This document shows, in pieces, positions 1 to 33,209 of a stretch of 33,209 nucleotides of DNA. Every line of letters starts with the position of its first letter. The stretch's first letter is position 1. The notes beneath the pieces are model-generated. The model had not been told where the DNA came from. It searched no databases and saw only the letters and a program-made list of their open reading frames with translations. Source of the DNA: a virus. The stretch spans positions 1 to 33,209 of IMG/VR virus record IMGVR_UViG_3300044637_002128. One strand, given 5' to 3'. The position numbers were made by a program, and so were the translations under genes.

Positions 1-226
1 AGAAGTAGTATCTTTTGGATACATCTCCCCAAGAGATGACTCGTGTTAAATCTATTCGGGTCTTAGCTGATCTACCATGTGTAGAAGCAGTAACGAATCC
101 ACCTCACAAGGGTGGATTTTGTTATTTTGATTTGACCATACCGCCCACGCATAAAACTTGAGGGAGTGCCCTTGGGGAGGGTCTGTGAGATCACGGACGA
201 TCTGCGCAAATCGGCCGGTTTTTTGT
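1..226 (+). ncRNA. Structured RNA region, version 1 (multi-hairpin, ends in U-run)
   Basis: Hairpins in order: P1 TCTTTTG 11-17 with CAAGAGA 30-36; P2 GACTCG 38-43 with CGGGTC 57-62; a P3 insert around 68-91, absent from version 2; P4 AATCCACCT 96-104 with GGGTGGATT 110-118, followed by a T-rich stretch; a closing helix P5, CCGCCC 141-146 with GGCCGG 213-218 (one C-C mismatch); inside P5, P6 157-164 with 169-176 and P7 GTCTGTG 181-187 with CACGGAC 192-198; then TTTTTT. Most of these helices recur at 32922-33105 with pair-preserving substitutions. Strand is assigned from the U-runs and from the flanking rightward genes. It matches no RNA family I can name. An early-to-late read-through control element is an inference from position. 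Confidence 0.7.
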
Positions 227-307
227 TATATTGTTGATGCCAAATGGCTCAGGAACCTTTCTAGTCTTGATGACCAACTGATTCAAGATTCTTTGTCATG
301 GCAAATT

Positions 308-332
308 AGACTCGCGCAAGTGGGTCTTTTTT
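308..332 (+). terminator. Rho-independent terminator upstream of late operon
   Basis: AGACTCGC 308-315 pairs with GTGGGTCT 320-327 around a GCAA tetraloop (8 bp with G-U wobbles) and runs into TTTTTTA. It is the third terminator-like hairpin in the first 332 bases. The window's right end (33209) stops inside the T-run of the second copy. Confidence 0.75.
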
Positions 333-463
333 ATTTGGAGTATTCTAAATTAAAAGTGGTGGATTTATTTGGTCTTATGGAGGCAAAACATTGCAAGTCT
401 ATGATATTGAGTAGGTTCTCCCGAGGTGGTTGGAATTAGCGCAACGCCATCGCGAAAAGTTCT
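333..463. other. Leader stretch without a supported gene
   Basis: Between the 308-332 terminator and the putative late promoter I see no gene with a ribosome-binding site. A 20-codon frame starting at 377 has no Shine-Dalgarno, and the longer open frame 158-439 crosses the structured RNA. Confidence 0.5.
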
Positions 464-496
464 CAAATCGGCAGATTTGCATAAGTGCATTATAAT
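464..496 (+). promoter_or_regulatory. Putative late promoter: perfect -10 with a dyad in place of -35
   Basis: A perfect TATAAT lies at 491-496, giving a start near 503, just before the AGGGGG ribosome-binding site of the terminase gene. No -35 hexamer sits 16-18 bases upstream. Instead there is a perfect inverted repeat CAAATC-GGCA-GATTTG at 464-479. This layout would suit an activator-dependent late promoter; that is inference. The predicted leader of about 14 nt resembles that of the early promoter at 27517-27546. Confidence 0.45.
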
Positions 497-516
497 CATG
501 TAAATAGGGGGATTTG

Positions 517-1131
517 GTGGAAGAACCACAGAAGCCAAAAACCGAAAAGACAAGAAAAAAAAAGGTGATGACAAAAAAGGCAAGTATGTGTACAGTATAC
601 GCTTGCAAAAATGTGGCTCACCGAAAAGGGTTATGTCGAAAGCACATGACAGAACTTGCAAAAGGTCAAGGATTGACCGATCATTTAGGACGTGCAACTC
701 CTACACCAATTCAAGCTCAAATTCGCACTTATAATAAAAAGTCTCCCTTGGAAATCAGCGAAGACGGAGACGATGACCTTTTAAGCCAAATCCAAATGCC
801 ATCGCAAATCGCTTTGGATATCCAAGATAAACCCTACGATGAGCTAATGAAGGAAGCCCTTTATTGGCAAAGCGAACAACGCAAAGAATCTGCACTCAAA
901 ACCAAAAGACAAAATGAAATTCTTGAGGGGAAAATCATTGATGTTGACTCAGCAAGTCAAGAGGCTTTTGAAATGCTCTCTGTTTTAGTGGGCAAGCTAA
1001 GACAAGTGCAATATGTTTTGACCCCCCTCTTGGTCAATCAATCCAATCCCCAAAAAATCCAAGGTATAATCGAAAAAGAGTTCAACAAAGCCTTTGCCAA
1101 TATCGAGGAGTTTTTAAGTGATCGGGGCTGA
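517..1131 (+). CDS. Terminase small subunit (putative)
   Basis: About 204 residues. First gene of the late operon, directly before a GpA-type large terminase and overlapping it by 14 nt, which is where the DNA-recognition subunit sits in lambda-like phages. The N-terminus is very basic (KTEKTRKKK) and is followed by a small zinc-binding motif C-x4-C-x9-C-x2-H near residues 25-43, of the kind found at the ends of HNH-like proteins. The C-terminal half is helical. GTG at 517 is preferred: AGGGGG 506-511 is 5 nt away, whereas the TTG at 514 is only 2 nt away. The assignment rests mainly on position, as the sequence is not close to Nu1. Confidence 0.7.
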   Translation: MEEPQKPKTEKTRKKKVMTKKASMCTVYACKNVAHRKGLCRKHMTELAKGQGLTDHLGRATPTPIQAQIRTYNKKSPLEISEDGDDDLLSQIQMPSQIALDIQDKPYDELMKEALYWQSEQRKESALKTKRQNEILEGKIIDVDSASQEAFEMLSVLVGKLRQVQYVLTPLLVNQSNPQKIQGIIEKEFNKAFANIEEFLSDRG

Positions 1132-3025
1132 TGAGTATCGTAAGTATCTTGCCCGTAAACTAGCCCCCATTTTTAGAGCTAGAACGGATCGACCTGTTTG
1201 GGAGTGGTGTGAGGAAAAGCTAAAACTTCCCGCGGGTGAGGGTTTGATGGGTAAAGACTCTCCCGACCATAGCCTTGTTCCCGAATCAAAGTTTGCTTTG
1301 GAGCTAGTGAGAAATCCCAATGTGCGTATGATCGTGATGATGTATGCAGCGCAAAGCTCAAAGACCTTTACCATGATGGAAGCCACAGCGTACATGATGG
1401 GTGAGCGTAAGGTTAATGGCGTTTTTGCTTTACCATCCACGACTTTGCAGACTCGAATTTATGCCAGGTTTAGAGCCATTGCTGAACGCTCGCAAATTGG
1501 CATGATCAACGAGCGTGGCAAGTCTAACAAAGAGCAGATCCGTTTTGAAGCGGGGAACTACGTCAACTGGGCTTTGATGTCCTCACCCCAAACAATGGCC
1601 GAAACTCCTGCCGATTGGGTGGTGGCGGATGAGATCGATGAAAACAAAAATGGTGACCTCGACCCAATTAGACTTTTAACAGCCCGTGGTCAAACTCGCC
1701 CAAACTTCAAGATGCTCATCGGATCTACCCCCAAAAAGTTGCAAGGTGGCGGTGGAATCCTGGACTATTACCAAAAATCAAAACGCTATCAAATTGTTTG
1801 GCTTTGCCCACACTGCAACAAGTGGGAACACTTTGATTTTGAGACTTTCCGTTGGCCTGAAGGTGTTGATTGGCGAGTGATCCAAACTGAAAGTCTAGCT
1901 TGGGCTGAGTGTCCCAATTGCGGTGGCAAGATCACAGATGCAGATCAGCGCAACCTAGTGGAAACACAGCGTTTTGAATGCCTTGATCCCGATCTACCCG
2001 AGACGAGTATAGGCCTATCCAAAGCGATTTGGCACACGATCAGCAAAAGCATCAGCACTTGCGTTGGCGCATATCTTGAATGCAAAGACGAGCCATCAAA
2101 ACTTGCAGACTTTTACAACTCTTGGTGCGCTAGGCCGATGGATTTGAGCGTCCTCACCACAGACTTTGAGGAGTCCGAAAGGCTCACGGATATCCCGCGC
2201 GGTGTGATCCCTAGTGATGTGGTGGCACTCACAATTGGCATTGACGTGGGCGTGGATTCAATTTTTGTGGCTCTTATCGGTTGGTCAAGTAGCGACCGAA
2301 AATACTTGATTTGGGAAGATGTTTGCTTTTATGGCGGGGTCGATACCTTTGAACGTGCCGAGCAACAGATCCTTGAGATCACAAGCCTAGACCGCTTTGA
2401 GTATGTCGGTCAAGGTCAAAAGCCTAGGGTGATTGGCGGGGCTATGGACTCTGGATTTAACACCAGGGCGGTCTATGACTTTTGCCGAAGAAACCCTTGG
2501 TGCGTGCCGATCAAAGGAAATGCCCGCCTCGATCAACCTTGGAAAATAACTGACGCAGACCCTAAAGCACAATACGGAAAAAGCTCAAGAGGCGTTGTCC
2601 TTTATAGCCTAAATCACGGGTATTGGCAAGATGAGTTGCATCGCTCACTTGAGATCAAGGGCGGTATGAGTGGATCACTATCGATCCCCTACGATGTTTC
2701 AAAACGATACTTGCAGCATCTAAATAGTGAGGTCAAAAAGCGAATTGAAACGCGAAACGGGGTGGAATATCGGTGGGAAAAACCACATTTACACGCAAGA
2801 AACGACCTTAGAGACGCGACTATCTACGGAATTTTTGCGGGTCACCGCCTAAATTCTCACAAGATTAAGCTTGAGCAAGTGGCAAAGACCGAGCCAACCA
2901 TGCCAAAACAAGAGCAAAACGAGCCAAAAAGCCTAGTTTTGGCGCAAGAAACCAAGGCGAAGGCACCGCTTTTGAGCAATCAATTCCAAAGATTGGCATC
3001 AAAAAAAATAGGGGCAAGGCTTTAA
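1118..3025 (+). CDS. terL: Terminase large subunit, GpA family
   Basis: 635 residues, the usual length for lambda gpA-like terminases. This is the packaging motor: an ATPase that translocates DNA into the prohead plus a nuclease that cuts the concatemer. Visible features are a degenerate Walker A region (MMYAAQSSKTFTMM), Walker B VVADEID, a CPHC...CPNC zinc pair in the middle as in GpA proteins, and a C-terminal nuclease segment beginning IGIDVGVDS. The GTG start at 1118 overlaps the end of the small-subunit gene, suggesting translational coupling. The long acidic/basic tail after about residue 590 looks disordered. Confidence 0.93.
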   Translation: MIGADEYRKYLARKLAPIFRARTDRPVWEWCEEKLKLPAGEGLMGKDSPDHSLVPESKFALELVRNPNVRMIVMMYAAQSSKTFTMMEATAYMMGERKVNGVFALPSTTLQTRIYARFRAIAERSQIGMINERGKSNKEQIRFEAGNYVNWALMSSPQTMAETPADWVVADEIDENKNGDLDPIRLLTARGQTRPNFKMLIGSTPKKLQGGGGILDYYQKSKRYQIVWLCPHCNKWEHFDFETFRWPEGVDWRVIQTESLAWAECPNCGGKITDADQRNLVETQRFECLDPDLPETSIGLSKAIWHTISKSISTCVGAYLECKDEPSKLADFYNSWCARPMDLSVLTTDFEESERLTDIPRGVIPSDVVALTIGIDVGVDSIFVALIGWSSSDRKYLIWEDVCFYGGVDTFERAEQQILEITSLDRFEYVGQGQKPRVIGGAMDSGFNTRAVYDFCRRNPWCVPIKGNARLDQPWKITDADPKAQYGKSSRGVVLYSLNHGYWQDELHRSLEIKGGMSGSLSIPYDVSKRYLQHLNSEVKKRIETRNGVEYRWEKPHLHARNDLRDATIYGIFAGHRLNSHKIKLEQVAKTEPTMPKQEQNEPKSLVLAQETKAKAPLLSNQFQRLASKKIGARL

Positions 3026-3057
3026 TTGCATATTTTTAGATCAAAAGGGAGGGCTTT

Positions 3058-3297
3058 ATGAGCCTTGAAGATGATTTAACCGCGCTTGACAACTTGATCC
3101 AACAGCGAACAAACGCGAAAAATGGCGATATTGATTCAAGCCAAAGGGCAGACGGAACTTCAACGGCCTATGTGAGCCTCATTGATTTGCTCCGTGCCAG
3201 GCGCGAGCTTTTGGCGCAGATTGACGAGTCCAAAAGCCCCACCGGTGTGAGTCCTTTCAAACCAATTCGCGTTTTTAATTCTAGGAGCAAACTTTGA
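3058..3297 (+). CDS. gpW-like head-tail joining protein
   Basis: 79 residues, close to lambda gpW (68). It lies between the large terminase and the portal, exactly the lambda position of W. GpW stabilises filled heads and provides a site for the tail connector. The sequence is mostly helical with a short beta segment (TSTAYVSL), compatible with the family. Strong ribosome-binding site AAGGGAGGG before the ATG. Its TGA overlaps the TTG start of the portal. Confidence 0.7.
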   Translation: MSLEDDLTALDNLIQQRTNAKNGDIDSSQRADGTSTAYVSLIDLLRARRELLAQIDESKSPTGVSPFKPIRVFNSRSKL

Positions 3298-4778
3298 GAA
3301 ATTTCCGCGCTGCCGATTTTAGCGAGTTAGCTTGGACTCCCCCAAGCGAGAAGCGAAGCGAGAACCAACTTTTAAATGGTGACCTCAGTTTAATCCACAG
3401 ACGATCGCTTTACTTGCACCGCAACAACTCGATTGCTAGTGCCTTTTCCCGCGCACTCATTGACTTTGTGGCGGGTACTGGATTGACTCCAGTGGGTAAC
3501 GAAAAGGCCACAGAGATTTTCAATACATGGTCTAAATCAGCTTGCATCAGTGGCATGCAGGATCTTGATGCGCTATACTCCATGATCGTGCGTCAACAAA
3601 TCGAAGTTGGCGATGTGCTTGTTTTGATTGTTAATGATGCGGGGGCGGTGGGTCTTCAAACGCGAATCCAGGTAGTACCATCAACTCGACTTTGCCAACC
3701 CGATGGTGTGCAACAAGGCGGGGTTTGGCGAGGCATGAGCGTGTGGCATGGAGTGTGCTATACTCCAAGCGGGCGCGAGATGGGCTATTGCTTCAAGGAC
3801 TTGGAAGATTCAGACTTGACTCGATTTGTTCCGTGTGAGGATTCGGTTACAGGGAGACCACTTGCAATCCTCATGCGCAGACCCGCCGCCACCGCTCCCA
3901 TGCAGTCACGTGCTTTACCTGTGATCACCCCAATCATGCAGGAGATTAGCAACATCGCATCGCTTTGGGATGCTGCACTTAAAAAATCTTATCGAGACGC
4001 AAGCCACTCCATGTTCATCCACACAGACCGCCCAAGTGATACCTTTGCGGGAGTTGGAGCGACAAATTCCGATGGAACCGAGGCGGAAGACCCTTTTAGT
4101 TCGGTTCGTGTTTTGGCTGAGGCTATCCCCGATGGGATATTGACTTTGCCAAGGGGTGCGAATGTGACTAGCATAAGCCCAACGGGTAATGTGGATCTTG
4201 ATGTTCTTTTTGAGCGGTCGGTTCGTTTTGCTTGTGCCGCCACGGGAACACCTGTTGAGGTTGTTTTCAAAGACTTTTCGCGTACCAATTTTGCGAGCGG
4301 TAAGCTCTCAACAGAGAGCTTTTACCGCTACGCAGACGCATGGAATCGCGGGAATGGCTTTGGATTTGGCTTGATCTACAAGGCTGTGATGATGGAAGCC
4401 TATTTGCTTGGCATGATTGATCTCGAAGATGCGACTGCTCATGTCGCCTGGATTGGATCGGCAAACTACAGCGAAGTCGATGCAGTCAAGACAGCTAACG
4501 CAGCCAAGACCAATTTGGAGATTGGCCTAACAACTTTGACCCAAGAGCTAGGCAAAAAAGGAATCACCCTTGATCAGCACTTGCTCGCAAGAGTCGCGGA
4601 AATTCAAAAGATTGAGCGCATCGCGGAAAAGTACAAGATTGATCCAAAGCTCTTGATGGGGTCTTTAAGCCAAATCGCGGAAGAAGAAATCGAACAACCC
4701 GAAGAGGAAGATGATGACGAAGAAACAAGCGGGCAGACGAAACCCGAAGAATCAAACGGAGGCCAAGACGATGAGTGA
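3294..4778 (+). CDS. Portal protein (lambda B type)
   Basis: 494 residues. Forms the dodecameric ring through which DNA enters the head. The N-terminal segment RRSLYLHRNNSIASAFSRAL and FVAGTGLTPVG are typical of the lambda-type portal family, as is the conserved block FKDFSRTNFASGKLSTESFYR near residues 328-348. The C-terminus is a highly acidic tail (EEEIEQPEEEDDDEE). It starts with TTG at 3294, overlapping the previous stop (TTGA), with AGGAG 7 nt upstream; a second TTGA junction occurs at 22662-22665 on the other strand. It ends inside the start of the protease gene. Confidence 0.92.
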   Translation: MRNFRAADFSELAWTPPSEKRSENQLLNGDLSLIHRRSLYLHRNNSIASAFSRALIDFVAGTGLTPVGNEKATEIFNTWSKSACISGMQDLDALYSMIVRQQIEVGDVLVLIVNDAGAVGLQTRIQVVPSTRLCQPDGVQQGGVWRGMSVWHGVCYTPSGREMGYCFKDLEDSDLTRFVPCEDSVTGRPLAILMRRPAATAPMQSRALPVITPIMQEISNIASLWDAALKKSYRDASHSMFIHTDRPSDTFAGVGATNSDGTEAEDPFSSVRVLAEAIPDGILTLPRGANVTSISPTGNVDLDVLFERSVRFACAATGTPVEVVFKDFSRTNFASGKLSTESFYRYADAWNRGNGFGFGLIYKAVMMEAYLLGMIDLEDATAHVAWIGSANYSEVDAVKTANAAKTNLEIGLTTLTQELGKKGITLDQHLLARVAEIQKIERIAEKYKIDPKLLMGSLSQIAEEEIEQPEEEDDDEETSGQTKPEESNGGQDDE

Positions 4779-5790
4779 GATTTTAATCTATGGAGCCATT
4801 GACGGGTGGGAAATCACCCCTCAGTACGTGATGGAAAAGCTCAATGAGATCCCCAAAGATCAAACCCCCGTAGTGCGGATCAATTCCCCTGGCGGTTCAG
4901 TTTTTGATGGAATCGCAATTTACAACTTGCTTAAATCCCGTGGGGTGAATACGATTGTTGATGGAGTAGCCGCCTCAATCGCAAGCATTATTTTCCTTGC
5001 AGGGCAAGAGCGTGAAATGTCTGATGGATCGGTTTTGATGATCCACAACCCTTGGACTTTTGCAGGTGGATCTGCCGAAGATTTACGCACTGAAGCCGAT
5101 ATTTTGGATACTTTAAAAGCCTCTTTGATGTCAATTTATACGACTCAAACTGGCTTGACCGAAGATGAAATTAGTGGTTTAATGGATGCAGAAACGTGGT
5201 TTAATGCAGACCAATCCATTGAAAAAGGCTTTGCTACGAAAAAAGCCGAATCAAAATCTCAGCAAGTTGCTAAATTTAACTTGACGCGGTTTAAAAATTA
5301 TCCTATGGATTACAAACCCAAAGCCCAAGAGGTAGAAGTGACCGAAGAAGAAATGAAAGCCAAGATTGATGAGGCTGTAGCCTCTGCTCTTGAAGCCCAA
5401 AAGGCTGAATTTGAAAAAGAAAAAGAGCAAATGAAAGCCGACTTTGAAGCCTCGCAAAAGGCTGAAGAAGACCGCCAAGACGCGATTCGCCAAAACGCTC
5501 TACCCGAGCAAGCAGAAATTGTGGCAAAGCTCATCAAAGAAAAGACCCCCCTTGCCGAAGCATTGCAAGCAATCAACCTTGACTTGCGCGAGCGTATGGC
5601 AAGTGCGAGCAGAACACCACAAGCACAAGAGGCACAAGCACTTGAAGCGTTCCGCAACTCTGCACCACAGCCCGCCCAAGGCGCAGAGGTTGACAAGGTT
5701 GACCACAAAGAAGTTTTCAACTCGATCAAAAATCCAGTTGAACGTGCAGCCTATTACGAAAAACACAAAAACCAAATCAAGGGAGCCTAA
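4771..5790 (+). CDS. ClpP-type prohead protease fused to scaffold domain
   Basis: 339 residues. Residues 1-160 form a ClpP-fold serine protease: RINSPGGSVFDG at 36-47, nucleophile Ser69 in GVAASIAS, His92 in LMIHNPW, and the ETWFNAD segment at 141-147 that closes this family's domain. Residues 170-300 are Glu/Lys/Ala-rich coiled coil, as in the scaffold part of lambda C/Nu3-like fusions. It should cleave the scaffold during head maturation. Start at ATG 4771 (GGAGG 8 nt upstream, overlapping the portal stop by 8 nt), not the in-frame ATG at 4711. No internal scaffold-only start was established. Confidence 0.9.
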   Translation: MSEILIYGAIDGWEITPQYVMEKLNEIPKDQTPVVRINSPGGSVFDGIAIYNLLKSRGVNTIVDGVAASIASIIFLAGQEREMSDGSVLMIHNPWTFAGGSAEDLRTEADILDTLKASLMSIYTTQTGLTEDEISGLMDAETWFNADQSIEKGFATKKAESKSQQVAKFNLTRFKNYPMDYKPKAQEVEVTEEEMKAKIDEAVASALEAQKAEFEKEKEQMKADFEASQKAEEDRQDAIRQNALPEQAEIVAKLIKEKTPLAEALQAINLDLRERMASASRTPQAQEAQALEAFRNSAPQPAQGAEVDKVDHKEVFNSIKNPVERAAYYEKHKNQIKGA

Positions 5791-5794
5791 GTAA

Positions 5795-6688
5795 ATGGCA
5801 AACTCAGTATTTACCAACGGAACAATTGCGGAAATCGGCCAAGAGGTTGTTGAGGCTCTTAGCCCTACAATCGCAGCTTTCAATGCTTTTGCGGTTGGTG
5901 TTGATGCCTCGCGCAACTTGCAAGGTGATGTGGTCAAAGTCCCCGTCTATCAAGCTGCCACTGCGGTGGACTTTAACGCATCGACTGCCAACTATTCAAA
6001 TGAGGATGATGGCGGTGTGGTCTATGTCGATGTGACCTTGAACCAACGCAAAAAATCAACTCAAGGCATCCTTGAGCGCAACATGAGTCGCGTGAATGCT
6101 CAATCGATCATCAAGGCCTCAATGTCGGCTGTGATTGAATCCACATTCCAAGCGGTGTGCTCTAGCATCACCTTGGCCAACTTTGGAGCGGCATCTTTCA
6201 CAGGCGCAGCATCCACATTTGACCTTGCCGATGTTGCCGATCTTTGGGCGGTTGCGAGCAATGCAAAATGGAACATGGGCGATGACGTTTTGGTGCTCTC
6301 CCCATCCTACTACTCAGCTCTGCTCAAAGATGCGGGCGTTATCTCTGTGGATCGTTCGGGGTCGACTGCTGCCTTGCGTCAAGGTGTGATCGAAAACCTT
6401 AATGGCTTCACTGTCTACCCCACAAACATCTTGCCTGGCAATGGTCAAAACCTCGTTGGCTTTATGACTGACAAATCTGCAATCGCAGTTGCTTTTGGTG
6501 CGGATGATGCCGAAGTTGGTGGCTCGATCCTCAGCTATGATGTTGTGGCCGATCCGCAAACAGGTATGCAATTTGCAATCTATGAGTTCATCGACCCCAA
6601 CACACGCACTCGCAAAATGTCCGTTGAAGCCCTCTTTGGCTTTAGCGTGGTTCGCGCGGGCTCCTTGCGCCGCTTGGTCTCTGCTTAA
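5795..6688 (+). CDS. Major capsid protein (HK97 fold, putative)
   Basis: 297 residues, following the protease/scaffold gene and followed by a strong terminator, which is the usual place and setting of the major capsid gene. The sequence has features of HK97-fold capsids: an N-terminal helix (IAEIGQEVVEAL), an extended E-loop-like region with TLNQRKKSTQGIL, and a C-terminal EALFGFSVVRAGSLRRLVSA. Codon use is cleaner and GC-richer than in the small genes, as expected for the most highly expressed protein. No separate decoration gene is recognisable beside it. Confidence 0.85.
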   Translation: MANSVFTNGTIAEIGQEVVEALSPTIAAFNAFAVGVDASRNLQGDVVKVPVYQAATAVDFNASTANYSNEDDGGVVYVDVTLNQRKKSTQGILERNMSRVNAQSIIKASMSAVIESTFQAVCSSITLANFGAASFTGAASTFDLADVADLWAVASNAKWNMGDDVLVLSPSYYSALLKDAGVISVDRSGSTAALRQGVIENLNGFTVYPTNILPGNGQNLVGFMTDKSAIAVAFGADDAEVGGSILSYDVVADPQTGMQFAIYEFIDPNTRTRKMSVEALFGFSVVRAGSLRRLVSA

Positions 6689-6706
6689 TCAAATCAAATC
6701 CCAATT

Positions 6707-6736
6707 GGGGTGGGGTCTCTGCCCTACCCCTTTTTT
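6707..6736 (+). terminator. Rho-independent terminator after the capsid gene
   Basis: GGGGTGGGG 6707-6715 pairs with CCCTACCCC 6722-6730 (9 bp, one G-U), loop TCTCTG, then TTTTTT. It lies inside the rightward late operon, with the next gene's ribosome-binding site directly after it, so it must be partly read through. It probably sets a high capsid-to-tail transcript ratio. Confidence 0.85.
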
Positions 6737-6748
6737 ATAGGAGCTAAA

Positions 6749-7165
6749 ATGAAAGCCTTTGCAATCATCACGGAAACGCAGTCACAAGCCTATGGCCCAT
6801 TCGCAAACAACGACCAAATGCGGGCAAAACTTGACGAAGTGACTGCTCAATATCAAAACGATTCGGTTGGGTGCCAAGTTGTGCTTTTTGAAAAAGTCAG
6901 CAAGTACAAGGTGCGTAAGCTCAATATCGAAGCGGTTGAAGCCGATCCAATTGTGATCCAACCAAGCGACATCGGCACTCCCGTTCCTCAAGGCGATGTG
7001 CCACAGCCCGAATCTCCCGAGGTTTTAGCCTACCGCTCACAGCTTGAGCCGATGAGTGCAGAAGATTTGCGTCAACTTGCAAACCTCAAAGGTATTGACG
7101 GACGCATCCAGAACCGCGACCGACTCATCGAAGAGTTGATCATGATCTTTAAATTGGAGCAGTAA
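6749..7165 (+). CDS. Head-completion region protein with C-terminal SAP/HeH-like helices
   Basis: 138 residues, unknown function. The N-terminal half is a small alpha/beta region (residues 1-65); a Pro-rich linker follows (QPSDIGTPVPQGDVPQPESPEV), and then a compact helix-helix unit SAEDLRQLANLKGIDGRIQNRDRLIEELI that looks like a SAP/HeH fold. Many phages carry such a protein between capsid and tail genes, like lambda FI in position. ATG 6749 with TAGGAG, right after the terminator. Confidence 0.6.
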   Translation: MKAFAIITETQSQAYGPFANNDQMRAKLDEVTAQYQNDSVGCQVVLFEKVSKYKVRKLNIEAVEADPIVIQPSDIGTPVPQGDVPQPESPEVLAYRSQLEPMSAEDLRQLANLKGIDGRIQNRDRLIEELIMIFKLEQ

Positions 7166-7166
7166 C

Positions 7167-7850
7167 ATGGCTCAGCCCGTGTTTTATGCCGATTTGAAAA
7201 AGAATCAAAAAGCAATTTTTGAAGCGATGGATGCAATCGGTCGCACGGGTTTAAGTGCGCTCTCACAAGTCGCTTATTTGGCCACCGAAAAAGTGGCTGA
7301 AAAAGGATTTGCTGAGGGCGCGGTTACTGAAAACAAAAGCTACCCTGATTTATTGCCACAAGCAGGGGTCAAGGTCTTGCGGTCAAAACGCAAGTCTAGA
7401 TGGGGGCCAAGCGAGAAGTATAAAAAGCGCGGGTTCAACCGAAAAAATCAATACTCCCCTCGCTTGTCGCGTCCTGGACCACAAGACCGATTTGTTTTTG
7501 CAAAGGGTCGAATTGTCGAGCGCAAGGTTGATCTAAGTTACAGCTTTGAGCAAGATTTAGAGCGAGTTTTGAAGGCTTTGGAAAATGATAAATCTTTTAG
7601 CCTCACAAACTACTCTAAAAAGATTCGCCAAAATGACCTAGAAATCACTATCACCAAAAGCCAAAACAAAGGGATTACACTCAAGTATTCCGTTGTTGGC
7701 GATACAGGCGCAACCCTTTACAGCCTTGCAAAAATACGATTACCAAACCGACAAAGACTTGATCCCGTTGGGGCGCAAATCAAACTCCAAGCGCGGAACA
7801 TGGGAAAATATCTAGCCTATCATGGCAAAAAGAAAGCGAGCAAAGTATGA
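7167..7850 (+). CDS. Head-tail/minor tail protein, gpZ or HK97 gp10 position
   Basis: 227 residues. No motif I can name. It is strongly basic, with an Arg/Lys-rich centre (VLRSKRKSRWGPSEKYKKRGFNRKN, split here by reading at residues 70-95). It sits where lambda-like phages place Z or other tail-completion proteins, one base after the previous gene and overlapping the next by 4 nt (ATGA). A role in joining head and tail is inferred from order only. Confidence 0.55.
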   Translation: MAQPVFYADLKKNQKAIFEAMDAIGRTGLSALSQVAYLATEKVAEKGFAEGAVTENKSYPDLLPQAGVKVLRSKRKSRWGPSEKYKKRGFNRKNQYSPRLSRPGPQDRFVFAKGRIVERKVDLSYSFEQDLERVLKALENDKSFSLTNYSKKIRQNDLEITITKSQNKGITLKYSVVGDTGATLYSLAKIRLPNRQRLDPVGAQIKLQARNMGKYLAYHGKKKASKV

Positions 7851-8044
7851 TCGTACGTGATCAAATTGTTACAAGCAAGACTCTCAAAAAAGGTGAGCTT
7901 TACAAGCGTTGTACATTGATCGACTGCACAAACGAGGGCGCAATCCTTGATGAGTGCATCGAAACGAGCGGCCAAGCCTATCAAGCTCCAATCCAAAATG
8001 ATTCAAGCGCGGTAATTGATGAGCCTTCAGATCCTTATCAGTGA
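7847..8044 (+). CDS. Small protein of the head-tail junction region
   Basis: 65 residues, unknown. Contains two cysteines close together (RCTLIDC) and an acidic end. Overlaps the previous gene by 4 nt and the next by 26 nt, so it is translationally linked to the connector block. Confidence 0.6.
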   Translation: MIVRDQIVTSKTLKKGELYKRCTLIDCTNEGAILDECIETSGQAYQAPIQNDSSAVIDEPSDPYQ

Positions 8045-8441
8045 GCTAGACGCTGCTGCAAAGTCTGTGACCTTGCTCAACTCGGGTGAAATCAATTGGG
8101 CACAAGATGAGGAGTCGATTGAGAGCGACTTGAATCTACCCTACACGATTATCATTGACCCCCAAAGGCAAGAAAAAGAGCGCAATCTCTTGACTCGCGT
8201 TTGGTCGGTTGAGATCGAGGTGAGGACTTACACGGATGACTCGACTGCTGAAGATGGAGTGACCAAGGCCATCCAAAGGGCGGTGAATCGGGATGCCCAT
8301 CAAGAAATGCTTGATTACTTTTTGCGCAACTCAACTTTGATCGGTGTGGAGATTGAGTCAATCAGCCAAAAATCTGCACTTAACCAAAGTCTTGCGATTA
8401 CCTTTACAACTGCAAACATTCGATATGAGGAGGCGATCTAA
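8019..8441 (+). CDS. Tail terminator/tail completion protein (putative)
   Basis: 140 residues. It lies immediately upstream of the tail tube gene, the normal position of the tail terminator (lambda gpU-like). The alternation of beta strands and helices (TRVWSVEIEVRTY; KAIQRAVNR; HQEMLDYFLRN; SLAITFTTANIRYEE) fits that family, which records values per dimension of a tail ring, but no diagnostic motif was seen. ATG 8019 is chosen over the TTG at 8016. The stop overlaps the tube ATG by one base. Confidence 0.6.
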   Translation: MSLQILISELDAAAKSVTLLNSGEINWAQDEESIESDLNLPYTIIIDPQRQEKERNLLTRVWSVEIEVRTYTDDSTAEDGVTKAIQRAVNRDAHQEMLDYFLRNSTLIGVEIESISQKSALNQSLAITFTTANIRYEEAI

Positions 8442-9619
8442 TGCCAATGACCAAAGACTATTTGCTCAAATTTGGGGCAATTAAAGCCACGGGAAACAGC
8501 CCCGCTGCGGGTGCGCTTTATGGTGGCGCGACCAACCCAACTTTGGGTGCGAACAACCAACGCAGATATGATGAAGTCGATATCAGCGACACTCCCGAGA
8601 CCTACGAGGACATGAGCAAAACGGGTGATCTTGGAACCCGTGAACACGAAATTGCAGCTATTCCCGTGAGCTACACACTCAAGACCAAGGTCTATCCCGA
8701 GACAACAGGCCTTGAGCTTTTCGGCTGTTTTGGCTATGCCGATTTAGGCGGGCCACGACTTTTGGGCGGAAAACGCAAGCACATTTTTGAGCTACGCACA
8801 GCGGGAAAAGACCAAACTGCCTACCGCTCAGATGAAGCTGCACTTGCAACAGCCAATGCAAGCCTTTCCCCCGCATACAACGCGAACGACCGCATCAACC
8901 CATACCTTCATGTTTTGCGTCAATTGGGTGACTACGATGAGACTGCGATCAATTCAGCAGTCAAGGAGTTTACCATTTCGGGCGAGCCAAAAAGCGCGAT
9001 CATGCTTGAGATGAGTGGGCCATGTGAGCGCGTTGTGCGCGACACCAATAAAACCCAGGGCAATGCCTTGACCGAGCCAACCGCGCAAGATGGGGTCTAT
9101 TTTATGACTCGCCATTGTCGCGCGTTTTTTGGTCAATATGTTGCCCCAATCGGGTCGGCCGATGCGGTGCTGAATGAGGTTGATCTGATCAGCTTTAGCA
9201 TCAAAACCGCCTTTGGCATGGCTGAGGATATTTTTACAACTCGCTCAGCCTTGAACCGCTCCGAGCCTGTCAGCACCGACAAATTGGATGTTGATATTGA
9301 TCTCACGATCAACCGCCACGAGGGTGTTGATTACAAGCTCTTGGAGCAAGCTGGAACAATCACGAGCCTCAAGATCACCGCAACTCGTGGAACCGACATC
9401 ATGCATCTCTTGATTCCTGAAGCGCAAATCATGAATGCAAAAGAGGAAATTGGCGACGGATCGCGGTGGACTCTACAGCTCAAAGCACGCAGGCCAAAAA
9501 ATGCAGACCCATTTATCGCAAGTCGCGGTGGAGCCTCAGCAGTCGCTTTGATCCACAGGCCACCTTTTTATGTGGTCTTGGATAACGACCAAACCACAAA
9601 CTATATGCGCGTTTCATAG
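8441..9619 (+). CDS. Major tail tube protein
   Basis: 392 residues, long for a tube protein. It lies between the tail terminator and the chaperone pair, the canonical tube position. The beginning (KDYLLKFGAIKATGNSPAAG) and the beta-rich middle (FTISGEPKSAIMLEMSGPCERV, residues 178-199) resemble tube domains of siphoviruses. The region at 260-350 (VSTDKLDVDIDLTINRHEG; LKITATRGTDIMHLLIPEAQI) may be a second tube-like domain, making it a two-domain protein. Start overlaps the preceding stop, with GGAGG upstream. Confidence 0.75.
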   Translation: MPMTKDYLLKFGAIKATGNSPAAGALYGGATNPTLGANNQRRYDEVDISDTPETYEDMSKTGDLGTREHEIAAIPVSYTLKTKVYPETTGLELFGCFGYADLGGPRLLGGKRKHIFELRTAGKDQTAYRSDEAALATANASLSPAYNANDRINPYLHVLRQLGDYDETAINSAVKEFTISGEPKSAIMLEMSGPCERVVRDTNKTQGNALTEPTAQDGVYFMTRHCRAFFGQYVAPIGSADAVLNEVDLISFSIKTAFGMAEDIFTTRSALNRSEPVSTDKLDVDIDLTINRHEGVDYKLLEQAGTITSLKITATRGTDIMHLLIPEAQIMNAKEEIGDGSRWTLQLKARRPKNADPFIASRGGASAVALIHRPPFYVVLDNDQTTNYMRVS

Positions 9620-9651
9620 TTATATTTTAAAGCACATAGGAGAACCACACT

Positions 9652-10077
9652 ATGCCTTTAAAATTTGACTTAGAAATCTCGGGGCCGATCTTCAAAGATC
9701 GGTCTTTTCCCAATTTTGAAATTCATTTCAAGCGTATTGGTCCAAAGCAATATGCCGATTGGATTTTGATCAAATCCCCCTTTTCGCGCGATGATATTGG
9801 CGCGGATGGGTCAGTAAAAACCGAATCAATCACAGGCGAAAAAGCCCTTTGGATGACTCGCCAAAACGACCTTTTTTTGATTGACCACACGCTCGAAGTC
9901 AAGGGAGTCGATTTTGTTTGGGCAGATTTGACCCAAGAGCAAAAAGAGCTTTTTTACGAGCAACTTAAAGAGCAAATCCCTAGCTTTGAAGATTGGCAAG
10001 CCCAAGCACGGGCGGGCGCGGAAAAAAAATCTGCAAAGCCTACTCGAAGCAACAGCCCTAAAGTGGTCACCACTTGA
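9652..10077 (+). CDS. Tail assembly chaperone, G-like product
   Basis: 141 residues when translation stays in frame. It lies between tube and tape measure, where tail chaperones are found; the chaperone coats the tape measure before the tube polymerises. The C-terminal segment is charged (QARAGAEKKSAKPTRSNS). An A8 run at 10022-10029 lies in codons 124-126. Beyond it an overlapping open frame with no plausible start of its own continues to the tape measure gene, so a minority of ribosomes probably shift here to make a longer product (next entry). Ribosome-binding site AGGAG. Confidence 0.75.
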   Translation: MPLKFDLEISGPIFKDRSFPNFEIHFKRIGPKQYADWILIKSPFSRDDIGADGSVKTESITGEKALWMTRQNDLFLIDHTLEVKGVDFVWADLTQEQKELFYEQLKEQIPSFEDWQAQARAGAEKKSAKPTRSNSPKVVTT

Positions 10078-10435
10078 CTGCGTTGAGTGCCTTGAAGATC
10101 CCGATTTTGCGGATGAGCTAGTTGATGGACTCCCACAATGCGAAGCGTGTGGAGTCTGCAAACATTTCGCAAGTTGCAAAGGACTTGCCCCAAAGGGTAA
10201 CCCAATGCGTTTTTTAGATGCGGGTGGATTATGGCGATTTGAGGAGATCTCAAACCGCCTTTTTTCGCTTTCATCGTGGGATGGAGCGAAACTGCCCACG
10301 ATTGATGCTTATCCCTGGATAAGTGGCACTCTTGACATGGATGAGGATAGTTTTCAAAACTTGCTTGTGATGAAATTGACCAAGACCAAAGAAACTATTT
10401 TGAGTGAGAGACAAAGGAGCTTAAATAATGGCTGA
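10028..10435 (+). CDS. T extension of tail chaperone, made by +1/-2 frameshift at A8
   Basis: 135 codons in the frame +1 (equivalently -2) to the G-like gene. The only upstream start in this frame is a TTG at 9986 with no ribosome-binding site, so I read it as the T part of a G-T fusion of about 261 residues. The junction is GAA-AAA-AAA-TCT, which re-pairs perfectly after a -2 slip (or +1). The extension carries several cysteines (CVECLEDPD, CEACGVCKHFASC) and could bind metal. It ends overlapping the tape measure start. Transcriptional slippage on A8 is an alternative mechanism. Confidence 0.75.
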   Translation, partial: NLQSLLEATALKWSPLDCVECLEDPDFADELVDGLPQCEACGVCKHFASCKGLAPKGNPMRFLDAGGLWRFEEISNRLFSLSSWDGAKLPTIDAYPWISGTLDMDEDSFQNLLVMKLTKTKETILSERQRSLNNG

Positions 10436-12440
10436 TTTGAATTTTGTTTTGAATTTAAAAGACAACGCGACAATCAAGGTCAAGCAGTTTGGTGAGCAAA
10501 TCGACAAGGCCACCAAAAAAGGCGATGATTTAAACAGCTCGCTTGGTGAGGTTGGGTCAAAGCTCAAAGGCATGGGCGCGGGCGGTGTTGCCACAGCAGG
10601 ACTTGCAGCGGTTGGCGCGGCATTTGCGGGCATTTCTGTTTTGGCCTTAAAAACTGCCGATGATATGAGCCAAATTTGGGAAAGCGCAATGAAAGTTGGC
10701 GCAAGTACCGAATTTTTCAGCGCGATGAAGTACACAGCGGGTCAGGCAGGAATTGAGATTGATGGCCTCACAAATGCCTTTGCAAAACTAAACATTGCCA
10801 CAATCAAGGGCAATGAGTCATTTTCGCAAATCGGCATAAGTCTGCAGAACGCAAATGGTGAATCGAAAAAAACCGAAGAAGTGTTTTTGGAAGTGGCCGA
10901 CCGATTTGCACAGATGGAGGATGGAGCGCAAAAAACAGCTCTTGCAGTCTCTCTTTTTGGTAAAAGCGGAACGGATTTGATCCCCCTTTTAAACCAAGGT
11001 GCGGATGCTTTGAGGGATCAAAACGAGCAAGCCAAAGAATTAGGCCTTACTTTTGATGATCTAGCGGGAGCCAAAGCTGATACTCTAGCCGACTCTTTTG
11101 GCACTCTCAAAAGTCAAATCGGTGGAATTTTTATGCAGATGGGCGCGGCTGCTCAAGAGGACTTGATACCGGTGATTGAGTTCGTGGGCGAGATGCTCAA
11201 AGGTTGGGCACCAATCCTTGCAAGCGTATCAAAAGGACTCGCCACGTCAATGCGGTGGACTGTCGGGATTTTCGAAGCGGCCGCGGGTTCGATCACTCAA
11301 ATTCTTTCATGGCTTTTCAAGACCTGGGATTTGCAACTCCAAACGATGCTTAAAGGTATCAATGCGGTTCGCGGCTTTTTTGGTGCATCCAAAATCGAAG
11401 CGACCCTTTTTACTGATCTTGGCGCAAGATTCCAAAGTGGTGCAGACGCGATTTTTGAAAGCGCGGCCAATCGCTTTCAAGCTCCTGTGATTGATGCTGA
11501 AGCTCGCAGGTTGGGCGGTGTTGGCAGTGGGGTCAAAGGCGGGGGGAGATCTGCCAAAACAAAAGCGCAAAAAGCAGAGCTAGACGAGGGCTATGATTTA
11601 GTAGCAAAGGACTTTGAACGCAAACGCAAGCTAGAAGAGGATCAGTTAAAGGCCATCGAGGAGGCTTCAAGGGTCAAGGATGAGATCTACTTAAACTCCC
11701 TCAATTTAAGAGCGCAAACCGCAAAAACCGAAGCGGAGCAACTTGATTTGCAGATGATCGCGGATATTGAACGCACTCGCCAAGAATATGCCCAAAAAAT
11801 GCAACTCGCAAGCGAAGCGGGTGTCTCTAGCTTGGAATTGATGCAACAGCAAGCAATCGCAGAGCAAGCGATCATTGACCAAACCGAAGCCAAGAAAAAA
11901 GAGTTGCACAAGGCTGAATTAGACCGAATCCAAGCCGAAAAAGAGGCAAAGCAAGACTTGGCAATGGCCTATTTTAATGTGGCAAGGCAGATATTCCCCA
12001 AAATCAAGGGTCTTGCGATTGCAGAGGCGATGATTAGCGGTGCGGTTGCGATTCAGCGCGCTTTGGCGGCTCCTCCTGGGTTCCCATTTAACGCTTTTCA
12101 AGTTGGCCTTGCAACTGCCCAGACTGCTGCACAAATCAACACGATTCGTCAACAGCGTTTTGCCCTTGGTGGCATGATTCAAGGCTCCAATGTGCTGATC
12201 AGAGCCAACGAAAACGGGCAAGAGGCGGTAGTCAATGCCCGCGCAACTCGCGTCCTCGGTAGTGATGGGGTTAGGGCGATTAACGAAGGTCGCTTTGCCG
12301 ATCTTGTGGCAAAACTCACGGGATCAAATCGAGGCGGTGGCGGTGGAATCTCAATAAATATCAGTGGTGGCATGGTAGATCGCAGATTTGTCGAGCGCGA
12401 GCTTTTACCTTTACTCAAGTCAGCCACAGCGAGGTTTTAA
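10428..12440 (+). CDS. Tape measure protein
   Basis: 670 residues. Determines tail length and takes part in DNA entry. It starts with a helical segment, then an Ala/Gly-rich hydrophobic stretch (GMGAGGVATAGLAAVGAAFAG, about residues 44-64), and a block typical of tape measures (KVGASTEFFSAMKYTAGQAG). Residues 355-515 are Lys/Glu/Gln-rich coiled coil; there is a second hydrophobic stretch near 525-575 and a GGxxxGSNVLIRANENGQEAVV segment close to the C-terminus, common in phage tape measures. Start overlaps the T frame stop; AAAGGAGC upstream. Confidence 0.93.
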   Translation: MADLNFVLNLKDNATIKVKQFGEQIDKATKKGDDLNSSLGEVGSKLKGMGAGGVATAGLAAVGAAFAGISVLALKTADDMSQIWESAMKVGASTEFFSAMKYTAGQAGIEIDGLTNAFAKLNIATIKGNESFSQIGISLQNANGESKKTEEVFLEVADRFAQMEDGAQKTALAVSLFGKSGTDLIPLLNQGADALRDQNEQAKELGLTFDDLAGAKADTLADSFGTLKSQIGGIFMQMGAAAQEDLIPVIEFVGEMLKGWAPILASVSKGLATSMRWTVGIFEAAAGSITQILSWLFKTWDLQLQTMLKGINAVRGFFGASKIEATLFTDLGARFQSGADAIFESAANRFQAPVIDAEARRLGGVGSGVKGGGRSAKTKAQKAELDEGYDLVAKDFERKRKLEEDQLKAIEEASRVKDEIYLNSLNLRAQTAKTEAEQLDLQMIADIERTRQEYAQKMQLASEAGVSSLELMQQQAIAEQAIIDQTEAKKKELHKAELDRIQAEKEAKQDLAMAYFNVARQIFPKIKGLAIAEAMISGAVAIQRALAAPPGFPFNAFQVGLATAQTAAQINTIRQQRFALGGMIQGSNVLIRANENGQEAVVNARATRVLGSDGVRAINEGRFADLVAKLTGSNRGGGGGISINISGGMVDRRFVERELLPLLKSATARF

Positions 12441-12871
12441 TGCAAATCGGGATTGTAACTCTTAACAGATCACTTGATCCAAGCTCAAGATTCGGTCTTG
12501 AGCGCACGGGAACCAAAACAATTCGCACAACAACGGGCGAGGCGATTAGTTATGATGGTGGAGCAACTTTGATTCAAGGTGAGCTTGTTTTTAAATACCT
12601 TAATAATGCAGAAAAAATTGCACTTGAGCAGTTTATCGTTTACACTTGCCGATTTGGTGTTTTTCCATTTGCAATCACTCCCGATTCTTGGGATGATTTA
12701 GGGATGGGGGTTGGTGTTGCGATTCCAAGCGCGTATTATGCAGGTGATCAAAATACACTTTCTATTTTTAGCCCAACAGGTCGACTTAATAAATGGGATG
12801 CAGTAATCCCTTATTGGTACAAAATACCAGTTGCAAGCGGTCTTGTGGATAGTGAGGGCAACTATGCTTGA
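12440..12871 (+). CDS. Distal tail protein (position after tape measure)
   Basis: 143 residues, beta-rich, no named motif. It is the first gene after the tape measure, where lambda M-like and Dit-like proteins lie, so it probably begins the tail tip. Start overlaps the tape measure stop by one base (TAATG). Its stop overlaps the start of the hub gene. Confidence 0.6.
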   Translation: MQIGIVTLNRSLDPSSRFGLERTGTKTIRTTTGEAISYDGGATLIQGELVFKYLNNAEKIALEQFIVYTCRFGVFPFAITPDSWDDLGMGVGVAIPSAYYAGDQNTLSIFSPTGRLNKWDAVIPYWYKIPVASGLVDSEGNYA

Positions 12872-15674
12872 TTATGTAACATGGATTTGTCAAATTGATT
12901 GCAATTCGACAATTGCAAATCACCCCTCAATAGGTGGGCCCGCAACAAACTTCATTTTTTCAAATCGGTCAAAAACAAGTTATTATGGGGTCAGCAATCA
13001 AAATGTTTTTGATGTTGACTTCACTTTTGATGATATTGATTTGACTATTGACGACCCAATTCTAAACCCACTCGCCAAAATGAGTGAGCTTCGTTTTAAA
13101 ATATCGGGGCTTGGATCTTGGTACTCCCAACTCGTAAATGCAAACAGCACGGATGACACACTTTTTGCAAATTATCGGGTTCGGCTTTGGGCTACCGATT
13201 GCTTAGTGCCTGGACTTGTGCGGAATTTAGCAAGCCCAACGGGGTGGGTCAATATGGATGGGGTCAATACTCTATTCACAGCAACCCAACCATACACCAA
13301 AGACGATTCGACTTATCTTCTTTTTGATGGGATCATCAGCGATATTCAAAACGGATTCCAATCTACATCATTTATTGCTGAGTCAGACAACCTTTTAAGA
13401 GGTAAATCAATCGGTGATTTAGTTGTCGGTCGAGATAATAAAATAGCTCCTTTTGTTATTGGAGATATGACTGATTCAGATGCCTATATCCCCGCGGTTT
13501 TTCCCGATAACCCAAACTCAACCACTTTTTTGGTATGTGCCGATGGCCTAAATGTTGATTCGCTTTGGCTTTATAGCTCCCAAACTGAGCGATTTTGGCA
13601 GCCATTGGGTGGATTGATCCAATCTAGTGGCGTGCTTTATGGCATGGATTCGGGCTTTTCAGGAGCTCTATCAGGCTCAATCGGTGGCACGGGTGGCGGT
13701 GACTCTAGTCAAGATTCAGCGCGGGCAAGCGCGATTGATGGCGGTGACCCGTTCTATTACGTATTTGGCACAGGTGGAACGCCTAGTTTTGAGGTTGTGA
13801 GCGAGGCATCTAAAAAAGATGCTGAAAAATCGCGAGTGATTGAGCTAAGTGGCACTAATGCAGAGCCATATTTTCAAGGCCATATTAACGCAACAAGGAC
13901 TCTTAAAACAATTGAGGTTTCTAGGGGTTTGCAAAACACAACCGCATCGGTCAAAAATGCAGGATCGCCTTGGGTTGGCTATATTGCCCCAAAATCGGCT
14001 TATTTTACGATTGCAGGAACGCTAAAACCACTATCAATCGCATTCCAAGAGGGATATGATTTAGAGGTATTCAAGGATATAAATGGAAACGATTTATCAA
14101 AAGCCTATGGAGTTGTTGCAAATTCAACATTTCCTCTTGATGCTTCAAATCCACCAACACCAACTCAATATATTTTCGATGCAAAAAACAACACAACGGG
14201 TCAAGTTTTGGTTAATGCCCCTTGTTCGGTTTCGGGTAATTGGGTTAATTTCACAAAAAATGAACTCCCACAAATTAACAGCGATTTTTTAACCATTTCT
14301 TGTATTGCTCACACGGATTGGATTAGTGGCACTCAGCGCACTTGTGCATCGTTTTTTAGCACTAAAATTGCCGTGACTTGGGAAGAGGTTGGTTTTAATG
14401 GGGTTGTTTCTCAATCGGCCTTGCAAGCGTTTACAAGAGGGGTGCAGATTGCCTATGATAGTGCTCCAAGCATATCAACAGGCCGATTGAATTGCCCTGA
14501 GGCGAATTATGAACCCGCATCACTTGGAGCCGATTTGATTTTTGGTGATTATGCGGGCGAGGATTATGCAGATTTAAAGATGCAGGGGATTTGGGCGGTT
14601 TGGAACGATGGTCAATTTAATCGGCTTAGTGTTGATTTGGCCACATTGACCCATTCTCAGCGTTTAACGCAGTCTTACACTCCAACAACAAGAAACGTGA
14701 CTATAGCCAATCCAAACCCACTCAAAACAAGCGATTTGGGGCAAGTCTATTTGGTTGCTCGCGGTGTTGGGTATCGGTACGCTTATCCTGATTCGCCTTA
14801 TCCAAACACAAACTTTTTGGATGGTCGCACATTTACTCAACAGACGCTTTATGAATTGCACTTTTTGAGGCAGTATTTTAGAGCCAGGGTAGAAGTCAAG
14901 GAAGGCCAAATTTTCAGCAAGGCAAAAACCCACACAGGTGGAGCTACCCTAGCCCAAGCAATGAGCGTTTTGGGGGTTCCCGCATCAATCACAGGTGTCT
15001 CGGGCGCATTTGTTTCAGGCGTTTTGACCGACTCGCCAAAAGATCTTGCCGAAGTCGTGCGGTCGATTTTGTTTGAGCAAACAAGGTGCCTTGCTGTTGC
15101 TGATAGAAATTCAGTCAAGGTCAAGTTGTGGGCTTCGGGTGCGGTCGTTAAGACTTTCAGCGCATCAAATATCTTGCTAAGTGGCGATAATCTGCCCGAT
15201 ATTGATTGGTCAACCACTCAAAGGCGAGATTTGGTCACGTCCGTGATTGTTCGATATGCAAAAAACCAAGCTAAAAACACTCTCACTAAATCGGTAAAAC
15301 TTGACTATTCGGGAGCATCGGCCACAAGCGCGGATGTTTCGGGTTCTGGTGTTGCTGATGCGGTCGCAGGACTTTTTTCGACTTACAACAAGGTTGGAGT
15401 TGGTAAGACTTTAACCATTGATTGTGATTGGATTAGGACTGATGCGAAGGCGGTTGATTTGGCAGTTTGGATTGCAGACCAAACAAGCCAGCCTAGATAT
15501 TCGGTGAAGCTCAAAACCCATCTCAAAGAGGCGATTGGCTTGACTTTGGGCGATCTTTGCAAGATTGATTTGATCAATATCCCCGCTCGCCTTTTATCGA
15601 GTAACTTTGCAATAACGAGTATCAATTTCAGCGAATCCACCGAAGTATCTATTACTCTAACTGAGGTCATTTAA
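12864..15674 (+). CDS. Large tail hub/tip protein
   Basis: 936 residues. Probably the central tail-tip protein carrying hub-like domains. Residues 1-130 look like an OB or barrel-type tip domain (NQNVFDVDFTFDDIDLTIDDP). A Gly/Ser-rich linker lies near 265-290 (GSIGGTGGGDSSQDS), and the final 300 residues (LAEVVRSILFEQTRCLAVADRN; DLCKIDLINIPARLLSSNFAI) resemble the C-terminal half of phage hub proteins that read the ring symmetry and plug the tube. ATG 12864 overlaps the preceding stop with GAGGG 6 nt upstream; the longer in-frame TTG at 12831 lacks a ribosome-binding site. Confidence 0.7.
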   Translation: MLDYVTWICQIDCNSTIANHPSIGGPATNFIFSNRSKTSYYGVSNQNVFDVDFTFDDIDLTIDDPILNPLAKMSELRFKISGLGSWYSQLVNANSTDDTLFANYRVRLWATDCLVPGLVRNLASPTGWVNMDGVNTLFTATQPYTKDDSTYLLFDGIISDIQNGFQSTSFIAESDNLLRGKSIGDLVVGRDNKIAPFVIGDMTDSDAYIPAVFPDNPNSTTFLVCADGLNVDSLWLYSSQTERFWQPLGGLIQSSGVLYGMDSGFSGALSGSIGGTGGGDSSQDSARASAIDGGDPFYYVFGTGGTPSFEVVSEASKKDAEKSRVIELSGTNAEPYFQGHINATRTLKTIEVSRGLQNTTASVKNAGSPWVGYIAPKSAYFTIAGTLKPLSIAFQEGYDLEVFKDINGNDLSKAYGVVANSTFPLDASNPPTPTQYIFDAKNNTTGQVLVNAPCSVSGNWVNFTKNELPQINSDFLTISCIAHTDWISGTQRTCASFFSTKIAVTWEEVGFNGVVSQSALQAFTRGVQIAYDSAPSISTGRLNCPEANYEPASLGADLIFGDYAGEDYADLKMQGIWAVWNDGQFNRLSVDLATLTHSQRLTQSYTPTTRNVTIANPNPLKTSDLGQVYLVARGVGYRYAYPDSPYPNTNFLDGRTFTQQTLYELHFLRQYFRARVEVKEGQIFSKAKTHTGGATLAQAMSVLGVPASITGVSGAFVSGVLTDSPKDLAEVVRSILFEQTRCLAVADRNSVKVKLWASGAVVKTFSASNILLSGDNLPDIDWSTTQRRDLVTSVIVRYAKNQAKNTLTKSVKLDYSGASATSADVSGSGVADAVAGLFSTYNKVGVGKTLTIDCDWIRTDAKAVDLAVWIADQTSQPRYSVKLKTHLKEAIGLTLGDLCKIDLINIPARLLSSNFAITSINFSESTEVSITLTEVI

Positions 15675-17953
15675 TGCCGACATATAACGAAAAAACAGGT
15701 TTTGTTGTAAGAAACTCAACCACAGGAGCACCGCTCACAAGCGCATCTGTGCAACTGAAAAGGGGCTTGAGTACAATTTCCATGAGTCACAGAGGCCAAG
15801 GCTTTTACACCGCTGATTCGGTTCCGCGCGGTCGGTGGGAAGTGTGGATTGATGGGGTTGATTCGGGGATGACTCATGGGGTGGGGGTTGGAAAACTCGA
15901 AGACATTGGCCATGAAGTCGGGCTTTACCCACAAAGTCAGTCTGATGGGTGGGCGTACACTCCAATTCCTTTGGGTGATTACATCAAACGCGATGGTACA
16001 AGCCCGACAACCGCGGTCATTCCGTTTGCAAATGGGATTAGCGGCACGAGTGCGACCTTCACATCGGGTTATAACCTAAACACCAATACCAGCGACCAAG
16101 GCTATGTAGCCACATCAAGCGCATTCACAAATGGCGGTCTTTTCTTAGGTCGCTCAAGTCGCGGAACAGTCGCAAGCCCAGCAGCTTTGCAGAGTGGCGA
16201 TACAATCCTTTTCTTGGGTGGTCAAGGCTACGGGGCAACGGGTTATAGCTCACTATCTAGGGCGGCTATCCGATTCCACACATCCGAAGCGTGGACAGAT
16301 GCCGCGCAAGGCACATACATCAGCTTTTCGACAACCCCCAATGGATCGACAACTCGTGCAGAGCGTGGACGCATTGAAAACGATGGTGTTTTGAGTTGGC
16401 TTGCGGGGGTGAGCCTTACAACGGGAACCGCGATCCCCTTGGTGCTAAATACAACGGGCGCGAGTGTCGGTTGTCAAATCCGTTTCGACAACGTGCACAC
16501 GACAACAGGGTGGAGATGGGGTCTTTCGAGTGATACGCTCGGTGATATGATCCTCGTAAACGATGACCTCGGCACGATTCCATTTCGCTACGCAAAATCA
16601 AATGATTTGCTTACAATTGGCGCAGCAGCTTCAATTGTTGGCAATCTAACCCTCCAATCCAACCTCTTAATAAACAACCCTACTGACACGTTCGCTTACA
16701 CCATTGTGGGCGGTGCGATTACAGCAAACAGACAACTAAACATCCCTGTAATCACAGCGACCGACACTCTAGCGGTTTTGGGTCTAGCCCAAACTTTTGG
16801 CGCGGCTCAGACTGCTCGGGCTTGGGCTTTAACAAACCAATCAAACTCCCCTGCAACCGCCTACACATGGACTCTTACAAGCGGGAATCAAGCATCAATT
16901 GACCTTGCGAGTTCCACGGGCGCGGTGACAATCACAACCGCATCACCCACAGCGGGAGCTTTCAGTAAGCTATCGGTTTTAGGCCATGCGACACTTGCCC
17001 GAAATCTCACTTTGACCCAAAGCGGGGTCACTTTTGTGATGGCGGGTAAGACTCCAGGCAACTCAATTTTGCTTGATTCGATCGGTGCGCTTGAGAGGGT
17101 GGCTTATCATTTGCATTGGATCTCGACAACACTTTGCTTTGTCGAGCGAATCAACGCTCTTTCGGGCGGGATGCAGTTAAGTGGTCACAACCAATTCACA
17201 AGCCCGTGGAGCTTTGGCAATGGAGCGGATTGGAACGCATCGACCATTGGCCAAAGATTTAATACAAGTGGCACATATCAAGTCTGGGCTAAAGGTAACG
17301 TGCTTGTTGAGCAAGCGGTGTCAGAGGCGTTTACGCTTTATCGGCCTGTGACATCGGCTACCTCTGAGGTTTGCCAAAAATTTGATATGCAAAACTCGCT
17401 TGGAACGCAAACGACCTATGCGGAAGTTTGTGGCGAGATCGTATCAAGTACATCGGGCTCTGAGATTGGTGCGCTTCGGCTTGAGTATCGCAAAGGTGGT
17501 GTAAGTGTACTAGGGGCCAAAGTTGGCGAGGATGGACTCAAGCCAAGTGCGATTTTGCGACCTGTGACAATCACATCAATTGCAAGCGGATTAAGGCTCA
17601 ATGCGGTCACGTCAGGCACGATCAACAACTTTATTTCAGATAATGGGATCATGGCTCAAGTCCCATTTTTTGGAGGGTCCGCGACGCTTGGGATTGATTC
17701 GAGCGCAGGGGTTACGATTCCTGTAGATACTACTTTTTTGGTCGTGACAAGCCCCGCAAAAATCGCATTTCCTCGGTTTTTTAGGACTGCATTAAGCAAT
17801 TCTGTGGGGGCTTCGATTATTGAAATTGAATGCGTTGCTGATACAACAACAAACCCAAGCACATACACATTTAGAAATAGAACCGCTTTCACTTTGGGGG
17901 CGGGTGGCACGTTTAACCAAGGGAACCCTATGATGTTCCCGATTGTGGGGTAA
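15674..17953 (+). CDS. Tail fibre / receptor-binding protein
   Basis: 759 residues. The N-terminus (residues 5-60) resembles a small beta-sandwich attachment domain (GFVVRNSTTGAPLTSASVQLKRG). Residues 165-240 carry the block SGDTILFLGGQGYG...FSTTPNGSTTRAERGRI, which I know from many phage fibres just upstream of the variable region. The rest is repetitive Thr/Ser/Ala/Gly beta structure (for example SSTGAVTITTASPTAGAFSKL), ending in a compact C-terminal domain. It likely binds the host surface. ATG overlaps the hub stop by one base. Confidence 0.8.
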   Translation: MPTYNEKTGFVVRNSTTGAPLTSASVQLKRGLSTISMSHRGQGFYTADSVPRGRWEVWIDGVDSGMTHGVGVGKLEDIGHEVGLYPQSQSDGWAYTPIPLGDYIKRDGTSPTTAVIPFANGISGTSATFTSGYNLNTNTSDQGYVATSSAFTNGGLFLGRSSRGTVASPAALQSGDTILFLGGQGYGATGYSSLSRAAIRFHTSEAWTDAAQGTYISFSTTPNGSTTRAERGRIENDGVLSWLAGVSLTTGTAIPLVLNTTGASVGCQIRFDNVHTTTGWRWGLSSDTLGDMILVNDDLGTIPFRYAKSNDLLTIGAAASIVGNLTLQSNLLINNPTDTFAYTIVGGAITANRQLNIPVITATDTLAVLGLAQTFGAAQTARAWALTNQSNSPATAYTWTLTSGNQASIDLASSTGAVTITTASPTAGAFSKLSVLGHATLARNLTLTQSGVTFVMAGKTPGNSILLDSIGALERVAYHLHWISTTLCFVERINALSGGMQLSGHNQFTSPWSFGNGADWNASTIGQRFNTSGTYQVWAKGNVLVEQAVSEAFTLYRPVTSATSEVCQKFDMQNSLGTQTTYAEVCGEIVSSTSGSEIGALRLEYRKGGVSVLGAKVGEDGLKPSAILRPVTITSIASGLRLNAVTSGTINNFISDNGIMAQVPFFGGSATLGIDSSAGVTIPVDTTFLVVTSPAKIAFPRFFRTALSNSVGASIIEIECVADTTTNPSTYTFRNRTAFTLGAGGTFNQGNPMMFPIVG

Positions 17954-17955
17954 TT

Positions 17956-18603
17956 ATGCAAACAACTTATCTAGCCTTTTATCGCATGGGGCGCAGGCGC
18001 AAAAAAGGATTAAGCGGTGAGGGCGATCCCAATGCTGTTATTGGCGCACCAACTCAGGCGGGATTGATTTATACAAATACGCTTAATGGTCAGCGGTTTT
18101 TGAGTCGAAACGCGCTCAATTTTAACAACGATACCTCAATCACAATCCCCTCGATTTTTTGCGATCGAGTTGCGCTCAAACTTTGGCACAACGACCCTGC
18201 ACCGAGCGCGATGAGACCATTTTTGAGCAACGCAGGATACACAAGTCGCTCGATTCGCTCACAAACAACGGGCTTCGTAAACTCGACAAACTCACCAACA
18301 CTTACGCAGATCAATGGGGCATCGGTCGCAAACAATGCAGCCGACTTCCCAACGAACCAATGGAGTACGCTCAATATCACTTTTTCGGGTAATGTTTTTG
18401 AAGTGACGAGCATTGGACGCAGGCCATCGGCTCAAGGTTTAATCGGTCGCATGGCTAGCATTGAGATGTACTCAAGCGGTGTATTGGCGCGGAATTACTC
18501 GATTGATGACAATGGAACAACGATCATCGACTCCGTAAGCGGTCAAAACGGAACCTTGACCCTCGGAAGCGGAAGTTGGCAACTCGATTGGGTTCCAATT
18601 TAA
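17956..18603 (+). CDS. LamG/ConA-like tail appendage protein (putative lectin)
   Basis: 215 residues. From residue 50 on it has the repeating beta-strand pattern of a jelly-roll lectin: RNALNFNNDTSITIP, VALKLWHND, QWSTLNITFSGNVFEV, GRMASIEMYSSGVLARNYSIDDNG. The ending (SGQNGTLTLGSGSWQLDWVPI) is common in phage LamG-like fibre accessories. The N-terminus contains a basic patch RMGRRRKKGL, a possible docking segment. It follows the fibre by 2 nt, suggesting a fibre tip or carbohydrate-binding partner. A terminator follows. Confidence 0.7.
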   Translation: MQTTYLAFYRMGRRRKKGLSGEGDPNAVIGAPTQAGLIYTNTLNGQRFLSRNALNFNNDTSITIPSIFCDRVALKLWHNDPAPSAMRPFLSNAGYTSRSIRSQTTGFVNSTNSPTLTQINGASVANNAADFPTNQWSTLNITFSGNVFEVTSIGRRPSAQGLIGRMASIEMYSSGVLARNYSIDDNGTTIIDSVSGQNGTLTLGSGSWQLDWVPI

Positions 18604-18606
18604 CTC

Positions 18607-18627
18607 AAAGCCCTTCGGGGCTTTTTT
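18607..18627 (+). terminator. Rho-independent terminator between tail fibre and lysis genes
   Basis: AAAGCCC 18607-18613, UUCG tetraloop, GGGCTTT 18618-18624, then more Ts. A textbook terminator in the middle of the rightward late operon, 11 nt before the lysis block. The lysis genes have no obvious promoter after it, so read-through is expected. Confidence 0.9.
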
Positions 18628-18638
18628 AGTTTTAAGGC

Positions 18639-19220
18639 ATGGAAACAGAAGTAACTAATACCCTTTTGGGAATACTGACCCTCCCCGCATGGCTCGAAGC
18701 GGTTTTAGCGATTAGCTCAGTCAGCTTTTTACTTTGGATGAGTTGGATTAAATCGAAAAGGCAAACTGAGGCTCTTGAGGCTTTGGAAGATGCGTGCAAG
18801 GCTCTTTGCGCGGTTTCACGGGAAACGATAATAACCCAAAGGAACCGCGCGGAATTGGATCACGCAGTCCTCAATCAATCAGGCCTTTTGAGTGATGCTA
18901 TGGCGGATCGGCTTGTTAGGCTTGCGATTGACGCTTGTTTTTCGCGTTTTGTGATTTTTGCCAGGATGCACAAAGACTCGCATCAAATCGAGCCTTTAGC
19001 CAAGGCTTTTCGTGATGATGCGTTTTTGGACTTTTGCAAGACCTTGAGCGGGGTTAAATTAAAAGATGGCCTGAGTCTAAGCGATTTTGCTAGGATTTGC
19101 CAAGATGAATTTGATTTTTGGGAGCATGGGGTGATTTATAATCAAGACCTTTTTGCCCCTTGCGACAGATTCAAGAGCCACATGGAAAAAAAATGGAGGT
19201 CTTTTAGTGGACTTAATTAG
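18639..19220 (+). CDS. Membrane protein of the lysis block (holin candidate, unproven)
   Basis: 193 residues with a single strong membrane segment near the N-terminus (about residues 15-34, LPAWLEAVLAISSVSFLLWM), then a basic turn (IKSKRQ) and a long, mostly helical soluble domain. It directly precedes the endolysin gene and overlaps it by 14 nt, so a lysis role is likely. A 150-residue soluble tail is unusual for a holin; a membrane-anchored regulator or periplasmic-facing helper are alternatives. Ribosome-binding site AAGG. Confidence 0.6.
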   Translation: METEVTNTLLGILTLPAWLEAVLAISSVSFLLWMSWIKSKRQTEALEALEDACKALCAVSRETIITQRNRAELDHAVLNQSGLLSDAMADRLVRLAIDACFSRFVIFARMHKDSHQIEPLAKAFRDDAFLDFCKTLSGVKLKDGLSLSDFARICQDEFDFWEHGVIYNQDLFAPCDRFKSHMEKKWRSFSGLN

Positions 19221-19701
19221 CGTTGAGCGGTGCAAATTGTTGCATCCATTGGTAAGAGATAAAGCCTTGAAAGGGCTTGAGTTTGCGCGGTCGCATTGGG
19301 GCTTTAATCGCATTCGGTATTTTAGCACCATGCGCGATTTTAAAGAGCAGGCAAAGTTATTTGATGCCTATAAAAAGGGTGGAGTCGTTGCGGCTCCTCC
19401 AGGGTTAAGCTACCACAACTATGGGCTTGCAGTTGATTTTTGCCTTTTAGCTCCGGATGGAAAATCGGTGTCTTGGTCGCTCAAAGAGGACTTAGACAGA
19501 GACTCCCAAAGCGATTGGCGCGAGTTTGCGGCCTATATGCAGGGGCTTGGATTCGAGTGGGGTGGAAATTGGAAAGGCAAAAAAGTCGACCCACCGCATT
19601 TGCAATTTGTTACAATCAATGGCAAGAGAATCACAACATCCAAACTTTTGGAAATGGTAAGAAAGGGACAAGTTGATGAAAAAGGCTTTGTTATTCTGTA
19701 G
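19207..19701 (+). CDS. Endolysin, M15 (VanY-type) peptidase
   Basis: 164 residues. Zinc peptidase that cuts peptide cross-links in peptidoglycan. The M15 signature is complete: His70 and Asp77 in SYHNYGLAVDF and the C-terminal His131 in VDPPHLQ, with Asp128 in the catalytic position. The upstream STMRDFKEQAKLF segment matches the family. No signal peptide, so export depends on a holin-like partner. The GTG start at 19207 has GGAGG 6 nt upstream; longer in-frame starts lack one. It overlaps the membrane-protein gene upstream and the lipoprotein gene downstream. Confidence 0.92.
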   Translation: MDLISVERCKLLHPLVRDKALKGLEFARSHWGFNRIRYFSTMRDFKEQAKLFDAYKKGGVVAAPPGLSYHNYGLAVDFCLLAPDGKSVSWSLKEDLDRDSQSDWREFAAYMQGLGFEWGGNWKGKKVDPPHLQFVTINGKRITTSKLLEMVRKGQVDEKGFVIL

Positions 19702-20134
19702 TTTTTTGGTTGTATTTGGGTGCATTGCAGAGCCCGAAAAAGAAATGCCAAAAGATCCCGTTTTTGATCAGATCCAATCGGGCTTTGAAGTGTACACAAG
19801 AGAGGACAGGCAAGCAGGTTTTCGCTTTCAAAACGACTCGCTTTATTGGTATCAAAGACAAAACGGGGCGAGTTTAAGAAATGATTTGGGCACTGGAACT
19901 TGGCGCAAGGTCAGCGGCGACACAATGGCCTTGATTTGTGATGACTGCCTTGAACCGAGCGATTCGGTTTACCTTTTTACACCAACAAGATACCCAGAGT
20001 ACAGCCTTTTTGTCTACAATGTTCTAAACTACGCAAGTGATTCAACTTTAATGGCTTACAGATTTCTGCTATATGGTTCAAATTGGATTGATACCTCCAA
20101 GACCTTGCGCGGTCGATTTATCAAGGGGTATTGA
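19676..20134 (+). CDS. Phage lipoprotein (spanin-like position)
   Basis: 152 residues. Starts MKKALLFCSFLVVFGC, a lipoprotein signal peptide with lipobox VFGC and lipid attachment at Cys16. The next residues (IAEPEKE) lack the Asp that retains lipoproteins in the inner membrane in E. coli, so the outer membrane is the likely site. The mature part is Asp/Tyr/Ser-rich, beta-like. It overlaps the endolysin gene by 26 nt, the place where outer-membrane spanins often sit, but an o-spanin would be smaller; superinfection exclusion is an alternative. ATG 19676 is chosen over the TTG at 19673. Confidence 0.75.
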   Translation: MKKALLFCSFLVVFGCIAEPEKEMPKDPVFDQIQSGFEVYTREDRQAGFRFQNDSLYWYQRQNGASLRNDLGTGTWRKVSGDTMALICDDCLEPSDSVYLFTPTRYPEYSLFVYNVLNYASDSTLMAYRFLLYGSNWIDTSKTLRGRFIKGY

Positions 20135-20598
20135 TGCCAAAAATTACTTGGGAACAATGCCCTTTTTGTGGGCGCGAAGTGAAGCAAAATGGGTGTGGGA
20201 GTGATGCCACATTTTGGCAAAGGGCTTTGACTCGCGTTTTGGATAATTTGAATCCAATCACGACAACTCTTTTTAGGACTGCAAGTGATGCTCACGACCT
20301 TTTATATCATCAAGGTGATATTTTTGGCCTTGGTATTTTTGAAGCACAAAAAGACGCAGATGATACATTTTTGCAGTCTTGCTTATTCCTTGTTGACAAT
20401 CCTGATTTAAGCGAATTAGGAAGAATAAACAGGGCTATTGTGAGATCAAACAAATGGTATTTCAGATACAAAGCAAATCAGTATTATAAGGCTCTGCGCT
20501 GGAAAGGGCATGAAGTCTATCCAAAATTACCATGCACTCATGCAGAGCGCGAATTTATCAAAGGAGATGTGCGTGAAGTGGATCAAAGTGATTCTTGA
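20134..20598 (+). CDS. Phospholipase A2-like protein in the lysis block (putative)
   Basis: 154 residues. N-terminal CPFC (9-12) with a further Cys at 21 suggests a small metal knuckle. Residues 48-80 read FRTASDAHDLLYHQGDIFG...AQKDADDTFL: the HD-x2-Y arrangement (His54, Asp55, Tyr58) followed by a second Asp/Phe block is the catalytic helix pattern of phospholipase A2-like proteins. In this location it could attack membrane lipids during lysis or be delivered at entry. The match is motif-level only; the usual disulphide cysteines are missing. Its start overlaps the lipoprotein stop. Confidence 0.5.
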   Translation: MPKITWEQCPFCGREVKQNGCGSDATFWQRALTRVLDNLNPITTTLFRTASDAHDLLYHQGDIFGLGIFEAQKDADDTFLQSCLFLVDNPDLSELGRINRAIVRSNKWYFRYKANQYYKALRWKGHEVYPKLPCTHAEREFIKGDVREVDQSDS

Positions 20599-20644
20599 GC
20601 TTTTGAAAAAAGGCAAAGGCTTCAATCGAGGCATTCGAGGATAA
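20573..20644 (+). CDS. 23-residue cationic amphipathic peptide, last gene of lysis block
   Basis: GTG start with AAGGAG 6 nt upstream (20561-20566); an in-frame ATG at 20567 touches the same site. The peptide reads (M)KWIKVILELLKKGKGFNRGIRG: a hydrophobic/cationic helix, net charge about +6, no acidic residue except one Glu. It overlaps the phospholipase-like gene by 26 nt and ends two bases before the bidirectional terminator. Such peptides in phage lysis blocks can disrupt membranes, but it may also be a non-functional short frame. Confidence 0.45.
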   Translation: MKWIKVILELLKKGKGFNRGIRG

Positions 20645-20645
20645 T

Positions 20646-20678
20646 AAAAAAGGACTCCAAAAACGGAGTCCCTTTTTT
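20646..20678. terminator. Bidirectional terminator between converging operons
   Basis: A-run, GGACTCC 20652-20658, loop AAAAAC, GGAGTCC 20665-20671, then C and TTTTTT. A- and T-tracts on both sides let it stop rightward late transcripts and leftward transcripts alike. Confidence 0.92.
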
Positions 20679-20738
20679 CTTGGGGAAGGAGACGAAGCCT
20701 TTTCCAAGAGATCGCTGTTTGGGTTCACAACGCACAAC
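20646..20738 (-). ncRNA. Predicted leftward sRNA with anti-Shine-Dalgarno loop
   Basis: A promoter at 20774-20745 (separate entry) would start a transcript near 20738 that ends at the bidirectional terminator, about 93 nt. It contains a hairpin CTTGG...CCAAG (20708-20679) with inner AAGG/CCTT pairing and loop CTTCGTCT. The stretch GCTTCGTCTCCTT is complementary over 13 nt to AAGGAGACGAAGC before the ATG of the gene at 24060, and over 11 nt to the ribosome-binding site of the gene at 27407. Those are the first genes of the two leftward operons. Alternative: the plus strand here is a remnant of a lost gene's ribosome-binding site. Confidence 0.45.
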
Positions 20739-20744
20739 AATTCA

Positions 20745-20774
20745 AATATACACTCTATTCAAGCTTTGGTGCAA
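20745..20774 (-). promoter_or_regulatory. Leftward promoter pointing into the intergenic sRNA
   Basis: On the minus strand: TTGCAC (20774-20769), 18-base spacer, TATATT (20750-20745). The -35 hexamer, the spacer length and an AATAGAG element in the spacer are shared with the main leftward promoter at 27481-27452. The -35 lies in the last codons of the gene at 20755-21174. Confidence 0.55.
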
Positions 20775-21174
20775 TAGTCCAAGATGTTTTTTGCGGTTCT
20801 TTTTGAGCTTCAATATCTGAGCGGACTTTGAGCACGTTTGTAAGTTGCGTATCAGCTCCGCATGAGTCGCATTTGCCTTTATCATGGACTACAATCTTGT
20901 AATCGAAGGGCAAGTCATCGCGGTGGTCTTGCTTCACACAGGACTCGCACACTTTGGCATTGTCGGGCAGTTCTTGGACTTTGACTTTGGCGTGGATTGG
21001 CGCGGTGGGAAATTCCATCACTTGCACTGGCTTTGGTAGCTTGTCAAGCCTTTTCTCTTCAGCCTTTAATAACTCTTGAGCTTCCTTAAGATTGCCCTTT
21101 AGGATTTGCTCAATACTAAGACCCGTGAGATAGCTTACGTTTTTTTCGCTTAAAAATGCGATTGTTTCATTCAT
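20755..21174 (-). CDS. Unknown protein with two CxxC pairs
   Basis: 139 residues. N-terminal half helical and charged (LKEAQELLKAEEKRLDKL). The C-terminal half has CESC and, about 24 residues on, CDSC, a likely zinc-ribbon (VCESCVKQDHRDDLP...KGKCDSCGADTQL). ATG 21174 has GGAG 9 nt upstream; the in-frame TTG further upstream would overlap that site. Last gene of the leftward region. The terminator hairpin at 21197-21212 precedes it, so it needs read-through or its own start site. Confidence 0.65.
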   Translation of the reverse strand: MNETIAFLSEKNVSYLTGLSIEQILKGNLKEAQELLKAEEKRLDKLPKPVQVMEFPTAPIHAKVKVQELPDNAKVCESCVKQDHRDDLPFDYKIVVHDKGKCDSCGADTQLTNVLKVRSDIEAQKEPQKTSWTIAPKLE

Positions 21175-21196
21175 TTTGTGGTTCTCCAAAAGTTTA

Positions 21197-21212
21197 ACCC
21201 CCTTGCGGGGGT
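21197..21212 (-). terminator. Terminator hairpin after a leftward gene
   Basis: ACCCCC / GGGGGT with loop TTGC (6 bp). On the minus strand it is followed by TAAACTTTT, a weak T-tract. It directly follows the 55-residue gene ending at 21218. Confidence 0.55.
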
Positions 21213-21217
21213 CTTAT

Positions 21218-21385
21218 TTACGCTACTCGACCGCGGATAAATGCGATCAAATCACGCTTGTAAGCCTTAAACTCACCCCAAGGCTTTTGAGGGTTAAAAG
21301 TGGCCTCTGCAAAACGTTCGACTTCTTTTTCCAAGGCTACGTCATTGAGCTGAGGAGCCATCCCAGGTTGTTCGGTCCAAATCAT
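21218..21385 (-). CDS. 55-residue unknown protein
   Basis: Starts MIWTEQPGMAPQLNDV and is rich in aromatic and charged residues (ATFNPQKPWGEFKAYKRDLIAFIRGRVA). GGAG lies 7 nt before the ATG. Overlaps the upstream gene by 44 nt in another frame. No motif recognised. Confidence 0.6.
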   Translation of the reverse strand: MIWTEQPGMAPQLNDVALEKEVERFAEATFNPQKPWGEFKAYKRDLIAFIRGRVA

Positions 21386-21590
21386 TCGATTCTCCATTTA
21401 CGGGTTGTGTGTTTTCAGCCGATTCTGTAGGCTGAGGCAATGCGCTTTGAATCGCTCTAGTCAGCGATTGCAAGCGTGGTAAAAATTTTGCGTTGGTGTC
21501 AAGGGCTTCTTGGTGTGCTGAGAGCAAGCGAGCTACTGAGTTCTCAAGGCTGCTCATGGCTTCGCTTAATGTGCTTTTTTCATCGCTCAT
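21342..21590 (-). CDS. 82-residue helical unknown protein
   Basis: Residues 1-55 form an amphipathic helix or coiled coil (STLSEAMSSLENSVARLLSAHQEAL); the end is Thr/Ser/Asp-rich and probably disordered. AAGGA 7 nt before the ATG. Not recognised. Confidence 0.6.
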   Translation of the reverse strand: MSDEKSTLSEAMSSLENSVARLLSAHQEALDTNAKFLPRLQSLTRAIQSALPQPTESAENTQPVNGESNDLDRTTWDGSSAQ

Positions 21591-21618
21591 TGTGGTTCCT
21601 TTTATACTTTTGGTTTAG

Positions 21619-21667
21619 CCCGATTCGTGGTTCGATCGGGTGGGCTTGGGGTTACGGCTCCAAGCCC
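21619..21667. promoter_or_regulatory. Two adjacent hairpins between leftward genes
   Basis: CCCGAT 21619-21624 with ATCGGG 21635-21640, and GGGCTTGG 21642-21649 with CCAAGCCC 21660-21667. They fill the 89-base gap between two leftward genes. Neither has a strong T-tract, so processing or attenuation is more likely than plain termination. Confidence 0.45.
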
Positions 21668-21679
21668 TTAAAATTTACA

Positions 21680-21904
21680 CTATTTTCTGCGAACAATAAA
21701 CTCATCACATCTCGCTTCAGCTCGACCCTTTTCGATTTTGGATGCCAAGACAACGCCAGAGTATCGAAAAGTGACCCAAGGGCAGGGCGCAAAGAGCCGA
21801 CCGATTGAATCAGTTTTTGAGCGAATTGTGGTTCCATCTTCGCAGTGAGACGCGAAAGGGTGATTTGGCAAGGCTACACCGCATAGAATCAAGATGCCTT
21901 TCAT
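21680..21904 (-). CDS. 74-residue unknown protein
   Basis: Begins MKGILILCGVALPNHPFASHCEDGTTIRSKT, with a basic end (EARCDEFIVRRK). The first 12 residues are hydrophobic but too short for a convincing signal peptide. GAGG 5 nt before the ATG supports this frame over the alternative frame at 21652-21837. It overlaps the upstream gene by 95 nt, which is unusual in this genome. Confidence 0.5.
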   Translation of the reverse strand: MKGILILCGVALPNHPFASHCEDGTTIRSKTDSIGRLFAPCPWVTFRYSGVVLASKIEKGRAEARCDEFIVRRK

Positions 21905-22100
21905 AGATCCTCTTTTTTAATCCGAGTTCATGATATAAAATAGTAGCATAAACGCACCGCTCAAGCTCATCAAAATAGATTGTAGTCGCTCGGCTCTCAC
22001 GGGCGATAAAATGCGCGATAAACCCAAACTTTTGATTGATGGTGACATCTTGCAAAATGATATTTCGGTAGATCTTGCGCTTTAAGATTTTCAGCCTCAT
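21810..22100 (-). CDS. 96-residue unknown protein
   Basis: Basic start (MRLKILKRKIYRNIIL), then a mixed region (FGFIAHFIARESRATTIYFDELERCVYATILYHELG). GGGGGAGG directly precedes the ATG. Its last 30 residues overlap the next gene, so either its end or that gene's start may be misjudged. No family recognised. Confidence 0.5.
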   Translation of the reverse strand: MRLKILKRKIYRNIILQDVTINQKFGFIAHFIARESRATTIYFDELERCVYATILYHELGLKKRIYERHLDSMRCSLAKSPFRVSLRRWNHNSLKN

Positions 22101-22122
22101 GCCTCCCCCTTTTTGGTTAAAA

Positions 22123-22144
22123 TAAAAAAGGGTCTTGCGACCCT
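22123..22144 (-). terminator. Terminator of the exonuclease operon
   Basis: On the minus strand AGGGTC-GCAA-GACCCT followed by TTTTTTATTTT. The stem begins within the stop codon of the gene at 22143-22391. Confidence 0.85.
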
Positions 22145-22391
22145 ATCCGTTTACCCTTACTGCACCGCTCCCAAACATGGTTTTCGGTCTCACGTTGACT
22201 CTATCAAAAATCACGCGACCTTGCAATAGGCTTGATTCGTAGCACTCCGCGCATTCTTGACCTTGTGGCGCGTATCGAGTGCCACAAGTGATGCAAGTCG
22301 GGGTGGACCGAATTGGTTTGCCCACTTTGAGCCGACCGCTTGAATTTGTGATTGCAACATTTCGGTGAAATTCGCTTAAATCAGTTGGCAT
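22143..22391 (-). CDS. 82-residue zinc-knuckle protein
   Basis: Contains CITCGTRYAPQGQECAEC, a CxxC-x10-CxxC zinc ribbon in the middle. Start is set at ATG 22391 because GGAGG lies 9 nt upstream and it overlaps the preceding stop by 11 nt; the longer in-frame start at 22484 has no ribosome-binding site. Last gene of the recombination operon. Function unknown; nucleic-acid binding is plausible. Confidence 0.65.
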   Translation of the reverse strand: MPTDLSEFHRNVAITNSSGRLKVGKPIRSTPTCITCGTRYAPQGQECAECYESSLLQGRVIFDRVNVRPKTMFGSGAVRVNG

Positions 22392-22665
22392 TGAGATATT
22401 CCTCCACAATGATCCTGGCGGTGGCGTTAATCGCGGTTCCGTTTTTAATGGCATATTGGCGAACGGATTTGAAACACTCTTCATAAGTCATTTTACATCC
22501 CGTTTTTTTCGATATCGCCAAAACCGCGACCATATAGGCGGGCTGGCCGATTTCGACCGCATGGAGTTTGATGCGCTTGAGCAGTTCCGTGTCGCGTTCG
22601 TAGATGATCAGCAAGGGGTCGTGTGTTGCGCTCTTGCAGAGTTGGGTTAGTCGTCTTCCTCTCAA
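22381..22665 (-). CDS. 94-residue unknown protein, TTG start
   Basis: TTG start overlapping the exonuclease stop (TTGA), the same junction used by the portal gene. Helical (DTELLKRIKLHAVEIGQPAYMVAVLAISKKTG; YEECFKSVRQYAIKNG). Stop lies beside the ribosome-binding site of the next gene. Not recognised, but its place in the exonuclease operon suggests a recombination or repair accessory. Confidence 0.6.
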   Translation of the reverse strand: MRGRRLTQLCKSATHDPLLIIYERDTELLKRIKLHAVEIGQPAYMVAVLAISKKTGCKMTYEECFKSVRQYAIKNGTAINATARIIVEEYLNAN

Positions 22666-23396
22666 TTTAAAGCCTTTCGGACGGAGTAATCATATGTTTC
22701 AAGCCATTTTCGGCAAAGTTGAACCCTTGAATAGACTTGATTGATTTTGGACTCATCAAAGTCGATTGTTTTGATGTGGATTCGTTCGTTGTCAAGCGCA
22801 TCAAATTCGACATGATTGCCATAATTGCACTCATCAGGCGTATCGATCAGGCAAAAAGCGACATGGTGCTTTGTCATGCCTGTCAATGCCATGTAGCCTT
22901 GACCTTGCCAAAAGTATTCTTCGCTCAGATCACTTAAAACATGGTCTAAGTAGGTTCTAGCATCCCAAGGGCACTTTGTGTCGATCGTAGCCCCAATTTT
23001 CGAAACGATTAGATCTGGAGTGCCGATCAGGTATTCCGAGTCAATAAACAAATCATTTTTTTCGATGCCAAAAAGATTGAAGCGACTTGCAACCATTTCA
23101 ATCGCATCGGCTTCGCACCAATCGCCTTTTTGCGTGTGCTTTGACCCTGCATCATCCCGATAATCAAAAACCTTTTCAGCATACCATTTTTTCAGGTAGC
23201 TCGTGAGTGTCGCGGGGAGTGATGGGTTTTGCTTCTTTTCGATCAGGTCATTAAGCGTTTCTTGTTGCTTGTCGGTCAATTTCGGCTTGTTTTGTAGCTC
23301 TTCGAGTGTTTTCTCTTGAGCATCAGTCAGACCGATGCGACCCATAATCAAATGGATCGCAGAGCACCGGATTTTAAATGTTGGCATTGGTTTCAT
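22662..23396 (-). CDS. PD-(D/E)XK exonuclease, YqaJ/lambda-exo type
   Basis: 244 residues. Probable 5'-3' dsDNA exonuclease of a phage recombination pair. Catalytic pattern visible: Glu95 in GDWCEADAIE, Asp128 in GTPDLIV, Asp139-x-Lys141 in TIDTKCPW, then the YFWQGQGYMALTG motif (160-172) typical of YqaJ-like viral nucleases. The first 70 residues are an extra helical region (TDAQEKTLEELQNKPKLTDKQQ). Start overlaps the upstream stop (ATGA), so it is coupled to the gene at 23393-23884. Confidence 0.88.
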   Translation of the reverse strand: MKPMPTFKIRCSAIHLIMGRIGLTDAQEKTLEELQNKPKLTDKQQETLNDLIEKKQNPSLPATLTSYLKKWYAEKVFDYRDDAGSKHTQKGDWCEADAIEMVASRFNLFGIEKNDLFIDSEYLIGTPDLIVSKIGATIDTKCPWDARTYLDHVLSDLSEEYFWQGQGYMALTGMTKHHVAFCLIDTPDECNYGNHVEFDALDNERIHIKTIDFDESKINQVYSRVQLCRKWLETYDYSVRKALN

Positions 23397-23884
23397 TCGG
23401 TCGCCTCGGGTTTAGTCGCTTCGATCAGTTTATCCATGATTTCTTGGCTCATCTGCCTTTTTTGGATCACATCATCAAGGGTTGTTTGACCTGATTTAAT
23501 CGCATCAATTGCGCTTTGCAAACCCGATTCAGTTAGGGTTGGTCGCTTGTCTTTGACCTTTTCGGGCTTGATTCGGAGCGCATCGACAATGTCGCCAAAA
23601 GCCTTGACTTTCTGAACAATCACATAAACCTTGACCCCTTGCCAATCTTCCAAATAAGGGCTACCTGCGACCTTTTCAATCGTTTTGGCATTGGTCGAAT
23701 TGAGGATCATTGGTTTGCACCGCTCTTGCCAATAGCAGATTGTGCATTCCTCTTTTTTTCCATCTGCACCGACAATTTGCTTTCGTTCGAGTCCTGCGAT
23801 GGTCAATTCGCGTTGCTCGTTTGGTTGAAAGTCGTATGCTCCGAGATAATCGGGGTTGGTCAGTTTTTTCCAATGGGTTTTCAT
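23393..23884 (-). CDS. Conserved phage protein paired with exonuclease (possible DNA-binding partner)
   Basis: 163 residues. The beginning HWKKLTNPDYLGAYDF, the EECTICYWQERCKPMILNSTN block (46-66) and SPYLEDWQGVKVYVIVQKVKAFG (75-97) are ones I recognise from phage proteins of unknown function that often lie beside recombination genes. The beta-rich core could be an OB-like ssDNA-binding fold; that is inference. It does not resemble RecT/Bet or ERF. Coupled by overlaps on both sides. Confidence 0.7.
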   Translation of the reverse strand: MKTHWKKLTNPDYLGAYDFQPNEQRELTIAGLERKQIVGADGKKEECTICYWQERCKPMILNSTNAKTIEKVAGSPYLEDWQGVKVYVIVQKVKAFGDIVDALRIKPEKVKDKRPTLTESGLQSAIDAIKSGQTTLDDVIQKRQMSQEIMDKLIEATKPEATE

Positions 23885-24060
23885 TTTGCATCCCCCTGAG
23901 TTAAAGGCTCTCTCACCTGAATACCGACTTGATGAATTTTGACATTGTCGGTCTCACGCATGGCAAAGGCTAAGGTTTCTTCGAATCGAGTTGTGTGAAG
24001 TGGTGCGTTGATAACACCGCGCCATCTGCCGAAAGTGCATTTGATTGAAATTGTTGACAT
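23881..24060 (-). CDS. 59-residue unknown protein, first gene of exonuclease operon
   Basis: Begins MSTISIKCTFGRWRGVINAPLH; small alpha/beta look (TLAFAMRETDNVKIHQVGIQVRE). Ribosome-binding site AAGGAGACGAAGC before the ATG; this is the site complementary to the loop of the predicted sRNA at 20646-20738. Stop overlaps the next ATG (ATGA). Confidence 0.7.
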   Translation of the reverse strand: MSTISIKCTFGRWRGVINAPLHTTRFEETLAFAMRETDNVKIHQVGIQVREPLTQGDAK

Positions 24061-24100
24061 TGCTTCGTCTCCTTTTCGCTGGCTTCATTGCCTTGCGATG

Positions 24101-24116
24101 GTTACAATATAATAAA
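24101..24116 (-). promoter_or_regulatory. Weak leftward promoter before the exonuclease operon
   Basis: On the minus strand TTTATTATATTGTAAC gives a -10 TATATT, after an upstream terminator and an A/T-rich stretch. No good -35 is found 16-18 bases upstream, so it may be activated or weak. Confidence 0.35.
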
Positions 24117-24154
24117 TCTTTTTGCCACATAGTAAATAAAATCTGCATAAATCG

Positions 24155-24180
24155 AAAAAAGCGATCAATCGACCGCTTTT
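24155..24180 (-). terminator. Terminator of the main leftward operon
   Basis: On the minus strand AAAAGCGGTC-GATT-GATCGCTTTT (10 bp, one G-U) followed by further Ts. It overlaps the last codons of the VRR-NUC gene. Confidence 0.88.
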
Positions 24181-24560
24181 GATAGCCAAAACTGATCAAT
24201 CAGCTTGACTGCTTCCTCAAAACTCCTCGCCACCTTGGTTCCGATTTTCTCCTGCCACATTTTTTGAGCCTCGCTCAGTTTCCCCGTTTTGGTCTTGAGT
24301 TCCAAGGGCAGGCACATGGTAAAGCCATCGGGGGTGACTTTGAAAAGTGTGAGGTCAGGATAGCCCGTGACCGCTTGAGCGGTCTTGAGCGAATCACCTT
24401 TGCTCATCCTACCGATGCTTCGGTAGATCGAATCGGGAAGCCTCAAATAAGGGATTCTACGCAGTCTCAAATAACTTTCAACTTGAGCTTGAATCACTCG
24501 CTCTGGTGTCGCTTTGGACTGCCTTGGCTTGCGTGGGGGTTTGCCGATTTTGGGGATCAT
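24165..24560 (-). CDS. VRR-NUC domain nuclease
   Basis: 131 residues. PD-(D/E)XK nuclease of the small VRR-NUC type common in phages, with roles proposed in branched-DNA or replication processing. Visible motifs: Glu28 in QAQVESYLR, Asp69 in GYPDLTLF, Glu87-x-Lys89 in PLELKTKTG, then LSEAQKMWQEK, whose Gln is typical of the family. Basic N-terminus. ATG 24560 overlaps the methyltransferase stop (ATGA), so the two are translationally coupled. The terminator stem overlaps its end. Confidence 0.88.
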   Translation of the reverse strand: MIPKIGKPPRKPRQSKATPERVIQAQVESYLRLRRIPYLRLPDSIYRSIGRMSKGDSLKTAQAVTGYPDLTLFKVTPDGFTMCLPLELKTKTGKLSEAQKMWQEKIGTKVARSFEEAVKLIDQFWLSKAVD

Positions 24561-25624
24561 TTGAACACCCCACGCCATTGCTCGTAAATCTTTGTGGCGA
24601 TTTGAGCAGTCATCACAGGGGGAACGCTCATGCCGATTAGATAGTGTGGTTTTGATTTTAAAAAGTTGTAGTCTTGGGGGTATGTTCCAGCCTTACAAAA
24701 CTCAATCTTGGTAAGCCGTCTGTTGTGTTCATAATGATAGGCCGTCCCGTCATTGTGCGATACGATTGTAGATATGGGCTTGTTTCTGTCAACCCGATAA
24801 GCATTATGTAGCATACCTTTATGATGTACGGAACTAAAACTTTTTCCCTCTTTACACTTTTCCAAACAAACCATGTAACTTTTGCAAATGGTGTAAACAT
24901 CATGTTTGATTTCGTATTGATCAATTTCTTTAAACGGAATTTCTTTTTCCCTAAACTCTAACTCAAGCCTAGGCTTTTGCTCAAAAAAACAAGCCTGTTC
25001 TAAATAGGGTTCAGCCAAATCCTTTCTCAAAGCAATAAAAAACACCCTTTCTCTACGTTGCGGAACTCCCATTTTTGAGGCATCAAGCAAGTGCCATTGG
25101 ATATAATACCCTGCCTCCTCAAATGCCTCTTTGATCCTGCGCACATAATGCAAAGCCTCACCCATTAAAAGACCTTTGACATTCTCAGCAATCACAATTT
25201 TTGGCTGTAGTTTTTTTGCCAAATCAATAAAGTCAAAAAAGAGTGTGTCTAAAACTTGCTCGGCTTGACCCTCTCTAAATTTCTTTTTCTTGCCCCAAGC
25301 ATCTTCCCTAGATCCAGCCATGCTAAAACTAGAACATGGGGGTGAACCATCCAAAATATCCAAATCAAATAATTCTTCAGGCAAATCCTCCCGAAGTTTA
25401 AAAGTTTGGATTGGCTCCACAAAAGCATATTTAGGCTTGTGGTTTTCGATATAGCATTCAGCCATTCTCGGGTCGATTTCATTGAACCCGATCACATCAA
25501 ATCCCGCTAGTTTATAGCCCATTGTCGAGCCTCCACCACAAGCAAAGCAGGAGAAAACTTTTCCTTTATCTTTGGTGAAGACTGCATCTTTTAAAGTCCA
25601 GTTATACGGAAATTTATGACTCAT
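24557..25624 (-). CDS. DNA cytosine-5 methyltransferase
   Basis: 355 residues, compact for a C5 methylase. Motif I FACGGGSTMGYKLAG (27-41, SAM binding), motif IV GSPPCSSFS (93-101) with catalytic Cys97, motif VI ENV (147-149), motif VIII QRRER (189-193), and a C-terminal motif X GMSVPPVMTAQIA, where the usual Asn of GNSVPP is Met. The target recognition region would be about 200-300. It likely modifies the phage genome against host restriction. Overlaps both neighbours by 4 nt in one long operon. Confidence 0.95.
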   Translation of the reverse strand: MSHKFPYNWTLKDAVFTKDKGKVFSCFACGGGSTMGYKLAGFDVIGFNEIDPRMAECYIENHKPKYAFVEPIQTFKLREDLPEELFDLDILDGSPPCSSFSMAGSREDAWGKKKKFREGQAEQVLDTLFFDFIDLAKKLQPKIVIAENVKGLLMGEALHYVRRIKEAFEEAGYYIQWHLLDASKMGVPQRRERVFFIALRKDLAEPYLEQACFFEQKPRLELEFREKEIPFKEIDQYEIKHDVYTICKSYMVCLEKCKEGKSFSSVHHKGMLHNAYRVDRNKPISTIVSHNDGTAYHYEHNRRLTKIEFCKAGTYPQDYNFLKSKPHYLIGMSVPPVMTAQIATKIYEQWRGVFK

Positions 25625-26064
25625 CTCAACTCCACGTCAATCTCAATTACCATCTCTTTCTCATCTCTCCCCTTTGGATAGAGATAATCCTCCAAAAGAC
25701 CGCTCCAACCGAGATTTTTGAAATTGTGTCTTAGATTTTCGGTGATTTCCTCACCCTCATTTACCGCGACTTGAGTCACGACTTGCCTAAACCATGCTCC
25801 TGTTGGCTTATAGCCATCAATTACACTCGGGCAGTTTTTGGCAAATTCGATCCAAGCCTTATCGCAAGCATGGAAAGTCTTGGTGATTAGGTCATTGTCG
25901 GTCGTGTTGCTGACCTTTTCGATCATCTTGGTAAAAGTCTGCAATAGTCCAAGAGCCTTGTTATATCGCATTAATTCGTCAGTCATGAGCTTGATTTCGA
26001 TCAAGGCGGATTTGGCTAAAAGAGCGCATCTGTGCGCGGGGTTGATGGTGGCTTTTAGTTTCAT
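25621..26064 (-). CDS. 147-residue unknown protein
   Basis: Helical N-terminal half (HRCALLAKSALIEIKLMTDELMRYNKALGLLQTF), then a mixed C-terminal half (YKPTGAWFRQVVTQVAVNEGEEITENLRHNF). No recognised motif. Coupled to the methyltransferase by ATGA. Confidence 0.65.
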   Translation of the reverse strand: MKLKATINPAHRCALLAKSALIEIKLMTDELMRYNKALGLLQTFTKMIEKVSNTTDNDLITKTFHACDKAWIEFAKNCPSVIDGYKPTGAWFRQVVTQVAVNEGEEITENLRHNFKNLGWSGLLEDYLYPKGRDEKEMVIEIDVELR

Positions 26065-26216
26065 TCTTCGTCTCTCAAAACTGATTTAATCTTTTCAACA
26101 AGCTCACTCTTAAACATCGAGGGCTTGCCGTTTAAGTCATCTTCTAAAACAGAGGCGCATTCTTTCAAAATGCCCTCCATTCGGTTGCAATAGTCGATTA
26201 GTCCGCGCAAGTCCAT
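26061..26216 (-). CDS. 51-residue helical unknown protein
   Basis: Begins MDLRGLIDYCNRMEGILKEC; amphipathic helix throughout. ATG 26216 shares a base with the upstream TGA, with AAGG 7 nt upstream, and is preferred over the in-frame ATG at 26243. Confidence 0.55.
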   Translation of the reverse strand: MDLRGLIDYCNRMEGILKECASVLEDDLNGKPSMFKSELVEKIKSVLRDEE

Positions 26217-26416
26217 CACTTGACCTTGAGCGAATCTTTCCAAATCAGCTCACCCGTTTTGGGGTGGTAAATCTTGAATCCCTTTTCAAGCAAAAGCGAT
26301 TCGGTCGCGTTGTACTCGTGATTCCTGCCAGTGTTGTAGGCGATTCCCAAGGCTCCAATTAGAGCGACAAGGGCAGATAAAAGCAAAATGATTTTTTGTT
26401 TTTTGGTGTAGGTCAT
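26216..26416 (-). CDS. 66-residue membrane protein
   Basis: One membrane helix (about residues 8-26, KIILLLSALVALIGALGIA) after a basic MTYTKKQ start, then a small soluble part with the readable pattern GFKIYHPKTGELIWKDS. Inner-membrane location with the tail outside is likely by the positive-inside rule. Candidate for a host-interference role, unproven. Confidence 0.65.
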   Translation of the reverse strand: MTYTKKQKIILLLSALVALIGALGIAYNTGRNHEYNATESLLLEKGFKIYHPKTGELIWKDSLKVK

Positions 26417-26589
26417 TGAAAAATCCTCTCTTTAATTTGGTCAAGTTCCCATCGGCTTTCGTCAGCTTCGGCTTGGCAATCCAAACACAAATGTTCAAAA
26501 CTTGTCGCTTCGGTCGGTGTGCCACAACATGAGCAGGCTTGCAAGTCTTGGCAAGATGCCTCGATTTCGGCAAAGGTTGAGCTAATCAT
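26413..26589 (-). CDS. 58-residue zinc-knuckle protein
   Basis: Contains CSCCGTP and CLDC about 15 residues apart, giving a likely zinc ribbon (ACSCCGTPTEATSFEHLCLDC). GAGG 5 nt before the ATG; overlaps the next start. Same overall look as traR/DksA-like zinc fingers but shorter; not assigned. Confidence 0.6.
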   Translation of the reverse strand: MISSTFAEIEASCQDLQACSCCGTPTEATSFEHLCLDCQAEADESRWELDQIKERIFQ

Positions 26590-26704
26590 TTTTCCTCACA
26601 GGTTTTTGTTCTTTTTCGCACCACACCCACACTTGAGCACCAAATTTGGGGTGAAAATAGGTGACTTTTTGAAATTTTTTGACGATCAGGGTAAAGCCTT
26701 TCAC
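26582..26704 (-). CDS. 40-residue basic protein, GTG start
   Basis: Reads MKGFTLIVKKFQKVTYFHPK...VWVWCEKEQKPVRKND: short beta-like, basic. GTG shares bases with the upstream TGA; GGAG 8 nt upstream. Not recognised. Confidence 0.5.
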   Translation of the reverse strand: MKGFTLIVKKFQKVTYFHPKFGAQVWVWCEKEQKPVRKND

Positions 26705-26826
26705 CGCAGAAACTCCCAAATTGCTTCGATCGTTTTGCGAATCGCCACCACAACAAGGCCGACTCCCATAATCACAAAAAGGGCTACAAAGGGTCGGCTT
26801 ATCGCATCGATTTTACTTAAACGCAT
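26701..26826 (-). CDS. 41-residue single-pass membrane protein
   Basis: MRLSKIDAISRPFVALFVIMG then GVGLVVVAIRKTIEAIWEFLR: one hydrophobic helix at about residues 13-30 with a basic flank and an amphipathic tail. GAGG 5 nt before the ATG. Unknown. Confidence 0.55.
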   Translation of the reverse strand: MRLSKIDAISRPFVALFVIMGVGLVVVAIRKTIEAIWEFLR

Positions 26827-26932
26827 CGAGCCTCTTAGCTTCCTCAATGGTCATGACTTCAAAACCCCATGGAGCTTTGAAAAGATGGAGGGCTTTGTTA
26901 CCCTCCCATCGGACAAATGTGAGCCAAGTCAT
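26813..26932 (-). CDS. 39-residue unknown protein
   Basis: MTWLTFVRWEGNKALHLFKA followed by PWGFEVMTIEEAKRLDAFK: small alpha/beta look with many aromatics. ATG overlaps the previous stop (ATGA) and its end overlaps the next gene by 14 nt. Confidence 0.55.
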   Translation of the reverse strand: MTWLTFVRWEGNKALHLFKAPWGFEVMTIEEAKRLDAFK

Positions 26933-27348
26933 TTGTCGGGATCCTCAAAATGTTCTTTATCATCAAAGAACGCATTGGCTCGGTTTTCGCAGTTGATCAA
27001 GTCCTCCCACAGATACGAATCCTTGATCGAGAATTGAAGCGCGGGGCCCTGCAGATCAACCGCTTTTTTGATTAAGTCAATCGCAAAAAGTGCTTCACTC
27101 GCCTCTTTGCAATGCTTATCTAGCGAGTGCTGATCCCAATCTTTGCACTCACCATCAAAATCCTCGTAGTCTTTTGGGTCAAAAACGCGGTCAAAAGTGT
27201 GGTTGATGGCCTTATAAGACTTTGTTACCCCTTGGAATACGAACTTTGTTACCCCTTGGAACACCAAAAAGGACATATCGCCTTGGTCGTCGATGCTCAG
27301 TTCAACAGAGTGAGTATCAAATTGTGCTAGTGTGAGTTCGGTGCTCAT
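26929..27348 (-). CDS. 139-residue acidic protein with an 8-residue tandem repeat
   Basis: Strongly acidic, rich in Asp, Glu and Lys. Near residues 28-43 the segment FLVFQGVTK-FVFQGVTK shows a direct duplication of eight codons (24 bp), visible in DNA as two copies of TTTGTTACCCCTTGGAA at about 27218-27260. The C-terminal half is helical (HSLDKHCKEASEALFAIDLIKKA). Small acidic early phage proteins sometimes mimic DNA or bind host enzymes, but nothing specific is visible here. Confidence 0.65.
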   Translation of the reverse strand: MSTELTLAQFDTHSVELSIDDQGDMSFLVFQGVTKFVFQGVTKSYKAINHTFDRVFDPKDYEDFDGECKDWDQHSLDKHCKEASEALFAIDLIKKAVDLQGPALQFSIKDSYLWEDLINCENRANAFFDDKEHFEDPDK

Positions 27349-27407
27349 TTCGCCACCTCCACAAAAATGATCTTACCCGTCTTGGCGCAGAATTTCGCTT
27401 TTAGCAT
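27345..27407 (-). CDS. 20-residue leader peptide of main leftward operon
   Basis: MLKAKFCAKTGKIIFVEVAK. AAGGAGACGAA directly before the ATG; stop overlaps the next ATG (ATGA). Either a tiny Cys/Lys-rich protein or a coupling leader. Its ribosome-binding site matches the predicted sRNA loop over 11 nt. Confidence 0.5.
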   Translation of the reverse strand: MLKAKFCAKTGKIIFVEVAK

Positions 27408-27451
27408 TTCGTCTCCTTGCGTTGTGTGTACCGCGTTGTTGCGATGTTGTA

Positions 27452-27481
27452 AATGTACTCTATTTTTTGGGGAGTGTGCAA
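27452..27481 (-). promoter_or_regulatory. Main leftward promoter
   Basis: On the minus strand TTGCAC (27481-27476), 18-base spacer, TACATT (27457-27452). The spacer contains AATAGAG next to the -10, as at 20774-20745. Predicted leader of about 38 nt to the ATG at 27407. Confidence 0.6.
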
Positions 27482-27488
27482 ACTTTTT

Positions 27489-27525
27489 GAACAAAAAAAA
27501 ATTTTCTAGAACAAACTTGAACAAA
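27489..27525. promoter_or_regulatory. Operator candidate: three phased GAACAAA boxes
   Basis: GAACAAA occurs at 27489, 27509 and 27519, spaced 20 and 10 bases, that is on one face of the helix. The third overlaps the -35 (TTGAAC) of the rightward promoter and the first lies 8 bases from the -35 of the leftward one. The 10-base pair GAACAAAC-N2-GAACAA recurs at 32190-32205. Confidence 0.55.
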
Positions 27526-27546
27526 GATGGAAAATTGATCTATATT
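27517..27546 (+). promoter_or_regulatory. Rightward early promoter
   Basis: TTGAAC 27517-27522, 18-base spacer, TATATT 27541-27546. Start near 27553, just before AAGGAGG (27556-27562) of the HTH gene, so the leader is about 14 nt. Confidence 0.7.
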
Positions 27547-27566
27547 GTTTAGACCAAGGAGGTAGC

Positions 27567-27737
27567 ATGACAAAAATGCTCTTTACCGCTACAGAAGCGA
27601 TGCAAATGCTCGGGCTAAGTCGGGCTCAGTTCTACAAGATCAAAAGCGAGATCGAGACGATCCGACCTGTTAAGGCTGAGATGTACACCAAGGAAGCTCT
27701 AGAAAAATGGGTCGAGTCGAAAAGGGAGGTAAAGTGA
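27567..27737 (+). CDS. Small HTH protein (excisionase/MerR-like)
   Basis: 56 residues. Residues 6-28 (FTATEAMQMLGLSRAQFYKIKSE) form a helix-turn-helix of the HTH_17/AlpA type, followed by a wing-like VKAEMYTKEALEKWV. It is the first gene after the divergent control region, so it may regulate that region, perhaps through the GAACAAA boxes; this is inference. No integrase accompanies it, so an excisionase role is unlikely. Strong AAGGAGG site. Confidence 0.75.
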   Translation: MTKMLFTATEAMQMLGLSRAQFYKIKSEIETIRPVKAEMYTKEALEKWVESKREVK

Positions 27738-27895
27738 ATCTCCAAGCTGAGCTAAACATTGCAAGACAATTCGATCAAGCGTGTGCCGACCTTTTAAGCC
27801 TACTTAATGGCGAGTGCTCAAAAAGGCTTGAGGAAATATCAAGAGCGAATGCCGATTTGATTCTCACAACATTGGAGCGGAAAAATGACAAATGA
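27734..27895 (+). CDS. 53-residue helical unknown protein, GTG start
   Basis: MNLQAELNIARQFDQACADLL...LERKNDK: one long helical region. GTG overlaps the HTH stop with GGGAGG 5 nt upstream; the longer in-frame start at 27707 lies inside the HTH gene. Unknown. Confidence 0.6.
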   Translation: MNLQAELNIARQFDQACADLLSLLNGECSKRLEEISRANADLILTTLERKNDK

Positions 27896-28151
27896 AGAAT
27901 TAGACAAGACTTTGGACTATCTTGACCGCATTACTCAAAAACTGAGCCAATTAGAGCCTTACAAAATGGATCAAGAAAAGGTTGGATTGGTTTATATCTC
28001 TGTAGATAGTGCAGGGCAAAAACTGCAAAAACTGCATGAAGAATGCGAAAAATATGCAGAAAAGGGTTTAGTGGATAATTGGCACGATTGCCACAAAGAA
28101 AACAACGAAGCGATGGTTTGGCGCGGTTCTTTTGGCAATAAATGGAGATAA
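27885..28151 (+). CDS. 88-residue helical unknown protein
   Basis: Helical, Lys/Glu-rich (ELDKTLDYLDRITQKLSQLEPYK; GQKLQKLHEECEKYAEKG), with two Cys and two His late (ECEKYAEKG...NWHDCHKE) that could hold a metal. Overlaps the previous gene by 11 nt and precedes the initiator gene directly. Confidence 0.65.
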   Translation: MTNEELDKTLDYLDRITQKLSQLEPYKMDQEKVGLVYISVDSAGQKLQKLHEECEKYAEKGLVDNWHDCHKENNEAMVWRGSFGNKWR

Positions 28152-28152
28152 T

Positions 28153-28941
28153 ATGGAAGGCAAAATTAAAAGACCTGCATTTCAATTTTATCCTAGTGAT
28201 TGGCAGTCAGATATTAGCCTTTCAATGTGCTCTTTGGGTGCTCGCGGACTCTGGATTGAGATGATGTGCATTATGCACCAAGGTTCGGAGTATGGTTATC
28301 TTAAGGTTAAGGATAAGGTTATCCTTCCGCCCAACCTTGCGCACATGGTAAGGTCAACCTTACATGAAGTGGAAGGTTACTTGCAAGAGCTAGAAGATGC
28401 AGGTGTTTTCTCTCGTGATGAGTCGGGTTGCATCCTTTCACGTAGAATGATTAAGGATGAGACACTAAGGCAAATTCGCGCAAGTGGTGGAAAATTAGGG
28501 GGTAACCCAAATTTGAAGCGGAAAAATGAGGATAACCAAGAGGTTGAAGGAAGGTTAACCTCCGAGGATAACCAAAATCCAACCCCTTCTTCTTCATCTT
28601 CTTCTTCATCTTCTACTTCGGTTAATACTCCTACTACTGAAAAAAAACGCGCGAGGCGCACGAAGGGTGTTGCCACGAATTTGTCAAGCGATTGGCTCCC
28701 AAGCCAAGACGCTTGGGAGACGGCAGTCAGCATGATCGGACTGAGTCAAGCGGATTTTGAGTTAAAGAAATTCAAAAGCCATTTCATCGAGGGAGGCGAG
28801 CAAAAACTATCTTGGACTTCAACTTGGTTGAATTGGGTTAAAAACGCAAAAGAAAAACCTGCGTATTATTCTCAACCAAAAACATACCAACCACAACAAT
28901 CAGCACAACACAAAGGCGAGGTGTTAAATGCTAGAAGCTAA
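28153..28941 (+). CDS. Replication initiator / replisome organiser
   Basis: 262 residues. Residues 5-60 (RPAFQFYPSDWQSDISLSMCSLGARGLWIEMMCIMHQ) are the winged-helix start common to phage replication proteins upstream of DnaB helicases. A run of nine Ser near residue 155 links it to a C-terminal DnaT/DnaD-like part (SSDWLPSQDAWETA; KLSWTSTWLNWVKNA) expected to load the helicase encoded next. Start at ATG 28153 (GGAG upstream). The coding DNA holds AAGGTTA and GGATAACC repeats that may be the origin. Overlaps the helicase gene by 14 nt. Confidence 0.82.
   Translation: MEGKIKRPAFQFYPSDWQSDISLSMCSLGARGLWIEMMCIMHQGSEYGYLKVKDKVILPPNLAHMVRSTLHEVEGYLQELEDAGVFSRDESGCILSRRMIKDETLRQIRASGGKLGGNPNLKRKNEDNQEVEGRLTSEDNQNPTPSSSSSSSSSTSVNTPTTEKKRARRTKGVATNLSSDWLPSQDAWETAVSMIGLSQADFELKKFKSHFIEGGEQKLSWTSTWLNWVKNAKEKPAYYSQPKTYQPQQSAQHKGEVLNARS
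28303..28379. repeat. Iteron-like cluster A, candidate replication origin
   Basis: AAGGTTA at 28303, 28315 and 28373, AAGGATA at 28309, plus inverted repeats AAGGATAA-GG-TTATCCTT (28309-28326) and TAAGGT-CA-ACCTTA (28349-28362). Lies inside the initiator gene, as iterons do in lambda O. Confidence 0.5.
28528..28575. repeat. Iteron-like cluster B
   Basis: GAGGATAACCAA occurs twice (28528-28539 and 28564-28575) with the palindrome AGGTTAACCT (28552-28561) between. Same core as cluster A read on the other strand (GGTTATCC). It encodes the NEDNQ/SEDNQ protein repeat. Confidence 0.45.
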
Positions 28942-30190
28942 ACACACAGATTCATTTACCTATTTGCTTTCGACAATGCTTCATAGACCAAATTCAGAGG
29001 GAAAAAAGGTCTTGAGCGAATTACTCAACATTTGGGAATTTTTACCGCCTAATGTCAGGGCTGTAGTCGAGGCGGTGCAAGATGTTTATTCGAGACCTGT
29101 AAAGCAAATCTCTAGAGCGGTTCGTGATTATTTGGTTTTCAAAGGGCAATCCAATTTGGAAGCATGGCTTTTGAATGCCCACCAAAATGATATTGTGACC
29201 TATTGGGAGCAAAGACTAAACTTTATTCTTGACGAAGCCAAAAGAATCAAAATTCGCAATGCCTTTTCAAAAATTGATTTGAACGATGATATTGACAATG
29301 TTTTGAAGCAAATTGGCGAATTGAGTAAACTTTCAAAATACGATGAATCTTTTTTTGCAAATATCGAAGATGACATTGCTGAGATCATTGATGGCAAATC
29401 AGTCAGCAGGATCAAGACAAGGTATCATTTTTTGGATCAAGTCTTAAATGGCGGTTTGCCGATTGGTGATGTTTCGGTTATTGCAGGTTCAACGGGTTCG
29501 GGAAAATCAGCTTTTGCGATTAACATTGCAAACAATATTTTGAAATCGGGCGAAGCGCAAGTTACCATTTACTCTTTGGAAATGACTGCAAAGACAATCG
29601 TGAAAAGATTTGCATCGATTTACTCTGGAATCCCTCATAACCTTTTGGGAGGTTGTGATGCTTCAAAAAGAGCGTTGGAGTTTTTTGCAGACCAATATCG
29701 CAAGGGAAATTTAAAGGTTAGGGCATTAACGACCAATTTGACTCAAATTCGAAATCAAGCGGTTGTAGATTCAAAATGGGGTGAAAAGCCACAAGTTGTA
29801 ATTATCGACTACACGGGGCTTTTGGATCACAAAGCAAAATCAAGCTATGAGCGAATGACTGAAATCTCAAAAGAACTTCGGCAAATTGCGCTTGATGCGA
29901 ATTGTGCAATGATCGAGGTTGTGCAGTTGAACCGAGCTTACAAGCAACACAACGACACAAGCGTGGAAAAAAGACCACCAATTTTGAGCGATATGCGCGA
30001 CTCGGGACAAATCGAGCAAGATGCCTCGGTCGTTTTGATGACTCACAGCCTCGAAGACACAGACCCTGAAAACAAGTGGAAGCCAAAAGAGGTCTGGGTC
30101 AGAAAGAATCGTGATGGATTCACCGACAAAGGACTGAGTTTTGACTTCAAGGGCGAAACATTTGAGTTCCGCGAATATGTGCCAAATTAG
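28928..30190 (+). CDS. Replicative DNA helicase, DnaB type
   Basis: 420 residues. Unwinds DNA at the phage fork as a hexamer. Walker A GSTGSGKS at 187-194, Walker B VVIIDYTGLL (290-299), the IYSLEMTAK segment after motif H1a, and the late motif RPPILSDMRDSGQIEQDASVVLM typical of DnaB. The N-terminal 150 residues are the helical domain that meets the loader and primase. It overlaps the initiator gene, so the two are coupled. Confidence 0.95.
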   Translation: MLEAKHTDSFTYLLSTMLHRPNSEGKKVLSELLNIWEFLPPNVRAVVEAVQDVYSRPVKQISRAVRDYLVFKGQSNLEAWLLNAHQNDIVTYWEQRLNFILDEAKRIKIRNAFSKIDLNDDIDNVLKQIGELSKLSKYDESFFANIEDDIAEIIDGKSVSRIKTRYHFLDQVLNGGLPIGDVSVIAGSTGSGKSAFAINIANNILKSGEAQVTIYSLEMTAKTIVKRFASIYSGIPHNLLGGCDASKRALEFFADQYRKGNLKVRALTTNLTQIRNQAVVDSKWGEKPQVVIIDYTGLLDHKAKSSYERMTEISKELRQIALDANCAMIEVVQLNRAYKQHNDTSVEKRPPILSDMRDSGQIEQDASVVLMTHSLEDTDPENKWKPKEVWVRKNRDGFTDKGLSFDFKGETFEFREYVPN

Positions 30191-30222
30191 CCCAAATCAC
30201 CCTAGGCTAGTACAAACACCCT

Positions 30223-30606
30223 ATGAAACAAAAAAACGAGCTTTTAGACCGCTCTATGGTCGCTCAAAACGAAAGGATGGAGACGATGCGAACGATACCG
30301 AACGAATTTAAGCGAGTTGATCGCACTTGGACACTGATTGAGCGAATCGGTCAGTACGCAATTTACAAGGGCTGGGCTGATGGGGTTGTGAGTCTTTGGG
30401 AGGTTCACAAGGTCAAGTGGCAAGATGCGAATAGCTACCAAATGGCTGGCAAAACAATGGAAATTGAGGAGGGTGAATACCTAGCGACCAATAGCGATTG
30501 GGGTCAAAGGGGATGGAGTCCAACGAGCTATGAGGCTTGTTTGGAGCGGGTTAAAATTCAGCAAGAAAAGGATTTGAAAAATGAATCAGAAAAACGCAAA
30601 GTTTGA
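30223..30606 (+). CDS. 127-residue unknown protein after helicase
   Basis: The core FKRVDRTWTLIERIGQYAIYKG and GVVSLWEVHKVKW form a small beta-rich unit often seen in phage genes of unknown role. Start uncertain: ATG 30223 gives 127 residues but has no ribosome-binding site; ATG 30286 (106 residues) has GGAG 3 nt upstream. C-terminus is charged and helical. Confidence 0.65.
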   Translation: MKQKNELLDRSMVAQNERMETMRTIPNEFKRVDRTWTLIERIGQYAIYKGWADGVVSLWEVHKVKWQDANSYQMAGKTMEIEEGEYLATNSDWGQRGWSPTSYEACLERVKIQQEKDLKNESEKRKV

Positions 30607-30745
30607 ACTTTTGGTCATGCCAATGGGTGAATTGACCTATCGGCATTGGGGTTATTTTCACTCGATGGAGGGTGCAATGGTCGCGGGGCATCGGTTGCAA
30701 ATGAGTGTCAAGTGTGCTTATCTTGTGCGGGAGGTGGTGGAGTGA
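30581..30745 (+). CDS. 54-residue unknown protein
   Basis: MNQKNAKFELLVMPMGELTY then a segment rich in aromatics (RHWGYFHSMEGAMVAGHRLQ). Overlaps the previous gene by 26 nt and the next by 4 nt. No motif recognised. Confidence 0.6.
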   Translation: MNQKNAKFELLVMPMGELTYRHWGYFHSMEGAMVAGHRLQMSVKCAYLVREVVE

Positions 30746-30885
30746 AAAAGAAAAAACAAAAGCCAAAAAAGAAACCGAACAATCAGAAAAAAGATCAAAT
30801 CAAGCTCGATGTGGCGGGGTTTGGTAAAATGGTCAAGCCAATTCAAGCGGGTACGATTCTTGAAATTGAGGTGAGGAAAATATGA
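30742..30885 (+). CDS. 47-residue Lys-rich protein
   Basis: GTG start overlapping the previous stop, GGAGG nearby. The first 20 residues are nearly all Lys, Gln, Asn and Pro (MKKKKQKPKKKPNNQKKDQ), then a short beta-like end. Probably binds nucleic acid non-specifically; unknown. Confidence 0.55.
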   Translation: MKKKKQKPKKKPNNQKKDQIKLDVAGFGKMVKPIQAGTILEIEVRKI

Positions 30886-31052
30886 GCGACTTCACAATCT
30901 GCCAAAACTACGATTGTGGTTATCAGGATTTTTGTTGGAGGTTAAACGCACCGCCTAAACTCAAATTGCAAGCCTATGATACTTTCAAGCCTAATCTTGA
31001 CGAGGATGGGGAAATTGATGGGTGTGATTTTTTTATGGAGTTTCCACAATGA
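30882..31052 (+). CDS. 56-residue Cys-containing protein
   Basis: MSDFTICQNYDCGYQDFCWR begins with three cysteines (ICQNYDCGYQDFC), and one more lies near the end, so metal binding is possible. GAGG lies 5 nt before the ATG. Overlaps both neighbours by 4 nt. Confidence 0.6.
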   Translation: MSDFTICQNYDCGYQDFCWRLNAPPKLKLQAYDTFKPNLDEDGEIDGCDFFMEFPQ

Positions 31053-31288
31053 AATTATTTGCGTTCAAAATCACGTTGCTTCGCTTTTTGATGAAATGTT
31101 TAGGTATGAAAGCCTATGTTTTTTGGGCTTGTACCGATGATTTTACTTCAAAAAATGCAAGCTTAGGCGAGTTAAATTATTGCGATGCCGATCGGTTGAC
31201 CTCTTTTATGCAAGAGGTCACTGATTTAATTGAGACTCAAAAAATCATCAATGCTGAGATTGAAGAAATGACGAGGGTTGATTTATGA
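31049..31288 (+). CDS. 79-residue unknown protein
   Basis: The start (MKLFAFKITLLRFLMKCLGMKAYVFWA) is hydrophobic with scattered basic residues, a possible membrane-surface helix; the rest is acidic and helical (EVTDLIETQKIINAEIEEM). ATGA overlaps on both sides. Confidence 0.6.
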   Translation: MKLFAFKITLLRFLMKCLGMKAYVFWACTDDFTSKNASLGELNYCDADRLTSFMQEVTDLIETQKIINAEIEEMTRVDL

Positions 31289-31521
31289 GCATCCAAGACA
31301 AAGTTTTAGACGAGTTGCACCACAAACCACACAAACCAACCGCAAAGACCGCAGAGATTCGCATGATTGCGGATCGGTTGCAGACTCTGGGAGCGGAGAT
31401 CATCGAGGCGCATCTGTTTGATGAGATCGGTGAGAGTGGTGATCTTTTTTGCGCTTTGGCTCGGCAGATTCGGGCTGAGTGTGAAATTTTTGAAAAAAAG
31501 ATTTGCAATTTGGCTGAATAG
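31285..31521 (+). CDS. 78-residue helical unknown protein
   Basis: MSIQDKVLDELHHKPHKPTA...ALARQIRAECEIFEKKICNLAE: helical with a His/Pro-rich start. It ends just before the internal promoter at 31503-31531, whose -35 lies within its last codons. Confidence 0.65.
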   Translation: MSIQDKVLDELHHKPHKPTAKTAEIRMIADRLQTLGAEIIEAHLFDEIGESGDLFCALARQIRAECEIFEKKICNLAE

Positions 31522-31531
31522 TTGCTAGATT
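31503..31531 (+). promoter_or_regulatory. Internal rightward promoter
   Basis: TTGCAA 31503-31508, 17-base spacer, TAGATT 31526-31531, then a leader of about 23 nt to the ATG at 31561 with AAGGAG. This would give the last small-gene group independent expression. Confidence 0.55.
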
Positions 31532-31560
31532 GTAAATATCACAAACAAGGAGAAGAAGTG

Positions 31561-32049
31561 ATGACTGAGTTTGAAAAGTGGTGCGAAGAGAATGGGTTTG
31601 ACCCCGAGGGTGAGTTTGAATTGTTGTCACCTATTAGAGGTTCCGATGCAGTGAAAATCGGTGACTTTTTTACTCTAGCAAATGATGACAACACAAGCAC
31701 GCCATATTTCCGCTGCAAGCGGAATAGCATAAGGGTTGCTATCGGTCTCCACCGCCTCATCCAACGCAAACCGAGACCCCAATTCGACCCCCACACATTC
31801 GACTTTCGGCAGGTGTTGCCGAAGTGTTGGGTGCGGGATCGTGAAGCGGATGAATGGAGAGAAGCGTGGTTTTTGGAGATTACGGATTGTCCTTATCCGT
31901 TTCGAGTAGCTGGCAATTCTGGTTCGTCGTATTTCTTTTACTGCACATTCGAAGACCCCACAATCGAACAACGCAAAACTGAACTCAAATCCCGAGCTGA
32001 GGAGCTTCGGGCGGAATTGGCACGGATTGAAAAGGAGTTGGGGGAATGA
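31561..32049 (+). CDS. 162-residue protein, paralogue of the 32541 gene
   Basis: Starts MTEFEKWCEENGFDPEGEFEL; the gene at 32541 starts MTPFESWCAERGASVEDWFL, and both continue with a DD...PYFxxK segment, so they share a small domain. The C-terminus is a coiled coil (TELKSRAEELRAELARIEKELG). ATG 31561 is 8 nt after AAGGAG; GTG 31558 is possible. Function unknown. Confidence 0.65.
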   Translation: MTEFEKWCEENGFDPEGEFELLSPIRGSDAVKIGDFFTLANDDNTSTPYFRCKRNSIRVAIGLHRLIQRKPRPQFDPHTFDFRQVLPKCWVRDREADEWREAWFLEITDCPYPFRVAGNSGSSYFFYCTFEDPTIEQRKTELKSRAEELRAELARIEKELGE

Positions 32050-32168
32050 CCTACACCGACCCTAGCGTGATCCTTTATCGTTGGCTTGAGGATAATAAAC
32101 CGAATGATCCGAAGCCGATTGAGGTTGAGGATGTGGAGTGGGATGATGGTGGGGTGGTGGGGTTTTAA
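32046..32168 (+). CDS. 40-residue acidic protein
   Basis: MTYTDPSVILYRWLEDNKPN then a strongly acidic end (EVEDVEWDDGGVVGF). Overlaps the previous gene by 4 nt. Its stop runs into the start of the attC-like hairpin. Confidence 0.55.
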   Translation: MTYTDPSVILYRWLEDNKPNDPKPIEVEDVEWDDGGVVGF

Positions 32169-32227
32169 CGCTTGCGACTATGCGCGGTCGAACAAACCCG
32201 AACAACGATTGCGCATGGTCGTTGTTA
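32166..32227. other. attC-like folded element with GAACAAA loop
   Basis: TAAC 32166-32169 pairs with GTTA 32224-32227; an inner continuous 15-bp stem (GACTATGCGCGGTCG 32176-32190 with 32206-32220, wobbles included) encloses the loop AACAAACCCGAACAA. An alternative stem AACAACGA 32201-32208 with TCGTTGTT 32219-32226 excludes the first. It could be a recombination site, an operator or an RNA switch. Confidence 0.5.
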
Positions 32228-32237
32228 TATCCAGTGC
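32224..32237. repeat. Left 14-bp inverted repeat of single-gene cassette
   Basis: GTTATATCCAGTGC; matches the inverse of 32480-32493 at 13 of 14 positions. It starts within the end of the attC-like element. Confidence 0.6.
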
Positions 32238-32255
32238 ATTCAAGGGCAATAAACC

Positions 32256-32480
32256 ATGAAACATCATCACATAAATACATCAAAAATCTATGAGGCATTT
32301 GTTAAAGAGCCTCACGAAGACGATGGATCAGACCCATTTGATAGGGGGTCTCATGGATGGCAAGTGGTGTTAGTTATGGGATATGACGAAAACGGATTCT
32401 CGCGAACTGTCATAGACAAAGAAAGCGAACAAGCGTGCCTAGAGTTTCTGACTAGTCTTGGTTTATTGAAAGTGAATTAG
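32256..32480 (+). CDS. 74-residue protein in inverted-repeat-flanked cassette
   Basis: MKHHHINTSKIYEAFVKEPH...GWQVVLVMGYDENGFSRTVIDKESEQACLEFLTSLG: a compact alpha/beta protein with no recognised family. It breaks the run of overlapping genes: 87 bases of non-coding DNA lie before it and 60 after. A 14-bp inverted repeat flanks it, the right arm touching its stop codon. No good ribosome-binding site (AAGGGCAATAAACC). The setting suggests an inserted unit such as a gene cassette. Confidence 0.6.
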   Translation: MKHHHINTSKIYEAFVKEPHEDDGSDPFDRGSHGWQVVLVMGYDENGFSRTVIDKESEQACLEFLTSLGLLKVN

Positions 32481-32493
32481 CATTGGATATAAC
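32480..32493. repeat. Right 14-bp inverted repeat of single-gene cassette
   Basis: GCATTGGATATAAC, the inverse partner of 32224-32237 with one mismatch. Begins at the last base of the cassette gene's stop codon. Confidence 0.6.
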
Positions 32494-32540
32494 TCGCATA
32501 TGACCGCACAAAACATTCGCTTTAGCGCAAAGGAACCAAA

Positions 32541-32753
32541 ATGACCCCCTTCGAATCTTGGTGCGCCGAAAGGGGTGCATCTGTTGAGGATTGGTTTCTC
32601 ACGACCGATCAAGCCGATTTGCTTTTGGTCCCGAGTGGACTAGAATGCGGTCTAGCTGAGGATGATGGATCAGACGAACCTTATTTCTATGTTAAGGGTC
32701 AAGGGCATCGGTTTCTGAGGCTGGATATGATTGAGGTGAAACGTGACAAGTGA
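32541..32753 (+). CDS. 70-residue protein, paralogue of the 31561 gene
   Basis: MTPFESWCAERGASVEDWFL then LAEDDGSDEPYFYVKGQGHRFLRLD: the short version of the domain in the 162-residue protein upstream, without its coiled coil. AAAGGAACC before the ATG. Its end overlaps the next gene by 11 nt. Confidence 0.65.
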   Translation: MTPFESWCAERGASVEDWFLTTDQADLLLVPSGLECGLAEDDGSDEPYFYVKGQGHRFLRLDMIEVKRDK

Positions 32754-32850
32754 GCAGATCTTTTTGGTGATCTTCGCGGTGCTTAGTCCAATGGCACTTG
32801 GGATTACTTTGGTTGCAATGCTTCGGGCTTTTGCGAGGCTCCACAAGTGA
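32743..32850 (+). CDS. 35-residue membrane microprotein
   Basis: GTG start. MTSEQIFLVIFAVLSPMALG then ITLVAMLRAFARLHK: one hydrophobic helix (about 6-26) with a basic C-terminal tail, so likely N-out or tail-in. It overlaps both neighbours (11 and 4 nt). GAGGTGAAAC precedes the start. Small membrane proteins of this kind can act as holins, pinholins or host modifiers; no evidence separates these. Confidence 0.5.
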   Translation: MTSEQIFLVIFAVLSPMALGITLVAMLRAFARLHK

Positions 32851-32921
32851 ACGAATTTGATCTAATCACGGGGCTTGCGATTGTTGCGGGCGTTGTGGTT
32901 GCTTTTTGGAAAAAGAAGTAG
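32847..32921 (+). CDS. 24-residue membrane microprotein, last gene
   Basis: GTG start inside the previous gene (GTGA). MNEFDLITGLAIVAGVVVAF then WKKK: acidic start, one short membrane helix, Lys anchor. The final codons AAG-AAG-TAG are also the first bases of this window (2-8), evidence that position 1 begins in another version of this same locus. Confidence 0.5.
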   Translation: MNEFDLITGLAIVAGVVVAFWKKK

Positions 32922-33105
32922 TATCTTTTGTGGCATCCCCGCCAAGAGAAGGCTCAAGATTTTTTGGGCTTAACAAATCCACCTTTGTGAGGTGGATTTT
33001 GTTATTTTGATTTGACCATACCGCCCACGCATAAAACTCGATGGCGATCCATCGGGGAAGGTCTGTGAGTTCACGGACGATCTGCGCAAATCGGGCGGTT
33101 TTTTG
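32922..33105 (+). ncRNA. Structured RNA region, version 2
   Basis: Same order as 1-226 without P3: P1 TCTTTTG 32924-32930 with CAAGAGA 32943-32949; P2 GGCTCA 32951-32956 with TGGGCT 32965-32970; P4 AATCCACCT 32976-32984 with AGGTGGATT 32990-32998; P5 CCGCCC 33021-33026 with GGGCGG 33093-33098 (perfect here) followed by TTTTTT; P6 33037-33044 with 33049-33056; P7 GTCTGTG 33061-33067 with CACGGAC 33072-33078. Directly downstream of the last early gene. P2 and P6 differ from version 1 by compensatory base changes, which supports a folded RNA. Confidence 0.75.
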
Positions 33106-33209
33106 TTATATTGTTGATGCCAAATGGCTCAGGAACCTTTCTAGTCTTGATGACCAACTGATTCAAGATTCTTTGTCATGGCAAATTAGACTCGCGCAAG
33201 TGGGTCTTT
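33096..33209 (+). repeat. 114-bp exact repeat of 216-329
   Basis: Every base from 33096 to the window end equals 216-329 (offset 32880). It covers the 3' side of P5, the U-run, a TTATATTG motif, a predicted folded stretch and the hairpin of the third terminator. Confidence 0.97.

Follow-up and report, generated by a model that had tools for sequence, protein, structure and literature searches.

Which function is served by the series of hairpins between the early and the late genes of this uncultured phage? Is it a plain set of transcription stops, or a regulatory RNA that controls entry into the late operon? The window analyzed here is the whole IMG/VR virus record IMGVR_UViG_3300044637_002128 (33209 bases), which is classed as linear. 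In an initial annotation the element was described as a conserved structured RNA, present in two versions, and it was read as a site of antitermination or attenuation. Here, it is proposed that the spacer of this phage, whose terminase is of lambda type, consists of tandem intrinsic terminators that keep early and late transcription apart, a reading to which we assign a probability of roughly 60%. It is supported by the gene order, the preserved base pairs, the U-runs and by the closure of the branched structure P5 onto TTTTTT in both versions.

Gene order around the spacer

The gene annotation of the window revealed a tailed-phage gene set with a lambda gpA-type terminase. The large subunit gene terL (1118-3025), a match to phrog_15 and of lambda type, is followed by genes for portal, head protease, major head protein and tape measure. 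A leftward operon encodes an exonuclease, a methyltransferase and a resolvase-like protein, and a rightward early operon encodes an HTH protein, a DnaT-like protein, a DnaB-type helicase and small ORFs. A promoter-like site at 27517-27546, near the start of the rightward operon, is the predicted early promoter. Repeated TTGAACAAA-like motifs, possibly operators, surround it at 27480-27527, upstream of a small HTH_17/excisionase-like gene (27567-27737). As a further observation, the leftward ORF 26929-27348 contains an imperfect tandem repeat at 27208-27267, and its protein has a repeated FVFQGVTK. No tRNA or tmRNA genes were found by ARAGORN. The element lies in a spacer of about 510 nt between the rightward replication operon and the lambda-type terminase operon, with these genes on its two sides:

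32847..32921, + strand: final small ORF of the rightward early operon, translation VNEFDLITGLAIVAGVVVAFWKKK; short, taken as coding from its position
514..1131, + strand, start at 514 or 517: terS, terminase small subunit (phrog_57), first gene of the late operon

The stop codon of the small ORF directly precedes the hairpin element. The placement between early and late operons given in the initial annotation was supported, with the early rightward operon on one side and terS, terL, portal and head genes on the other. A possible protein ORF across the element (158-439, with a possible GTG start at 185) was rejected, since its codon usage equals the null mean (-0.057 per codon compared to about +0.07 to +0.19 in clear genes), which is the level of spurious ORFs; 1-513 is thus taken as non-coding. 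The order within the spacer is P1, P2, T1, the branched stem P5-P7 running onto a U-run, T3, a cos-like block, a sigma70-like promoter and terS.

Hairpins and putative terminators of the spacer

Folding of the spacer resulted in the following structures:

10..37, + strand: P1 hairpin, version 1 (version 2 at about 32924-32949); arms TCTTTTG/CAAGAGA the same in both
38..62, + strand: P2 hairpin, version 1 (version 2 at 32951-32970); two double compensatory changes and one change from G-C to G-T
66..88, + strand: small extra hairpin of version 1 only, inside a 28-nt stretch missing from version 2
89..128, + strand, core 95-119: T1, intrinsic-terminator-like hairpin, version 1; T-rich tail, z -4.2
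32971..33008, + strand, core 32975-32999: T1, version 2; loop inverted relative to version 1, z -4.7
140..224, + strand: P5, 80-nt branched structure, version 1; closing stem ACCGCCC/GGCCGGT with one C.C mismatch, inner stem 148-151/203-206, then TTTTTT
33020..33104, + strand: P5, version 2; perfect closing stem ACCGCCC/GGGCGGT, then TTTTTT, z -3.97
157..176, + strand (version 2 at 33037-33056): P6 hairpin within P5; pairing kept through one double and two one-sided changes, loop different
181..198, + strand (version 2 at 33061-33078): P7 hairpin within P5; stem unchanged, one loop base differs
308..333, + strand: T3, intrinsic-terminator-like hairpin; GCAA loop, then TTTTTT, z -3.6

T1 and T3 have the form of intrinsic terminators, i.e., a stable stem and a short loop with a T-run directly after it on the transcribed strand, and this form matches that of the clear stops elsewhere in the phage (6707-6730, 18607-18624 and 20646-20677). 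Counts of terminator-like and promoter-like sites in the region as a whole are not far above those in shuffles. The closing stem of P5 is likewise followed by TTTTTT, but the loop it encloses comprises 66 nt and is itself structured. The branched shape of P5-P7 is the same in both versions, each folded independently; in version 1 the structure is no more stable than shuffles (z -0.77). The earlier description of terminator-like stems in series with helices kept between the two versions was borne out by the folding and by the comparison of pairs described below.

In likeness to the tandem Rho-independent terminators at phage operon ends, T1 and T3 show a G+C-containing stem, a short loop and a T-run at an intergenic, operon-end position. 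In contrast to those, the spacer additionally contains two hairpins that are not terminators and a branched 80-nt stem that closes onto a U-run. P1 and P2 lack a U-run and are therefore not regarded as terminators; termination by itself does not account for their being preserved, nor for the preservation of the branched interior of P5. Two further points speak against a plain terminator, namely that an 80-nt branched structure is superfluous for one and that the closing stem of P5 is mismatched in version 1. It is possible that P1-P2 and the branched interior of P5 have a role in processing, stability or regulation.

Entry into the late operon

In the model that we prefer, RNA polymerase moving past the last early gene would transcribe P1 and P2 and then meet T1, P5 with its U-run and T3. 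Early transcripts would stop at T1, with P5 and T3 as backups, and together these stops would keep early transcripts from crossing the packaging site into the late genes, while late transcription would probably begin afresh at its own promoter just before terS. A candidate for this promoter was identified:

468-496, + strand: candidate late promoter TCGGCA-17-TATAAT, sigma70-like with 10/12 matches; dyad over the -35 (464..496)

Promoter-like sites are no more frequent in the region than in shuffles, so 468-496 is treated as a candidate late promoter. As it is located downstream of every terminator and directly before terS, entry into the late operon need not cross the hairpin element. The perfect 6-4-6 dyad CAAATCGGCAGATTTG at 464-479, which overlaps the -35 of the candidate promoter, possibly is a late operator. 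A search for repeats of this operator-like dyad elsewhere yielded the exact dyad at 464-479 only; a 15-nt partial copy at 207-221 was estimated to be within chance. If the spacer is a terminator cluster and nothing else, it adds another case of a phage insulating its early from its late transcription.

Two versions of the element at the contig ends

The two versions are found in the two overlapping ends of one 33.2-kb contig, both contained in the window, with 1-329 being homologous to 32914-33209. Their differences are scattered up to position 215, with some stretches, among them the 28-nt stretch mentioned above, present in version 1 only; positions 216 to 329 are identical. The record overlaps itself at its ends, as assembly from mixed strains should give if the genome is circular or concatemeric. 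As the ends overlap and as a strain contig with 96% DNA identity exists, the two versions are most simply regarded as strain alleles of one spacer locus rather than as two copies, and the record, though classed as "linear", probably represents a circular or concatemeric genome of about 32.9 kb whose junction varies between strains. Assembly overlap can thus put two strain versions of one locus into a single contig, and apparent covariation between the contig ends would then represent strain variation and not a difference between two gene copies. The 96%-identical strain (L105) is strongly divergent over about 900 bp corresponding to 6062-6951 of the window, which covers the 3' end of the major head protein gene and the genes after it.

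Preservation of base pairs between the two versions

Outside P1 and T1, 34 helix pairs were compared between the versions, and 27 of these are unchanged, three show double compensatory changes, three are changed on one side and still paired, and one is broken. All compensatory pairs named in the initial annotation were found to be exact, i.e., 39-61 (A-T in version 1, G-C in version 2), 43-57 (G-C to A-T) and 162-171 (G-C to T-A), and the same is true for the wobble pairs of P6 at 159-174 (T-G to C-G) and 160-173 (G-T to G-C). A further one-sided change was observed at 38-62 (G-C to G-T). The broken pair is 144-215, with C.C in version 1 against C-G in version 2. The arms of P1 are invariant and P1 therefore provides no covariation evidence. 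When the 17 substitutions were randomized over the compared columns, at least three pair-preserving double changes were obtained with P=0.0019 and at most one broken pair with P=0.0013, and with substitutions restricted to the clusters of P2 and P6 at least three double changes were obtained with P=0.022; this comparison rests on N=2 sequences, both of them contig ends, with no phylogenetic replication. Even with two sequences, the structure signal in the two versions is real and unlikely to have arisen by chance.

What has produced the matched changes is a separate matter. It was stated earlier that the hairpin loops vary freely. This does not hold for T1, where the change is an inversion and thus mutational rather than free drift: the loop of version 1 reads TCACAAG and that of version 2 TTTGTGA, and the reverse complement of the former is CTTGTGA (shuffle P=0.009), and the inversion was also recovered as a minus-strand match in the genome search. 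The change at 96-119 compared to 32975-32999 resembles the result of a template switch. Template switching at RNA hairpins is documented to invert loops, and the same process can also create matched stem changes (PMC8794818). Template switching could therefore mimic covariation, and it may contribute part of the apparent covariation here. That the covariation is mostly mutational, with template switching in inverted repeats yielding matched changes without any selection on RNA, finds a precedent in the T1 loop, which is an inversion of itself between the versions, and in the documented cases of such events (PMC8794818). We nevertheless judge it highly improbable, as the changes in the arms of P2 and P6 are, by sequence comparison, unlike an inversion of the other version and as the one-sided changes involving G-U preserve pairing too. 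For P2 and P6, selection on pairing is thus the simpler reading. In intrinsic terminators of Bacillus cereus, a stem pair was found changed on both sides in 208 of 927 alignments (PMC5381666), so compensatory evolution is to be expected for stop signals. According to our proposal, selection acts on stop signals and on structured 3' ends, and this is why pairing in the hairpins has been retained.

Search for homologues

Relatives were sought by TerL (single protein and alignments), by TerS and, among the matches listed, by the helicase, as well as by DNA patterns and by blastn against phages and plasmids. Among the matches listed there are two close relatives, L010 (IMGVR_UViG_3300047457_001169), whose contig starts at window position 595, and L011 (IMGVR_UViG_3300032116_001969), whose TerL is 66% identical and whose contig starts at about window position 440; both contigs thus start on the terS side of the element and do not include it. 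Among the protein, DNA-pattern and blastn matches listed, no homologue with the element was found. A covariance model had been suggested as a check; one of P5-P7 was built and run over 1.98 Mb of fetched loci and yielded no new homologue, the two source copies scoring 113 and 118 bits and the next best match 19 bits. Weak matches of this model in L068, L078, L084 and L119 (E 0.025 to 1) were treated as noise; the one in L084 lies inside an ORF before terL. A DNA-pattern match in L187, inside a reductase-like gene, is due to chance, and a 30-nt match to Lactobacillus phage A2 (E 0.3) in a T-run stretch was taken as chance as well. The earlier statement that no family with such a layout is known agrees with the result that there is no Rfam match at the gathering threshold, and with neither a homologue found nor an Rfam family at threshold the branched P5 stays unclassified.

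Alternative functions of the element

Antitermination of the put type, which suppresses termination farther downstream by way of the zinc-binding domain of the RNA polymerase beta' subunit and was put forward in the initial annotation, was not supported by the comparison with phage HK022. The put RNAs of HK022, of about 70 nt, form two stem-loops downstream of early promoters, putL following PL closely and putR lying about 270 nt beyond the PR start (PMC9378689). By analogy, P1 and P2 would bind RNA polymerase and allow read-through of T1, P5 and T3. As in putL/putR, an early phage transcript here carries two adjacent stem-loops ahead of terminators (PMC9378689), directly before the series, and P2 has two double compensatory changes; P1-P2 (10-62) also fits put in size and shape, which is weakly diagnostic. 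However, the location fails, since known put sites follow early promoters (PMC9378689), whereas the hairpins compared here by layout are situated at the end of an operon; the predicted early promoter lies about 5.4 kb upstream of them, and 32000-33209 contains no promoter-like site. In addition, P1-P2 is only weakly more stable than shuffles in version 2 (z -1.3, compared to -2.9 in version 1). A put-like antiterminator is thus extremely improbable. Attenuation by alternative pairing was not supported. In a regulated attenuator, P5 would act as a conditional terminator whose closing stem is set by a protein, a ligand or alternative pairing, the late operon being entered by controlled read-through. 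That each version is predicted on its own to form a branched fold closing onto a U-run is consistent with this, as are junction sequences that are identical while the peripheral helix P6 varies, although the junction identity is weak evidence because the next 107 nt are identical too. The strong alternative helix, 24-33 with 171-180, has a pair probability of 0.94 in version 1 and of 0.0 in version 2. As it is the sole one and specific to version 1, it gives no conserved mutually exclusive structure, and an attenuator based on it was rejected; the lack of a family match and the separate promoter candidate before terS also argue against attenuation. We consider a regulated attenuator unlikely, and likewise give a small chance to the broader notion that P5-P7 together with P1-P2 is a new phage regulatory RNA that switches early/late termination, with a protein, a ligand or polymerase state as the signal. 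If P5 is conditional, late genes of an uncultured phage group with almost no sequenced relatives would be under a switch of a new kind.

It is quite unlikely that the spacer gives rise to a stable small RNA acting in trans or as antisense, either as the 3' end of the early transcript or as processed P5. P5 is a compact folded unit that ends in a U-run, and P1-P2-T1 of version 2 resembles ColE1 RNAI (RF00106) in having three hairpins in a row, the last with a terminator-like stem. The score of 25.7 bits is below the gathering score of 47, however, version 1 has no RNAI match at all, and there is neither a promoter of its own found nor a known target. A function at the level of DNA, with the element being part of a cos packaging region and its inverted repeats serving as protein-binding sites, is very unlikely. 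It would suit the large terminase subunit, which is of lambda type (phrog_15), the position of the spacer immediately before terS, and the contig of L011, which begins in the spacer at a conserved block. Against it, the G-U wobbles 158-175, 159-174 and 160-173 keep pairing in RNA and not in DNA, the T-runs are placed as in terminators, and the block conserved with L011 is located about 215 nt downstream of the element. This block, at 440..466 (+ strand), matches L011:1-27, where that contig ends, and reads CGC..TCGCGAAA..T.CTCAAAT just upstream of terS. Lambda-like cos comprises about 200 bp with the subsites cosQ, cosN and cosB, the last of which binds TerS (PMC4669245). No repeat array was found in 1-520. 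As in lambda, there is a non-coding spacer beside terS, a gpA-type terminase and a conserved block within about 75 nt of terS; in contrast to lambda cos, the hairpin element is positioned well upstream of the conserved block. Judged by its position relative to the lambda-like layout (PMC4669245), the block 440-466 is a reasonable candidate for a cos nicking region or possible cos end.
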